Origin: Candidatus Saccharimonadota bacterium | GTDB lineage: Bacteria; Patescibacteriota; Saccharimonadia; Saccharimonadales; Saccharimonadaceae | Direction of reading: 5' to 3' | NCBI GenBank assembly: GCA_009785325.1 | Contig: WQWN01000001.1 | Location: 62,001 to 126,000 of the forward strand | DNA: 64,000 bases | In this document: one piece after another, positions 1-64,000 of the stretch | How the letters are laid out: each line of letters starts with the position of its first letter | Numbering within the stretch: position 1 is the first letter of the stretch | The notes under the pieces: generated by a model | Seen by the model: only the letters and a program-made list of their open reading frames with translations | What the model was told of the DNA's origin: nothing | Databases searched by the model: none | Made by a program: the position numbers and the translations under genes

Positions 1-39
1 AGAAAAACACTAAACAAAATATACATTTGGGAGGTATAA

Positions 40-2172
40 ATGTATAAGTCTATCAAGAAGCGCGATGGGCGCGTTGTAAGATTTAATGAAGAAAAGATCG
101 CAAAAGCGATTGAAAAGGCTGGTATTGCGACGGGCGAGTTTGGGGCGAAAGACGCAGAGAAGTTAAAATACAAAGTAATCTCACAGGCTCTGGATACGAT
201 CGAAGATGACGTTCCGACTGTTGAGCAATTTCAAGATGTAGTAGAAGATGTGCTTTTGAAGTCGAAATTTAAAGCGACAGCAAAGGCATATATTATTTAC
301 CGCGACCAGCACACGAAGATGCGTGAATGGACGGACCAATTTCAGATCGACATGACTGAGCAGTATATCAGCAAGAGTGATTGGAAGGTGCGCGAAAACA
401 GCAATATGACTTTCAGTCTGCAAGGACTAAGGAACTATGTGGCGGGTGAGGTGACCAAGAACTACTGGCTTAATAATGCATACAGTAAGGAAATCGGTGA
501 CGCACATAAAAATGGTGACTTGCATATACATGACCTAGACTCATTGTCAGCATACTGCGTAGGATGGGATTTGGCGGATCTGCTACGTGAAGGGTTTCGT
601 GGTGTGCCAGGTAAGTTGGCTTGTAAACCACCAAAGCATTTCCGTTCAGCGCTAGGACAGGCGGTGAACTTCCTTTATACACTGCAGGGAGAAGCAGCTG
701 GAGCGCAGGCGTTTTCGAACTTTGACACTTTACTAGCGCCGTTTATTCGCTATGATAACTTAGACGAGAAGCAAGTGAAGCAAGCGCTACAGGAATTTGT
801 GTTTAATATGAATGTACCAACACGTGTAGGCTTCCAGACGCCATTTACGAACATCACTTTAGATATTACTGCGCCGAAACATATCGCGGGTAATCCTGTG
901 ATACGCGGCGGAGAAGTAATGGATGAGAACTATGGCGATTTCCAGCCTGAAATGGACGTTCTAAATAAGATGCTACTAGAGGTGATGGTCGAAGGAGATG
1001 CGGACGGACGAGTATTTACTTTCCCAATTCCAACAGTAAATATCACAAAAGAATTTGACTGGGATAATCCTGTGATTGCAAACCTCTGGGAAGCAAGTGC
1101 AAAGTATGGCTTGAACTACTTCAGTAATTTCATTAATTCAGATATGGATCCAGAAGATGCACGATCGATGTGTTGTCGATTAAGGATTGACAATCGAAAA
1201 CTGGAAGTGCGTGGTGGTGGACTCTTCGGATCAAACCCGTTGACGGGATCTATCGGAGTAGTGACGCTGAACTTGCCACGTGTAGCACTGAAGTCTAAAG
1301 ACAAGAAAGAGTTCAAGAAAAATATTGAGAAGCTGATGGTCTTGTCGAAGGATAGTTTGGAAGTGAAGCGAAAACTAGTGGAGAAATTTACTGACCAGGA
1401 TCTCTACCCGTACTCAAAATTTTACTTAAAGAGTATTAAGAAGGCGACGGGGACGTACTGGATGAACCATTTCAGTACAATTGGACTACTAGGAATGAAT
1501 GAAGCTCTACTAAACTTGCTCGGTGTGAATATCGGAAGTAAGGAAGGTAAAGAGTTCGCGGAAGAAATTATGGATTTCATGCGCGATAAGCTGATTGAAT
1601 TCCAAGTCGAGACGGGTAACAATTACAACCTAGAAGCGACACCAGGCGAAGGAGCGACTTACAGATTTGCTCAGTGTGACCAACGGGATTTCGATAATGC
1701 ACACTTCGCTAATGGAGTCGGTAAAGAAGTTAAGACCCCGTTCTATACAAACTCAACACACCTACCCGTAAATTATACTGACGACTTGTTTGAACTGCTG
1801 GACCTGCAAGATGAGTTACAGGCGAAATATACGGGTGGCACAGTGATTCACTTTTTCCTAGGTGAGAGGATGGATGACCCAGAAGCGCTGAAAGGTCTAG
1901 TGAAGACGATCTGTACGAAATATAAACTGCCGTACTTTACATTTAGTCCGACATTTAGTGTGTGTACAAATCATGGATACGTCAAAGGTGAACATGCGAA
2001 CTGCAAGGAGTGTGGCGAAGAGTGTGAGATTTACTCCAGAGTAGTTGGATTCTTGCGACCAGTAAAACAATGGAACGACGGTAAGCAGGCTGAGTTTGAG
2101 ATCCGAGTAAATCCAAATATGGAGAAAGCTCTTGGACACTCAAAGAAATTGAAAGCTAAAACAAAGGCTTAA
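40..2172 (+). CDS. nrdD: Anaerobic ribonucleoside-triphosphate reductase
   Basis: 710-aa ORF; N-terminal ATP-cone-like start (KRDGRVVRFNEEKIAKAI), C-terminal Cys cluster CTNHGY..CKECGEECEIYSRVVGFLRPV; followed by radical SAM activase. Confidence 0.95.
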   Translation: MYKSIKKRDGRVVRFNEEKIAKAIEKAGIATGEFGAKDAEKLKYKVISQALDTIEDDVPTVEQFQDVVEDVLLKSKFKATAKAYIIYRDQHTKMREWTDQFQIDMTEQYISKSDWKVRENSNMTFSLQGLRNYVAGEVTKNYWLNNAYSKEIGDAHKNGDLHIHDLDSLSAYCVGWDLADLLREGFRGVPGKLACKPPKHFRSALGQAVNFLYTLQGEAAGAQAFSNFDTLLAPFIRYDNLDEKQVKQALQEFVFNMNVPTRVGFQTPFTNITLDITAPKHIAGNPVIRGGEVMDENYGDFQPEMDVLNKMLLEVMVEGDADGRVFTFPIPTVNITKEFDWDNPVIANLWEASAKYGLNYFSNFINSDMDPEDARSMCCRLRIDNRKLEVRGGGLFGSNPLTGSIGVVTLNLPRVALKSKDKKEFKKNIEKLMVLSKDSLEVKRKLVEKFTDQDLYPYSKFYLKSIKKATGTYWMNHFSTIGLLGMNEALLNLLGVNIGSKEGKEFAEEIMDFMRDKLIEFQVETGNNYNLEATPGEGATYRFAQCDQRDFDNAHFANGVGKEVKTPFYTNSTHLPVNYTDDLFELLDLQDELQAKYTGGTVIHFFLGERMDDPEALKGLVKTICTKYKLPYFTFSPTFSVCTNHGYVKGEHANCKECGEECEIYSRVVGFLRPVKQWNDGKQAEFEIRVNPNMEKALGHSKKLKAKTKA

Positions 2173-2225
2173 CGGAGTGATGATCGGCTGGCGAGATTTG
2201 GTGTTCGCTGGCCGATTTTGAGGTT

Positions 2226-2924
2226 ATGAAACTAAAAATTGGCGGGATACAGAAAATTTCAATGGTGGATTATCCAGGACATACATGTGCTGCGGTATTC
2301 ACTATAGGTTGTAACTTCCGGTGCGGATATTGCCATAACCCTGAGCTGGTTTTACCAGAGCGGTATATCGATGAAATTCCAACAGGAGATGTTTTGGAGT
2401 TTTTGAAGTCACGAATAGGACTACTGGATGGTGTGGCGATTAGTGGTGGAGAACCTACGCTACACGAAGACCTGCCAGAGTTTATCGGGCGATGTAAAGA
2501 GATGGGTTTTTTAGTGAAGCTAGACAGTAATGGGTCAAAACCAGAAGTGCTTGAGAGTTTGATAGAGAAGAGTTTGGTGGATTTTTTTGCAATGGATATT
2601 AAAGGACCGCTGGATAAGTACGCAGGAATTATGGGGTGGGATATCGATGTGGATAAGATTCGACGGAGTGTGGAGTTAATCCGAGACTCTGGAGTAAGGC
2701 ATGAATTTCGGACGACGATAGTAGCGTCGCAACTCGATGTGGAGGATTTTGAAGAGGTGGGTAAATTAGTAGATGGAGCGGAGAGATATGCGCTTCAGCA
2801 TTTTTTGCCAGGCGACAACTTGAATGATCCTGAGTTTGCAAAAGAGAAGACTTGGAGTGAAGAAGATTTTACACGCGCAAAAGAAATTATGGATAGGTAT
2901 GTGAAAAAGTGCGTGATTCACTAG
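2226..2924 (+). CDS. nrdG: Radical SAM activating enzyme for anaerobic RNR
   Basis: GCNFRCGYCHNPEL (CxxxCxxC) motif; directly downstream of nrdD. Confidence 0.9.
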   Translation: MKLKIGGIQKISMVDYPGHTCAAVFTIGCNFRCGYCHNPELVLPERYIDEIPTGDVLEFLKSRIGLLDGVAISGGEPTLHEDLPEFIGRCKEMGFLVKLDSNGSKPEVLESLIEKSLVDFFAMDIKGPLDKYAGIMGWDIDVDKIRRSVELIRDSGVRHEFRTTIVASQLDVEDFEEVGKLVDGAERYALQHFLPGDNLNDPEFAKEKTWSEEDFTRAKEIMDRYVKKCVIH

Positions 2925-4681
2925 AGTTTACGCCGACTTCTGGGATGGAGGGTGAAGAGTTTAAAGACGACGAAACTGAGAAGGAAGCGACTCCTGAAGT
3001 AGTAGTGAAGATGGGTGGGGTGTGTAGTTGGATGTGTGGAATGTGTCCGTACGCGCCTAGTTGCCCAGAGGCGAGAATAATGTCGGGCGAAAGCGAAACC
3101 GCGACTAGTAGTATTTCTGAAGATGTGACTTTTGGAGACTCTGGTAGTAATATGAGTTCTGTTTTTGAAACAGGAAAGAGCTTAACAGACTTGTTTGACG
3201 CAAGGAGAGTAGTTGAGACTGTAGCGGATACGAACGCAAGCAGAAGTGAGACTGTACAAGGCGAGAATGAGCGGAGTTTTGAAAAAACAGGCGTGGGGGT
3301 TTTTGATAAGTTCAGTGATGACGTAATGATCTCGGCTCGGGATTATAGAGTAGAGGTACGGAAGGCGGAAAATGAGCGAGATATGGCGAGGAGTGGTGAC
3401 GTCGAAAGGAAAGTGAGCGATGTCGATGAGAAGATTACTGTGAAAAGAATGGACACTGTAGCCGTTACAGACAAGGAGATTGGAGTTGTGAGTGTCGCAG
3501 GAAAAGAGACTGTGGATACGAAAAATACTAGCCCGACTAGTAAAGATACTTTAAGAAAACAGAGTAGGTCTAGAGAATCGACCAGTGGGAGAGTTGCGAA
3601 AAACACTGAATTTATAAAACGAAATAGTGAAGCCCTCGCTCCTACGGAGAAAGTATCGAGTAAGCCCAAGATTGAGGTAGTTACGAAAGTTGTGCCTGTA
3701 GTTGAAAAGGATCGTGGTGAAGAGATCGTAGTTGCGACACATTCAGACAAGCCACAGAAATGGGAAGAAGGTGTAACTATAAAGATACGCGACGAAGTGG
3801 TAACAAAAATCGAATCTACCAACCTAGTGAATGAAGCTGTCGTTGATGAACTTGCGCAAGAGACTAACAGAGATATACCTAGTGATAATATCGAGATGGA
3901 CAGTATTATTATAGAGAAGCCTAGTGATTCACCTGAAGCCATTAAAACAGTCGAGAAGGAAAAAGAGAGTAAGAATACGAAGAAAAAAGTAGCCATTAGG
4001 CAGAATGAACCCGCAAAGAAAAAAGTGAACCCAGCAACAAAGCAAACTAAAACAACTCGAACGAAAAGAACTAAAAGGAAAGATGTTGCGGTCGAGAAGA
4101 AGATGCCTGAAACCAGAAAAGAGAAGGCTGAGCTGAAAGAATTGATAAACATGACAACTGCGGTGCAATCTTTGAGTTTGATTGAAGAGTCGTCTAAGAT
4201 AACTACTCTAGAGAAAATATCAGAAGAATCTATCGCCAACAAACCTGAACAAGAGACTACTATGAAGGTGGTGAGGGTATTTTCGATGGAAGAAGCGCCG
4301 GAAAGACATGATGAGCCTAAAGTAGTTGAGAAAGAAAGGCAGACCATCGAAATGGAAGGGGAGAGTACGGTCGAAGTTAATAAAGTACAACGTGCTATGA
4401 CATGGAGCGAAAACAAGACGTACGTCATAGAACATAACGAAAAGATTGAAAGGTTTGTGAATTTGGCGGAGTTGGTGCGACAAAAGGAAGAAAGTAAGAG
4501 GAGTGTTATCGAGCGGAAAGGAGCGAGAGCGATATTAAATTCGTTGGACTATATTAATCCAGAAGAAGATCAACTAAAACGATCTAGCGTAGTGATGGTT
4601 GCGTACGAAATTCAGCGACATATCGGAGAATTGCTAGTGAGGCTGTTTATAGTTGGCGCAAAGAGAAGTCTAGTGAATTAA
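2909..4681 (+). CDS. Uncharacterised protein with N-terminal Cys cluster (CSWMCGMCPYAPSC), long charged low-complexity region and short C-terminal predicted-folded segment
   Basis: 590-aa ORF overlapping the nrdG 3' end, same strand; K/E/T/V-rich middle. Confidence 0.7.
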   Translation: MRDSLEFTPTSGMEGEEFKDDETEKEATPEVVVKMGGVCSWMCGMCPYAPSCPEARIMSGESETATSSISEDVTFGDSGSNMSSVFETGKSLTDLFDARRVVETVADTNASRSETVQGENERSFEKTGVGVFDKFSDDVMISARDYRVEVRKAENERDMARSGDVERKVSDVDEKITVKRMDTVAVTDKEIGVVSVAGKETVDTKNTSPTSKDTLRKQSRSRESTSGRVAKNTEFIKRNSEALAPTEKVSSKPKIEVVTKVVPVVEKDRGEEIVVATHSDKPQKWEEGVTIKIRDEVVTKIESTNLVNEAVVDELAQETNRDIPSDNIEMDSIIIEKPSDSPEAIKTVEKEKESKNTKKKVAIRQNEPAKKKVNPATKQTKTTRTKRTKRKDVAVEKKMPETRKEKAELKELINMTTAVQSLSLIEESSKITTLEKISEESIANKPEQETTMKVVRVFSMEEAPERHDEPKVVEKERQTIEMEGESTVEVNKVQRAMTWSENKTYVIEHNEKIERFVNLAELVRQKEESKRSVIERKGARAILNSLDYINPEEDQLKRSSVVMVAYEIQRHIGELLVRLFIVGAKRSLVN

Positions 4682-4728
4682 GTGGACTATTCACGATGAT
4701 CTTCTTACTATATAATAGTTTTGTCCGT

Positions 4729-4803
4729 TGGGTCGTCGCCAAGTGGTAAGGCACCGGGTTTTGGTCCCGACATTCGTAGGTTCGATCCCTACCGACCCAG
4801 CCA
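4729..4803 (+). tRNA. tRNA-Gln (anticodon TTG), CCA encoded
   Basis: TGGGTCG...CGACCCA acceptor, anticodon loop TTTTGGT, T-loop GGTTCGATCC, followed by G-CCA. Confidence 0.93.
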
Positions 4804-4820
4804 GAAATGATTCAAAGAAT

Positions 4821-4843
4821 GACGAGGATACTCGTCGTTTTTT
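4821..4843 (+). terminator. Intrinsic terminator after tRNA-Gln
   Basis: GACGAG-GATA-CTCGTC then GTTTTTT. Confidence 0.8.
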
Positions 4844-4944
4844 GATTACGGCTGATTTTGTAAAAAAAATACATACTTCGACAGAGATATTGGTGATATA
4901 ATGCACCATGTACTAATTTAAGTTTGATCCTGAAAGGATATTGG

Positions 4945-5625
4945 ATGTCGATAATTGCGACGAAGAGTTTACGTAAAGTGTACGGTAAGAAGGCGACAAA
5001 GTTCGAGGCACTGAAGGGGCTGAATTTAGAAATTGAAGAAGGTGAGTCGGTGGCTATTGTAGGAAAGTCAGGGTCAGGAAAATCTACTCTGATGCATCTT
5101 TTAGCACTACTGGATAAGCCAACCGAAGGAGCGGTGAAGGTCGACGGGATGGATGCGACAGAAATGAGAAATAAGAAGGTAAATCTGTTGCGGAATTCGC
5201 GATTTGGGTTTGTTTTTCAGCAGTTTTTTATGAATGCAAATGATAGCGTACTGAATAATGTGATGTTGCCACTGAAGATTGCTGGGGTGGGGGCGAGAGA
5301 AAGGAAGAGGCGAGCGATGAAAGCGCTGAAGGTCGTAGAGTTGGATGACAAGGCAAAGAATCGGGCAGTAGATTTGTCTGGTGGACAAAAACAGAGGGTC
5401 TGTATCGCACGAGCGATTGTAAATAATCCTAAAGTGATATTTGCGGATGAACCGACAGGTAATTTAGACTCTACTACTGGGAAGAAAATCATGGATCTTT
5501 TGTTTGGGCTAAACAAAGATAAAGGAATTACCCTGATAATTGTGACACACGACCTAGAATTAGCAGCAAGGTGCGGTAGGCAGATTTACATTAAAGACGG
5601 TAATATCGTGAAGGAGAACGCGTAA
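4945..5625 (+). CDS. ABC transporter ATP-binding protein (MacB/LolD type)
   Basis: Walker A GKSGSGKST, signature LSGGQKQR, Walker B VIFADEPTGNLD. Confidence 0.93.
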   Translation: MSIIATKSLRKVYGKKATKFEALKGLNLEIEEGESVAIVGKSGSGKSTLMHLLALLDKPTEGAVKVDGMDATEMRNKKVNLLRNSRFGFVFQQFFMNANDSVLNNVMLPLKIAGVGARERKRRAMKALKVVELDDKAKNRAVDLSGGQKQRVCIARAIVNNPKVIFADEPTGNLDSTTGKKIMDLLFGLNKDKGITLIIVTHDLELAARCGRQIYIKDGNIVKENA

Positions 5626-6911
5626 TGAAACTGGTTGATATTATCAAGACAGCGAACGGAAATTTGATGAGAAGTAAAGGGAGGTCGATATTGACGATTC
5701 TCGCTGTGTTTGTGGGGACGTTTACTATTATCGCGACTAGTGGGATACGAACGGGAGTGAATCAATATATTGACGTACAGATCGCAGCGGCAGGTGGAGA
5801 GGGGTGGATGCAAATCATTCCACAGGCCACGATGCAAGGGATGGGAATGGGGCTGGATGGACCGCAAGAATGGATCCCTGAGGAGACCGGGACAGAAATG
5901 CGAATGTTTACAGAAGAAGACTTTGCAAATATTCTGGCGATTGATGGAATTCAGTCAGTAACAGGGCATCGAAGTACGCCTGCAGAATATATAGCATCCG
6001 ACAAAACAGATAAGAAGTTTTTAATTAGTCTTGCTGTGATGCCTACGGATAGAATAAATATCGATATCGCCACAGGAAGAATGATAGATGTGAATAGCGA
6101 CGTAGCTGAATTAGTACTGCCTCCTGGACATGCGGAAGCGTTGGGGTTTGAGTCAGACGAGGCGTCTGTAGGGCAAACTGTGCGGATCGGAGTGATAAAT
6201 CAAGTGACACGAGATATAATTGAGATTGAAGCAGTGGTAGCTGGGGTTATGAATGTCTCAATAATTAATCTGGGAGATAGCTGGATTAATGAAGCTCTAG
6301 CGGACAAAGTAGTGGATGCAGTAATGGATGGAATGCCTCAGGCATTTCGAGATAGGATATTTGTGGTGGCGGCTGAGTTTAATCCAGATCTGGGAGACGA
6401 TGAAGTACAGAGGATTCGAGATGAATTAGAGGAGCTTGGGTTTATAGGTATGACGATTGAAGACCAAGCAGGGATGATGCAGAGTTTCTTTGACGCGATA
6501 CTTGTAGTGTTTACGATCTTCGGTGGAATTGCGCTTCTCGCAGCTTCTATCGGAATTGTAAATACGCTCTACATGGCAGTACAAGAGAGGACTAGAGAGA
6601 TCGGACTAATGAAGGCGATGGGATTAGGGAAGGGGAAGATCTTCTCAATGTTTAGTATGGAAGCAATCGCGCTAGGATTCTGGGGTGCAGCACTAGGAAT
6701 TGGAGTAGCGATGATAGCTAGGGCGATTTTAAACCCATTGGCTAGTCGAACATTTTTGGAAGACCTGCCTGGGTTTTCGCTGCTTGAATTTAACGTATCA
6801 GAATTGGCAGTGTTGGTGTTAGTAGTGATGTCGATTGCTTTTATAGCGGGAACATTCCCGGCTCGACGAGCAGCCAAAAAGGATCCGATTGAAGCGCTGC
6901 GCTACGAATAA
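5625..6911 (+). CDS. ABC transporter permease, MacB/FtsX family
   Basis: N-terminal TM, periplasmic domain, C-terminal FtsX-like region (ERTREIGLMKAMGLGKGKI); coupled to ATPase. Confidence 0.9.
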   Translation: MKLVDIIKTANGNLMRSKGRSILTILAVFVGTFTIIATSGIRTGVNQYIDVQIAAAGGEGWMQIIPQATMQGMGMGLDGPQEWIPEETGTEMRMFTEEDFANILAIDGIQSVTGHRSTPAEYIASDKTDKKFLISLAVMPTDRINIDIATGRMIDVNSDVAELVLPPGHAEALGFESDEASVGQTVRIGVINQVTRDIIEIEAVVAGVMNVSIINLGDSWINEALADKVVDAVMDGMPQAFRDRIFVVAAEFNPDLGDDEVQRIRDELEELGFIGMTIEDQAGMMQSFFDAILVVFTIFGGIALLAASIGIVNTLYMAVQERTREIGLMKAMGLGKGKIFSMFSMEAIALGFWGAALGIGVAMIARAILNPLASRTFLEDLPGFSLLEFNVSELAVLVLVVMSIAFIAGTFPARRAAKKDPIEALRYE

Positions 6912-8193
6912 AGCGCGGAAGGTCCGTGAGGTAAGATTAGATAAATTAGTGCCGGGCGGAGAAGCGCTCGGCACACTAGAAAATGGGAAGAAGATTTTAG
7001 CATGGGGAGGCCTACCGGGAGAGCTGGTGAGATGCCAAGTACTGAAATCAAAAAGCGGATATGAACGAGGTGTAGTAACGGAAGTATTGGAGAAAAGTGA
7101 GTTCCGCGTGGAGACACGAGATGATGAAAGCTACCTATCGACGAGTCCTTGGCAGATTTTGAATTATGATTATGAACTGCAACAAAAGTCAGAGCTGATA
7201 CGTGAAGCTTTTAGACAAGAGAAGATTGAGATTGCTACGCCTGAAGTGGCGACAGACGGACGAGAGTATGAATACCGAAATAAAATGGAGTTTGGTTTTT
7301 GGTGGGACAATGAAACGGGGCGAGTAAGTCTGGCGTTTTATCGGCGAGGGACGCATGGGAAGATTCCGGTGGAGGGAAGTAGTTTGGCGGGGCGAGAGAT
7401 TTCGGAGGTTGCAGGGAGGGTGGTTGATTTACTGAATGAATTAGGGGTGGAAGCGAGGAGTCTGAAGACACTTATGATGCGAAAGACTGCGAGTGGAGAG
7501 GTTTTTGCGCAGCTTTATGTGAAAGAGGTGGAGGGTTGGGAGAGTCTAACGGAGCGGGTGGCGGAGTTAGGAGTGAAGGATTTTGAGATAATTTACTCAG
7601 ACCCGAAGAGCCCAGCGAGCGTAGTAACGCAGAAACTGTTTAGTTTGAATGAGACTATGCCGAGCGACGAACTGCTCGGGATGAGATTTCAATATGCAGT
7701 GGAGGGGTTTTTCCAGATAAATCTGTCTGTTTATGAAATGGTACTAGCGGAAATTCGTGAACTAATTGAGACTGAAAAAGTAGTAGATCTATATAGCGGG
7801 GTCGGGACAATCGGTCTGACGGTGGCGAATGATAAAAATCTAACGCTAGTGGAGGTAGATGAAGCGGCAGGTAGAGAATTGAAGGAGAACGCGGCGAAAC
7901 TAGCAACGGGAGCGACGGTCATGATTGCGAAGAGTGAAGAAGCGTTGGAATTTGTAGATGAAGAAGCGACAGTGATTGTGGATCCGCCACGAGCAGGGCT
8001 ACACAAGGCACTAGTGGAGAGATTACTCGAAGTACAGCCGCCGATTGTGATTTATTTGAGCTGTAATCCGACGACACAGGCGCGCGATGTGAAGATATTA
8101 TTAGAAGGATATGAGATTGCGAGTGTGAAAGGGTATAACTTTTTTCCGCGAACGCCACATATCGAGAATTTAGTTGTACTACGACGAAAATAG
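6889..8193 (+). CDS. Class I SAM-dependent RNA (uracil-5-)methyltransferase, TrmA/RlmD-like
   Basis: N-terminal TRAM-like segment; VVDLYSGVGTIGL, VDPPRAGLH, YLSCNPTTQARD. Confidence 0.88.
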   Translation: MKRCATNKARKVREVRLDKLVPGGEALGTLENGKKILAWGGLPGELVRCQVLKSKSGYERGVVTEVLEKSEFRVETRDDESYLSTSPWQILNYDYELQQKSELIREAFRQEKIEIATPEVATDGREYEYRNKMEFGFWWDNETGRVSLAFYRRGTHGKIPVEGSSLAGREISEVAGRVVDLLNELGVEARSLKTLMMRKTASGEVFAQLYVKEVEGWESLTERVAELGVKDFEIIYSDPKSPASVVTQKLFSLNETMPSDELLGMRFQYAVEGFFQINLSVYEMVLAEIRELIETEKVVDLYSGVGTIGLTVANDKNLTLVEVDEAAGRELKENAAKLATGATVMIAKSEEALEFVDEEATVIVDPPRAGLHKALVERLLEVQPPIVIYLSCNPTTQARDVKILLEGYEIASVKGYNFFPRTPHIENLVVLRRK

Positions 8194-8257
8194 CGTGGCT
8201 GTTTTTGTCTGGTTTTAGATTTTGAGGATGGGTTGTGGGATGTGATAGAATGAGAAG

Positions 8258-9223
8258 ATGAAAAAGGTTACGGTTATCGGGGCGGGGGCTTTTGCGCTAG
8301 CGATGAGTCGAGTATTGGATCGAAATGGGGCGGAAGTGGTGATATGGACAAAGTTTATGGAAGAGTTTGAAGTGCTGGAGCGCGACAGAAAAAATGATAG
8401 TGTATTGCCAGGAATAGAAATACTAGAACGGACGTGTGTGACGACGAATATTTGGGAGGCGGTCGAGGGGAGTGAAGTGGTCTTAGTGGTAGTGCCGTCT
8501 GGGGCGGTACGTGCGGTGATGAGCGAGATCGGAGACGCAATAGGAGGTCGGATGATTTGTCTGACAACAAAAGGGGTTGAAACTAGTACAGGAATGTTAA
8601 TGAGCCAGGTAGTGCGAGACGTAATGGGCGAGAGATGGATCTCTGTGTTGAGCGGACCTGGGTTTGCGGTGGAGATGGCGAATTTTTTGCCAACAGTGAT
8701 AACAGCGGCAGGGTCGGATGAGAGCGTAGGGATTCTACGGGGACTGTTTGAGAATAAGTATTTCAAAGTTGAAGGGACGACGGACGAAATGGGGGTTTTA
8801 ACATGCGGAGCATTTGGAGGAATTTATGCGATCGGGGCGGGGATTTTGGAGGCGAGAGGGGCGGGAAATTGTGCGCTGGCCGCGATCGTGACGAGAGGAG
8901 CGGAGGAAATGCGAGTAATGGCGGAAGCAGTCGGTGGAAGTCGTGAGACGGTAAATTTGGCGTGCGGGATCGGGGATTTGACGATGAAGTGTATGAGCGG
9001 ACTCAGTCGGAATCGGCAATTCGGAGTGGCGGTGGGTGAAAAAGGCGCGGAAGATGCACACGTGCAAGACCGAGTGAAAACGACTGAAGGATATATGGCG
9101 CTGAGCGGGGCAGTGAAGCTAGCAGATGAAAAGCAACTACACTTGCCAGTAGTGCGAGTGATTGGCGAAATCGTGAACGGGCGAGTGGAGGCGGATGAAT
9201 TAATGCGAGTGATTTGCTCGTAG
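8258..9223 (+). CDS. gpsA: NAD(P)-dependent glycerol-3-phosphate dehydrogenase
   Basis: GAGAFALAMSRVL nucleotide-binding motif, LSGPGFAVEM, TRGAEEMRVMAEAVGG, GIGDLTMKC. Confidence 0.88.
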   Translation: MKKVTVIGAGAFALAMSRVLDRNGAEVVIWTKFMEEFEVLERDRKNDSVLPGIEILERTCVTTNIWEAVEGSEVVLVVVPSGAVRAVMSEIGDAIGGRMICLTTKGVETSTGMLMSQVVRDVMGERWISVLSGPGFAVEMANFLPTVITAAGSDESVGILRGLFENKYFKVEGTTDEMGVLTCGAFGGIYAIGAGILEARGAGNCALAAIVTRGAEEMRVMAEAVGGSRETVNLACGIGDLTMKCMSGLSRNRQFGVAVGEKGAEDAHVQDRVKTTEGYMALSGAVKLADEKQLHLPVVRVIGEIVNGRVEADELMRVICS

Positions 9224-9263
9224 AAAATAGAGTTTGAGTGGGCAGTGCGGTATAATTGAAATT

Positions 9264-12200
9264 ATGAAATTTGAGGAGGTTTATCGGAGACTGAACGCGG
9301 AGCAGCGGGAGGCAGTAGATGAGGTGGAAGGGCCGCTTTTGGTGTTGGCGGGGCCAGGGACGGGGAAGACGCAGCTTTTGAGTGCGCGAGTGGCGAATAT
9401 TTTACGGGAGACGGACGCACTGGCGGAGAATATTTTGTGTTTGACATTTACGGAGGCGGGGGCGAGAAATATGCGAGAGAGGCTGGCGGGGTTTATTGGG
9501 CAGGATAGTTATCGAGTGGGGATTAGTACTTATCATGGGTTTGGACGGGAACTGATTTCGGAGGCGCGAGACTACTTTGCTGGGCGGGAGTTAGAGAAAG
9601 CGGCGGATGAGATTAAGATTTATGGGATCGTGAAAGGGATTTTGGACGGGCTGGAGTATCGGGATATTTTGAGAAGGGCGGAGGTGCGAGATGTGATTAG
9701 TACGATTTCGGAATTGAAGAGGGAGCTGGTGAGTGCGGAGGATTTACGAAGGATTGTAGAGCAGAATCGAGAGGTTGCTACGGAAGTGAATGGAGTTTTG
9801 GCGGAAGTGATGGGCGGAGTGAAGCGGATGCCGAGTAAGCTCGAGCAGGCGGTAGAGATCTATGGGGCGGTTTTGGAGGTTTTGGAGAAGAATTTGATGC
9901 GGGAGAAAATTGGGCGAGTGGGCGGGATTGCGGAGGAATACGTATTTAGTTTGAAACGGGCTTTTGCAGAGGCGGAAGCGGAAGGGAAGGCGCGGGCGCT
10001 GAATGCTTGGAAGACGAAATATCTAGAGAAAGACCTGAAGGACCGACCGATTTTGAAAATTGAGGCAGGGAATCGGAAGATGGAGAGTATGGCGGGTGTT
10101 TTGGAGAAATACGCGGCGGCGCTGGAAGCAGAGGGGTTGTTTGATTATGACGATATGATTTTGGAGGCGATTCGGGTACTGGAAGAGAATGACGATCTGC
10201 GGTTCACGCTGCAGGAGAAATATTTATATATTATGCTGGACGAGTATCAAGATACGAATGCAGCGCAGAGTCGAATCATTGAGCTTTTGACGAATAATCC
10301 TGCGAGCGAGGGGCGGCCGAATGTGATGGCGGTGGGAGATGATGACCAGGCGATTTATGCGTTTCAAGGAGCGATGAGTTCGAATTTGTTGGAGTTTTAT
10401 GAGCGATATCGTGATGTGAAGGTGGTGAATTTGGTGAAGAATTATCGGTCGGGGGTGGGGATTTTGGAGTTTGCGCGAGGGGTGGCAGGGCAGATTGAGG
10501 GGAGGTTTGGGTTTTCGACCTTTCCGCCAAATGGCGGTGTCCAAAAACCAGAGATAAACTCTGATTTTATGGACGAATTGCCGGAATTAAAGAGAGGGAG
10601 TCTGGAAATGTGTAAAGAGCTAGTCGCGGAGAGTGGGGTGAGAGCGGAGATTGAGCGGGTAGAGTTTAAGAGTAGTATAGGAGAGAATGCTTGGGTAGCG
10701 GGGAGGATTGCGGGGCTTTTGAAGAGCGGAGAGGAAGCTAGGGAGATTGCGGTGATTGCGCCGAAACATGCTTATTTAGAGAAGTTGCTGCCATTTTTAC
10801 ATGAGCGTGAGGTAGCGGTGACTTATGAGAAGCGGGAGAATATCTTGGAAGCTCGGGCGGTGCGGGAATTGGTGGCTTTTGCGCGGCTAGTTTTGGATCC
10901 TCGGGATGAGAACTGGGCGGAGGTTTTGAGTTTTGAGTTTTTTGGGATTGATCCGATGGAGATTTGGAAGGTGTCGTGGAAGGCAGCAAGTGAGCGGAGA
11001 GGGTGGGCGGAAGTTGTGGTGGAAAGTGAGTGTGAGGAGCTAGTGCGGGCGGGGAAGTTGGTGTTGGATTTGAGTTTGAAGGCTAAGACTGAGACGCTGG
11101 AGAAGATGGTGGACTATATGACGGGTGCGGAGAAGTTGGTGGTGGGAGAGGAGGATTTGACGAGTCCGATGCGGGGGTTTTGTCTGGGGCGGGATGCGCG
11201 GGGAGTTTATGAGGTACTGAATTATTTGACGGTGCTGCGAGATAGATTGGCGGATTTTCGAGGAGAAGAAGGGAGGGGTTTGAGGGACTTGATTGAGTAT
11301 GTGGAGGCGTGTGAAACGGCGGGGGTGAAGGTGATGAATACGAGTCCTTATAATGAGGCGGTGGATACGGTGAACTTGATGACGGCGTATGCAGCGAAAG
11401 GGCTGGAGTTTAAGCATGTGTTTGTGATTAGCGCGGATGATAAAACTTGGGCAGGTGGGAAGAACAGGGTGAATATGGTGAACCTGCCGGTGAATTTGCA
11501 GAAGATTCGACACGTAGGGGATTCGCAGGATGATAGGCTGAGGTTGATGTATGTGGCGATTACGCGGGCGAAAACGAATCTGTATGTGACGAGTAGCTTG
11601 TGGAATTATGCGGGGAAGGCGCTGGAGCGGCTGAGGTTTTTTGATGAGAGAGAAGAGGGGGGTGTGGTACGGAATCACTTGTTGCCTGATGAATTTGCTG
11701 TAGTGCGGAATGGAGGAGATGCGGGAGTTGTAGGAGTGGAGGAATTGGAATTAAATTGGCGGGATCGGCATGTACCGGTGAGTGTAGAGATGAAAGATCT
11801 TTTGAGGGAGCGACTGGAGAAGTATCGGATTAGCCCGACGCATTTAAATTCGTTTGTGGATGTTGTTTATGCGGGGCCGCGGAAGTTTTATGAAAATACG
11901 ATTTTGAGGTTTCCGCAGGGGATTAGTGTGAGCGGGGTTTTTGGGAACTGTGTACATGCAGCACTGGACTGGTGGCAAAGGGAAGTTTTGAAAGGTGGAG
12001 TAGTGGGGGTTGATGGGGTTTTGGAGGTTTTCGAGAGGGAGCTGGCGAAAGCGGGAGGGCTGAACGCTGGCGAGAAGGAGTTACTGCAAGAGCGGGGGGA
12101 GTTTGCGCTGCGGGAGTTTTATAAGCAGCGGGGGGAGATGATGGCGATGAAGAATATCAGGAGTGAGGTGAATTTCGGGACGGAAATGATTGCGCTAGGG

Positions 12201-12626
12201 GATGTGATTTTGACAGGGAAAGTGGATCGAATGGAGATCGATGAGGAGAAGAAAGAGATTATAGTGGTGGATTTTAAGACGGGGCCGAGTAGGACGAAGA
12301 TTAGTCGGAGTGATTTGAAGACGCATAAATATCTGCAGCAGGTTTACCTATATAAATTGCTCGTGGAAAATTCGGTGAAGTTCCGCGGGTATGAAGTGGT
12401 GGGGGCGAGACTAGAGTTTGTGGAGGCGGATGATGAGGGGGTGGTGAATTTTCTGGAGATTTATGAGTTTGATAAGGAGGAATTGGAGCGGTGCGAGAAG
12501 TTGCTCAGGGCGGTATGGGGAAAGGTGATGGCGTTTGATTTTCCTGATGTGAGTGAGTATTCGGAGGATTTGGCTGGGGTGCGGAAATTTGAAGAGGAGC
12601 TGATTGTGGGGCTGGAATCCGCTTAA
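9264..12626 (+). CDS. UvrD/Rep-family superfamily I helicase with C-terminal RecB-like PD-(D/E)XK nuclease domain
   Basis: LAGPGTGKTQLL, DEYQDTNAAQ, GDDDQAIYAFQGA, VYVAITRAK-type motif; C-terminal IVVDFKTG..KYLQQVYLYKLL. Confidence 0.9.
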   Translation: MKFEEVYRRLNAEQREAVDEVEGPLLVLAGPGTGKTQLLSARVANILRETDALAENILCLTFTEAGARNMRERLAGFIGQDSYRVGISTYHGFGRELISEARDYFAGRELEKAADEIKIYGIVKGILDGLEYRDILRRAEVRDVISTISELKRELVSAEDLRRIVEQNREVATEVNGVLAEVMGGVKRMPSKLEQAVEIYGAVLEVLEKNLMREKIGRVGGIAEEYVFSLKRAFAEAEAEGKARALNAWKTKYLEKDLKDRPILKIEAGNRKMESMAGVLEKYAAALEAEGLFDYDDMILEAIRVLEENDDLRFTLQEKYLYIMLDEYQDTNAAQSRIIELLTNNPASEGRPNVMAVGDDDQAIYAFQGAMSSNLLEFYERYRDVKVVNLVKNYRSGVGILEFARGVAGQIEGRFGFSTFPPNGGVQKPEINSDFMDELPELKRGSLEMCKELVAESGVRAEIERVEFKSSIGENAWVAGRIAGLLKSGEEAREIAVIAPKHAYLEKLLPFLHEREVAVTYEKRENILEARAVRELVAFARLVLDPRDENWAEVLSFEFFGIDPMEIWKVSWKAASERRGWAEVVVESECEELVRAGKLVLDLSLKAKTETLEKMVDYMTGAEKLVVGEEDLTSPMRGFCLGRDARGVYEVLNYLTVLRDRLADFRGEEGRGLRDLIEYVEACETAGVKVMNTSPYNEAVDTVNLMTAYAAKGLEFKHVFVISADDKTWAGGKNRVNMVNLPVNLQKIRHVGDSQDDRLRLMYVAITRAKTNLYVTSSLWNYAGKALERLRFFDEREEGGVVRNHLLPDEFAVVRNGGDAGVVGVEELELNWRDRHVPVSVEMKDLLRERLEKYRISPTHLNSFVDVVYAGPRKFYENTILRFPQGISVSGVFGNCVHAALDWWQREVLKGGVVGVDGVLEVFERELAKAGGLNAGEKELLQERGEFALREFYKQRGEMMAMKNIRSEVNFGTEMIALGDVILTGKVDRMEIDEEKKEIIVVDFKTGPSRTKISRSDLKTHKYLQQVYLYKLLVENSVKFRGYEVVGARLEFVEADDEGVVNFLEIYEFDKEELERCEKLLRAVWGKVMAFDFPDVSEYSEDLAGVRKFEEELIVGLESA

Positions 12627-12732
12627 CGTTGCGTTTTCAGTATGGGGGTGATTTAATTGGGCAACACACGAGCCGGCTAGTCGGCTTTGTGTATTATTTT
12701 GCCGACAAGGTCGGTCGTATATTATCAGGAAA

Positions 12733-12892
12733 GGTGGTGAATGGCGTGAAATACTACGCGTCAAAAAACCAGACAGGTAATTATGTCACAGAGGTTCACT
12801 GTAGTGGTTGCTCCAGAGTGAGCTACAAAAACCCGCACTTCGCACACAATGACCATGTGTGGTGTCCGCACTGCGAAAAGCACAAAGTATAA
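12733..12892 (+). CDS. Small (~50 aa) zinc-ribbon protein
   Basis: CSGCSRVSYKNPHFAHNDHVWCPHCEKHKV (two CxxC pairs); SD-like GGAAAGGTGG nearby; start within the 87-aa ORF inferred. Confidence 0.55.
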
Positions 12893-12923
12893 GCATGGGC
12901 TGCAGCCCACCCACCCAACACAA

Positions 12924-12963
12924 GCCGGCCAGCATCTCAAAACGAGAAGCGGCCGGCGTTTTA
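12924..12963 (+). terminator. Intrinsic terminator of the small zinc-ribbon gene
   Basis: GCCGGCC-agcaTCTCaaaacGAGAagc-GGCCGGC followed by GTTTTATTT. Confidence 0.85.
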
Positions 12964-12983
12964 TTTGTGGTAAAATGGTGGGT

Positions 12984-13943
12984 ATGGAATTTTGGAAAGA
13001 ATTGCCGAAGCCGTTTTTTGCGCTGGCGCCGATGGAAGCTGTGACCGATGTAGCTTTTCGGCACGTGGTCGCAAAAGCGGGGCGGCCAGATGTTTATTTT
13101 ACTGAGTTTACAAATACGGCGAGTTACGCGAGCGAAAAAGGGAGATGGAATGCGGAGCAGAGGCTAGTTTTTAAGCCGAGCGAGCAGCCGATCGTGGCGC
13201 AGATCTGGGGGAGTGTGCCAGAGAATTTCGCGATTACGGCGGCAGGATGTGCGGAAATGGGATATAGGGCAGTTGATCTGAATATGGGATGTCCTGAGAA
13301 AAACGTAGTGAAAACAGGTGGTGGTAGTGGGCTGATCCTCGATCCGGAGAGGGCGGGGAAGATTATCGCGGCGACGAAAACGGCGGGACTACCAGTGAGT
13401 GTGAAGACGCGACTAGGGTTTACGAGGACAGAGGAATGGCGAGATTGGTTGACGTTTGTTTTGAGGCAAGATGTGGTGAATTTGACGATACATCTCAGGA
13501 CTCGGAAAGAAATGAGTGTGCCAGCAGCGCATCATGAACTGATTCCCGAGATCGTGAAGTTGCGTGATGAGATCGCGCCACAAACGACATTATGCGTGAA
13601 CGGCGATGTGCGAGATAGGGCGCACGGGATGGAGATCGTGCGGGAGAACCCTGGCGTAGATGGACTAATGATCGGGCGCGGAGTGTTTCGTGATGTGTTT
13701 TGTTTCAGTGATGGCGTGCAAGCGACGAAAGAGTCGCTACTGGAACTGCTGGAGTTGCATTTAGATGAGTTCGATAAGATGGTGGATGGGGACGAATCGC
13801 GAGCGCGGCGATTTGATCCGCTAAAAAGATTTTTTAAGATTTATGTGCGGGATTTCCCGAATGCGGCGGAGATGCGAGCGGAATTGATGGAGTGCAAGAC
13901 GACTACGGAGGCGAGGGCGGTTTTAGGTGCTCGAGTGTGGTAG
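12984..13943 (+). CDS. dus: tRNA-dihydrouridine synthase
   Basis: LAPMEAVTDVAFRHVV, DLNMGCPEKNVVKTGGGSGLI, VSVKTRLG, LMIGRGVF; start moved inward from the ORF-track start. Confidence 0.9.
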   Translation: MEFWKELPKPFFALAPMEAVTDVAFRHVVAKAGRPDVYFTEFTNTASYASEKGRWNAEQRLVFKPSEQPIVAQIWGSVPENFAITAAGCAEMGYRAVDLNMGCPEKNVVKTGGGSGLILDPERAGKIIAATKTAGLPVSVKTRLGFTRTEEWRDWLTFVLRQDVVNLTIHLRTRKEMSVPAAHHELIPEIVKLRDEIAPQTTLCVNGDVRDRAHGMEIVRENPGVDGLMIGRGVFRDVFCFSDGVQATKESLLELLELHLDEFDKMVDGDESRARRFDPLKRFFKIYVRDFPNAAEMRAELMECKTTTEARAVLGARVW

Positions 13944-13964
13944 AATTAAGGAAAGGAGATTCTG

Positions 13965-14216
13965 GTGATGAAAAAAGCTACGATTTATACGACGCAACAC
14001 TGCACGATCTGTCATTCTGTGATGGATTGGTTTGACAAGACTGGAGTGGAATACGAAGAGCGAGACGTGGCGGATGACGCGGCGATGGCGGAAGTGGAGA
14101 AGGCGCTCGGTCAGCCAATGACATCGGCACCAATTACTGTGATTGGTGATGAGGCAATTCAGGGTTTTGATCGGCCAGCAATGTTGGCTGCTTTTGAAAA
14201 ATTATCAGCGGAGTAG
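13965..14216 (+). CDS. Glutaredoxin-like protein
   Basis: YTTQHCTICHSVMDWF, TSAPITVIGDEAIQGFD. Confidence 0.88.
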   Translation: MMKKATIYTTQHCTICHSVMDWFDKTGVEYEERDVADDAAMAEVEKALGQPMTSAPITVIGDEAIQGFDRPAMLAAFEKLSAE

Positions 14217-14225
14217 GTATCGTCG

Positions 14226-15062
14226 ATGGAAGAAAAGTGCGTGAACTTGTCGAATTGCAAGATGTATTATTGGCAAGGGCGGTTTGACGGGAGGCGGAAG
14301 ACGCTGTTATTAGTGCATGGTTTTCGTGGTGACCATAACGGACTGAGGTTTATCGCGGAAGGACTAGAGGAGAAGTTTAACGTGATCGTGCCGGATCTAC
14401 CTGGGTTTGGTAAGAGTAGTGAGTTTGAAAGTGGGAAACATGATCTGAATGCGTATGTGGATGCGCTGAGAGAATTTATCGAGGAGTTAAAACTGAAGCA
14501 AAAGCCACTGATGGTGGCGCATTCTTTTGGGACGATCGTGACAAGCAAACTAGCATACGAAGCGCCTGACGTGATGGGTGAAAAAGTGGTGCTAATTTGC
14601 CCTATAGCGACGAAGGCGTTGACGGGAAGAATTGTGAAACTAGGAGATAGGATCGTAGGGCTGACAGGTAAGATGCCTGACAAGCTCGGGAAAAAAATGA
14701 CAGGATCGAAACTCGTGGCAGATCTGGTGAGTTTGAAGATGACAAAAACAAAAGACAAGGAACTGAAGCGACGCGTAAAGGAGGAGCATCGGAGGTATTT
14801 CGGGGGGTTTGCGACGAATAAGTCGATGATAGAAGGCATGAGGGCGGCGAACTCGGGGAGTGTGGGGATGTTTGCGCGAGAAATTGACAAGGAGATTCTG
14901 GTGATTGCGACGGAACTGGATGATTTGACGAGTGTAGAGTCACAAAAGAGGCTAGTAAAGAAATTTACGAATGCGCGGATAGAAGTAGTAGATGAGACGG
15001 GACATCTGGTACATTATGAGAGACCCGAGGAAGTGGCGAGATTAGTGAAAGAATTTATGTGA
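14226..15062 (+). CDS. Alpha/beta hydrolase
   Basis: LLVHGFRGDHNGL, VAHSFGTIV, terminal ETGHLVHYERPEE. Confidence 0.85.
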   Translation: MEEKCVNLSNCKMYYWQGRFDGRRKTLLLVHGFRGDHNGLRFIAEGLEEKFNVIVPDLPGFGKSSEFESGKHDLNAYVDALREFIEELKLKQKPLMVAHSFGTIVTSKLAYEAPDVMGEKVVLICPIATKALTGRIVKLGDRIVGLTGKMPDKLGKKMTGSKLVADLVSLKMTKTKDKELKRRVKEEHRRYFGGFATNKSMIEGMRAANSGSVGMFAREIDKEILVIATELDDLTSVESQKRLVKKFTNARIEVVDETGHLVHYERPEEVARLVKEFM

Positions 15063-15096
15063 ACTCAATTCATCGACAGATAAGTGCTTGAGTGGG

Positions 15097-16386
15097 TTAT
15101 TTCTTTGGGGTTTCGGTGCTGGGTGACTTGCTGGGTTTAATAATTGAGTTATAGATTTCCTCAAAACGGTCGAGAGTGTGAGTGATGTCGTGGGTTTTGG
15201 CTATGCGCAGGCTTTCTTTTGAAAATTTGGCACGAAGAACAGGGTCTGTGGTGAGTTCGTAGAGACCTTCGGCGATTTGGTCGACGTTGTCTTTTTCGCA
15301 AAGGAAGCCGTTTTTGCCAGTATGGCAGAGTTCGGCGAGAGCGCCAGCATTTACAGCTACGATAGGTTGACCACACGCCATAGCTTCGAGCGTAACGATA
15401 CTCTGAAGATCTGCAGGGGAAGGCATACAGAAAACTGTGCCGACACGATGAAGCTCGATTATGTCTTCAGAATCGCGGTCGATGCGACCAGTGAAGGTAA
15501 CTTTGCGGGCGATGCCGAGGCGGCGAACTTGGTCTCGAAGATTTGCCATGTCGGTACCATCACCGACAAGAAGTAGGTGGGATTTAGTGAGTTTTTGGAT
15601 GCGAGCGAAAGCCTCGACGAGGATCGAGCAGTGTTTTTCTATATCGATGCGGCCGATATAAGAAATGATAGGTTTGTCGCTGGGGATTTTGTATTTTTTA
15701 TAGATCTCTGGGGAAGGTTTGGCGGGAGAGAAACGGGCGAGTTCTATGCCGTTACTGACGACTTCGACGGGTGCAGTAATCTGATGGCCGCGCGGATGGT
15801 TTTTTATCGTGATGTCGATGGCTAGCTGAGTAGGCATAGTGACATAGTCGAATTGTTTGAGGAATCCGACGCCGTAATGCTTAAGTGCGCCTGCAAGTGG
15901 GCGAGAGAACGGGGCGATGAGGCGGAGGTTTTCGAGGAGGTTTTCGGGAAGAACGTGGTTTGTGTGTATAACAGGAATGCCGTGAGTATGTGCGTAGCGG
16001 AAGATAGCCTGACCAATCATAAGAAATTGTTGATTATGAATAATGTCTGGTTGAAATTCGTCTAGAGCGCGGCGGATTTCGGCCTGAGGGTTTAAGGATA
16101 CTTTGAAGCCGTTTTTTGCGTAGACGCGCGGAATATTAACACCGACGATCTTGCGGCGGTCTGGGAGAGTGGCGGTTTGACTGTGATAAAAAGGGAAGTT
16201 GGTGGAGGCAGTGCGAATGATGCGATAATTGCCGTCTGTTTCTTCGTGATGGTCACCGTCCTGGCTAGGTGCGATGACGAGAACTTCGTGTCCGCGATCG
16301 GCCATGCCTTTTGCGAGGTTGCGACTAAAAGTCGAGACGCCGTTAATGGTGGGCCAGTACATATCTGATGAGATTACTATTTTCAT
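15097..16386 (-). CDS. GT-B glycosyltransferase (GT4-like)
   Basis: DMYWPTINGVSTFSRNLAKGMADRGHEV, ISYIGRIDIEKH, SLEAMACGQPIVAVNAGAL-type motif. Confidence 0.9.
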   Translation of the reverse strand: MKIVISSDMYWPTINGVSTFSRNLAKGMADRGHEVLVIAPSQDGDHHEETDGNYRIIRTASTNFPFYHSQTATLPDRRKIVGVNIPRVYAKNGFKVSLNPQAEIRRALDEFQPDIIHNQQFLMIGQAIFRYAHTHGIPVIHTNHVLPENLLENLRLIAPFSRPLAGALKHYGVGFLKQFDYVTMPTQLAIDITIKNHPRGHQITAPVEVVSNGIELARFSPAKPSPEIYKKYKIPSDKPIISYIGRIDIEKHCSILVEAFARIQKLTKSHLLLVGDGTDMANLRDQVRRLGIARKVTFTGRIDRDSEDIIELHRVGTVFCMPSPADLQSIVTLEAMACGQPIVAVNAGALAELCHTGKNGFLCEKDNVDQIAEGLYELTTDPVLRAKFSKESLRIAKTHDITHTLDRFEEIYNSIIKPSKSPSTETPKK

Positions 16387-16488
16387 AGGGACATTATAAC
16401 ACCTTTAGCGCAAGATGGGGGCGGATGCGACTATCAACATAAGTACGAGTGAAGAGTTCTAGACGATGAACTATGGTAGAATGATGCC

Positions 16489-17571
16489 ATGAAACTGTTT
16501 TTTGACGCAAGGTTTATACGGACAGATTGGCATGATTCGATTAGTTTGTATTCGGCGAGTCTGGCGGGAGAGATCTTGAAGTGGCATGATGATGTGACGT
16601 TTTTGATTTGCGACGAGGAGCAGGCGGAGTTTTTGCCGGAAGGTGCGAAGACCGTGAAGATCCATGCGCCGGATAGTTTGCGGGAGGTGAGGAGTGGTCG
16701 GGTGATTGAGGGGCTGGGGGCGGATGTGGTATGGACACCACTACAGACAGTAGGGAGTAGTCGGGCTTATCGGCTGATTTTGACGATTCATGATTTGACG
16801 TATTTTAAGTTCAATACGCCGCCTGATGGAAAAAAATGGTGGGTGAGACTGGGATGGAAGTTGTTTCATATGACATATCTACCGCAGCGGATGATTTTGC
16901 GAAAAGCGGACGCAGTGATGGTGCCGAGTGAAGAAACGCGGCGAGAATTGCTGGAGGCGAAAATGTTTGAGGGGGATATAGAAGTAGTGAGTCCTGCACC
17001 GAGGAAGCTGAGCGATGTTCGGGAGAGACCTGCGCAAGGTGAGGATGCGCCGAGGAATATCGTGTATATCGGGACAGGACAGCGACATAAAAATGTAGGG
17101 GTACTAGTGCGGGGAATGGAGTTTTTGCCTGGGCGGGTTTTGCATTTGATGAGTCCGATGAGCGAAAAAGTGCGACGTAGTCTGCTGGCGGCAAAACCTG
17201 AAGGTGCGGAGATTGTTTTTCATGGAGGATTTGATGCGGAGAAGCAGGCGGAAGTACTGGCGGACGATGCGATTTTGGTGAGTGCGAGTTTGGCGGAAGG
17301 ATTTGGGATACCTCTCGTGGAAGCGATGGAGTTTGGGGTGCCGATTGTAGTGGCGAATACGGCGGTTTTCCGCGAAGTGGCGGGTGATGCGGCGGAGTTT
17401 TTTGATCCTTTTAGTCCTCAGGATTTTGCGCGGGCGGTAGAGGTGATGGATACAAAAGTTGTACGAGAAAGGATAGTCACGAAAGGGCTAGAGCAGGCGA
17501 AGAAGTTTAACTGGAGAGAGTCGGCGAAAGTAATTACAGAGACAGCGAGGAGACTATATGGGGAAAGATAA
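16489..17571 (+). CDS. Glycosyltransferase family 4-like
   Basis: LTIHDLTYFKFN, IVYIGTGQRHKNVGVL, SLAEGFGIPLVEAMEFGVPIV. Confidence 0.9.
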   Translation: MKLFFDARFIRTDWHDSISLYSASLAGEILKWHDDVTFLICDEEQAEFLPEGAKTVKIHAPDSLREVRSGRVIEGLGADVVWTPLQTVGSSRAYRLILTIHDLTYFKFNTPPDGKKWWVRLGWKLFHMTYLPQRMILRKADAVMVPSEETRRELLEAKMFEGDIEVVSPAPRKLSDVRERPAQGEDAPRNIVYIGTGQRHKNVGVLVRGMEFLPGRVLHLMSPMSEKVRRSLLAAKPEGAEIVFHGGFDAEKQAEVLADDAILVSASLAEGFGIPLVEAMEFGVPIVVANTAVFREVAGDAAEFFDPFSPQDFARAVEVMDTKVVRERIVTKGLEQAKKFNWRESAKVITETARRLYGER

Positions 17572-18034
17572 GAAGAAGAAACGAATTTCGACTGGGGTGA
17601 TTGCGAATCGACGCGCGAAGTTTGATTATGAGTTGGAAGATGAGTTGAGAGTGGGGATGAGTTTGGACGGGAGGAGAGTGAGGGCGGCGCGGGATGGGCA
17701 TGTTAGTTTGCAGGGGGCTTATGTGACGGCGCGGGATGGGCAACTGTGGCTGAATGGGGCTAGTTTCACTTTAAGGATGAATACGCGAGGCGGAGAGGAG
17801 AGGGCGGTGGATAGCTCGGCGGTGAGGTTACTGGCAACGAAAGAGCAGATTTTTGCGATGGAGAGGGAGAAGAAAGATGGAATGACGGTGGTACCGACTA
17901 AGCTTTTGACCAAAGGGAGGTTTATCAAGCTGGTGGTAGCGGTAGGGAAAGGGAAGAAGAAGTATGATAAACGGGAGACGATTAAGCGGCGGGATACTGA
18001 GAGGGAACATCGGCGGATGTTGAAGAAGCTGTGA
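17558..18034 (+). CDS. smpB: SsrA-binding protein
   Basis: ISTGVIANRRAKFDYELEDELRVGMSLDGRRVRAARDGHVSL; C-terminal basic tail. Confidence 0.85.
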   Translation: MGKDKKKKRISTGVIANRRAKFDYELEDELRVGMSLDGRRVRAARDGHVSLQGAYVTARDGQLWLNGASFTLRMNTRGGEERAVDSSAVRLLATKEQIFAMEREKKDGMTVVPTKLLTKGRFIKLVVAVGKGKKKYDKRETIKRRDTEREHRRMLKKL

Positions 18035-18843
18035 TGAAGATTTATTCGTGGAATGTAAATGGGCTGAGGGCGGTGGAATCGAAGGGTAAGTTGGAGGAGC
18101 TTTTGCGGGTCGAGAAGCCGGACGTGGTTTGTTTTCAGGAGATTAAGATGGATGAGGGAGCGGCGGGAGGTTTTCGGGAGAAATATGCGGGGTTTGAGCA
18201 GTTTTATAGTTTTGCGGGGAAGAAGGGGTATTCTGGGACGGGGATTTGGGTGAGTAAAAAATGTGTTCATTTGGGAATGGTGGATTTGACGGGGGTTTTG
18301 GACAGGGGGGAGTTGGTGGATGAATTTGGGGATGCTCTGAGTGAAGGGAGATTGATCGCGGTGGAGTTTGAGGGATTTTACCTGGTGAATATGTATGCGC
18401 CGCATACTAAGCGGGAACTAGAGAGGTTGCCGCTGAAGCGGCGGTGGAATGAGATGATTTTGAAGTTGTTGAAGGAGTTGGAGGAGGTGAAGCCTGTGGT
18501 TCTCGCTGGGGATTTTAATGTGGCGCATCGGGAGATTGATTTGGCGAATCCGAAGCAGAACGTGATGAATGCGGGGTTTACGAAGGAAGAGCGGGAGGAT
18601 TTTGATAAGTTTATGGAGGCGGGGCTGGTAGATACGTTTCGAGAATTTAATCCGGAGAAGACTGAGGTGTATACTTGGTGGACTTGGCGAGCGAAGGCGC
18701 GGGAGAGAAATGTGGGGTGGCGGATTGATTATTTTGTGGTGAGTAAAGATTTTATACATAGAGTGATTGGCGCGGGAGTACATGCGGATGTGTTTGGGTC
18801 GGATCACTGCCCGGTGAGTTTGACGATCGGAGGCGTGAAATGA
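18031..18843 (+). CDS. xth: Exodeoxyribonuclease III
   Basis: MKIYSWNVNGLRA, CFQEIKMD, AGDFNVAHREIDLANPK, GWRIDYFVVS, GSDHCPVSL. Confidence 0.95.
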   Translation: MMKIYSWNVNGLRAVESKGKLEELLRVEKPDVVCFQEIKMDEGAAGGFREKYAGFEQFYSFAGKKGYSGTGIWVSKKCVHLGMVDLTGVLDRGELVDEFGDALSEGRLIAVEFEGFYLVNMYAPHTKRELERLPLKRRWNEMILKLLKELEEVKPVVLAGDFNVAHREIDLANPKQNVMNAGFTKEEREDFDKFMEAGLVDTFREFNPEKTEVYTWWTWRAKARERNVGWRIDYFVVSKDFIHRVIGAGVHADVFGSDHCPVSLTIGGVK

Positions 18844-19334
18844 GTGAGAAGATTACGAATGCATCACTAGCGTTTTTGAAGAAGGAGGGTGAGACGTGTC
18901 TAGGAATTAAACAGAAAAAGATCGGTGCTGGAAAATGGAATGGGTGGGGCGGAAGAGAAGAAGAGGGAGACGGGTCGATAGATGATACGATGGTGCGCGA
19001 ATGCGATGAAGAGGGAAGGTTTACGCCGACGGAATATCGGAAGGTGGCGGAGGTGGAGTTTTTGAATCCGTCAAGAGACCGTGAGTTGGGGCGGATGTTG
19101 GTGCATATTTATTTTGTGACGGCGTGGGACGGTGAACCGATAAGTACTGTGGAAATGAAAAACCCGACATGGTTTAGAGATGAAGAGATTCCGTATGGCA
19201 AAATGTTAGAGGCTGATTCTTGGTGGCTGAGAAAGGCGATTGGTGGGCTGACTTTTCGGGCGTTTGCGAAGTACGGTGAAAACTGGGAGTTTATGGAAGA
19301 GGAGAGCTGGATCGAGGAAGTAGATGGTTTTTAA
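18840..19334 (+). CDS. NUDIX hydrolase
   Basis: KWNGWGGREEEGDGSIDDTMVRECDEEG NUDIX-box-like. Confidence 0.8.
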   Translation: MSEKITNASLAFLKKEGETCLGIKQKKIGAGKWNGWGGREEEGDGSIDDTMVRECDEEGRFTPTEYRKVAEVEFLNPSRDRELGRMLVHIYFVTAWDGEPISTVEMKNPTWFRDEEIPYGKMLEADSWWLRKAIGGLTFRAFAKYGENWEFMEEESWIEEVDGF

Positions 19335-19384
19335 CTTTTTTTGGAGGCGGTTTGGATTTGGTGAGGATAGTGTAGAATAGAAGT

Positions 19385-20143
19385 ATGGAACAGGAGAGGT
19401 TGGAGCTGGATTTCGTTAAGGACGAGCGGCGACGCTTGGCGGTGTTTGATATCGACGGGACGGTTTTTCGGTCGGGGCTTTATCGGGAATTGATTTTTGA
19501 AATGGTGAGTAGTGGCGAGTTGCCCGATAAAATGAGAGGGGAGTTTACGGAAGCGCTGGAGAAATGGCAAAAAAGAGCGAGCGAAGAAGCTTTTGATGAA
19601 TTTATAGATGCGAGCGTGGTGGCGTATGAAAAGTATATTTTGGACGTGCCGTGTATTGTAGTGGACGAGGCGGCGAAGCGAGTAGTGGAGAAAATGGGGG
19701 AGCGTGTTTATACGTATACGCGCGGACTGATGAAAAGTTTGCGGGAGCAGGGGTATTTTTTGATAGCGATTTCTGGGAGTCAGATTGAGTTGGTGGCGAG
19801 GTTCGCGAGTAGGTTTGGGTTTGATTATTACGTCGGGCAGGTGATGGAGCGGGGGAGTAATGGGTTTTATACGGGAAAAATCGAGAAGACCCATAGGGAT
19901 AAGGGGAGGATTTTGCAGGATGTGGTGGAAAGAAATAATTTGACGATGAAAGGAAGTGTGGCGGTTGGAGATACAGGCGGAGATGTGGAGCTGCTAGAAC
20001 TAGTGGAGCGGCCGATTGCGTTTAATCCTGATCGAAAATTGTTTGAGCGGGCGAAAAAAGAGGGATGGAAGGTCGTGGTGGAGCGGAAGAATGTGATTTA
20101 TGAACTAGTGCAGGAAAAAGGGCAATATGCGATCGTCGAATAA
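19385..20143 (+). CDS. HAD-IB family hydrolase (SerB-like)
   Basis: AVFDIDGTVFRSGL, AISGSQIELVARFA, AVGDTGGDVELLELV. Confidence 0.88.
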   Translation: MEQERLELDFVKDERRRLAVFDIDGTVFRSGLYRELIFEMVSSGELPDKMRGEFTEALEKWQKRASEEAFDEFIDASVVAYEKYILDVPCIVVDEAAKRVVEKMGERVYTYTRGLMKSLREQGYFLIAISGSQIELVARFASRFGFDYYVGQVMERGSNGFYTGKIEKTHRDKGRILQDVVERNNLTMKGSVAVGDTGGDVELLELVERPIAFNPDRKLFERAKKEGWKVVVERKNVIYELVQEKGQYAIVE

Positions 20144-20963
20144 TAGTGCGCGAGGGAGTGCGGCGTGGTGGCGGAAACAGGAGGGCGAGGCGCTGTTTCC
20201 TGAGATCGAATGGAATCGACCTGAGCAAAAAAGCCTGGCGGGAAAGATGGCCGTGATCGGCGGGAATGGACTGGGGTTTAATGCGGTGAGTATGGGTTTT
20301 GCGGCGGCGGAGAGGATAGGTGTGGGGGAGGTGCGGGTTTTGATGCCTGATGTTTTGAAGAAGAAAGTGCCTGGGGGTGCGGGGATGATTTTTGCGGGGT
20401 CGAATGGGAGTGGAGGGTTTGGGAAGGAGGCTCTGAGTGAAATGCGAGCGGTGGGGACATGGGCGGATGTGAGTGTTTTGGTTGGGGATTTAGGGAAAAA
20501 TAGTGAGACGGCTGTGGTAGTTGAAGAGTTTTTAGATTTGACGGGGCAAGTGGTCGTGACGCGCGATACAGTGGACCTGGTGATGGATGCGGCGGGGAAG
20601 TTGGTGGAGCGAGAGGGGACGGTTTTGGTTTTGACGATGGGGCAGGTGCAGAAGTTGTTTAGGGCGGTTTATTATCCGAAGATGGTGACTTTTAGTATGC
20701 AGCTCGTGAATTTGGTGGAGGTGTTGCATAAATTTACGGTGACATATCCTGTGGGGGTGATGACTTTTCATCAGGGGAATTTGATGGCAGCGAAAAGTGG
20801 CGAGGTGGTGACGATGAAAATCGAGGAGACGAGGTGGAGTCCGCTGACACTGTGGAGCGGAGAAGTGACGGTGAGGATCGCAGCGTATTGGGCGTGGAAT
20901 CCCGAGAACGTAATGGGGGCGATAGTGACGGGATGGAGGGAGTATGATATATTAAGGTTATGA
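20127..20963 (+). CDS. NAD(P)HX dehydratase / ribokinase-fold-like protein (divergent)
   Basis: KMAVIGGNGLGFNAVSMGFAAAERIGVGEVRVLMP resembles the N-terminal core of the YjeF C-terminal-domain family. Confidence 0.5.
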   Translation: MRSSNNSARGSAAWWRKQEGEALFPEIEWNRPEQKSLAGKMAVIGGNGLGFNAVSMGFAAAERIGVGEVRVLMPDVLKKKVPGGAGMIFAGSNGSGGFGKEALSEMRAVGTWADVSVLVGDLGKNSETAVVVEEFLDLTGQVVVTRDTVDLVMDAAGKLVEREGTVLVLTMGQVQKLFRAVYYPKMVTFSMQLVNLVEVLHKFTVTYPVGVMTFHQGNLMAAKSGEVVTMKIEETRWSPLTLWSGEVTVRIAAYWAWNPENVMGAIVTGWREYDILRL

Positions 20964-20993
20964 TAATTGTAACTTGAAGAAGCGGGGAGTAAG

Positions 20994-21365
20994 ATGAGTA
21001 TTCTCGATGTATTTAGTTTTGGTGGTGCTAGCTTTGACTTTCCAATATGGTTTAGTATATTAGCTTTCCTTACTATCGCGGTGATGGGATTTGGAGGTGG
21101 AGTAGCGGCATGGTTAGTAATGGATAAGATAAATAACAAGACCCAGAACAAGAAAGCTGTGCGGTACGTTATTTCTATAGGGTTATTGATAGCGGTGTTG
21201 TGGCTGCTAATGAGAAATATTAATGATTTTTATATGGTGTCTCTGGCTGCTGCAGCAGTTGTAATTACAATACGAACTATATGGTCAACTAGTAAAAATT
21301 CTAAAACTGTTGAGAAAGGTGACACAACCAAGAAACCTGACAGTGAAGAGAGACCAGAAAACTAA
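20994..21365 (+). CDS. Small membrane protein, 2-3 predicted TM segments
   Basis: Hydrophobic runs WFSILAFLTIAVMGFGGGVAAWLV and YVISIGLLIAVLWLLM; charged C-tail. Confidence 0.6.
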   Translation: MSILDVFSFGGASFDFPIWFSILAFLTIAVMGFGGGVAAWLVMDKINNKTQNKKAVRYVISIGLLIAVLWLLMRNINDFYMVSLAAAAVVITIRTIWSTSKNSKTVEKGDTTKKPDSEERPEN

Positions 21366-21413
21366 ACTTGATGAAAAATTGCGTGGTGGAATTGTTTTGG
21401 TGAAAAATTTGAC

Positions 21414-21499
21414 TGGTACCGCGGACTGGACTTGAACCAGCACAAGGAAATCCTTACCAGATTTTGAGTCTAGCGCGTCTACCATTCCGCCACCGCGGC
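21414..21499 (-). tRNA. tRNA-Leu (anticodon CAA), CCA encoded
   Basis: Reverse complement GCCGCGGTGGCGGAATGGTAGACGCGCTAGACTCAAAATCT...GGTTCAAGTCC...CCGCGGT-A-CCA; long variable arm. Confidence 0.93.
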
Positions 21500-21575
21500 G
21501 CCAATCAAAGTTTTCATGCTTAACTGTTAACTTACACGCCCCGTTATTGTATACTAACTGAAGGATGAAATCCAG

Positions 21576-22871
21576 ATGTCTAAGGATCTAACGACTAGAA
21601 ATACATCCGAGCCTAACGATAAGCGACGGGCGACGATAGAGCTGGCGCGCCAGAAGGTGATGGCGTCGTTTAAGGGTGTTCCTGAGAATTACGTAGAAGT
21701 GGAAAAAGTAGAGCTTCCGGCTGAACCGAAATCGAACAAGCGAATGGAGGCGCTGGAGAAAATTCGACGAGACCGTGAAGAGCGAAAGAAGCGGGCGACA
21801 ATACAGGAAGAGGTTGCAGCGGAACTAGAAGAAAAGACTGATCGGTTTGAGACAAAAACTTACGAGAAGACATTTAATGATACTACTCAGGCGCCTCGAG
21901 TGAATGATCAAGAATGGAAAAAGTTTCATACGGCATGGCAGGATTATTATCAGAAATACTATGAGGGATATTATGCGTCTCTGGCGAGTAAGTCCGATAT
22001 AAAACGCTCTGTAGCGAAAGCAGAACGAGATACAGTAGACGGGGAAGAGGAGGAGAATTCGAGTGCGGTAGATGAGTTACGAAAGAAGATCCGTGATAAC
22101 GCGTCAGAGTCAGCGAAAAAAGTGCGGAAGAGCAGACATTTTGTACCGATAATTGCAGGACTGGCGGTAATTTTAGTATTTCTGTTTTTGCAGTATAACC
22201 GATTTATCTTTGGGGCGGTGCGAGCTTATGTAATGCCAGGTACGGCAGTGGCAGAGATCGTAGAGATTGATCCGACAGTGTCGGCGAACGTCGGACTAGA
22301 GCCGCGGTTGATTATTCCGAAGATCAATGTACAGGCGCCAATTATTTTTGGAATCGGGTGGGACCATGCGTCACAGCAAAATGCGATGAATTACGGAGTG
22401 GCGCATTTTTCGATCCCTGGAGCAAATGCGATGCCTGGGCAGGTTGGGAATCTGGTGATTTCAGGACATTCGAGTGGTGACGTGTTTGATCGAGGGAATT
22501 ATAAGTTTATTTTTGCGCAGCTGGGGCGGATACGAAATGTGGGAAGTACGATTTTTGTGGAATATGGCGGAGTGCGTTATACATACGCAGTGACGAGATA
22601 TGAGATTGTGCGGCCGACAGACGTAAATCGACTATTTCTCACTGGAGAAGAAGCGACAAAGCCGATGTTGACGATCATAACGTGCTGGCCGATCGGGACG
22701 GCGAGGGAGAGGTTGTTGGTCTTTGCGGAACAAATTAGTCCAAATCCAGCAGATGCAGAAATGAGCAGTGGAGCGATTGATGGCGGCGGGCAGCAAGTGA
22801 TCACTATGCCAGATGCGACACCGACGTTTTTCCAGAGATTATGGAGTTTCGTGACAGGGAATGGGTGGTAA
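21576..22871 (+). CDS. Sortase-family transpeptidase with long charged cytoplasmic N-terminus
   Basis: TM near residue 200; LIIPKINVQAPI, GNLVISGHSS, LTIITCWPIGTARERLLVFAE (catalytic Cys/Arg). Confidence 0.85.
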   Translation: MSKDLTTRNTSEPNDKRRATIELARQKVMASFKGVPENYVEVEKVELPAEPKSNKRMEALEKIRRDREERKKRATIQEEVAAELEEKTDRFETKTYEKTFNDTTQAPRVNDQEWKKFHTAWQDYYQKYYEGYYASLASKSDIKRSVAKAERDTVDGEEEENSSAVDELRKKIRDNASESAKKVRKSRHFVPIIAGLAVILVFLFLQYNRFIFGAVRAYVMPGTAVAEIVEIDPTVSANVGLEPRLIIPKINVQAPIIFGIGWDHASQQNAMNYGVAHFSIPGANAMPGQVGNLVISGHSSGDVFDRGNYKFIFAQLGRIRNVGSTIFVEYGGVRYTYAVTRYEIVRPTDVNRLFLTGEEATKPMLTIITCWPIGTARERLLVFAEQISPNPADAEMSSGAIDGGGQQVITMPDATPTFFQRLWSFVTGNGW

Positions 22872-23484
22872 GATGAGTTTAACGCGTGAGTATGAGTTTT
22901 TTGAGCAGTTAAATGAGCTACAGAAAACTCGAAGGTGGGCAGAGTGGGATGAGGTGTTTTCCGAGAGCGTGAGCGAGCATACATACAAGATGATCGTGAT
23001 GATAGATCGGATTTTTGATATTTTGGATCTGGATTTGGATTATCGGAAATGTGTACGGATGGCGATGTATCATGATTTTGGTGAAATTGGAATGGGAGAA
23101 GATGTAGACGCGTATATAGCAGCAAATAATATAGATATAATGACGATAAAGAAACAGCGCGAAGCTGAAAAAGTGTTGGATATTTCGGAGAAATATAAGT
23201 GTTCAAAAATTTACGGAGCGTGGCGAGAGTATGAAAAACAAGTGACAGTGGAAGCGCGTTTTGTAAAAGCGGTGGATAAACTAGAGACAGTGATTAGGAT
23301 TTTAAATACAGATGGAAAGATGTTGGAGCGTGCAGATTTTATCGCAACGTACGCAGATAAGGCGATAAAGAAATTTCCACGGCTGATTCCGTTTTATCGG
23401 GTGGTGAAGGCACGGATGCGAGAGAGGTTTGAGGAGCAGGGATGGGAGTGGAAGAAGGAATACGACACTCTGGCGAGCGACTAA
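22861..23484 (+). CDS. HD-domain phosphohydrolase (YfbR-like)
   Basis: SEHTYKMIVM, AMYHDFGEIGMGEDV, KAVDKLET. Confidence 0.8.
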   Translation: MGGKMSLTREYEFFEQLNELQKTRRWAEWDEVFSESVSEHTYKMIVMIDRIFDILDLDLDYRKCVRMAMYHDFGEIGMGEDVDAYIAANNIDIMTIKKQREAEKVLDISEKYKCSKIYGAWREYEKQVTVEARFVKAVDKLETVIRILNTDGKMLERADFIATYADKAIKKFPRLIPFYRVVKARMRERFEEQGWEWKKEYDTLASD

Positions 23485-24993
23485 TTAGCGGACTGTGAGC
23501 AACATGCGGACAAGACGGAAAGTAGTATCGTCGTCACGTACTACCGTATAGAGGAAACGGTCGTTTGACGTGATAACAACATCGAAATTATCGTGGGCAG
23601 CAGTGATGTCGCGGATATTGTTGCCGTCGAAATCGTAGACGATGAGACGATCGCCACGAGTAGTGTAGAGCATGAACGGACCGAGAGTACGAACCGGGAA
23701 GCGGGCAGGGATAGGTGCGGGAACTTCTTCTGGATACTCTGACTCACCGGGTGGCGATGTGGGGTCTCGGAAGTTGAAATAGGAAGCGATAGAGGTCTCG
23801 ATGTCGTAATTGAAGACTCGGTCGTGATTGGTGGCGATAATCTGACGAGAGTTGCCGATGAGAGTGAGGTCGAGAATCTCGAAATCGACAGTGAGCTCGC
23901 GCCAAACGCGAAAAGCAGGAGCGGGACGTCCAAAAGAAGGGAAAGTACCGCGCATAATGAGGATGTTTTGACCGTCGGCAATAATGGCGTGGTCGCGGTT
24001 ATAGTGGCGTCCGCCAGTAACGGCGAGGTTTTGACCTGTATAGGCAACTGTGTAAAGTATCGACGCGCCGCGTTCGCCATCACGATAGATGCCGATATTG
24101 ACGAGGCTGTTTACGTTAGGGACTGAGAGGAAGATGATAGTGTCGCGATTGATCTGGGTGAAGCTAGCGACATTATCTAGAAGAACGGCAGAGATTGTTT
24201 GGTTATTAACATCTGCTCGACGGAAATTGTTGTTTTCGAGCATAAAGAGGTGGCGACCGTCGTTTGATGCGATCTTCACATCGGAGAAGTTGAGGCGATA
24301 GGTAGTGGTGAGATTAATACTCTCACTAGGATCGCGGAGATCGAGAAGAATCCACTCTATGTAATCGGCGAATGTATGACGAATAAGAGCGCGGTTATTA
24401 TTGCCGCTCCACTCCATAATCTCGATCTGGTGGTTGGTGATTTCTGGATCGTTGAGACCAGAAAGAAAGCCACTGGTTATAATTTCGCGATAGCGAACTT
24501 CTTCGCTGCGTAGGTCTAGGAGGTGAAACGGACGATTAGGGTCGGTAAAAGTAATGAGGAGGAATTGAGAGTTAGGCGCAGCTGATACAGATGCGATGTT
24601 TTGATAGGTGCGAATAGTGGAAAGTTCGGGGTTTGATGGGAAAAGGCGAGCGTAGTTAAGCCAAAGGACCTGCCCGGGAGATAGGGTGATGTTTTTTGAC
24701 CAAGGCCCGAAACCTGAACGATAAAAATGAATAGAATGTTCGCCAGGAGCGAGCATAGTACGAGTATTGGTGCGGGAAGAGATTTCCTCGCCATTTATAG
24801 AAATTGTGGCGCCGGTCGGTCGAGAGCCGAACTGAACAAGACCACTCTGCTCGAGATTTAAGTCGCGTGTGAGACTATAACCCATCGTAATAAACATCAA
24901 AATACCAACAATCGCGACAACAGAGAGTGCCATGATGATATCTACGGCGATAACGCGGAGCCGATCTTTGCGGAGAGAATGAGAATTGTTCAT
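23485..24993 (-). CDS. Membrane-anchored PEGA-domain protein with beta-propeller-like C-terminal region
   Basis: N-terminal TM; VQFGSRPTGATISINGEEISSRTNTRTMLAPGEHSIHFYRSGF. Confidence 0.72.
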   Translation of the reverse strand: MNNSHSLRKDRLRVIAVDIIMALSVVAIVGILMFITMGYSLTRDLNLEQSGLVQFGSRPTGATISINGEEISSRTNTRTMLAPGEHSIHFYRSGFGPWSKNITLSPGQVLWLNYARLFPSNPELSTIRTYQNIASVSAAPNSQFLLITFTDPNRPFHLLDLRSEEVRYREIITSGFLSGLNDPEITNHQIEIMEWSGNNNRALIRHTFADYIEWILLDLRDPSESINLTTTYRLNFSDVKIASNDGRHLFMLENNNFRRADVNNQTISAVLLDNVASFTQINRDTIIFLSVPNVNSLVNIGIYRDGERGASILYTVAYTGQNLAVTGGRHYNRDHAIIADGQNILIMRGTFPSFGRPAPAFRVWRELTVDFEILDLTLIGNSRQIIATNHDRVFNYDIETSIASYFNFRDPTSPPGESEYPEEVPAPIPARFPVRTLGPFMLYTTRGDRLIVYDFDGNNIRDITAAHDNFDVVITSNDRFLYTVVRDDDTTFRLVRMLLTVR

Positions 24994-25098
24994 GGTTGAA
25001 TGAGGTAATTATATCACAGTTTAGGTGCTGAGAGTTGGAAAATTATCAGAGCAAAAAGGCTTGCGTGTATAGCAGAAGCGTATTATTATAGTAAGTAC

Positions 25099-26127
25099 AT
25101 GATTAAGCGAGGTACAGACGGGAAAAAAATTGTCGCCATAAATGGTAGGTTTTATGACATGCTGACTGGACAGGAGATAGAGCGGAGAGGTAGTGGCGAT
25201 GCGTCAACAGGAATACATGGATCTGTACAGAAATCGCAAACTTTGAATCGGAAATTTGTGAAAAAAGTGACAGTGAACCCACTAAAGAAGCCTCAAACTG
25301 CGCAGCAGCAGATCGCGATGGATCAGTTCAGGAAAAGACTTGCTGTGGCACGAAAAAAGAACGAAGAGGCCCGACAAAAAATTCTGGTGGCAAGAAGTAA
25401 AAAAGTAGTAGCGCCAGTAAGTACGTCAGGAAAACTAGTAGGAGTAGAGCGAGTGACTGTAACTCCTCCAGCACAAGAAGAAGTGATGGAAGTGGCGCAA
25501 GTACCAAAGAATGTACAGTTCGCAAATGCGGTGTTAGCAAAAAAGAAGGCGGAGATGCGACATATGACAGCTATGGAAATGAAAGAGCGAGCGATCCAGC
25601 AAGCGTTTGAGCGGGAGAGGGAGACAAACCTACAAGCGATGGAGTCGAAAAAAAAGACGCGGATTGGGTTTTTCAGAAATCGAAAATTAGTAAGTGTAGT
25701 GTCGATGTGCGCGGCAGTACTGCTACTGGGTGGGTATTTGACTTATATAAATATGCCGAATATTTCAATACGAGTAGCCGCCATGAGAGCAGGGATCGAT
25801 GCGTCGCATCCGAGTTATCGACCACAGGGATATTCGCTGAATGGGCTCGTATCATTTAGGAACGGTGCTGTAGAGATGGAGTTTACGAATGGTGAGGGTG
25901 AAAGTTTTATACTGACGCAACAGAGGAGTTCTTGGGACTCAGCAGCACTACTACAGAATTTCGTGAGGCCGAACTGGGGGGTGGGATATACAATTGCGCG
26001 AGAACAAGGAATGACGATTTATCTAAATGATGGAAATGCGGCATGGGTGAGTGGTGGGGTATTGTACACGATTGAAGGAACAGGAATTACGAACGAGCAA
26101 GCGCGCAATATCGCGACGAGTTTATAG
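25099..26127 (+). CDS. Uncharacterised single-TM protein (basic cytoplasmic N-terminus, extracellular C-terminal domain)
   Basis: KKKTRIGFFRNRKLVSVVSMCAAVLLLGGYLTYI then an extracytoplasmic domain ending WVSGGVLYTIEGTG. Confidence 0.65.
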   Translation: MIKRGTDGKKIVAINGRFYDMLTGQEIERRGSGDASTGIHGSVQKSQTLNRKFVKKVTVNPLKKPQTAQQQIAMDQFRKRLAVARKKNEEARQKILVARSKKVVAPVSTSGKLVGVERVTVTPPAQEEVMEVAQVPKNVQFANAVLAKKKAEMRHMTAMEMKERAIQQAFERERETNLQAMESKKKTRIGFFRNRKLVSVVSMCAAVLLLGGYLTYINMPNISIRVAAMRAGIDASHPSYRPQGYSLNGLVSFRNGAVEMEFTNGEGESFILTQQRSSWDSAALLQNFVRPNWGVGYTIAREQGMTIYLNDGNAAWVSGGVLYTIEGTGITNEQARNIATSL

Positions 26128-26230
26128 GTGACCTTCTGCAAGTAGTGAGCTATTTGGAGGGATTTTGTCTTAGTCTGCGTAGTGCACAACTACTCTATGA
26201 TTTGCTTCGGTGTAGTGATAGAATCAAAAA

Positions 26231-27664
26231 ATGAAAGAAATTCGAACCAGATTTGCTCCGAGTCCGACGGGCTACATACATATCGGAAATGTGAGAAGTG
26301 CGATTTATCCGTACTTGATCGCAAAACAGGCGGGCGGGGTTTTTTATTTGAGGATCGAAGATACAGACCAGGCACGCTATGTAGAGGGGGCGGAAGATCT
26401 GATTATGGATACATTGAAGTGGCTAGGGTTGAAGTGGGATGAAGGAGTGGATGTAGGTGGACCATACGCACCGTATCGCCAGACTGAAAGAAAAGAAATT
26501 TACCACGCATGGGCACAGAAACTAGTTGACAAAGGACTGGCGTACGCAGACCCATACACAGCCGAGGAAGTCGAAGTTTTTCGTGAGAAGTCGATGGCGG
26601 AGAAGAAGGCGTTTTTATATAGAGATTATCGGCCCGAAAATCCACCAAAGTGGGACGGAACACAGCCGCTGCGATTCAAGGTGACGAATATAAAACGATG
26701 GAATTGGCATGACGAAGTGATGGGTGATTTGACGGCGGGACCTGAGGCGCTGGATGATTTTATTCTAATTAAATCGGATGGATTGCCGACGTATAATTTC
26801 GCGCATATCGTGGACGACGCAGAGATGAGGTCAAGTCATATCACGCGCGGCGTGGAATATGTAAGTAGTACGCCGAAATACCTGTCGCTATATGAAGCGT
26901 TGGAAATTGAGCCGCCGATTTTGGTGAGTTTGCCACATATCATGGCGCCGAGTGGGAATAAAAAACTGGGGAAGCGGGACGGGGCAAAGTCAGCGACGGA
27001 GTATCGTGATGAAGGATACCTGCCTGAGGCGATGTTGAACTTCCTCGTGATGCTCGGATGGAATGATGGGACGGAGCAAGAGATTTTCACGATGGAGGAG
27101 CTGGTCGAGAGGTTTGACGTGTCGCGGGTACAGAGGAGTGGGGCGAAGTTTGATGAGCAGAGATTAATCTGGATGAATGGGCAGTGGATACGGAGACTGT
27201 CGTTGGATGAACTGTATGAGCGATGCGAAGGGTTTTGGAGTGAAGCGGCGATGGTTGCTGATGAGGAGTACCGAAAGAAAGTACTGAGGCTGGTGCAGGA
27301 TCGCCTGAAAACACTAGGAGATCTCAGGACGATGGTGGATTATTTCTTTGTGGAACCTGAGGTGAATTTGGAGCTGATCGACGGTGATAAGCGGCTGAAG
27401 AAATATGAGCGGACGCATCTAGTGAAGATGTTGGAAGTGGTGCGAAGTAGACTGGAGAGTGTAGAATTTGAGGCAGATAAATTGCAGGAGGTTTTGAATG
27501 AGTTGCTCGTGGAGCTGGATGAAAAGCCTGCGAATCTGTTTAGTCTGGTGCGAGTGAGTTTGAGTTGGGCGCCTTTTAGTCCTGCGCTGAACGAGATGAT
27601 GGAAGTGTTGGGTAGAGAAAAGGTGCTGGAGAGGATTGATCGGACGATTGAAGCCCTAGAGTAA
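26231..27664 (+). CDS. gltX: Glutamyl-tRNA synthetase
   Basis: RFAPSPTGYIHIGNVRSA (HIGH), KKLGKRDGA (KMSKS equivalent). Confidence 0.95.
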   Translation: MKEIRTRFAPSPTGYIHIGNVRSAIYPYLIAKQAGGVFYLRIEDTDQARYVEGAEDLIMDTLKWLGLKWDEGVDVGGPYAPYRQTERKEIYHAWAQKLVDKGLAYADPYTAEEVEVFREKSMAEKKAFLYRDYRPENPPKWDGTQPLRFKVTNIKRWNWHDEVMGDLTAGPEALDDFILIKSDGLPTYNFAHIVDDAEMRSSHITRGVEYVSSTPKYLSLYEALEIEPPILVSLPHIMAPSGNKKLGKRDGAKSATEYRDEGYLPEAMLNFLVMLGWNDGTEQEIFTMEELVERFDVSRVQRSGAKFDEQRLIWMNGQWIRRLSLDELYERCEGFWSEAAMVADEEYRKKVLRLVQDRLKTLGDLRTMVDYFFVEPEVNLELIDGDKRLKKYERTHLVKMLEVVRSRLESVEFEADKLQEVLNELLVELDEKPANLFSLVRVSLSWAPFSPALNEMMEVLGREKVLERIDRTIEALE

Positions 27665-27683
27665 ATCTCCTAGAAATGAAAAT

Positions 27684-27707
27684 GGACGCGCTTTTGAGGG
27701 CGCGTCC
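27684..27707. terminator. Bidirectional terminator hairpin between gltX and the convergent 116-aa gene
   Basis: GGACGCGC-ttttgagg-GCGCGTCC; minus side followed by ATTTTCATTT. Confidence 0.65.
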
Positions 27708-27727
27708 TGTGTGTGGTGTGTGAAACT

Positions 27728-28078
27728 TTAGTTCTGTAGTCGACCTGGCCAAATGGCAGCATATGGATTCTTGGAATCTACAGCCACCGAATAACGCTCC
27801 GACTCGCCCCCGGGCGGATCTTTGTAGTAGATGATGCCGATTTGATGACCGGCTTCACCGTTGATTAGTGCGCGCACATAGGCGGTTGCGCCGTCTTCGG
27901 AATTCTTGATGACAGTGGTCTCGGGATTCCATTCAAGAATGGTGATGACGGAATTCAGAGAGTCGTCGGGGCAAAGTGTTGGGCCTAAGGTTGCGTAGGG
28001 TTTGAGCATGTTCCAAAACTCAGCGGGGTTATGGGCGTACATGTCGGGGATGGTGAAATACTTGTCGGGGTAATTCAT
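27728..28078 (-). CDS. Uncharacterised 116-aa protein (solitary cassette)
   Basis: SD AGAGGTGT upstream of ATG; consensus promoter at 28152-28180 (minus); terminator downstream. Confidence 0.75.
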   Translation of the reverse strand: MNYPDKYFTIPDMYAHNPAEFWNMLKPYATLGPTLCPDDSLNSVITILEWNPETTVIKNSEDGATAYVRALINGEAGHQIGIIYYKDPPGGESERYSVAVDSKNPYAAIWPGRLQN

Positions 28079-28151
28079 AGATTACACCTCTTTCTGTAAG
28101 ATTTTTCCACACAGTGATGGTGATAAAGTGCGCCGAGTGCGGTATGTTTCC

Positions 28152-28180
28152 ATTGTAACATAAACGCGATCGTTTGTCAA
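28152..28180 (-). promoter_or_regulatory. Sigma70-type promoter TTGACA-17-TACAAT
   Basis: Minus strand TTGACA aacgatcgcgtttatgt TACAAT, ~70 nt upstream of the 116-aa gene. Confidence 0.85.
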
Positions 28181-28231
28181 TCTCCGACAAGGGTTCTCGG
28201 AGGAATGGCGGTTATGGTATAATGGTGGGCA

Positions 28232-29320
28232 ATGAAATTACGCAAGAAGAACTCATTTAGGAATTGGATCGCGAAGAATAAGATACTGGTAATGATCGTG
28301 ATAGGGACGCTACTACTGATAGGTGGCGGAGTGACAGCGTGGCTAATAACAGGGAACGATAGCGGGCTATGGGAGATAATTTCGAGAGAGCGCGAAGAAG
28401 AGGAGGAGGAAGAGCCAGAGCCGATCGTGTGGCATGCGGCGCTCACGGGTAGAGTAGTGGAGACAGAGGCGGAAGTGAATTCGGTAGTGACGGCTATTGC
28501 AATTGAGAATAGCCCACAAGCACGTCCGCAGTCAGGGCTAAAAGAAGCAGGTGTGGTGTTTGAGTCGGTAGCAGAAGGTGGAATTACACGGTTCTTGGCG
28601 TTTTATCAAGACGACAAGCCTGCGATGATTGGGCCTGTGAGAAGTTTGAGGACGTGCTATTTGGACTGGGTGGCAGGGTTTGATGCGGTGATTTTGCACT
28701 ATGGTGGTAGTGCAGCGGCTCTAAACAGAGTGAGAAATGGTCCGTACCGAAGATTGGATGAGATGGTACAGCCACGAACGACGTGGCGATCGGCGGATCG
28801 GTGGGCGCCACATAATGTCTACACGAACTTCGAGCGAATTGACGGCACGAATCGAGACCTAGGGTGGGAGGGGTCGAATTTCGTGGGGTGGGAGCGAAAA
28901 GACGCGGAGGTAGCGGAAGAATTAAATGCGACACATGTTGACTTCAGGATTTCGCACGGACACTTATATAACAGTACTTTTAACTGGAACGGGGACTACG
29001 GGGTGTATTTCAGATCACAGGGCGGGGCGCCACACATGGACAGAGAACAAGGTCACATAGCGCCAAATGTAGTGATTGCGATAATCGTCGACCAGAGAAC
29101 TGTGATGGAAGATGGCTGGAGGACTCTGATCGGTACAACTGGCGCGGGCTATGCGTATGTTTTCCAAGATGGAACTGTAACACCTGCGAGGTGGAGGAAA
29201 CAGAATCGCGAGGCGATGATAGAGTTTTTTGATCGGGAAGGTGTAGTAGTGCCACTGAATCGTGGACAAGTTTGGATCACAGCGCTACCGTCGGACGAGA
29301 GGCGCGTAACGTGGCAGTAA
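28232..29320 (+). CDS. DUF3048 (YerB-like) membrane-anchored protein
   Basis: Single TM; AIAIENSPQARPQSGLKEAGVVFESVAEGGITRFLAFYQ, IGPVRSLRTCYLDWV. Confidence 0.82.
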   Translation: MKLRKKNSFRNWIAKNKILVMIVIGTLLLIGGGVTAWLITGNDSGLWEIISREREEEEEEEPEPIVWHAALTGRVVETEAEVNSVVTAIAIENSPQARPQSGLKEAGVVFESVAEGGITRFLAFYQDDKPAMIGPVRSLRTCYLDWVAGFDAVILHYGGSAAALNRVRNGPYRRLDEMVQPRTTWRSADRWAPHNVYTNFERIDGTNRDLGWEGSNFVGWERKDAEVAEELNATHVDFRISHGHLYNSTFNWNGDYGVYFRSQGGAPHMDREQGHIAPNVVIAIIVDQRTVMEDGWRTLIGTTGAGYAYVFQDGTVTPARWRKQNREAMIEFFDREGVVVPLNRGQVWITALPSDERRVTWQ

Positions 29321-30843
29321 TAGAAAAGCGTGGTGGGAAAATATTTCGTGGTCGCGTAGTAGTGATGTCTGGGGTCGGCGGACTAGTGATTGCAGGTGGC
29401 GTGGCGGCGATGATGTTGTTTATGTTTGAGGTGGATATAGCAAAATGGGAGACTTGGGCAGGAGTAGCGGGGGTCTTTACAGGGTCAACTATAGTGTTAT
29501 GGATCTTGCAGAGTCTGGCAATGAAACCCGTGAGAGACTTGGCGAAGTTTATCGAGGGCGTTGAAAGTAAAAATGTGACGAAGATAAAAATACCAAAAAC
29601 GAGACTGTTCAACTATGAAATGGAAGGCTTGGAAGATCTGATGAAATACATCAAGGAGCTGAAGTGTGAGAAAGTTGAACTAGAGAAGCAAGTTAGTGAA
29701 ATCCAAAAAGAAGGTGAGTTTTTAATGGGGGCGCTGGACGCGATGAATGTGGGACTGGTGATCTTAGATGAGGACTTGAAGATTATTTACAATAACAAAA
29801 TGGCGCCGGTATGGGAAGATCTAGACGGGAATAAAAAGCTAGCAATGAAGTTCTGGGAAGGGGATACGGCAGAGAAATGGCTGGCGGAAGTGAAACATGA
29901 CGCAGTAAAAGCAGAGCGAATCTGGAGAAGAGTAGAAAATAAACAAGACACGGGTGAAGAACGAAGGTATTTTGACATGGTGGCGTCGTATAATAGTGGT
30001 GGGCGAGGCGAGGGGGTACTGGTGATGGTGGATCAGACAGAGCTGTATTCACAAGATGATGACGGACTGAACTTTATGGCTTTTGCGGCGCATGAACTCA
30101 GGGGGCCGATCACAGTTATCCGTGGGTATTTAGACGTACTCCATGACGAATTGGGGGATATTTTAACCAAAGAACATCAAGAGTTGCTGAGTCGACTGAT
30201 GATGTCTGCAAATAGTCTAGCTATTTATCTGAACAATATTTTGAATTCAGCAAAGTTTGAGAACGAAGCGCTGAAGTTGATTTTGGACGAGGAGAAATTA
30301 GTGGATGTGTTCACATTGATCGAGGACGATGCGCAGATGCGGGCAAACGCAAACGGGCGATTACTTAGGTTTGACATCCCGAAAGATCTACCGACGATCG
30401 CAGCAGACAAATCGAGTCTCGGCGAAGTATTTATGAACCTGATAGATAATGCAATCAAATATAGTTATGAAAACGGGATCGTGATGGTAGTTGCACAGGC
30501 GAAGGGCGATATGGTGGAAGTGAGTGTAATAGATCAGGGGCTAGGAATTCCGAGTGGGTTACTGCCGAATATATTCAGGAAGTTCTATCGATCTCATCGC
30601 TCGCGGGCATCGGTAGCTGGGATCGGAATTGGGCTTTTTATCTGTAGAGCTATCGTGGAGTCGCATGGTGGAGAAATAAAAGTGGAAAGTGCTGAAGAAA
30701 AAGGGACGACTTTTACAGTATCTCTGCCGGTTTACGCAAGTGTAGCAAGTAAGCTACAATCAAGTGGTGGAGATAATTCTAGTATGATCGATCGCACACT
30801 GAGGAGAAATTTAATCCGCAACCACGGAACAATAAAGGGGTAG
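29272..30843 (+). CDS. Membrane sensor histidine kinase (start uncertain)
   Basis: Two TM, PAS-like region, FMAFAAHELRGPITVIRGYLDVL H-box, NLIDNAIKYS, GIGIGLFICRAIVESHGG. Confidence 0.9.
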   Translation: MDHSATVGREARNVAVIEKRGGKIFRGRVVVMSGVGGLVIAGGVAAMMLFMFEVDIAKWETWAGVAGVFTGSTIVLWILQSLAMKPVRDLAKFIEGVESKNVTKIKIPKTRLFNYEMEGLEDLMKYIKELKCEKVELEKQVSEIQKEGEFLMGALDAMNVGLVILDEDLKIIYNNKMAPVWEDLDGNKKLAMKFWEGDTAEKWLAEVKHDAVKAERIWRRVENKQDTGEERRYFDMVASYNSGGRGEGVLVMVDQTELYSQDDDGLNFMAFAAHELRGPITVIRGYLDVLHDELGDILTKEHQELLSRLMMSANSLAIYLNNILNSAKFENEALKLILDEEKLVDVFTLIEDDAQMRANANGRLLRFDIPKDLPTIAADKSSLGEVFMNLIDNAIKYSYENGIVMVVAQAKGDMVEVSVIDQGLGIPSGLLPNIFRKFYRSHRSRASVAGIGIGLFICRAIVESHGGEIKVESAEEKGTTFTVSLPVYASVASKLQSSGGDNSSMIDRTLRRNLIRNHGTIKG

Positions 30844-30844
30844 T

Positions 30845-31228
30845 ATGAAGACAGTTCTATGTATTGAAGATGATAGGTTTATCGGTGAAATGTACGTACG
30901 AAGCCTGAAGAGGGAAGGGTACGAAGTGGACTGGGTGGTAAACGGCGGAGACGGATTGGCGGCAGTAGAGAGCAAGAAATATGATTTTATTTTGATCGAC
31001 ATAATGCTGCCGAATAAGCGAGGGGACGAGCTGGTGCGGATTTTGCGAGGAGGTGAGGAAGATAAAGTACCAAATTCAAAGGTTTTAGTATTGACGAACT
31101 ATCAGCAGGATGCACAGAGTCGATTACAAACAGAAGATAAAGTAGACGCGTACTTAATAAAGGCAGATATCACACCAAAAAAATTACTACAAGTAATGGC
31201 AAAACTAGGTGGTGAGAAAAAGAATTAG
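30845..31228 (+). CDS. Single-domain response regulator
   Basis: VLCIEDDRFIGEMY, FILIDIMLP, VLVLTN; receiver domain only. Confidence 0.9.
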   Translation: MKTVLCIEDDRFIGEMYVRSLKREGYEVDWVVNGGDGLAAVESKKYDFILIDIMLPNKRGDELVRILRGGEEDKVPNSKVLVLTNYQQDAQSRLQTEDKVDAYLIKADITPKKLLQVMAKLGGEKKN

Positions 31229-31319
31229 TCTGAGGTTAGTTGGCTACTGGGTCAATAAACTAAAGTATGGAAGAGTTGCGGAAATTGAGAGGTTACGATA
31301 GAATAGGGCGGTAAAGTTT

Positions 31320-31394
31320 GGCCTCATCGTCTAACGGTTAGGACACCAGGTTCTCATCCTGGCAATCGGGGTTCGATTCCCCGTGAGGTCACCA
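31320..31394 (+). tRNA. tRNA-Glu (anticodon CTC), CCA encoded
   Basis: GGCCTCATCGTCTAACGGTTAGGACACCAGGTTCTCATCCTGGCAATCGGGGTTCGATTCCCCGTGAGGTCACCA. Confidence 0.95.
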
Positions 31395-31405
31395 AGATGC
31401 TTTTG

Positions 31406-31433
31406 AAAAAACCTTTGAAAATGAGGTTTTTTT
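31406..31433 (+). terminator. Intrinsic terminator after tRNA-Glu
   Basis: AAAAAACCT-ttgaaaatg-AGGTTTTTTT. Confidence 0.75.
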
Positions 31434-31476
31434 GTTTGGGATTTTTGAAAGAGTTGTGTATAATCATAAGTATTAA

Positions 31477-32064
31477 GTGGGGAAAAATATGACCAAGAAA
31501 TTAAAACGTACGAAGAACACTAAAAAGGCAGCGATACCGGAACATAAAAAGCACCAACCTGGGCTAGTGTGTTCGCTAGCAATACTACTTGCTACAATGA
31601 CATTTATCGCAGGAACGGCAATCGGAGCTTTCATGGTGGCACAGGCGCGGCGAATAGAAGAACGACAAAACCGAGATGCTGTCCTGTTCATTAAGCAAGG
31701 TGCAGAGATTGACGCTGTGACATATGTGATATACCGAAATGGACTGATCGCAGAGCGATTTACAGACGATCGCCCAGACAACAAAGCGATTATGAACGAA
31801 GAAGATCTACGAGATCTGAAGCGACGGATTGAGAATATCGATCGTGACAGCTCGCGGGCAATTACACGAGAATCGACAGACTTTAACCATGGTGAGTCGG
31901 TAATGCGAGTATTCAGTACTCGACTGAGTCGATGGGTGATTCTACGTGAATATAGCGGGCGAGACATCTTCCAGAGTAACGCACAGAGTGTGCTTGATCT
32001 AGTAGACCCAATTGAGCAGCTGATTGAGAGATACTTACATCCAGGAGATGTTGTAGAAGACTAG
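31477..32064 (+). CDS. Uncharacterised single-TM protein
   Basis: Basic N-terminus, TM SLAILLATMTFIAGTAIGAFMV. Confidence 0.65.
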   Translation: MGKNMTKKLKRTKNTKKAAIPEHKKHQPGLVCSLAILLATMTFIAGTAIGAFMVAQARRIEERQNRDAVLFIKQGAEIDAVTYVIYRNGLIAERFTDDRPDNKAIMNEEDLRDLKRRIENIDRDSSRAITRESTDFNHGESVMRVFSTRLSRWVILREYSGRDIFQSNAQSVLDLVDPIEQLIERYLHPGDVVED

Positions 32065-32085
32065 ATTTCTACTGAAGTTTAGAAG

Positions 32086-32114
32086 GAGCTGGCGCAATAT
32101 GCGCTGGCTCTTTT
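32086..32114 (+). terminator. Intrinsic terminator
   Basis: GAGCtgGCGCaatatGCGCtgGCTC followed by TTTTGTTTG. Confidence 0.65.
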
Positions 32115-32146
32115 GTTTGTTGGCTGACTTATTAGTAAGCGACGAG

Positions 32147-33130
32147 CTAGAGAAGTTTAAGAATTTGACGAGCTAGGCGCTCAGGGTCGTGACGAATAAG
32201 AGTGCGATGACTGGCTTTTGGATCGTTTGGACTTGTTTCGTGAATCGACGCGGAGAGAAGATCAACTCCGATTGATCGGTAATGAGCAGACACAAGAGCG
32301 TCAGTATCAGAGAGAACCGGAAGCTCACCATCGGCGGCATAATGTTTTATGAGTGAGTCGATAGGCGGGTGGGAATTGTAAAGAACATAGTCTAGAAATT
32401 TAACACCAGCTAGACGCTCGAGTTCGGAGGCGTAATCATGAACATGGAAACCGTCAGTGTGTCCAGGTTTATTCATGAGATTACAGACATACACGGATTT
32501 AGCCGTAGAAGACTTCAGTGCATCGGCAACGCCTGGCACGATAAGAGTCGCACCGAGGCTTTCGTAGAGACTACCGGGAGAAATAATAATAAGGTCCGCG
32601 TCCTCAATAGCGGTAAGAGCAGCGGGATTAGCGAGTGGGATTGGTTCGAGCCAAAGTTTCGGACGATTAGCTAATTTTGTATTCTCAATATTATCCTCGC
32701 CGCGAGTAATCGAATCTCCATCGTCAGCCACGACTGTAATTTGGTCGAGAGTGATAGGTTCAACATAGCCGACGATATCAAGCACCTCGCTAGCAAGCGC
32801 AACTCCACCCCGAAAATCTCCGGTCATATCTTCAAGTGCGGCTAGGAAAAGATTACCAAATGTATGACCTTTTAAGTGTCCGTTAGAAAAGCGATGACCA
32901 AAAAGATCGCGAACACGCGGAGAGCGGGAGAGAGCAACAAGACACTGCCGGACATCGCCTGGAGGAAGAACGCCGAGCTCGTCACGAAGCTGACCAGTCG
33001 AACTGCCATCGTCAGCCATCGAGACGATTGCTGTAATTTCGGTGAAATGGTTTTTAAGCCCCGAAAGAACAGTGAAGCTACCTGTACCGCCACCGATAAC
33101 TACTACGCGTGCATCTGATCGTTCTAGCAT
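32147..33130 (-). CDS. yvcK: YvcK/CofD-like (gluconeogenesis factor family) protein
   Basis: VVVIGGGTGSFTVLSGLK, VSMADDGSSTGQLRDELGVLPPGDVRQCLVALS; start moved to MLERSDARVV. Confidence 0.9.
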   Translation of the reverse strand: MLERSDARVVVIGGGTGSFTVLSGLKNHFTEITAIVSMADDGSSTGQLRDELGVLPPGDVRQCLVALSRSPRVRDLFGHRFSNGHLKGHTFGNLFLAALEDMTGDFRGGVALASEVLDIVGYVEPITLDQITVVADDGDSITRGEDNIENTKLANRPKLWLEPIPLANPAALTAIEDADLIIISPGSLYESLGATLIVPGVADALKSSTAKSVYVCNLMNKPGHTDGFHVHDYASELERLAGVKFLDYVLYNSHPPIDSLIKHYAADGELPVLSDTDALVSAHYRSIGVDLLSASIHETSPNDPKASHRTLIRHDPERLARQILKLL

Positions 33131-33234
33131 ATATGTTGCTATTTTAACACGGAACTTGCGGGGGTTTTGAAGTTTTTGAAGTGCGGAATGTCGCAGTGTC
33201 TGTACTGCTCGTGATATAATTATAGACAGAAAGG

Positions 33235-34806
33235 GTGGTCGCTTTGAAGGGTTCGAAAATACCAACGATGATAATAGGTGGAGTGATTGCTCTGGGAAGC
33301 AAGGTGGTTTTCTTGTTGTTAGTGCCATGGATCGGAGAATTTATCGGGGTGACTATTAGTGTAACAGAGTCGCTTTTCATAGTGGCTATAGTGATACTTG
33401 CGGGGGTGGCAGGATGGATGATCGGGAGAGGAATGGGAGGATCTACAAAAACAACCCGTAAGGCGGGGCGAGGGGGTGTTGAGTCTGCGCTAAGATCAGA
33501 AGCGGTGGTAGATTCTATTAGTGACGGAATAATCGTACTAGACGGGGATGGCAACGTGACTTTAATAAATCCTGCAGCAATTGAGTTAATCGGCTGGGGG
33601 AAGGAAGATGCAGTCGGGCTAAGTATACAGTCAGTACTAGTTCTGATGAACGAGGCAAATATGCCATTTGAAGAGGGTGAGAACCCAATACTCCAAACGG
33701 TGAAAATGAAGACTCCTTATGAGTCGCGAAACCTAACACTAGTGACTAAAGTAACTCATAAAAATATACCAATTGCTTTGTCGGTAAGTCCTGCTGGAGA
33801 AAATTCTGTGGTGACGTTTCGAGATATCGAACGGGAGGTTAGTGAAGGGCAAGAGCGGTCTGATTTTATCAGTACAGCAAGCCACGAGATGCGTACGCCT
33901 GTGGCATCAATTGAAGGGTATTTAGGGCTAGCACTAAATCCACAGACGGCTACGATAGATGAACGAGCAAGACAATATCTAGCACGAGCGCATGAATCAT
34001 CACAACACCTAGGTCGGCTTTTTGCGGACTTACTGGATGTAACGCGCCTAGATGATCAGAGAATAAAAGTCCGCATGGAACCAATTGAAACTCTGGGGTT
34101 TGTGCGAAATATATACGAAGCGATGAAACCAGCGGTTAAAGAAAAAGGGTTGCAGTATGTTTTCCGTCCAGACGTGCGAAATGAAAAGGTAATTAGTCCA
34201 GCATATTACTCACAGACAGATGTAGTGTTGTTACGTGAAGTGGTCAGTAATCTGATTGAAAATGCGATTAAATACAATCGTGAAGGTGGGAGTATCGAGG
34301 TGGATGTATCAGGAAATGAGAATAATGTAACTATTTCAGTAGTAGATACGGGAATTGGGATTCCGCCAGAAGACGTGGCGCATGTGTTTCAGAAATTCTA
34401 CCGAGTGGATAGTACTGACACACGCGAGATTGGCGGAACAGGTCTAGGGTTATACATTAGCCGGCAGCGAGTAGAGAACATCAATGGCAAGATATGGGTA
34501 GAGAGCGAATATCAGAAGGGGTCAACGTTTTTCGTGTCGATACCGCGACTGAGTGGGAATATGTATGAAATGATACTAAAGGAGAAGGGTTCTAATAATG
34601 CAGCTAACGAACAAAAGACAGAAGAGAGAACTAACACGACCACTGTCGGAACTGGAGCTTATGCGACTATGGCAAATCATGGGGCGTTACAGTCAAACTA
34701 TGCGCCTATAAATGAACGGTCTGATAGTAATAATGGGGTAGGTATGATACATCCGCAAAATACTACTAGCGTGATTAGTCCAGAACAACAGGGGGTGGCG
34801 GAATAA
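33235..34806 (+). CDS. Membrane PAS-containing sensor histidine kinase
   Basis: Two TM, PAS, FISTASHEMRTPVASIEGYL, NLIENAIKYN, GGTGLGLYISR. Confidence 0.93.
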   Translation: MVALKGSKIPTMIIGGVIALGSKVVFLLLVPWIGEFIGVTISVTESLFIVAIVILAGVAGWMIGRGMGGSTKTTRKAGRGGVESALRSEAVVDSISDGIIVLDGDGNVTLINPAAIELIGWGKEDAVGLSIQSVLVLMNEANMPFEEGENPILQTVKMKTPYESRNLTLVTKVTHKNIPIALSVSPAGENSVVTFRDIEREVSEGQERSDFISTASHEMRTPVASIEGYLGLALNPQTATIDERARQYLARAHESSQHLGRLFADLLDVTRLDDQRIKVRMEPIETLGFVRNIYEAMKPAVKEKGLQYVFRPDVRNEKVISPAYYSQTDVVLLREVVSNLIENAIKYNREGGSIEVDVSGNENNVTISVVDTGIGIPPEDVAHVFQKFYRVDSTDTREIGGTGLGLYISRQRVENINGKIWVESEYQKGSTFFVSIPRLSGNMYEMILKEKGSNNAANEQKTEERTNTTTVGTGAYATMANHGALQSNYAPINERSDSNNGVGMIHPQNTTSVISPEQQGVAE

Positions 34807-34890
34807 AAATACATAAAGGACTGAGTAGTATGCGAAAAAACCATAAGGGTTATGGTGCTTTTTGAACAAATGACTTATAATGGAGGTATT

Positions 34891-35943
34891 ATGACAAAAA
34901 TTCTACTAGTCGAAGACGACAAGAGCTTGCGGGAGATTTATGGGATTAGGTTAGCGGCGGAAGGATACGATATCGTGTCTGCGGGAGATGGCGAGGAGGC
35001 GCTGGCGATGGCGGCGCAAGTGAAACCTGATTTGATTATTAGTGATGTGATGATGCCTAAAATTAGTGGCTTTGATATGGTGGATATCCTCAGGCAGACA
35101 CCAGGCACGAAAGACATCAAGGTGATTATGATGACAGCTCTGTCGAGCGACGATCAAAGAATTAAAGGAGAGTCGGTAGGAGCAGATCGATATCTCGTGA
35201 AGTCGCAGGTAGGGATTGAAGATGTCGTAAATGTAGTGCATGAAGTTTTAGGAGATAGAGCGCCAGGACAAGGAGCGCCCGCTGGTGGGATGGTGATGGC
35301 AGCAATCGCCCAAAACGCAGCGACAGGTAACGAACCGACAGGACTTCCGCAGCCAGTAGCGCCTTTTACGCCGCCTAGACCGGCTAATTTAGGAGAAAAA
35401 GTACTTAACCCAATCAGTGACATGAGTAGATCTCTGTCTGATGAGCAAAATGATATTCAACAACGTGTAGCACAGGAACTAGGAGAGCAGCCGGTGAACG
35501 TCGCAACTCCTGCACCAGCCGCGGCTTCTACCCCAACACCTCCCCCTCCCGCACCTATGGGAGAAATAGTTCCTGGAATAGTGCCTTCTGTGCCAGTAAG
35601 TCCAGTTCCAGACGCGATACCACCAGCTCCTCCTGCGCCAGCGATGCCTGCAGTATCAACTGCAGCGCCTGCGCCGATCTCTCCTGCACCCGTGCCAGCA
35701 GCAGTTCCACCGCCAAATGCAATTCCTGTACCGCCCGTACCGAGTCCGATCCCTCCTGCGCCACCAACAGTTCCTGCGCCAGCGATGCCTGCAGTACCAA
35801 CTGCAGCGCCTGCGCCGATCTCTCCTGCACCCGTGCCAGGTGCGGTGCCTGCGCCAGTAGTGGAACAAGTAGTAGCCCCTTCAACTCCTCCGCCGCCACA
35901 ACAACCAGATTCACACCTGCCAGATTTTTTCAGCAATCAATAA
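34891..35943 (+). CDS. Response regulator receiver with long Pro/Ala-rich C-terminal tail
   Basis: KILLVEDDKSLREIY, LIISDVMMPKISG, VIMMTALSS; tail dominated by PAPAMPAVPTAAPAPISPAPVP. Confidence 0.9.
   Translation: MTKILLVEDDKSLREIYGIRLAAEGYDIVSAGDGEEALAMAAQVKPDLIISDVMMPKISGFDMVDILRQTPGTKDIKVIMMTALSSDDQRIKGESVGADRYLVKSQVGIEDVVNVVHEVLGDRAPGQGAPAGGMVMAAIAQNAATGNEPTGLPQPVAPFTPPRPANLGEKVLNPISDMSRSLSDEQNDIQQRVAQELGEQPVNVATPAPAAASTPTPPPPAPMGEIVPGIVPSVPVSPVPDAIPPAPPAPAMPAVSTAAPAPISPAPVPAAVPPPNAIPVPPVPSPIPPAPPTVPAPAMPAVPTAAPAPISPAPVPGAVPAPVVEQVVAPSTPPPPQQPDSHLPDFFSNQ
35631..35839 (+). repeat. In-frame 68-bp direct repeat (35631-35698 and 35772-35839)
   Basis: TCCTGCGCCAGCGATGCCTGCAGTAtCAACTGCAGCGCC...CCGTGCCAG in two copies with one mismatch seen, offset 141 bp. 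Confidence 0.9.
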
Positions 35944-36018
35944 ATATTAAGTATGGACAGCTTTAAAAAAAATCTTCTTGTGTTTGATGTGAACACGGAT
36001 GATATAATTGTGGCAGAT

Positions 36019-36723
36019 ATGGAAGAATTAATCAAAGAGAGTAGTGAGGAAGGTGAGCGCCTAAATAAGTATTTAGCTCTGCGCCTAGGAATATCAAGAA
36101 GGGAAGCGGACGATATGATCGCCGAAGGGCGAGTATTGGTAGAGGGCGAAACAGTAAAACTGGGGCGGAGGATTTTACCTGGAGAGCAAATTAAGCTAGA
36201 CGGGGAGTTGGTTGACGCAAAAAAAGACTTTGTTTATCTAGTGATGAACAAGCCAGTAGGATATGTCTCTAGTAGGAAAGCGCAAGGCGAAGGAGTGAAG
36301 ACGCTATATGAATTATTACCCAAAAAATATCATGAACTAAAGACGGTAGGGCGGCTAGATAAAGAGAGTTCAGGATTGATACTACTCACGAATGATGGGG
36401 ATTTTACATATAGAATGACACATCCGAAGTTCCGAAAAGTGAAGATTTATGAAGTGAGGCTAAATAAGGATCTAGAGCCGCTACATCAACAGATGATTGC
36501 GGATTTCGGTGTGACACTGGCGGACGGGAAGAGTCAGCTAGGACTAGAGAGGATGAATGATGGGCGCTGGCGAGTGATGATGAGCGAGGGGAGAAATCGT
36601 CAAATACGAAGAACTTTTCGGGCGTTAGGATACGAGGTTATGGATCTTCATCGGACTAATTTCGGAGTGTGGGAGCTAGACGAAATGGGAGACGGAGAGT
36701 TTCGGGAAGTTGAAATAAAGTAA
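36019..36723 (+). CDS. 16S/23S rRNA pseudouridine synthase, RluB/RsuA family
   Basis: S4-like N-terminus, LVMNKPVGYVSS, VGRLDKESSGLILLTNDG, EGRNRQIRRTFRALGY. Confidence 0.92.
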   Translation: MEELIKESSEEGERLNKYLALRLGISRREADDMIAEGRVLVEGETVKLGRRILPGEQIKLDGELVDAKKDFVYLVMNKPVGYVSSRKAQGEGVKTLYELLPKKYHELKTVGRLDKESSGLILLTNDGDFTYRMTHPKFRKVKIYEVRLNKDLEPLHQQMIADFGVTLADGKSQLGLERMNDGRWRVMMSEGRNRQIRRTFRALGYEVMDLHRTNFGVWELDEMGDGEFREVEIK

Positions 36724-36748
36724 AAACCCGCCTCGATGAAGAGGCGGG
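36722..36748 (-). terminator. Intrinsic terminator (minus strand) of the 367-aa gene
   Basis: CCCGCCTC-gatgaa-GAGGCGGG with A5 on its + left side (T5 on minus). Confidence 0.85.
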
Positions 36749-36775
36749 AATTATATAAGGTGCGTTTAGGAGGAG

Positions 36776-37879
36776 TTAGGAGGGTCGGTTGTCGAGTACG
36801 AAAAAGCTGAAAAACTTTTTCAAAAATCTAACAGCAAACAGATTTGAGAAGCGACGAATGCGGCGAAATCCACAGAGAGGATTATCAGTATCGCCGCTGG
36901 GTGCAGTTTCCATAATCCCTATCATGAGTGGCGATAGTAGACCGAGATGCAAGACTGTAAATTCGTCTGTCACGCTGCGATCTAGTGGATCTGCAACAGT
37001 TACACACAAACTACCTTCGTAATAACGCACACTGATAAGTGCACGGATATCGCCCGAATTTAGACGGACGACTGGGTAACCAACATACCCTGTACCGCAA
37101 CTGGTTCTTATTGATTTATTGTAGTACTGGGCGCAACAGATACGGTACGCGTATGACGAACCTTTTTCTAAACTACTATAGGTGATTTTGCTATCCAGCC
37201 CAGAGTTAAACTCTCCATAAGATCCCCAGTTATACTCTATACCTGGCGGTCTGTAGATGTGCTTAATTCCGTAGCGAAGACAGAAGTGATAAAAGCTCTC
37301 GTTTAGCGGTAATGGTATTCTACTGATTCGCTCGTGTTCTGTCATGCGCGCTGCGGCTATATCTCTGAGCTCGAAAGCCAGTTTGACTTCTGAGGTCTCA
37401 TTGATCGTTCCGTGTTTAACTTCTTTTTCGAGGTCATCTGCGTCGACGATGATTTCGCTACTGGGATCGTTGCAGATCTTTAATATCAGGTCTAATTCAG
37501 CGTCGGGCATTTTGTCGCCTAGTAGCTTTTCACGTACTTTTTCGGCGTCGATCTGAAAAGATAGATTTTTGAGATTACGACGATAGCTTTTGCCGCGCGA
37601 ATCGAGAGTATTAACCGAATAACAGTCGTACATAACACGATAGTTAATCTCGGTGATCTGGTCGAGCATGCGCATGCCGCGCCAAGCCTTAACGAGCTGG
37701 AACGGAGATGAGAGCCCACAGAACTGATGAACTTGCCCATTTAGGTCGACGAGGCCGATACCGAATTTGGTATCGTTTCCGTCGTTTCGAATAACAAGAC
37801 AGGCTGCTAAGGTAATTGATCCTTGTTCTGAAATAATGCGAGGTTTTTGCTCAAGAACTCTCAAGATGCGGTCTGACAT
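36776..37879 (-). CDS. Uncharacterised 367-aa protein (solitary cassette)
   Basis: SD GGGAGGAAT, perfect promoter at 37946-37974, terminator at 36722-36748. Confidence 0.8.
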   Translation of the reverse strand: MSDRILRVLEQKPRIISEQGSITLAACLVIRNDGNDTKFGIGLVDLNGQVHQFCGLSSPFQLVKAWRGMRMLDQITEINYRVMYDCYSVNTLDSRGKSYRRNLKNLSFQIDAEKVREKLLGDKMPDAELDLILKICNDPSSEIIVDADDLEKEVKHGTINETSEVKLAFELRDIAAARMTEHERISRIPLPLNESFYHFCLRYGIKHIYRPPGIEYNWGSYGEFNSGLDSKITYSSLEKGSSYAYRICCAQYYNKSIRTSCGTGYVGYPVVRLNSGDIRALISVRYYEGSLCVTVADPLDRSVTDEFTVLHLGLLSPLMIGIMETAPSGDTDNPLCGFRRIRRFSNLFAVRFLKKFFSFFVLDNRPS

Positions 37880-37945
37880 AAAATACGATTCCTCCCTTTA
37901 AAATACGATGGCGTAATCTAATTAGATTCGCCTATCTGGCGGGTA

Positions 37946-37974
37946 ATTATAGTATAAGCGGGTATGAATGTCAA
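37946..37974 (-). promoter_or_regulatory. Perfect sigma70 promoter TTGACA-17-TATAAT
   Basis: Minus strand TTGACA ttcatacccgcttatac TATAAT. Confidence 0.9.
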
Positions 37975-38035
37975 TACATAAAAGTGGTTTAGTGTGAGGA
38001 GAGACGACTGCCAGTGCGGGCGCTACAGGTAAAGT

Positions 38036-38059
38036 AAAAACCCGCCTCGTGAGAAGCGG
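38036..38059 (-). terminator. Intrinsic terminator (minus) of the cupin gene
   Basis: Minus CCGCTTCTCACGAGGCGG then GTTTTTAC; stem has one mismatch. Confidence 0.6.
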
Positions 38060-38087
38060 ATATTTTTGAACGTAATGCGCTATGGAA

Positions 38088-38450
38088 CTAAGCTTCGACC
38101 CAGAGACTACTCATGAAGAGGATGGTTTCAGCTGGGTGTTCGGGAAATTTGGGGCGATAGTTGTAGCGGACGCCGGCCGGTATGAGTAGAGACTCTCCAC
38201 TGACACACTCAACTTCGTCTGCTATTTCAAACTCAAACACTAATTCACCGCTGACGATATAGTAGCGATAATCACTACTAGCAGTAACCCAGCCATGCTC
38301 ACCCTTTACATGAACATGTACAATCGTTTCGTTTTGATCAACGAATAAGTGACTAGTTGTCTGGATATCATCACCCTCGACAAATTCGCCGTTTTGGACA
38401 CTCCAATTGTCGGTTCTCGCGTTTTCTGCTGAGCCTTTCACTATAGTCAT
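38088..38450 (-). CDS. Cupin-like protein (solitary cassette)
   Basis: SD AGGAGG; YRYYIVSGELVFEF...VSGESLLIPAGVRYNYRP cupin-like motif. Confidence 0.72.
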   Translation of the reverse strand: MTIVKGSAENARTDNWSVQNGEFVEGDDIQTTSHLFVDQNETIVHVHVKGEHGWVTASSDYRYYIVSGELVFEFEIADEVECVSGESLLIPAGVRYNYRPKFPEHPAETILFMSSLWVEA

Positions 38451-38552
38451 AGCGCACACCTCCTGTTTTTACTACAAACTAGTAATGTAAGTTTGTTGAA
38501 CTTTAGTATGACATAGTTGCGTACAGGGGTCAAGTGTGGTATGCTAGGTGGA

Positions 38553-39953
38553 ATGAAAAAACTTCCAACAGTAGCTATTATCGGGCAGACGAACGCGGGC
38601 AAAAGCTCGCTTTTCAACCGTATGACGCGGTCGAGGCAAGCGATTGTAGCAAAAGAAGAAGGGACAACGCGCGACAATGTGATGGCACGAGTAGCGACGG
38701 CGAAGGGAGCTTTTTGGCTGGTGGATACGGCGGGACTGAAGGACCCTGAGGACGAATTCGAGGCGTCTATCCAGGACCAGATCGCGGATGCAGTGGAAAA
38801 TGCGGACCTGATATTAGTGGCGATGGACGCTACGAAATACCCAAATCAGGACGATAAAGACATCGCGAAAAAAGCGCTGAAGAGTCGGAAGCCTGTAGTG
38901 TTGATTTTGAATAAGTGTGATTTGAAGGGGAATTTGGCGGAGGAAGAGTTTCTGCGCCTAGGTGTGAAAGATCGAGTACGAGTAAGTGCAGAACACGGTA
39001 CCGGCGTGAAGGAGTTGAAAGAGCTGATCGGCGAACTGATCGATCTGTCGGGGGCGCAAGTGAAGGACGAAGATGTTTTGAAGATTGCGCTGATTGGGCG
39101 GCCAAATGTCGGAAAGTCGAGCTTGTTTAATGTGATGGCGAAAAAACAGCAGGCGATCGTAGCGAATGTGAGCGGGACGACGAGGGATCTGAATCGAGTG
39201 AAAATTAAGTTTGAGAAAGTAGCGCTGGAAATTATCGATACGGCAGGGGTGCGACGACCTGGCAAGCAGGAAGTGGGAGTGGAGAAGTTTTCGGTACTCA
39301 GGACGATGCAGGCGATCGAAGAGGCGGATGTTTGCTGTCTTTTAGTAGACGGGACGGAGCCGCGGAGTGCTTTTGATCAGAGACTAGCGGGAATTATCGA
39401 CAAAGTAGGTAAAGGGATGATTATAGTGGTGACGAAGTGGGACCTGGTGGATGCGAGCGAGGAAGGTGTGACGGATAAGATTTTGGCGGGGATGACGCGA
39501 GATTTTAATTTCGCGCCATATGCGCCTGTAGTACTGACGAGTAGCGTGGATGGGAAAAATGTAACGAAGATTTTCGAACTGGCGCTGAAGATTCGCGAGG
39601 AGCGAAAAAGGGAATTTAAGACGAGTGAATTAAACAGGGTGCTGGCGCAGGCGATTTTGTCGCACCCGCCAGCGGGGCTTAAGAACAAACACCCGAAGTT
39701 GCGATATATGGTACAGACAGATACGAGTCCGCCGTGGTTTGTGGTTTATGGGAGACATCTGAGTTTCTTACACTGGAGCTATAAGAGATATTTGGAGAAT
39801 ATTTTCAGAGAGACTTTTGGGTTTGAAGGGACGCCGATAAAGTTTAGTTTCCGCGACGAGAAGACGCAGACTGGACGGAAACCGAAGGCGGAGGAGGGTG
39901 GCGAAGAGCGGGTTAGGACAAACTGGCGAGGCGAGAAAAAGAAAAAAGGCTAG
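38553..39953 (+). CDS. der: Ribosome biogenesis GTPase Der
   Basis: Two G domains: GQTNAGKSSLFNRM and GRPNVGKSSLFNVM; C-terminal KH-like domain. Confidence 0.95.
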   Translation: MKKLPTVAIIGQTNAGKSSLFNRMTRSRQAIVAKEEGTTRDNVMARVATAKGAFWLVDTAGLKDPEDEFEASIQDQIADAVENADLILVAMDATKYPNQDDKDIAKKALKSRKPVVLILNKCDLKGNLAEEEFLRLGVKDRVRVSAEHGTGVKELKELIGELIDLSGAQVKDEDVLKIALIGRPNVGKSSLFNVMAKKQQAIVANVSGTTRDLNRVKIKFEKVALEIIDTAGVRRPGKQEVGVEKFSVLRTMQAIEEADVCCLLVDGTEPRSAFDQRLAGIIDKVGKGMIIVVTKWDLVDASEEGVTDKILAGMTRDFNFAPYAPVVLTSSVDGKNVTKIFELALKIREERKREFKTSELNRVLAQAILSHPPAGLKNKHPKLRYMVQTDTSPPWFVVYGRHLSFLHWSYKRYLENIFRETFGFEGTPIKFSFRDEKTQTGRKPKAEEGGEERVRTNWRGEKKKKG

Positions 39954-39973
39954 ACTCGTGAGAGTTTAGCCTT
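39941..39973 (-). terminator. Intrinsic terminator (minus) of the 142-aa gene, overlapping the der stop codon
   Basis: AAGGCTAGACTC-gtga-GAGTTTAGCCTT; T run on minus strand. Confidence 0.75.
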
Positions 39974-40010
39974 TAGTGTTATTACGCTGCTACAAAGGTC
40001 ACTATCACCA

Positions 40011-40439
40011 TTAATTAGTAAAAGGGATAGCTGGCGGGTTGTGGTGTTGGAGTTTTTTAATCAGCTCTATGTCGGTCGAAATAAACCTATCGTTATAACT
40101 GGTCAATATGTCAAGAAGACGACCAGGAAGCATGATTTGCGTCTGCAGGAGAGACAATGTTTCTTTTATAATCCTCCTGTCGCAGTCCAGCCGTTCTGCT
40201 ATGACATCTGCCTCCATTGTCTTATCTTTTTCACTGTAATACATCATGACGATGCGTATTTTGAGCTGTCTTGATGCGTTTTCCGTTTCGGTGAACTTAG
40301 CTTGCTCTTTCTTCGTGCCGAGAATCATCCTTGAGATGATACGGAGCACTTGAGAATGGAAGTTTGGAATTACAGACTTGTCGGGCATCCTTCCAGAATA
40401 GCCAACTGTTTTGTTTAGAAATCCTTGCAAATTGTTCAT
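40011..40439 (-). CDS. Uncharacterised 142-aa protein, possible winged-helix/HTH segment (solitary cassette)
   Basis: SD GGAGG; promoter TTGACA-17-TATACT; segment ADVIAERLDCDRRIIKETLSLLQ is HTH-like. Confidence 0.72.
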   Translation of the reverse strand: MNNLQGFLNKTVGYSGRMPDKSVIPNFHSQVLRIISRMILGTKKEQAKFTETENASRQLKIRIVMMYYSEKDKTMEADVIAERLDCDRRIIKETLSLLQTQIMLPGRLLDILTSYNDRFISTDIELIKKLQHHNPPAIPFTN

Positions 40440-40534
40440 ACACTACCTCCAGAATTTTTTTTACTTTGCAGCGTTAAGGAACATTTGCTGAACAAGGCAA
40501 CAAATACCCTTTAGTAGCCAGCAAAACTGATTGT

Positions 40535-40563
40535 AGTATAAACTATTTGACAGATAATGTCAA
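40535..40563 (-). promoter_or_regulatory. Sigma70 promoter TTGACA-17-TATACT, with its -35 inside the palindrome TTGACA-gataa-TGTCAA
   Basis: Minus strand TTGACA ttatctgtcaaatagtt TATACT. Confidence 0.82.
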
Positions 40564-40593
40564 TATGTGGCGAGATATGGTAAGATGTAGGGG

Positions 40594-41145
40594 ATGAAGA
40601 TTATTTTTGCGCTAGGAAATCCAGGAACTCAATATAGTATGACGAGGCATAATGCGGGGTTTTTTGCGGTGGATCTATATGCGAAAATACGGGAACTGGA
40701 ATGGAAAGAAAAGCCGAAGTGGAAGGCGGTGGTTGCGGAGCTTGACTCTGAGGGGGAGAAAGTGATCTTCGTGAAACCACAGACTTTTTATAACCTGGTA
40801 GGGGAGAGTCTGGTGGCGGTGATGGGGTTTTATAAAGCGGACATCGAGGACCTGCTGGTGGTTTGTGATGATCTAAATTTACCCTTTGGGGTGGTGCGAG
40901 CGCGGATGAGCGGAGGTGATGGTGGGAGTAATGGTTTACGTAGCGTAGTAGCGCAGATCGGGACGGAGTTTAAGCGGGTGAAAATCGGAACAGATGGAGA
41001 GATGCGAAAGCGAATGAGTGACGCAGATTATGTGTTGGCGAGATTTAGCGAAGAGGAGAAGGCAGAGCTGGGAGGGGTTTTGATGAAGGTGGGTGGGATG
41101 ATTGATGATTTTATCATTGGGGAGTTTGAGGCGAAGAGCGATTAG
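40594..41145 (+). CDS. pth: Peptidyl-tRNA hydrolase
   Basis: FALGNPGTQYSMTRHNAGFFAVD, FVKPQTFYNLVGESL, SGGDGGSNGLRSV. Confidence 0.95.
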   Translation: MKIIFALGNPGTQYSMTRHNAGFFAVDLYAKIRELEWKEKPKWKAVVAELDSEGEKVIFVKPQTFYNLVGESLVAVMGFYKADIEDLLVVCDDLNLPFGVVRARMSGGDGGSNGLRSVVAQIGTEFKRVKIGTDGEMRKRMSDADYVLARFSEEEKAELGGVLMKVGGMIDDFIIGEFEAKSD

Positions 41146-41198
41146 AGTCTGCAGGAGTGCCGGGACTTGATTTGACTGTGGTGAGAAAATTTGACAAC

Positions 41199-41514
41199 TA
41201 AAAAGAGCCTAAGTAAGGGTGGGCATCACTTAGGCTCATTTTAGCCTTCAACACACCACACGAGAGGCTCTGAGCGAACTCAGAAGCATGACCCACCTCA
41301 CACTTTTCGCGAGGGTCTGCCGGTTAAAGGCGTTAGTACACATACTACGATGGTCCAAGAGTGGAGGTAAGTACTCAAGGGCGTACTATGTGCATAACTT
41401 AAAAAGTTATAATCTAGTAGCGCTTTTGACCCACGAGGGGCTTTTTGCAACTATTAGATGTTATAATTTTTAGGTACCGTTTAGTGAATTTGGCGATGCC
41501 GAACTCACTAACTC
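41199..41514 (-). ncRNA. Predicted stand-alone structured non-coding RNA, ~316 nt, family unknown
   Basis: Perfect promoter 41521-41549, perfect-stem terminator 41205-41237 with U5, at least five stem-loops between, no ORF of 60 aa or longer in the supplied track on this strand. Confidence 0.75.
41205..41237 (-). terminator. Intrinsic terminator of the predicted ncRNA
   Basis: Minus GAGCCTAAGT-gatgcccaccctt-ACTTAGGCTC-TTTTTA (10-bp perfect stem). Confidence 0.88.
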
Positions 41515-41520
41515 ACGGGC

Positions 41521-41549
41521 ATTATAGCATGTGTATGGATATATGTCAA
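41521..41549 (-). promoter_or_regulatory. Perfect sigma70 promoter TTGACA-17-TATAAT
   Basis: Minus TTGACA tatatccatacacatgc TATAAT. Confidence 0.9.
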
Positions 41550-41565
41550 CACTTTTCTAATAAAA

Positions 41566-42426
41566 ATGAGTAAAATCAATAAAATACTACCCCGAGAGAG
41601 TGAATTTACATCAGTGATAGGTTCTATTGCGCATATGCCTACTAAGTTGTATTATCGCGGAGTTTTACCCGAAAAACGAGTAAAAAGTGTAGCGATCGTA
41701 GGGACACGAAAGCCGACGGCATACGGACAAGAGTTTGCGTATAAACTAGCGAGAGAACTAGCAGAGAAGGGGGTGGTGGTAGTGAGTGGACTAGCGCTAG
41801 GGATTGATGCAGTGGCGCACCGCGGAGCATTGGACGCAGGCGGAGTGACGGTGGCAGTGCTAGGAAGTGGAATTGATGACATAACGCCAAGAACGAATAA
41901 GAGACTAGGGGAGAGGATTTTAGATGAGGGCGGGGCGATTTTGAGTGAGTATGAACCGGGTCACCCTGCGATGCCGGGGCAGTTTCTCGCGAGAAATCGG
42001 ATCGTGAGTGGACTGAGTGATGCGGTGATCGTGATCGAGGCAGCAAAGCGGAGTGGAACACTGGCGACGGCGAGCTATGGGCTAAATCAAGGGAAGAGTG
42101 TGTTTGCGCTGCCGGGGAGAGTGAGTGACGCGATGAGTGCGGGGTGTTTGGCGCTTTTGAAGCAAGGAGCGACGCCTGTGGCGTGTGTGGAGGATGTTTT
42201 GGAAGTGATTGCGCCAGAGAAACTGGAACAGGTGACTCTAGGGTTTGATGGGGATAGCGAAGTAGAGCGGAAAATCGTGAAGATGATCCGAAGCGGTGTG
42301 AATGACGGAGAAGTGATCGCGGCGGGAGCAGGAGTGAGTGTAGGAGAATTTAATCAGGCGGTGACGATGATGGAATTAAAAGGAACGATTCGGGCACTAG
42401 GGGCGAATCGGTGGATGTTGAGGTAA
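41566..42426 (+). CDS. dprA: DNA-processing protein DprA
   Basis: VAIVGTRKPTAYGQEFAYKLARELAEKGVVVVSGLALGIDAVAHRGAL, FLARNRIVSGLSDAVIVIEA, FALPGRV. Confidence 0.95.
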   Translation: MSKINKILPRESEFTSVIGSIAHMPTKLYYRGVLPEKRVKSVAIVGTRKPTAYGQEFAYKLARELAEKGVVVVSGLALGIDAVAHRGALDAGGVTVAVLGSGIDDITPRTNKRLGERILDEGGAILSEYEPGHPAMPGQFLARNRIVSGLSDAVIVIEAAKRSGTLATASYGLNQGKSVFALPGRVSDAMSAGCLALLKQGATPVACVEDVLEVIAPEKLEQVTLGFDGDSEVERKIVKMIRSGVNDGEVIAAGAGVSVGEFNQAVTMMELKGTIRALGANRWMLR

Positions 42427-42455
42427 AAAAGAGGGCTGGATTTAATATCCAGCCC
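42425..42455 (-). terminator. Intrinsic terminator (minus) of the 145-aa gene
   Basis: GGGCTGGAT-ttaat-ATCCAGCCC; minus side CTCTTTTTT. Confidence 0.82.
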
Positions 42456-42468
42456 AAGGTGCGAGTTG

Positions 42469-42906
42469 TTATTGTTCGAGGAGCCAGTTTGGTTTTGGCC
42501 AAGTGCGCTGTTCACCATTTCTGCGATGACAACCGACAGACGGTCGCTCTGTGTACGATACCGTGATGTCTATGTCTGTACTCCAAGCGTCCTTCCAGAA
42601 GGCCGCAATTGCCGTGACGATCTCATCCATGGCGGCAGCGCGTTGCTGGTCTGTACAGTTTGTTATGCCGCTGCAGATATCAAAGCGGAAACTGGGACCA
42701 GAACAGATAGTATCGTTGCTTTCTATGACGGTGAATGAACTGGGTGACGTACTACGCCCCATGTGTTCATTTATCGCTTCGCTGGCGATTTGTGGCAGTT
42801 TGTCACAGAAGAAATCGTTCCGTCTTTTTGGTGCGATCACAGCATCCCTTTCTAACATAATATTGGAATAGGGCGGTTCCTTGCGAATGACAGTAATTGT
42901 TGGCAT
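42469..42906 (-). CDS. Uncharacterised 145-aa protein (solitary cassette)
   Basis: SD AAAGGAG; promoter TTGACA-17-TACAGT; own terminator. Confidence 0.72.
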   Translation of the reverse strand: MPTITVIRKEPPYSNIMLERDAVIAPKRRNDFFCDKLPQIASEAINEHMGRSTSPSSFTVIESNDTICSGPSFRFDICSGITNCTDQQRAAAMDEIVTAIAAFWKDAWSTDIDITVSYTERPSVGCHRRNGEQRTWPKPNWLLEQ

Positions 42907-42954
42907 TAATTATCCAACTCCTTTCAATTGTGAGGTGCAACTTTCGTCTTGCAT

Positions 42955-42983
42955 ACTGTAACATAATTAAATACAGATGTCAA
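42955..42983 (-). promoter_or_regulatory. Sigma70 promoter TTGACA-17-TACAGT
   Basis: Minus TTGACA tctgtatttaattatgt TACAGT. Confidence 0.78.
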
Positions 42984-43028
42984 AAGGTGGATTTTGGTGG
43001 GGAGGTTTGTTACAGTATGGGGAGTTTT

Positions 43029-45362
43029 ATGAAAAATCTAGTTATCGTAGAAAGTCCGGCAAAAGCAAAAACCATCGAGAAGTACCTCGGTAAAGATTTC
43101 CGAGTGATGAGCTCGATCGGGCATATTCGGCAGATTCCGAAGGGGAATGATGCGGTGGATATAGCGGGTGGATTTACAGCAAAGTATGAAGTGGATCCTG
43201 AAAAAAAGAAGATAGTGAGCGAGTTGAAAAAGGCCGTGAAAGAAAGTGATGCAGTATGGCTAGCTACTGACGAAGACCGCGAAGGAGAGGCGATTGCGTG
43301 GCATTTAGTAGAAGTACTGGGGCTATCTAAAGACACGAAGCGAATTACGTTTAATGAGATCACGAAAACAGCTGTAGAGGCAGCGGTAGCTAGTCCGCGC
43401 AAGGTAGATATGGGGCTAGTGGAAGCACAGCAGGCTAGGCAGGTTTTAGATAGGATCGTAGGATTTGAACTGTCGCCAGTGGTTTGGCAGAAAGTACCAG
43501 GAGGGAAGTCAGCTGGTAGAGTGCAGAGTCCAGCGCTGAGGCTCGTAGTAGAGCGAGAGCGGGAGATTGAGGCGTTTACAGCGAAGTTTAGTTATAAAGT
43601 AGTAGCGCATTTGAGGGGCGATGGTGGCGAGTTGATTAAAGCGGATTTGAAGCGAGGAATTGAAACTGAGAAGGAAGCACAGGAGTTGTTGGAAAAGCTG
43701 GTAGAGGCGGAATTTGTCGTGAAGGATGTAGTGAAGTCGCCGGGAAGTAGGAATCCTGGGGCACCTTTTACGACGTCGACGTTGCAGCAGGAGGCGAATG
43801 CGAAACTAGGATTTAGTGCGAAGACGACAATGACCGCGGCGCAGAAGCTGTACCAGGCGGGACATATTACTTATATGAGGACGGATTCGATAAGCCTGAG
43901 CGGGGCAGCGATCGCGATGATGTCAAAGTATGTGACGGGTGAATTTGGCGAGCGATATTTGAAAGTGCGGAACTTTAAGACGAAGAAAGCGGGTGCGCAG
44001 GAGGCGCATGAAGCGATTCGGCCGACACGAATTGAGGCGGTGAATGTGGGAGGGACGGACTATGATAAGAAATTATATAAACTGATCTGGAGTCGGGCGC
44101 TGGCAACACAGATGGCGAGTGCGGAACTAGAGAAAACTGTAATCGCAGTGGATGCGAGCGGTGAAGTGTTTGAGGCGAAGGGTGAAGTGATTGTTTTTGA
44201 TGGGTTTTTGAAAGTCTATGGAAGTCAGAAAGAATTGGAGTTACCGAAGCTAAGTACAGGTGATGTGTTGGGTTGTGAGGAAGTTGTGGCGCGACAGACT
44301 TTTGCGAAACCGCCTGCGAGATATACTGAAGGTTCACTCGTGAAAAAATTAGAAGATCTAGGAATTGGACGACCGAGTACTTATGCGACGATTCTGGCGA
44401 CGATTCAGGCGCGTGGATACGTAAGTAAGGGTGAGAGTGAAGGTAAAGAGAGAGAGGTAGTGGAGCTTAGATTGGCTGGCGGAGTTGTAGGGCGAGAAGT
44501 AGTAACAGAGAAAACAGGAAGTGATCGTGGGAAACTCGTGCCAGATCCGGTGGGCGAGATTTTGAGTGACTTTTTGGTGGATTACTTTACGCAAGTGGTG
44601 GATTATGGGTTTACGGCGGAGATGGAAAAAGGCTTTGATGATATAGCTTGCGGGGAAGATAGTCGAGTGAAATTATTAAGTAAGTTTTATGGGCCGTTTC
44701 ATGAGTTAGTGTTGGGAGCTGGGGGGATTGATCGGAAAGAAGTAGGAAAGGCTCGGGAAGTTGGTGTGGATCCGAAATCTGGGAAGATAGTGTTAGCGAG
44801 GATCGGGCGATACGGGCCGATGCTGCAACTAGGGGATGGAGAGGATGATGAGAAGCCGAAGTTCGCCCCGCTGCCTGCTGGGAGTGATTTGAAAAACGTA
44901 ACTATCGAGGCCGCGCTGGAGATGTTTAAGTTGCCGCGAGTAGTCGGTAAAACTAGTAGCGGAGAGGAAATTAAGGCGAATATTGGGAGGTTTGGGCCAT
45001 ACATTCAAGTAGGGAAGTTATTTGTGAGTATCAAGCCGATGGATCCTTTTGAGATTACACTGGATGAGGCGCTAGAGAAGTATGAGGCGAAATTAGAGCA
45101 GGAAAAGAATCGAAATATTGCGGACTTTGGTGGTGTGAAAATATTAAATGGACCGTATGGTCCGTATGTGACGGATGGCAAAAAAAATGCAAAGATCGCA
45201 AAAGATATAGATCCGAAATCACTAAGTGAACTAGAGGCGCGGAAGATTTTGGCGGAGGCACCAGAGAAAAAGGGGAGGTTTAGGAAGAGGAGCGAAGTAA
45301 AGAGGGTAGCTAAAAAATCTAGTGTGAAGAAGATTACCAAGAAAAAAGTGATGAAAAAGTAA
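43029..45362 (+). CDS. topA: DNA topoisomerase I
   Basis: NLVIVESPAKAKTIEKYLG, LATDEDREGEAIAWHL, YMRTDSISLSG; Lys-rich C-terminus. Confidence 0.95.
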   Translation: MKNLVIVESPAKAKTIEKYLGKDFRVMSSIGHIRQIPKGNDAVDIAGGFTAKYEVDPEKKKIVSELKKAVKESDAVWLATDEDREGEAIAWHLVEVLGLSKDTKRITFNEITKTAVEAAVASPRKVDMGLVEAQQARQVLDRIVGFELSPVVWQKVPGGKSAGRVQSPALRLVVEREREIEAFTAKFSYKVVAHLRGDGGELIKADLKRGIETEKEAQELLEKLVEAEFVVKDVVKSPGSRNPGAPFTTSTLQQEANAKLGFSAKTTMTAAQKLYQAGHITYMRTDSISLSGAAIAMMSKYVTGEFGERYLKVRNFKTKKAGAQEAHEAIRPTRIEAVNVGGTDYDKKLYKLIWSRALATQMASAELEKTVIAVDASGEVFEAKGEVIVFDGFLKVYGSQKELELPKLSTGDVLGCEEVVARQTFAKPPARYTEGSLVKKLEDLGIGRPSTYATILATIQARGYVSKGESEGKEREVVELRLAGGVVGREVVTEKTGSDRGKLVPDPVGEILSDFLVDYFTQVVDYGFTAEMEKGFDDIACGEDSRVKLLSKFYGPFHELVLGAGGIDRKEVGKAREVGVDPKSGKIVLARIGRYGPMLQLGDGEDDEKPKFAPLPAGSDLKNVTIEAALEMFKLPRVVGKTSSGEEIKANIGRFGPYIQVGKLFVSIKPMDPFEITLDEALEKYEAKLEQEKNRNIADFGGVKILNGPYGPYVTDGKKNAKIAKDIDPKSLSELEARKILAEAPEKKGRFRKRSEVKRVAKKSSVKKITKKKVMKK

Positions 45363-45399
45363 AGAAAGAATCGAGTGAGGGGAGGGGAAAATTAGAGAA

Positions 45400-45594
45400 A
45401 TGGGGTTTGTTCGGAAATTTACAGAAATGATACTAGAGAGCATCAGAGAAGGAAGAGTAGGAGAAATTTTTGAAGAGGCGGAATTGGCTTGGAGGAGTGG
45501 GGTTGTGATGGGAATAAAAGGATGGGAGGAAATTTTAACCGAAGAGAATGTTGAGGAAATTCTTGGGATGATTGAAGTGGTGGTAGAAACGTGA
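45400..45594 (+). CDS. Hypothetical 64-aa protein
   Basis: Short ORF downstream of topA, amphipathic helical composition; no strong support. Confidence 0.35.
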   Translation: MGFVRKFTEMILESIREGRVGEIFEEAELAWRSGVVMGIKGWEEILTEENVEEILGMIEVVVET

Positions 45595-45717
45595 AGTTTG
45601 CTTTAAGTTTGTAGAATATACAACGCCATATGTGGTGGATTTTGGAACTTGCATACAAAAACTTTTTTCGGTTGGCTAGTTTATGATATAATTGAGGTAG
45701 AAAATTAACAAAGATAC

Positions 45718-45746
45718 TTGACATATATGCTGCCTTATTTTATCAT
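45718..45746 (+). promoter_or_regulatory. Sigma70-like promoter TTGACA-17-TATCAT
   Basis: TTGACA tatatgctgccttattt TATCAT upstream of the sigma4-HARE gene. Confidence 0.65.
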
Positions 45747-45804
45747 GTATGTAGTCTATAGTATATAAACCCTAAACATGACGTCATAGAGGAGAACGAG
45801 ACAA

Positions 45805-46869
45805 ATGAACTCTACACCCAGCAAGGATACTGGATCGGTGGTGGTCAAGAAGGCAATTGAGAATATCTTGGGCGTGATCGAGCAAGATCGCGAACGGGAA
45901 ATTATTGTGAGGCGGTTTGGAATTGGCGAGAGAAAAGAGACACTGGAGCAAATTGGTGAAATGCTCGGCATCACACGAGAGCGAGTGAGACAACTAGAGA
46001 AGGCGATTTTGATTCGCTTGAAGATCGCAGCAGAAGATGGCAAGGTGGAAGATTTGGCAGCAGCAGAGAAGTTGGTGGTGCGAAATTTGACAGAATTTGG
46101 CCGAGTAGCAAAAATAGGCGATCTCGCAAACAAAATTTACGAAAAAGAAACAAGTGCAAACGAGCGGGCAGAGGTGGCTTTTGTGAGCGAGATTTCTGCA
46201 AATCTTTCGGTAGTTGACGAGAGTGATAAATACTATCAAGCAGTAGGGATCGCAGAGTATGGTGACGCGGGCACGATCAGAACGAGAAGCACAGAAATAG
46301 TCAAGCTAATAAAAGACCACAAAGCGCCAGTCACTGTTGACGACCTAGATGAAAAACTCCACTATGAACACCCCGACCATATCAAAGCACTCGCTAGCAT
46401 CAACAAACAACTAGCATCGCTGAATGGGCTTTGGGGTCTAGCGAAATGGCCGACAGTCAATCCGAGAAATATTCGCGATAAGATTTTTGTGATTCTCGAG
46501 AACAACAAGGCGCCGATGCATTTTTCGGATATTGCGAAATCGATTTCAAGTAGCGACTTTAAGCGCAAGGACGTGACGACGCAGGCGATTCATAACGAGC
46601 TAATTAAAGATGAGCGATTTGTTTTGATCGGGCGAGGAATTTATGCACTGGACAGCTGGGGGTATGCAAAAGGTACGGTGACGGATATTATCGAGAAGAT
46701 CTTGCGCGAAGCGGGCGAGTCGATGTTCCGTGATGATATTGTGAAGAAAGTTTTGAAAAATCGACAAGTAAAAGAGACGACTGTGCTTTTGAATCTACAA
46801 AGTAAGCCGCAGTTTAAGCGGACAGGGAAGGGGATGTACGCACTTGTAGAGGTGGACGCGAAAAAATAA
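45805..46869 (+). CDS. Sigma70 region 4-like HTH fused to HARE-HTH (RpoE/delta-like) domains
   Basis: ETLEQIGEMLGITRERVRQLEKAILIRLK (sigma4); APVTVDDLDEKLHYEHPDHIKALASINKQLASL and APMHFSDIAKSIS (HARE-like). Confidence 0.75.
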   Translation: MNSTPSKDTGSVVVKKAIENILGVIEQDREREIIVRRFGIGERKETLEQIGEMLGITRERVRQLEKAILIRLKIAAEDGKVEDLAAAEKLVVRNLTEFGRVAKIGDLANKIYEKETSANERAEVAFVSEISANLSVVDESDKYYQAVGIAEYGDAGTIRTRSTEIVKLIKDHKAPVTVDDLDEKLHYEHPDHIKALASINKQLASLNGLWGLAKWPTVNPRNIRDKIFVILENNKAPMHFSDIAKSISSSDFKRKDVTTQAIHNELIKDERFVLIGRGIYALDSWGYAKGTVTDIIEKILREAGESMFRDDIVKKVLKNRQVKETTVLLNLQSKPQFKRTGKGMYALVEVDAKK

Positions 46870-46970
46870 GCGCCGCTTCTGGTTGTGATTTTGTCGTGAA
46901 AATGCTATAATTATGGCGATGAAATTGATTAGAGTCCGACTTGCATTAGATGTTTCAGACAGAGGTTTTT

Positions 46971-49844
46971 ATGTCAGAGATATTTAGTTTTCTTCTACAT
47001 CCGATGGTATGGATCCCACTAGTGGGAGTTTTATCGTATTTGACGTATCGAAACTATAAAAAACTTGATCAGATGAAAGTGATCGAGTCTGATAGTGTTT
47101 TGTTAGTTTTGGAAATCCCAAAGACGAATGATAAAAAGGAGCTAGCAGCGGAACAGCTGTTTGCGTCTTTACATGGGATTTTGCGCGACAAAGTGGAACT
47201 GAAGAATAATGCGGGAGTACAGGAGCATCTGAGCTTTGAGATTGCGAGTGTGAATGGGCAAATACGTTTCTACGTGTGGACACCGAAGATATTGCAGAGT
47301 TTTGTGGAAGGACAGATTTACTCGCAATATCCGACTGTGCAGATATATGAGGCGACAGAGGATTATGTAACGCACATCAAAGATCATGCGGTATGTTATA
47401 GCTCAGAGTTGACACTGACAGACAATGAGGCGTTGCCGATTAAGACTTTTGACAACTTCGAAGTAGACCCACTTGCTGGAATTACTGGAACACTAGCTAA
47501 GTTGGAATCTACAGGAGAGGAGCTTTGGGTGCAGATACTTGTTCGGCCGATTGCGGACGACTGGCACAGAGAATCGGATAGTTGGATTAAGAAGGTGAAA
47601 AGTGGGCGGATGGGTTTTGTGTTTGACTTCACGTGGTTACTATCGGCTCTGGAGGCTTTATGGAAACCACCTGAAGGGGGGATAGGGGTTTCGACAACCC
47701 AAGCGGAATTAAGTGAACGAGATAAGACGCGATGTTCGAAGGCAGAAGAAAAGGCGACGAAGCTCGGGTTTGCAGTGAAGATCCGCATGGTGTATCTCGG
47801 TGGAGATCAAACAAACGCGAAGCGACACATGCAAGCACTCGTAGGATCATTTAAACAATACAACAGCACAAACCTAAACGGATTTAAGATGATAGCGGGA
47901 TCGTTTAGTCCTGGAGAAATTGAGAAATATCGACTGCGAGCGTTTACAGATAGTGGATTTACGCTGAATATATCTGAATTAGCGAGCGTGTATCACTTGC
48001 CACATACAAACGTAGAAACGCCAAATATCGTCTGGGCTAGCAGCAAAACAGCTGAGCCGCCGGCGAAATTGCCGATGTTGACTGGCGATCAGGCGGTGGA
48101 TGAAAATATTTCAGCGTTTGGAATAACGAATTTCCGTGGGATTAGCCATCAGTTTGGGATGTCGAGACGAGATCGAAATAGGCATCTGTATATTATCGGG
48201 CAGACTGGGGCAGGGAAGTCGGGTACTTTGGAGCTTCTGGCGCTGTCAGATATCTATCATCAGCAAGGATACGCAGTGATTGATCCACATGGTGATTTTG
48301 CGGTGAATAACATGAAGTTTATTCCTAAAAATCGAATTGAAGATGTTGTGTATTTTAATCCAGCAGATACGGCTTATCCAGTGGCGTTTAATCCGCTGGA
48401 GGTTACTGATCCTAATCGAAAGCCTAATATTTCTTCGGAAGTGATTGGGGTTCTTAAAAGGATGTTTGGAGAGAGCTGGGGACCGAGGCTGGAGTATATT
48501 TTGCGGTATACGATTTTGGCACTTTTGGATCGACCAGAGACTACGATGCTTGATATCACTAGGATGCTAACAGATAAAAAGTTTCGAAAGGAGACTTTGG
48601 AGTACTGTAAAGATGTGACTGTTTTGCAGTTTTGGAAGGGAGAGTTCGGACAGTGGGGAGATAAGCAAGTAAATGAAGCGATTGCTCCTGTTCTAAATAA
48701 GGTAGGGGCGTTTACGGCAAACCCAATTATTCGAAACATTATCGGGCAGCCGAAGAGTTCATTTAATGTGCGGGAAATTATGGACGAAGGGAAGATTTTG
48801 ATCGTAAATCTTTCTAAGGGACTAATTGGGGAAGATAATGCAGCGATTCTGGGAGCGTTTTTAGTGACAAAAGTACAGCTTGCGGCGATGAGTCGAAGTG
48901 ATATTTCGGACGTAGCAGACCGGCGACCATTTTATCTTTATGTGGATGAATTTCAGAACTTTGCGACAGATTCGTTTGCGGTGATTTTGTCTGAGGCTAG
49001 AAAATACGGACTAAATCTGACGGTGGCAAACCAGTATATATCACAGATGACAGATTCCGTGCGAGATGCGGTGTTTGGAAACGTGGGATCGATGATTTCG
49101 TTTAGGGTTTCCGCGGACGACGCACCGCTTCTGGCGAAACAATTTGAACCACAATTTGAAGCACAGGACCTACTACAGATGCACAATAGGCATTTTGTGA
49201 TTAATATGATTATTAATGGAGAAAAAACACCCGCGTTTAGTGCAAAGACTTTGAATCTTCCTGAAACTTCGATTGACTATTCGAGTGCTATTATTGAGCA
49301 TTCGAGACGAAATTTCGCACGAGATCGAACGGAGGTGGAAGCGGAAATTGCGAAGGTTATTTCACAGGCGGAAGAATGGAAAGACGATCTAAAAGAACAA
49401 GGGTCACAAGGAGGTGTGCGAGATAGTAGCGGTAGCGAACTGAGACCAAAGACATGGGCGCAGCAAAACTTTATGAAAATGAGCCCAAACCAACGAGAGA
49501 ATAAAGAACCGCGACGAGGACTGAAGGATCTCGGGAGTCTATATAACCAGATGAAGAGCGAACAGAACCCCTTAATAAGATCTGAGGCAACACAGAAGAC
49601 TGAAAAGAGAGAAGAGACTGCAAGTATTAAACCTCCAGGAAATGAAATGGTACGCGAAAAAGTGGCCAGTGTACGAAGTAGTGAAAATGGTGGAGAGTTA
49701 CGTATCCAGAGAAGAATGGAAGGTAGCGCAGTACGACAGAACACTACAGCAACTCAGTCACGAGACAGCGCCCAGCAGGGCAGTGCAATGCCGCGACAAC
49801 GAGCACGAAGAAGGCGCGGCGGAAAGCCATTAAGTAAGAATTAA
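46971..49844 (+). CDS. VirD4/TraG-like (FtsK-HerA superfamily) membrane-anchored ATPase with basic disordered C-terminus
   Basis: N-terminal TM; LYIIGQTGAGKSGTLELL, VIDPHGDFA, FYLYVDEFQNFATDSF, LNLTVANQYISQM; C-term RQRARRRRGGKPLSKN. Confidence 0.85.
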   Translation: MSEIFSFLLHPMVWIPLVGVLSYLTYRNYKKLDQMKVIESDSVLLVLEIPKTNDKKELAAEQLFASLHGILRDKVELKNNAGVQEHLSFEIASVNGQIRFYVWTPKILQSFVEGQIYSQYPTVQIYEATEDYVTHIKDHAVCYSSELTLTDNEALPIKTFDNFEVDPLAGITGTLAKLESTGEELWVQILVRPIADDWHRESDSWIKKVKSGRMGFVFDFTWLLSALEALWKPPEGGIGVSTTQAELSERDKTRCSKAEEKATKLGFAVKIRMVYLGGDQTNAKRHMQALVGSFKQYNSTNLNGFKMIAGSFSPGEIEKYRLRAFTDSGFTLNISELASVYHLPHTNVETPNIVWASSKTAEPPAKLPMLTGDQAVDENISAFGITNFRGISHQFGMSRRDRNRHLYIIGQTGAGKSGTLELLALSDIYHQQGYAVIDPHGDFAVNNMKFIPKNRIEDVVYFNPADTAYPVAFNPLEVTDPNRKPNISSEVIGVLKRMFGESWGPRLEYILRYTILALLDRPETTMLDITRMLTDKKFRKETLEYCKDVTVLQFWKGEFGQWGDKQVNEAIAPVLNKVGAFTANPIIRNIIGQPKSSFNVREIMDEGKILIVNLSKGLIGEDNAAILGAFLVTKVQLAAMSRSDISDVADRRPFYLYVDEFQNFATDSFAVILSEARKYGLNLTVANQYISQMTDSVRDAVFGNVGSMISFRVSADDAPLLAKQFEPQFEAQDLLQMHNRHFVINMIINGEKTPAFSAKTLNLPETSIDYSSAIIEHSRRNFARDRTEVEAEIAKVISQAEEWKDDLKEQGSQGGVRDSSGSELRPKTWAQQNFMKMSPNQRENKEPRRGLKDLGSLYNQMKSEQNPLIRSEATQKTEKREETASIKPPGNEMVREKVASVRSSENGGELRIQRRMEGSAVRQNTTATQSRDSAQQGSAMPRQRARRRRGGKPLSKN

Positions 49845-50345
49845 AACGACTGTATCACCTACTAATTAGCGATACTTGGGTTATTGTGGTTATAATAGTG
49901 ACAAAAATAAATGCGAACATAAACCGAACTTACATGATTTTTAGATGTTTCGATAATGATCTAGTCGAAACTCAGAGTGTATCATGATAATTACATGTGT
50001 AGATATGAGTTAATCTGCGAAGATCGACTATGGTGTATATTTGAGAAGACTCAGAGCGGAATAGAAGTATCATATATATTCAAGTAAAGTAGTATGTACT
50101 GTGGTTGGGAGTTAGATACGAAAAATAGGGGAAACTAGAAAATACAAGGTGATCAAGTTGATAGGGTGGGCGAAAGACGAGTATGTGATCGTGCTTGAGC
50201 TATATTGTTTACGTCGCACAATGTATCTTTTGCGACGCTATAGGTGTTTAAGGTGAAGAGTCAAATAACTCTCTATAATAAATATATATCACGCTACTAT
50301 CATATACTATATGTCAGTATCCCCCTATTTAAGGTCGGGAAGACT

Positions 50346-50400
50346 ATATTTAGAGAACCTACGCGGTCTCCTTTATGCATCTCTCCTAGGATCTCTAAAT
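50346..50400. repeat. Inverted repeat / hairpin in the long intergenic region
   Basis: TATTTAGAGA-a-CCTA ... TAGG-a-TCTCTAAATA. Confidence 0.7.
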
Positions 50401-50740
50401 ACACCACAGTAACCCTCTCACTTGCCTGAATACTAGCAGGGGGATAATACAGCATAGACTAGCAACTGAACTCATATACTGCCAATCCATTTTCCTCGCA
50501 CGAAAACCGAACAAGAGTCCCTCTACTTTCTGGTTCGTGGAGTTTTCCACAACGTACTATTCGCCTATTTGCATTTTCGTGAAAATATTTTTTACTACCC
50601 TACTACCCTGCTTCACATCTGTGGAGTATTGTATTTGACTTTTATCCTATTGAATTGTATTATATAGTTTTTACTTTTCCCGAACATTTTCCGAACATGT
50701 CAAAAGGAGAGAAAAAGGTGAGCGCCCTGCTCTACTACTA

Positions 50741-51658
50741 TTACAGGCGGTAGTATGCCCTACCCCTGATGCGGATGTCGAGATATTCAGGACGAAGACC
50801 TTCTGTGTTGAGAAAATAAATAAGATGCTTGATATCCTCAGCTTGTTCAGCTGGAGAGCGGTCAATAGCAAGCTTAAACAAGTGGTCGTAGCCGTCAATA
50901 TGGACATTGAGCTGGCGAGTCATACCGATCGGAATACGAGCTTGATAAATAGTGAGTTCAAGAAGTTGGAGGTCGGAGACGAGACGACCAACGAATTCGA
51001 GAAAGCGATTACTAATAATGGCTGTTTCACCGAGGCGAATATTGAGATGATTGTCGTCAATAATGGTGAGTTGCGGATGTTCGTGATGGTTAATCATAAA
51101 GGCGCGACCGTGATGATCAACGTAGTAGTTTTGGTCTGCAATAGTCCAGACCGCAACAGGGGTGCGAAAAACGAGATGAAAGGTGGTCTCAGTAGTGAAA
51201 AGTCCACGAGACGAAGTAGCAGCGATCCGCTCGATTTCAGGGTGACTAGCTTGCAGGTGGGCAAGAAGAGTGTCCTTTCGCAGAAAGAAACTGAAACGCT
51301 CGAGAGAATTAGTATTGAAGTAGTCGTCGATAGTAGCGATATATGACGAGACATCGGTGATGTTAGTATCGACAGGGTAGACCCCTGCCCTGCTAACATA
51401 CTGCGAAAGAAGTACTATAAGGAGCGTAGATGTGGTGGCGACAATAACAAATATCGCGAAAATGCGACGACGAAGCTGGTTGAGTTCATGAGTTTTTTTA
51501 CGCAAAGAAGTTTCATCATCGCTCTTGCGGTACCCAGAAAGGGTTTGATTGCGACGAAAAGTACTACTAGGCATGGCGGCGTCTTGAGATTTTGAACTTG
51601 AAGAAGAACTGGCCTGTACACGACGACGGGTAGGTTGAGGTTTTTTACGGATAAACAT
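50741..51658 (-). CDS. ftsQ: FtsQ/DivIB-like division protein
   Basis: Cytoplasmic basic N-term, TM FAIFVIVATTSTLLIVLLS, POTRA-like region; downstream of murG. Confidence 0.7.
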   Translation of the reverse strand: MFIRKKPQPTRRRVQASSSSSSKSQDAAMPSSTFRRNQTLSGYRKSDDETSLRKKTHELNQLRRRIFAIFVIVATTSTLLIVLLSQYVSRAGVYPVDTNITDVSSYIATIDDYFNTNSLERFSFFLRKDTLLAHLQASHPEIERIAATSSRGLFTTETTFHLVFRTPVAVWTIADQNYYVDHHGRAFMINHHEHPQLTIIDDNHLNIRLGETAIISNRFLEFVGRLVSDLQLLELTIYQARIPIGMTRQLNVHIDGYDHLFKLAIDRSPAEQAEDIKHLIYFLNTEGLRPEYLDIRIRGRAYYRL

Positions 51659-51720
51659 AATATTATTTCTCTATTAAAACATTAGCACAACAGAGGTGCG
51701 AGCGCAAGATTACCATACTA

Positions 51721-52893
51721 CTAACGACGGATCGTATCGAGAACTAGCTGAGCGACCTGAGTAGCAGAATCGGGGCGAGCGAGGGTGTGGATTTGGCTAC
51801 TGAGACGAGAGCGACGCTCAGGATCGTCGAGGAGTTTTTTAACTGCACGAGTGAGAGCAGCCGGGTCATTTGCTATAAGCTCGTCAGGAACGATAACAGC
51901 AGCATTATGGCGTTTGAGAAAGTCGGCGTTTTTGACTTGGTGACGACCTGGAAGTTGAGCATTTGGAATGATAATGGCGGGTTTTGCGGCGTTGGCGAGT
52001 TCGATAATTGCAGTAGCACCAGCACGGGCGACAACGATATCAGCAGCTTGAAGATGATCGACATAATTACCTGAAAGAAAGGCAAATATTTTAAAATCGG
52101 GATGTTTAGTAGTGTCGAGTGATGATTTTATTTCGTCAAAATGCTCAGTACCAGTGACTAGTGCGATCGAGGTAATCGGAAGAAGATGTTCGAGCTGATG
52201 AATAGCAGACTCATTAATGCGCTTAGCACCAAGACCACCACCAGTAATGAAGACTAGTGGCTTTGCAGAGTTGAAACCGAGGGAGGTTTTGAGTTCGCGA
52301 CGAGTTTTTAGCCCTACAGGAGTGAATGCTTGAGCGGTCGGAATACCTGTGTAGCGGGCTTTGGATTCAGGGTAGTTATAGTTCTCAAGCGGCATGCCCG
52401 TAGCAATACGAGTAGCATAACCAGAGAGAAAGCGATTAGTGAGACCTGGTACTGTGTCGGAATCATGAATAACGAAAGGAATATTAAACATGCGAGCGAC
52501 AACACCAACTGGTAGACAGACGTAGCCACCTTTAAGAAATATGATATCAGGACGCAGGATAATAAGCTTAATAAAGGACTGGATGAAGCCGAGAAAAATA
52601 AGAAAAAGATCGCGGAAATTAAGGAGAATAATGAGGGGGTTTTTAAGATAGTCGGCGGCGGTGAAGCCTGAATAGCGACGAAATTTACCTGCAAAGATGC
52701 GAGAGATTTTTACTCCCCTGCTCCGCGAGTCGATAAGTTTTTTAGCTGAGGCGTAGAACTTAAAGTCAGTCCAGAGATAAATGCGGGATCCTGGCGAAAG
52801 AGTGCGAAGCTCGGTGATAACGGCGGAAATAGGCGTAACATGACCACCTGAGCCGCCACCTGCTGTAAGGATTTTTAGTGGGCGCTTTTTCAT
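51721..52893 (-). CDS. murG: UDP-N-acetylglucosamine-LPS/lipid I GlcNAc transferase
   Basis: LTAGGGSGGHVTP, FITGGGLGAKRIN, VARAGATAIIELANAAKPAIIIPNAQLPGRHQVKNADFL. Confidence 0.94.
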   Translation of the reverse strand: MKKRPLKILTAGGGSGGHVTPISAVITELRTLSPGSRIYLWTDFKFYASAKKLIDSRSRGVKISRIFAGKFRRYSGFTAADYLKNPLIILLNFRDLFLIFLGFIQSFIKLIILRPDIIFLKGGYVCLPVGVVARMFNIPFVIHDSDTVPGLTNRFLSGYATRIATGMPLENYNYPESKARYTGIPTAQAFTPVGLKTRRELKTSLGFNSAKPLVFITGGGLGAKRINESAIHQLEHLLPITSIALVTGTEHFDEIKSSLDTTKHPDFKIFAFLSGNYVDHLQAADIVVARAGATAIIELANAAKPAIIIPNAQLPGRHQVKNADFLKRHNAAVIVPDELIANDPAALTRAVKKLLDDPERRSRLSSQIHTLARPDSATQVAQLVLDTIRR

Positions 52894-54158
52894 TTTTTAC
52901 TCCTGCGATTATAGCTTACTGGGATGGTTTGGCGACGTTTTGGCGGGACGATCTTGGATGATTTAGATACAGGATCAGGGGCAGGAGTATGAGCTGATTC
53001 GGTGGAAAGCTGAAAAGCAAGACCGAGAGCAAAAGCAATAAAAATCATACTAGTTCCTCCTGCAGAGAGAAATGGAAGCGTAATACCTGTAAGGGGAACA
53101 AGCCCAATCATAGCCATGACATTGGTGAAAAAATGAGCAGCAACCCAGGCAAAAATACCAATAACGATAGCTCGACTAGTTGGGTCATGAAGGTGTCGCA
53201 CGAGATACAGGAGACGTAGAAGTAGAGCTAGAAAAACGCCTAATGTAAAGACGAGACCGACAAACCCGAACGTCTCACCCATGATAGCAAAAATTGAATC
53301 GTTGAGGGGTTCGGGGAGATATCCAGCCGCTTGGAGACTGTTGCCGATCCCTACACCAAAGAGACCACCTGATCCAATTGCGACCTTTGCGTGTGTAATA
53401 TGATAAGAACCATCGTCGACAATAACGGTAGGGTCGTTTGTGAAAAAAGTCGTGACGCGGTCGATGCGATGTGGCGACATGAGAATAAATCCAACCCCTA
53501 TGACAAGAGCGCCTAATGTAGAAATGATGAGGAATTTTTTATTGATACCCGAGAGAAAGACTTGAAGAAATGCAATAGCAGCGAGGACAACACCCGTGCC
53601 AAGGTCGCGCTGAAGAACAACGACAAAAAGCATCGTAACAGCGACAATAGTAGAAGTAAGGAAGAGTGTGCGGCGAGTATTGACTTCATCAGTGCGGACG
53701 GCAACACCTAGAATTGCAGCGAGATATATGAGAAGGCCGAGTTTAAGGAACTCGGCGGGCTGGAAAGAGAAGCCAAGATTAAGCCACCGACAAGCACCAA
53801 GCGAGCATTGAGTGAATGGAAGTGCAGTACCACCGAACATGTATGGGATACTTCCGATAAAAAGTATTATACTGGCAAGAATGCCTGCTGCGAAAATCCA
53901 TTTAGCGTATTTTTTGACTACACTGATAGGGAATTTGAATGCAAAAATGAAAGCAGCGAGCGCCATGATAACATTACGGAGTTGAGCAAGAAAGAAGAAA
54001 TTAGAGCTATATGTAGTGCCGCGAAGAGTGTTGGAGACGTTGGCGACCTGAGGACCGATCTGGAAGATCATAATGAGTCCGAAGAGCATCAGAACCACCA
54101 TGAAAAGTGCGATCATAAGATCAGGACGATGCTTACGAATAATACTTCTCGTCTGCAC
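52890..54158 (-). CDS. ftsW: SEDS-family cell division protein
   Basis: SLGACRWLNLGFSFQPAEFLKLGLLIYLA, VVVLQRDLGTGVVL, GLVPLTGITLPFLSAGGTSMI. Confidence 0.94.
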   Translation of the reverse strand: MQTRSIIRKHRPDLMIALFMVVLMLFGLIMIFQIGPQVANVSNTLRGTTYSSNFFFLAQLRNVIMALAAFIFAFKFPISVVKKYAKWIFAAGILASIILFIGSIPYMFGGTALPFTQCSLGACRWLNLGFSFQPAEFLKLGLLIYLAAILGVAVRTDEVNTRRTLFLTSTIVAVTMLFVVVLQRDLGTGVVLAAIAFLQVFLSGINKKFLIISTLGALVIGVGFILMSPHRIDRVTTFFTNDPTVIVDDGSYHITHAKVAIGSGGLFGVGIGNSLQAAGYLPEPLNDSIFAIMGETFGFVGLVFTLGVFLALLLRLLYLVRHLHDPTSRAIVIGIFAWVAAHFFTNVMAMIGLVPLTGITLPFLSAGGTSMIFIAFALGLAFQLSTESAHTPAPDPVSKSSKIVPPKRRQTIPVSYNRRSKK

Positions 54159-55196
54159 CTAGATAATTCCTCCAGTGAGGGCTACGACTAGACCAAAGAA
54201 TGCAGTCATAGCACCAATAATCCAGAAACGCATAGTGATCTTAGTTTCTTCCCAGCCGCGGGCTTCGAGGTGATGATGGATGGGCGCAGAGACAAAGATT
54301 TTGCGTTTTAAGATCTTTTTGGACAGGATTTGAATAGCACTACTGCCAGCTTCTACTACGAAGAGGAAGCCAATAATAGGAATGAGGAGGATTGAATTAG
54401 TGAGAATAGCGAGAACTGCAAGAGTAGTACCAAATGCAAAAGATCCAACATCACCCATCATGAAACGGGCTGGGTAAATATTGAACCAGACATAGGCGAG
54501 AAGGGCGCCGACAACAGTGAAAGCAAATTCGGCCATACCGAGATTGCCTTGGAGGAGTGCGATAGAAGCGAAGGAGCCGTAAGCGAGGATAAGGAGACCA
54601 CCAGCAAGACCGTCGAGCCCGTCGGTGATGTTGACGGCATTGCCGGTGGCGACGATGGCGAAAGCGAAGAATGGGATAGTAAGCCAACCAATAAAGAATT
54701 CGCCGAAGTATGGAATGAAGATATAGTCGATACCGAGGCGTTCATAACACCACCAACCGATCGCGAGACCGAGAATGGCGATCATGGTGAATTTTGCGCC
54801 AGAACGGAGGCCTGCAACGCCTTTTCCGTGACCAAAAATATTAATAATATCATCAAGAAGACCGACGATACCACCACCGATAAGTGCGGCGAGTGGAAGC
54901 CACGTCTGACTGCGATCGAGGTTGAAGGCAAAAGTGATTACGGCGATAGTAATTACACCGATGATACCTGCCATAGTGGGGAACTTACGGCCACCATTAA
55001 ATTTGTGGGCATGAAGCTTATTGAATACTTCTAACTTCTCCCCTGTCGTAGTGGTGCTGCGTTGCTTCTTCCAGAATTTATACTTGTAAGCAAAATATGT
55101 ATAAATAGGTGTAAGCATCATGGCGAGCAGAAACGCGATGATACTAAAGACCATCATATAGAGCATTTCGTCGGCAATTTGCGGTAGTGATGTCAT
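54159..55196 (-). CDS. mraY: Phospho-N-acetylmuramoyl-pentapeptide transferase
   Basis: FPTMAGIIGV, GLLDDIIN, NITDGLDGLAGG, MMGDVGSFAFG, PIHHHLEARGWEE. Confidence 0.95.
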   Translation of the reverse strand: MTSLPQIADEMLYMMVFSIIAFLLAMMLTPIYTYFAYKYKFWKKQRSTTTTGEKLEVFNKLHAHKFNGGRKFPTMAGIIGVITIAVITFAFNLDRSQTWLPLAALIGGGIVGLLDDIINIFGHGKGVAGLRSGAKFTMIAILGLAIGWWCYERLGIDYIFIPYFGEFFIGWLTIPFFAFAIVATGNAVNITDGLDGLAGGLLILAYGSFASIALLQGNLGMAEFAFTVVGALLAYVWFNIYPARFMMGDVGSFAFGTTLAVLAILTNSILLIPIIGFLFVVEAGSSAIQILSKKILKRKIFVSAPIHHHLEARGWEETKITMRFWIIGAMTAFFGLVVALTGGII

Positions 55197-55202
55197 AGTA
55201 AA

Positions 55203-56981
55203 TTATCCTCTCGGTCTTAAATTTAGATATTGTATCAGCCAGTTGGAAATGTCTGTAAAGATCGGCTGAGCAGCCAAAGCCCCCTCTAGAGTAACACCTG
55301 GCGTGCTATTGTAGACCTTTATCATAATAGTATACCTCGGTTCAGTGTCGCCGCCAAATCCAATATATGTAGCAATCGTGCTATCCATGCGATATTCAAG
55401 TACGCCGTGCTCATTTAGGAGGAGCATTTCGGAAGTTCCGGTTTTACCACCAATCATAAACCCTGGACGATCGTAACGCGAAAACCATGCAGAACTTCGA
55501 GCGTCTGTGAGGACAGTACGCATAAAAGCGCTGGTTTCGGCACTGATAGTTTGCCTGTATGACCTAGGGGGACTCGGAATGAAGCGGTCGTCCTCCATCG
55601 TACCTGCAAGAATAGATGGCTCAATAAAGCGGCCGCCGTTTATGAGAGAGTTGAAGGCGTTTGCTGTTTGAATTAGCGTGATATTCATACCTTGACCGAA
55701 AGTCATGTTTGAATAGCTGACGGCCGCGCCTGGAATGTCGGGACGAGGGATGAGACCAGCAGCTTCATAAAGTTCGATACCTGTGCGGCGACCGAAACCG
55801 AATTTATCGTGGAAGTAGTCAAAAATGATGTCGCGAGAGGCACGAGTGATGGTCTGGGTGTTGTTTGTGCCGTCTAGGCGCTGTGCGATGTCGATCATAC
55901 CTGTATTGAGCGAGCGATTAAATGCGTGCTGCATAGTGAAAGTTTGATTGTTTAATCCCCTGCTAGCTGGAGCATTGCAAATTTGTCGATCTTCAATAGG
56001 TACACAATCACGGTTTAAATAGGTAGTTTGTGGAGTAATGACACCACGGTCGAGACCGAGAGCGATAGTAAAAGTTTTAATGGTGGAGCCTGGCTCAAAC
56101 GGAGCGCTGAGCGCGGGGTTAAAGAAGAGGGAAGCATCTTCGACACGATGAAATTCGGCAGGATTATAGGATGGGTAATTCGCCACTGCCAAGATAGCAC
56201 TAGTCTGAGGGTCCATGACAATTACAGATCCGCGATCAACATTGAGACGCTCGAGTCCAGCACGGAGGTAACGCTCAGTGATAAATTGGATGTTTTTGTC
56301 GATCGTGAGGACGATATCTTCGCCATGCACTGCAGGACGGAAAATATTATTGTCGCCGATAGTGAGCGGAACTTGATTGACGTCAGTGACAGTCTGTAAG
56401 AGTCCGTCTCTACCGCGGAGGCGCGATTCAAAAGTCTCCTCCACTCCATACTGACCGACGCCTTCGTGATTGACGAATCCGAGAGTTTGGGCGGCAAGAG
56501 AGTTTTCGATATAAACACGCTCTGTGCGCTCATGAAAACCAACACCTCTAAGGTTTTCGGCTTTAATCATCTCTGCTTGAGTGCGGGAAAGGCGCGCAGC
56601 AACAACCTGATAGCGAGAGTTTGTGCGAGCAATAGCCTCTCGGAGGTCTTGGGTAATATTGCCACCGGCAACTTCGCGGATAATGCGCTCGACAGCTTCG
56701 GCATTGTCGGCGCGTGCAATGTCGTGCGGGTCAAGAAACACTGTGTAGACGAGATTGTTTTTTACGAGCGGCGCAGGAACACCACGATCCATCGCAAAAA
56801 TGCGGCCACGACGCGCAGGGATAGTAAGACGACTAATATGTTCGGCATTTGCCATGAGAACGTACTGTTGATGGTCGATAATTTGAAGTTGAAAAAGACG
56901 AATAATAATAGCTGCAATACCGAGGAGAAGGAACGCGGTAATGATATCTGTGCGGCTATTAAACTTTAGTCTGAGAACCAT
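55203..56981 (-). CDS. ftsI: Penicillin-binding protein (class B transpeptidase, FtsI)
   Basis: PARRGRIFAMD, PFEPGSTIKTFTIA, SYSNMTFGQGMNIT, GKTGTSEM. Confidence 0.94.
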   Translation of the reverse strand: MVLRLKFNSRTDIITAFLLLGIAAIIIRLFQLQIIDHQQYVLMANAEHISRLTIPARRGRIFAMDRGVPAPLVKNNLVYTVFLDPHDIARADNAEAVERIIREVAGGNITQDLREAIARTNSRYQVVAARLSRTQAEMIKAENLRGVGFHERTERVYIENSLAAQTLGFVNHEGVGQYGVEETFESRLRGRDGLLQTVTDVNQVPLTIGDNNIFRPAVHGEDIVLTIDKNIQFITERYLRAGLERLNVDRGSVIVMDPQTSAILAVANYPSYNPAEFHRVEDASLFFNPALSAPFEPGSTIKTFTIALGLDRGVITPQTTYLNRDCVPIEDRQICNAPASRGLNNQTFTMQHAFNRSLNTGMIDIAQRLDGTNNTQTITRASRDIIFDYFHDKFGFGRRTGIELYEAAGLIPRPDIPGAAVSYSNMTFGQGMNITLIQTANAFNSLINGGRFIEPSILAGTMEDDRFIPSPPRSYRQTISAETSAFMRTVLTDARSSAWFSRYDRPGFMIGGKTGTSEMLLLNEHGVLEYRMDSTIATYIGFGGDTEPRYTIMIKVYNSTPGVTLEGALAAQPIFTDISNWLIQYLNLRPRG

Positions 56982-56985
56982 AGCG

Positions 56986-57342
56986 CTACTGGCCCATGGA
57001 TCTGATTTCAGTCGGCTCCGTCATTTCTCTTGCAACTGCAGACTCTTCGATAGCACTAAGCGCTGTGAGGCGGGCGTTTTCAATTTCTAGATCCTGTTTT
57101 CGGTTGGTGAGTTCAGAAATTTGTGCGTCTATGCGTTGCGCTTCGTAGTCATAGCTAGTGATACGAGCAGCTTGAGTAAGATAAATTAAACCTAGTACTG
57201 TAACCACAAGTGCAACAAAGACTGTGTGGGTCACGGGACCAAATTTATTCTCGAACCGATATTTAACCGTGTTCTGGTTGCGGTTCCAACTACTAACGCG
57301 TCGTGACGGCACGAATTGAGTGTTGATGTTCTTGTTTCGCAT
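56986..57342 (-). CDS. FtsL-like small bitopic division protein
   Basis: Single TM THTVFVALVVTVLGLIYLTQA then coiled-coil-like; position between rsmH and ftsI. Confidence 0.7.
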   Translation of the reverse strand: MRNKNINTQFVPSRRVSSWNRNQNTVKYRFENKFGPVTHTVFVALVVTVLGLIYLTQAARITSYDYEAQRIDAQISELTNRKQDLEIENARLTALSAIEESAVAREMTEPTEIRSMGQ

Positions 57343-57460
57343 GTTTTACTCTTATCATATGTTTGTTTTTGTTTGTTTTGATTTTTGTTGAGCTCCCGCG
57401 ACGCGACTCTAATACACGTACGGGAAGATGTTCCAATTAAGCACAAAATATACAAGTGAA

Positions 57461-57498
57461 CTTGCCCTCTGCTAACTGTATTATGGCAGAGCGGCAAG
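57461..57498 (-). promoter_or_regulatory. Strong 12-bp stem-loop upstream of ftsL (attenuator-like)
   Basis: Minus CTTGCC-g-CTCTGC cataatacagtta GCAGAG-GGCAAG. Confidence 0.65.
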
Positions 57499-57511
57499 CC
57501 CAAAGCCTACA

Positions 57512-57577
57512 CTAGCGGAAGTGAACTTTCACTTTGGCTTGTCGTGATTGGCTGCGTACAACGATTTGTCGGGGCAT
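57512..57577 (-). CDS. Candidate 21-aa basic small ORF MPRQIVVRSQSRQAKVKVHFR
   Basis: AAAGGAGAAAACC-ATG strong SD; between rsmH and ftsL; below the ORF-track size cut-off. Confidence 0.45.
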   Translation of the reverse strand: MPRQIVVRSQSRQAKVKVHFR

Positions 57578-57612
57578 GGTTTTCTCCTTTTTTTGTTTTT
57601 GTTAGTTTGTTT

Positions 57613-58500
57613 TTATTTTTTCATAGCGACTCGGAGTTTAGCACTACGAGCGCGCGGATTGTGAACATCATAAGTTTCGCCATCAATCGGCTTTTTGGTT
57701 AGAATATGAAATTGAGATTCTAAACCTAGGTCGGCGTCGGATTTGAGGTAGTCTTTCACGAGTTTGTCTTCCAAACTATGAAAACTAATAACCCCAAATC
57801 GTCCGCCGCTCGCCAACAACTTTTGAATCAACGGTAGTGTTTCTTGGATTTCGGTAATTTCGTCATTGACAGCAATTCGGATCGCCTGAAAGATGCGTGT
57901 AGCTGGGTGTCGCCTGCTGCGAGATTTGTGCCTCGCTTGGGCGGCAACTAGTGCAGCTAGTTGGTCTGTTGTCTGGATCGGGCGAGAATTTATGATCGCT
58001 CGGGCGATTTTTGTCGCACGGGCTTTCTTTTCCTCTCCGAACTGGACGAAGATCTCAGCTAGTTCGCTTTCTCGGGCGTGATTAACGATATGGAACGCAG
58101 ATTTTGGCTGCGATTGATCCATACGCATGTCGAGCGGTCCAGATTTCGAGAAAGAAAATCCTCGGTCTGGAAAGTCGAGTTGCGGCGATGAAACTCCGAG
58201 ATCTATTAGAATGATGTCGAACTTTTGGTTCTTCTCAACTAATTTTTCAGTAGCTTGGCGGAAGCTGCTGTGGATGATCTCTGTGCCTTGTTCTGCAAAT
58301 CCCTTGAGACTTGATATAGCAAAAGCGTCGCGATCGACCAAAGTAGACTTCTCGTAACTCCTAGTCATGCTCAAAAATGCGGATGCGTGCCCACCATAAC
58401 CAGCGGTTAGGTCGAGGTACCTCTCCCCTACCTTTGGCGCGATGAGTCGCAGGCATTCTTCGAGCAAAACGGGATCATGAAGTTTCGTTTCGTTACTCAT
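57613..58500 (-). CDS. rsmH: 16S rRNA (cytosine(1402)-N4)-methyltransferase
   Basis: HDPVLLEECLRLIAPKVGERYLDLTAGYGGHASAFL, LIDLGVSSPQLD, GFSFSKSGPLDMRM. Confidence 0.95.
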   Translation of the reverse strand: MSNETKLHDPVLLEECLRLIAPKVGERYLDLTAGYGGHASAFLSMTRSYEKSTLVDRDAFAISSLKGFAEQGTEIIHSSFRQATEKLVEKNQKFDIILIDLGVSSPQLDFPDRGFSFSKSGPLDMRMDQSQPKSAFHIVNHARESELAEIFVQFGEEKKARATKIARAIINSRPIQTTDQLAALVAAQARHKSRSRRHPATRIFQAIRIAVNDEITEIQETLPLIQKLLASGGRFGVISFHSLEDKLVKDYLKSDADLGLESQFHILTKKPIDGETYDVHNPRARSAKLRVAMKK

Positions 58501-58742
58501 TCGAGACCACCCAACTGATAGTTATAGAGTGGTTTTGTTTTTGTTCTATGTTTGTTTTTGTTTATAAGTCGGTTCGCGCTAATAGTTACACTTGGTAACT
58601 CACAGCTACGCGAATTGTTGAGAGACTTATGTGTTAAAGGATTTTTCACTAGGTGAAAAATACCTTTGAGATGGAGTTTTTTGGGAGGTGTGTTTTTAAA
58701 TAGGATGTGCATCGATCTTATTTTATAGTGGTTCTCGGTCAT
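58497..58742 (-). CDS. Candidate upstream ORF (81 aa) whose TGA overlaps the rsmH ATG
   Basis: ATGA overlap at 58497-58500; AAGG SD-like; unusual N/K/H-rich composition so may be fortuitous. Confidence 0.35.
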   Translation of the reverse strand: MTENHYKIRSMHILFKNTPPKKLHLKGIFHLVKNPLTHKSLNNSRSCELPSVTISANRLINKNKHRTKTKPLYNYQLGGLE

Positions 58743-58782
58743 TTGTCCACTCACCTTATAACTATCAGATGGTTGATCTCGA
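58501..58782 (-). promoter_or_regulatory. 26-nt long-range inverted repeat (58501-58526 / 58757-58782) enclosing the uORF and covering the rsmH RBS region
   Basis: TCGAGACCACCCAACTGATAGTTATA vs TATAACTATCAGATGGTTGATCTCGA; 23 WC pairs, one G-T wobble, two mismatches. Confidence 0.8.
58636..58667. repeat. 14-bp stem hairpin within the rsmH leader
   Basis: AAAGG-ATTTTTCAC-tag-GTGAAAAAT-a-CCTTT. Confidence 0.8.
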
Positions 58783-59450
58783 GTAAGTAAGTTGTTAAAG
58801 GACTAATGGCACGTAAAACCTAGTCAGCTTTTAGGTGACTTTGATTTTAGTAGTCTCGTACCGCAGGCCAGTCTGTGAAACCGTCATTTTTTTAGTTCCC
58901 TTTCTAGTTGTTCCCACGTTACGATTAGTACCTTTTTTTGTTTTAGTGGTGTTTGTTCTTGTTTTTGCCACTGCCTCCAGTGTAAATGAGGAATTTTGGA
59001 TAAGCAATAGGATTTTTTGACTTTTATGTAGGAAAATGTGTGAATTTTTACACATTTCTGTGGAAAAGAAAGTACTCATACGGTGATACAGGGATTGTTT
59101 TAGGTGTGGAAAAGTGTTGTATTTATTGCAATTACAGCGCGACATGTGACACTGTTTATATCTGTTGTGAAGATATTCTTGCCTGCTCTTTACAGAATTT
59201 ATAACTAGATTTGCTGATACGTGGTTTATGTTGTTGAATTATTTATTATAATTGAATGTACCTGTACTTTAGTAAACTATTATTATTTATAGAATGTGTT
59301 GTGGTATTTATTGCAACAGGAGATAATATATGATGTTGTATATTTTGACACATAGCTATGAGTATGTTGCGATAGGGATGTGACCTCAGTTGAGATAAGC
59401 ACTTAGAGTAAGGTTGACTATTGGTAGTAGTATGGTTTTTATATGAACCA

Positions 59451-59476
59451 AAAACACCTTCGCGACGAGGTGTTTT
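59451..59476. terminator. Terminator hairpin downstream of the 338-aa gene (bidirectional)
   Basis: AAAACACCT-tcgcgacg-AGGTGTTTT. Confidence 0.75.
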
Positions 59477-59501
59477 GTGACTGTGTCAGTTCCCTACTCT
59501 G

Positions 59502-60518
59502 CTAGCCGCGAGGAGGTTCGCCTTCGGGATCGGAGAGAAGTTTTTTGGATTTGATCTCATAGCGTTTACCAGTGATGTTGGAGACTATATAGTCCTCGCT
59601 GAGGAGGTTTATGAACATGCCGAGGTCGTTGCCGTCCATAATGATGATAGAATCGGTTTCGTCGGTCATGAGTTCTAGGGACATTTCGTCGGCGTATTCT
59701 ATGACTTGTTTTTGAGTGATTTCACCGGGTTCAATTTTTTGGAGTTTTTTGACTAGGCCTTTTTTCTCCTGGAGGAGGTTGTCGAGAGTGAGACCCTCGG
59801 CGAAGGAGAGTTTGTAGAGTTCGGCTATCTTTTTTGCCTTTTCGTCGGCGACGAGTTGGGATTTGAAGTCGTAGTTGAAGAGTTTTTCGAATTTGGACTG
59901 GTTGAAGATGAAAATGTCGGTACCGATAATGGCGACTTGGTTATCTGCGGGGATTTTTACGCCGATGTCGGAGGAGAATGGCTCGAAAGTTTCGCCACGG
60001 AGTTCCCAGCTAAGGGTGGATTTTAGGACTTGAGATTGGGCGATTTGTTTAGCGATATAGAAATGCTTATTGTCTAGGGAAAATTTAGCGATAATGCCTT
60101 TGATGCGTTTGAAGTCGTAATCTTGCTCACTGAAGAATTCGATGTCTTTGTATTCATGCTCTAGGAGATGAACGAGAGTTTCGGCGCGGTCGACTTTTTT
60201 TAACTCTGTGCGATAGAAGACGTTTTCCTCGCCGTCGGAGAGTTCGTACTCGCGAACGGAGAGACCGGTGCCGGTGCCGGAATTGATGAAGTTTATGGTG
60301 TCGAAAAGGAAGAGGGAGCGGATTTGGGTAGTGAGATTGTCGGCGAAGCGGACTTTGTAGGGGGTGTAGTTTTTGTTGAAGAGGAAGAGTTCGATCTTAA
60401 GATCGTTTTTTATGGCGTCGGTTTGGTTTGCCCAGAGGAAGGGGTCGAGAGATGATTCTTCTGGAGTTGTGGTTATTTGAGGTTCTGTTTGTTCTGGAGT
60501 GAGTTGGTTTTCTTGCAT
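59502..60518 (-). CDS. Possible DUF4868/KwaB-like protein
   Basis: Motif-level resemblance only: NQVAIIGTDIFIFNQSKFEKLFNYD and the general architecture; no adjacent KwaA-like membrane gene. Confidence 0.4.
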   Translation of the reverse strand: MQENQLTPEQTEPQITTTPEESSLDPFLWANQTDAIKNDLKIELFLFNKNYTPYKVRFADNLTTQIRSLFLFDTINFINSGTGTGLSVREYELSDGEENVFYRTELKKVDRAETLVHLLEHEYKDIEFFSEQDYDFKRIKGIIAKFSLDNKHFYIAKQIAQSQVLKSTLSWELRGETFEPFSSDIGVKIPADNQVAIIGTDIFIFNQSKFEKLFNYDFKSQLVADEKAKKIAELYKLSFAEGLTLDNLLQEKKGLVKKLQKIEPGEITQKQVIEYADEMSLELMTDETDSIIIMDGNDLGMFINLLSEDYIVSNITGKRYEIKSKKLLSDPEGEPPRG

Positions 60519-60553
60519 ATGGAAATTATACCATGAGGAGACAACAGATGGAG

Positions 60554-61114
60554 TTATTTTTTGGGCTTTTGGACGGATGCAGTGAGGTTGGCGTAGGTGT
60601 TGTCAATAATAGCAGAGGACTTGATACCGAGAGCGTCGAGAGTACGGACGAGGTCTTCACGGACGGCTTTTGGTGTGTCGGTTTCGTCGAGTTCACTCTC
60701 GATTTTAACGAACGTGCCAAGGTTTTCGATTTTGTCGATACAGATATTAACTCCGCCCTCCATAGTTAAGGCTTGGCGTTGTTTGACAATCTCGTGACCG
60801 AGTTCAAACCCGAGATCGTTGAGGATACGGGCTGTTTCGGTATAGTCGCGGACTGCGGTGCGATGAACAACGTCGATATCAAACTTAGGGAGGTGGCGTT
60901 TGAAAATAAGGTAGTATTCGGGGGTTTTGTCGGTGTTGTGAATATTAGTGCGGATGAGAACTTTCGGCAAACTGCGGTCTGGCTTGTATCCGCGCGGAAG
61001 GAAGATACGGTCGTGCTGATAGTAAGTGTCGCCAAATTCGAGGTCGATGTCGGCGAGAGTTTTAAGGAAGTCGATTTTGTTTTTAAGTTTGGCTTTTACA
61101 CTGATGACTTTCAT
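60554..61114 (-). CDS. CYTH-domain protein
   Basis: MKVISVKAKLKNKIDFLKTL, YYQHDRIFL, EYYLIFKRH, ICIDKIENLGTFVKIESEL. Confidence 0.8.
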   Translation of the reverse strand: MKVISVKAKLKNKIDFLKTLADIDLEFGDTYYQHDRIFLPRGYKPDRSLPKVLIRTNIHNTDKTPEYYLIFKRHLPKFDIDVVHRTAVRDYTETARILNDLGFELGHEIVKQRQALTMEGGVNICIDKIENLGTFVKIESELDETDTPKAVREDLVRTLDALGIKSSAIIDNTYANLTASVQKPKK

Positions 61115-61530
61115 AGTCTAGCTCCTTTTCTAGCTTTGTTTGCCCATTCGTCGGCGAGTTCGTTGTCGGGGTCTCCTACGTGACCGCGAACCCAGACCAG
61201 TTCGGCATTTGAGTTATTGTATGCTGAGTATAATTTTTGAACAAGTTCGAGGTTTTTGATCTCGCCCTTTTTTTTCGTCCAATTGTTTGCCTCCCATGCT
61301 GGCGCCCATTTAGTAAGGACATTTATCCAGAATTCGGAGTCTGTATGGATTTGACATGGCTGGCCGCCAGCGTGCTGGATGGCAGCGAGAAGTGCGAAGG
61401 CTTCCATGCGGATGTTTGTAGTCTTCCCTGCTTCAGAGCCGAGGGCAACGGGTTCTTTATCAAGAATAACTGCGTAGCCACCTGGGCCAGGGTTTGGGCT
61501 AGCGGAGCCGTCGGTGTGGTAGATTTGCAT
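61111..61530 (-). CDS. rnhA: Ribonuclease HI
   Basis: IYHTDGSASPNPGPGGYAVIL, NIRMEAFALLAAI, IHTDSEFWINVLTKW, WVRGHVGDPDNELAD. Confidence 0.93.
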   Translation of the reverse strand: MQIYHTDGSASPNPGPGGYAVILDKEPVALGSEAGKTTNIRMEAFALLAAIQHAGGQPCQIHTDSEFWINVLTKWAPAWEANNWTKKKGEIKNLELVQKLYSAYNNSNAELVWVRGHVGDPDNELADEWANKARKGARL

Positions 61531-61578
61531 ATGGTTATTTTAGCATAGAATAGGGCGCGGGAGGTGTATAATTGTAGT

Positions 61579-63051
61579 ATGAGTAAGGTGAAACTATTGG
61601 CGAGCGCACGAGAGGTGTTTGATGAGCGACAAGTGATTCGGCTGGAGCGGGCGGTGGAGGTGGCGGCGAGGGCGCATGAGGGGCAGAGGCGAGCATCTGG
61701 GGAGAAGTATATCGCGCATCCGTTGGCAGTGGCGGAGCTTTTGATGGAGTGGCGGATGGACATTGATACGGTGGTAGCGGGGGTTTTGCATGATGCGCTG
61801 GAGGATACGGAGTTGGAGATTCGAGAGATTGAGGAAGAGTTTGGGATGGTGGTGGCGTTTCTCGTAGATGGGGTGACGAAGCTGGGGATTGCGCGGAGTG
61901 GGATGAGGGAGATTGATAGTTACTTGCCAGCGACGAGGGATAATTTGACGAAGCTTTTGATTGCGCTAGGGCAGGATATTCGGGTGGTGGTGATTAAGCT
62001 GGCGGATCGATTGCATAATTTGCGGACTTTGAAGCACTTGCCTGCTGGGAAACAGAAGAAAATTGCGAAGGAGTCGCTGGAGGTTTTTGCGCCGTTGGCG
62101 GATAAGTTGAATATGGGGAGGGTGCGGGTGGAGATTGAGGAGATTTCGTTTTCGTATATTGATCGGGCGCGGTATGAGTATTTGAAGGGGCAGTCGAAGA
62201 GGTATCTGGGGCGGGCGTCGGGGAAATTGGCGCGGGCGCGGGCGGGGATTGAGGAGGTTTTGAAGCGGGAGAAAATTGAATACGAGATGGATGGACGAGT
62301 GAAGAGTATTTACTCGCTGCACAAGAAGTTGGCGAAGACGGGGGAGAATTTGGATGCGATTTATGATCTGATTGCGCTACGGATAATTGTGGAGGATAAG
62401 ACGGATTGTTATTTGGCGCTGGGGTTGATTCATGCGATTTATCGGCCGATGGTGGCGAGGATTAAAGATTATATCGCGGTGCCGAAGCAGAATGGGTATC
62501 AGAGTTTACACACGACTGTGATTACGCCGGATGAATATATCGTGGAATTTCAGGTGAGGACGCGAGAGATGCACGAGTATGCGGAGCGGGGGCTGGCGGC
62601 GAGTTTTCACTACAATGAGCAGAAATTGACGGATGCTTATGCGCAGGGAAAAATTGCGGCGATGCCGGCGAATTTGCATTGGATTCATGATTTGCAGAAG
62701 GCGGCTGCTTTGATTGGGGCTGGGGAGGAGGTGGATTTAGAGAAGATGAAGTTGAGTATGTTTCGGGATCGGATTTTTGTGTTTTCGCCGAAGGGGGATA
62801 TTTTTGATCTGCCGGAGGGGGCGACGGTGTTGGATTATGCGTATCGGGTGCATACGGATATTGGGGATACGGCGTATGCTTTTCGGGTGAATGGGAAGAT
62901 TGTGAAGTTTGACGAAGAGGTGAAGAGTGGGGATGTAGTGGAGGTGGTGACGAGGAAGGATAAGAGGCCGAATGTGGATTGGTTAGGGAAAGTGAAGGCG
63001 CGAGGGACGAAGGGGAAAATTCGTAAGAGACTGAAGGAAGGGCGAGAGTAA
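61579..63051 (+). CDS. RelA/SpoT-type (p)ppGpp synthetase/hydrolase, short form (HD + synthetase + TGS)
   Basis: HPLAVAELLMEWRMD, VLHDALEDTE, KLADRLHNLRTL, PKQNGYQSLHTTV, TGS IFVFSPKGDIFDLPEGATVLDYAYRVHTDIG; ends after TGS. Confidence 0.92.
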   Translation: MSKVKLLASAREVFDERQVIRLERAVEVAARAHEGQRRASGEKYIAHPLAVAELLMEWRMDIDTVVAGVLHDALEDTELEIREIEEEFGMVVAFLVDGVTKLGIARSGMREIDSYLPATRDNLTKLLIALGQDIRVVVIKLADRLHNLRTLKHLPAGKQKKIAKESLEVFAPLADKLNMGRVRVEIEEISFSYIDRARYEYLKGQSKRYLGRASGKLARARAGIEEVLKREKIEYEMDGRVKSIYSLHKKLAKTGENLDAIYDLIALRIIVEDKTDCYLALGLIHAIYRPMVARIKDYIAVPKQNGYQSLHTTVITPDEYIVEFQVRTREMHEYAERGLAASFHYNEQKLTDAYAQGKIAAMPANLHWIHDLQKAAALIGAGEEVDLEKMKLSMFRDRIFVFSPKGDIFDLPEGATVLDYAYRVHTDIGDTAYAFRVNGKIVKFDEEVKSGDVVEVVTRKDKRPNVDWLGKVKARGTKGKIRKRLKEGRE

Positions 63052-63120
63052 AGGTTACTTCCCTGCTCCCTACTCAAGAGTATAATCGTACTCCTAGCGA
63101 CTTGATAATTCTGATTACTA

Positions 63121-63660
63121 CTAAAATTCGTATTTCCTCGTGCCGCCGTTATGAACGAGGTCGACACGTAGATTTCCTTTCCAAGGAAGTTTCTTGAAAT
63201 AAGCGCGAAGTGCGTGATAAACACCACCGTGAGCTACTATAAGGATGTGAGCGTTTTCTTTGTGATTTTCTTTTATCTTGTCGAGAGTCGTGTAGACGCG
63301 TTCAAAAAAATCTGTGAGGGGCTCGCCGTCAAATGTGTGTGAAGTTTGTGTATCGAAATCAAAAGAATCGTGCCAAATTTTCGCGTCGACACCGCCACCG
63401 TCACGTTCGCGAAAGTCCTCTTCGACGCGAATCTGTACGTTGTGATATTTATTGATGATTGCTGCGGTTTGGGTAGCTCGTTGATACGGGGAGGAGATTA
63501 TGATGTCAAAGGTCTCATTCTTTAACGCCTCTGCGGTTTCTTTAACTTGGTTAATTCCCGTTTCGTTTAGAGCATCGTCTTCTTCGCCGTTGGCTGTACC
63601 GTTTAGTTCTTTGATGTTTTGGTTGGTCTGACCATGACGAACGAAAGTGACTTTTGTCAT
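63121..63660 (-). CDS. Histidine phosphatase (phosphoglycerate mutase-like)
   Basis: VTFVRHGQTNQN, SSPYQRATQTA, ILIVAHGGVYHALRAYF. Confidence 0.9.
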   Translation of the reverse strand: MTKVTFVRHGQTNQNIKELNGTANGEEDDALNETGINQVKETAEALKNETFDIIISSPYQRATQTAAIINKYHNVQIRVEEDFRERDGGGVDAKIWHDSFDFDTQTSHTFDGEPLTDFFERVYTTLDKIKENHKENAHILIVAHGGVYHALRAYFKKLPWKGNLRVDLVHNGGTRKYEF

Positions 63661-64000
63661 TTTAGGAGGTCTTGGATTTTGACTCTTGTTTGCTGGGTGG
63701 TGTCGCGGTCGCGGAGGGTTACGGTGTTGTCTTCTAGGGTCTGGAAATCGATGCAGATGCAGGTGGGGGTGCCGATTTCGTCTTGACGGCGGTAGCGTTT
63801 GCCGATGTTGCCGTTGTCGTCGAATTCGCAGGCGTGGTATTTACTGAGGTCGCGGAAGAGGTCGCGGGCTTTTTTTACCAGCTCGGGTTTGTTTTTTAGG
63901 AGGGGGAAGATGGCGTATTTGATGGGGGCGAGGTTTTTGTGGAGTTTGAGGACGGTGCGGGTGTCGCCGTTTTCTAGGGTTTCTACGGTGTAAGCGTCGG
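63657..64000 (-). CDS. glyS: Glycyl-tRNA synthetase, C-terminal part (truncated by window end)
   Basis: Translated by hand: LHKNLAPIKYAIFPLLKNKPELVKKARDLF...DDNGNIGKRYRRQDEIGTPTCICIDFQTLEDNTVTLRDRDTTQQTRVKI. Confidence 0.88.
   Translation of the reverse strand, partial: DAYTVETLENGDTRTVLKLHKNLAPIKYAIFPLLKNKPELVKKARDLFRDLSKYHACEFDDNGNIGKRYRRQDEIGTPTCICIDFQTLEDNTVTLRDRDTTQQTRVKIQDLLK

Follow-up and report, generated by a model that had tools for sequence, protein, structure and literature searches.

The locus between pth and dprA

The minus strand of the analysed 64,000-nucleotide stretch of DNA, referred to here as the window, carries an RNA gene between pth and dprA, and the sequence reveals both a promoter and an intrinsic terminator of its own. 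The features of the locus are listed below.

41200..41514, minus strand: the RNA itself, approximately 315 nt, with a predicted start 7 nt past the −10 box and its end in the U-run
41521..41549, minus strand: promoter, with the −35 box TTGACA at 41549-41544, a 17-nt spacer and TATAAT at 41526-41521
41200..41237, minus strand: intrinsic terminator, a hairpin (41237-41205) with a 12-bp stem and the 9-nt loop UGCCCACCC (41225-41217), followed by U5
40594..41145, plus strand: pth, the convergent neighbour (Pfam PF01195, 2e-49)
41566..42426, plus strand: dprA, the divergent neighbour (Pfam PF02481, 1e-70)

An earlier note on this DNA had described the promoter TTGACA-17-TATAAT at 41549-41521, and it is located exactly there. 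In addition, the −10 box is of the extended type (TGcTATAAT, 41529-41521, with the TG at 41529-41528), and from these elements the promoter is predicted to be a near-perfect extended σ70-type promoter. The terminator stem and U5 of the same note are likewise present, and no ORF of at least 60 aa overlaps the RNA gene on the minus strand, in agreement with its reading; on the plus strand, an ORF of 61 aa overlaps the gene. The dprA start codon is separated from the −35 box of the RNA gene by 17 nt, and the divergent dprA promoter must therefore either overlap the RNA promoter or sit within the RNA gene (window 41521-41566). According to Pfam, topA is located in the window beyond the dprA and pth flanks. 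An ORF of 142 aa beside pth (40011-40439, minus strand) is without any Pfam match.

In Rfam searches at gathering thresholds, three tRNAs were the only matches across the 64-kb window, and the RNA gene was matched by no family, neither in the window nor in 12 relatives at E≤0.5. At permissive thresholds the RNA region returned only snoRNA and miRNA noise, none of it credible. By every membership test that was run, the RNA belongs to no described family, and no description of it was found in open-access papers.

Distribution and genomic context of the homologues

A blastn search with the 371-nt region gave matches in 18 of the family's 24 other genera, the majority of them to the 3′ part, and none in 16 genomes from other families of the order. 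From 14 of these matched relatives the 3′ domain was aligned (alignment A2) and converted into the covariance model R1; a second alignment, consisting of 59 central-arm sequences from which the window copy was excluded (A3), yielded the model R2. R1 matched 340 of the 397 genomes of the order, or 286 of 320 when good assemblies were considered, nearly always as a single copy. Since R2 added another 28 genomes, the RNA was detected by one or the other model in about 368 of the 397 genomes, as counted from both match lists, which is far beyond chance. In a phylum-wide sample of 294 genomes (22 in the order and 272 outside), the R1 matches were confined to members of the order: at the sensitivity of the models and with strict filters, R1 had no match in the 272 other Patescibacteria, and R2 none in approximately 358 Patescibacteria genomes outside the order. 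Although R2 was built without the window copy, it recovered this copy at 41423-41326 (E=9e-5), immediately upstream of the R1 match at 41338-41200. This detection is an independent test of the central domain. A pattern scan of named genomes led almost exclusively to Candidatus Saccharibacteria/Saccharimonadia, and R1 confirmed 72 of the 80 listed loci. Phage-borne copies were considered and rejected: none of five IMG/VR pattern matches had a model match, and in the two contigs that were inspected the pattern falls inside the same DNA polymerase gene.

The homologues have a median length of 315.5 nt (n=120). In this set of 120, which was chosen for TTGA, CTCCA and the terminator loop, TTGAC was present in 118 members, the 17-nt spacer in 110 and the TGn element in 114. 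A promoter score that was free of this selection reached a best match of at least 10 of 12 positions of the σ70 consensus, within the region where a promoter is expected, in 89 of 118 homologues, as compared to 22 of 400 random regions. The genes downstream of the 120 distinct loci differ in kind and strand, the one in the window being a convergent neighbour, and the RNA is thus a stand-alone unit.

Fold, covariation and C-rich loops

The structural elements of the window copy, all on the minus strand, are as follows.

41481..41511, minus strand: P1, the 5′ hairpin, UUAGUGAGUU/AAUUCACUAA, assigned from sequence and fold
41472..41477, minus strand: conserved single-stranded GYACCU motif (GUACCU in the window), whose G, A, C and U show no variation in A3
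41394..41410, minus strand: P2, UAAC (41409-41406) with GUUA (41398-41395), in competition with the base of P3
41332..41398, minus strand: P3 domain, GUUA (41398-41395) with UAAC (41335-41332), then CACAUAGUACG/CGUAGUAUGUG, assigned from the R2 match and covariation
41360..41377, minus strand: P3 apical loop, closed by GAGU/ACUC and containing ACCUCCAC, a motif of anti-Shine-Dalgarno type
41244..41331, minus strand: P4, closing the 3′ domain, GCCUUUAAC (41331-41323) with GUUGAAGGC (41252-41244)
41286..41320, minus strand: P5, GCA/UGC and GACCC/GGGUC, with GGUGGG (41297-41292), which may form a pseudoknot with the terminator loop
41269..41284, minus strand: P6 hairpin, UCUGAG-UUCG-CUCAGA, assigned from sequence and fold, variable among relatives

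The predicted folding energy of the 316-nt strand was −109.1 kcal/mol, compared to −76.9 ± 4.5 kcal/mol for dinucleotide shuffles (z=−7.2), and none of 100 shuffles was as stable. Within the 3′ domain, 14 of 29 pairs showed change on both sides, and the number of doubly changed cells was 39 versus 11.0 ± 2.8 after shuffling; 94% of the cells were paired, as opposed to 33-52% when the partner strand was slid. The central arm showed both-sided change at 13 of its 17 pairs, with 195 doubly changed cells versus 45 ± 7 in shuffles and a covariation score of 0.547 versus at most 0.15 with the partner slid. The structures were drawn manually, in part with the help of the same sequences, so that the slid control alone is generous, and the argument therefore rests on the shuffle control and on exchanges at single pairs. 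P4, for example, was paired in 100% of the cells of 14 sequences and had four pairs with two-sided change (exchanges C-G/G-C, A-U/C-G/G-C and A-U/U-A), the window copy having G-C for C-G. At pair 21-54 of P5, G-C is replaced by A-U in three sequences from as many genera, the window copy among them. Judged from these alignments, the overall fold is shown by covariation; it comprises the 5′ hairpin, P3 as a long central arm with the anti-Shine-Dalgarno-like loop at its tip, and a 3′ domain capable of forming a pseudoknot.

The stems named in the earlier note are all legible in the sequence. Of its stem at 41317-41290, the segments GCA/UGC and GACCC/GGGUC are backed by covariation and the remainder is without such support. 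The position of P1 holds a hairpin in homologues as well, albeit with a differing sequence. The notion of a stand-alone, highly structured RNA of unknown family is borne out by the Rfam results and by compensatory changes, which are strong in both of the domains that were aligned independently. The domain enclosed by P4 is swapped for a larger, multi-branched one in L008, L014, L015, L016, L066, L074, L090 and others, where it has motifs of its own (GACUAUC..CAGUAG..CAGGCGC and GAYGCUUCRCU). This replacement in many lineages means that the RNA has at least two 3′-domain architectures. In other families, GUUUUAGAGC resembles a Cas9 repeat; this likeness was rejected as coincidence, since the segment is paired inside the arm.

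The element AUAACUU-uuu-AAGUUAU, listed in the earlier note, is more than a plain hairpin, because its 3′ strand can also pair with ACUAAC at 41337-41332. In more general terms, the conserved GUUAG strand (GUUA 41398-41395 in the window) has an upstream partner CUAAC, forming P2, and a downstream partner CUAAY, forming the base of P3, and both partners were found in 95 of 108 scorable homologues. In the ensemble, these mutually exclusive pairings had mean probabilities of 0.38 (P2) and 0.48 (base of P3). The P3 base is backed by covariation within A3 (GUUGG/CCAAU in L043) and by GUUGC/GCAAY, read by eye in one subgroup, and the P2 partner is absent or separate in some lineages. An exchange between the P2 and P3 folds is plausible, though not proven.

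Two C-rich loops are conserved and predicted to be mostly unpaired, namely UACCCUCCAC, which is like the anti-Shine-Dalgarno tail of 16S rRNA, and the terminator loop UGCCCACCC, which is conserved while its stem covaries. In the homologue set chosen for CTCCA and the terminator loop, the predicted mean unpaired probability was 0.89 for CCUCC and 0.84 for GCCCACCC, compared to 0.36 for the whole RNA. CCTCC was present in 59 of 60 R1-detected loci, whose detection did not involve the central arm, versus 10% of shuffles; the 60th locus has CCTCC outside the scored stretch. A third C-rich segment, the ACCCCC strand, is missing in some members (L087, L131). Upstream of the terminator loop, a complementary GGTGGG or GGGTGG occurred in 67 of 67 copies versus 13% of shuffles, which suggests a pseudoknot between GGGUGG and this loop. 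The C-rich loops being invariant, covariation cannot separate this intramolecular pairing from pairing in trans.

Within the 64-kb window, complements of the CCUCC loop occurred at chance level (8 versus 6.5 ± 2.7). Shine-Dalgarno sequences are sparse there, with GGAGG preceding 4 of 52 starts, and this weakens an anti-Shine-Dalgarno role. In 13 of 51 window genes with an ATG start, a box resembling a −10 element was located at most 22 nt from the start codon, as compared to 4 and 2 at control positions, which suggests that mRNAs that are leaderless or have a very short leader are common in the window. A complementarity of UUGUUAC to the decoding region of 16S rRNA was set aside, since the family of the window does not conserve it.

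Possible modes of action and comparison with known RNAs

It is virtually certain that a new RNA family, single-copy and non-coding, exists at this locus. The explanation that we favour as a whole, an order-confined RNA family with the described fold that acts in trans through its C-rich segments and switches between P2 and P3, has a probability of about 0.42. The RNA would be transcribed from its own extended σ70-type promoter and end at its own terminator, as suggested by these two elements and by the covariation. It would then act in trans as a structured scaffold via the exposed CCUCCAC loop, the ACCCCC strand and the UGCCCACCC loop. The 16S rRNA tail has the sequence ACCUCC, which the P3 loop resembles, and the C-rich segments may find pairing partners in G-rich RNA (Shine-Dalgarno regions, for instance) or bind a protein associated with translation. 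Movement of the GUUAG strand between its P2 and P3 pairings could set the activity. Taken separately, this mode of action with its switch is a tentative proposal, and an RNP scaffold is almost as probable.

In that alternative, which we view with only slightly more reserve, the RNA is the housekeeping scaffold of a lineage-specific protein complex and its loops are protein-binding sites rather than pairing seeds. Near universality as a single copy in very small genomes and sequence conservation beyond pairing, as in the invariant terminator loop, would agree with such a role, but a candidate protein partner is lacking and the exposed C-rich loops fit base pairing too. A bolder version of the favoured trans-acting RNA, doubtful in our estimate, is a new RNA or RNP class, universal in the order and conceivably essential, whose origin would coincide with that of the Saccharimonadales; it would bear a mimic of the 16S rRNA 3′ tail and, by toggling between two folds, tune translation in the epibiont cells.

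That the RNA is a functional stand-in for 6S RNA or SRP RNA is improbable. Neither was detected in the order: no 6S RNA above the Rfam cut-off was found in 41 genomes, SRP RNA (RF00169 and RF01854, small or large) was unmatched in 25 genomes, and the SRP54 M domain was absent from the same 25 (G000-G015 and G025-G033) in a search that was positive in 14 of 14 controls. The order thus seems to be without a recognisable SRP. However, the RNA shows neither a 6S-like central bubble nor an SRP domain IV motif, and a 4.5S-like RNA would be partnerless without an M-domain protein. Lack of SRP has also been published for Parcubacteria (PMC4508563), yet the RNA was not found beyond the order; SRP loss is therefore not peculiar to the order that bears the RNA, and from this loss alone it does not follow that the RNA is a substitute. 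A weak 6S-like match of 32 bits, below the cut-off, was located in a different family of the order at G026:C51:16563-16716, approximately 400 bases from the RNase P RNA gene on the same contig.

Still less probable is that the RNA acts in cis, as a leader or an attenuator, or that it is a regulator linked to dprA and competence. The nearest upstream gene is a divergent dprA at 89 of the 120 loci, only 17 nt from the promoter in the window, and the bistable pairing is attenuator-like. Against this stand the strong terminator and the varied or convergent downstream genes; a riboswitch or attenuator leader was rejected, as no co-directional downstream gene is conserved. Moreover, the RNA is retained at 12 loci where topA and not dprA is adjacent, which disfavours a strictly DprA-bound role. 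Finally, a non-transcribed repeat, a palindromic element or chance stem-loops, with which strong folding of a single sequence would by itself be compatible, can be dismissed: the genomes have a single copy each, promoter and terminator are conserved, and the covariation exceeds the two controls by far.

Saccharibacteria are very small epibionts of other bacteria, and their genomes, including those of oral strains, are among the smallest of cultured bacteria. Nearly all of these minimal genomes retain this single RNA gene, and few unannotated RNAs proven by covariation reach such a size and universality. The RNA may reveal that translation or another core process is controlled through RNA in a way specific to the lineage. 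It lies within ready reach of the natural transformation and Tn-seq tools of Saccharibacteria (PMC10633639).

Several known RNAs invite comparison. Class A RNase P RNA (RF00010) is likewise a structured housekeeping RNA of similar size and single copy, and tmRNA (RF00023) is alike in size, pseudoknot potential and single copy. Neither model matched the RNA, and both RNAs are encoded at other loci in relatives (class A rnpB in 23 of 25, tmRNA above the cut-off in 22 of 25 genomes), and the RNA is neither of them, in keeping with the earlier note, which saw no hallmarks of either. 6S RNA (RF00013) is also stand-alone, order-wide and of a regulatory type, and its central bubble mimics an open promoter. 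Its model did not match, the consensus of the new RNA being multi-branched with an apical loop and not a long hairpin with a central bubble. Trans-acting sRNAs may have C-rich seed loops, such as the RsaE-type UCCC motifs of Firmicutes. The new RNA shares with RsaE-type sRNAs the exposed C-rich loops complementary to Shine-Dalgarno-like sequence, and like trans-acting sRNAs in general it has its own promoter and terminator and an exposed, conserved candidate seed, but its size is far greater, its structure is extensive, and it occurs as a single copy throughout the order. OLE, raiA, GOLLD and HEARO are large structured bacterial RNAs whose functions are unknown or partly known. Although the new RNA has no Rfam match to any of these families and comes from another phylum and context, it is likewise long, supported by covariation and restricted to a lineage.
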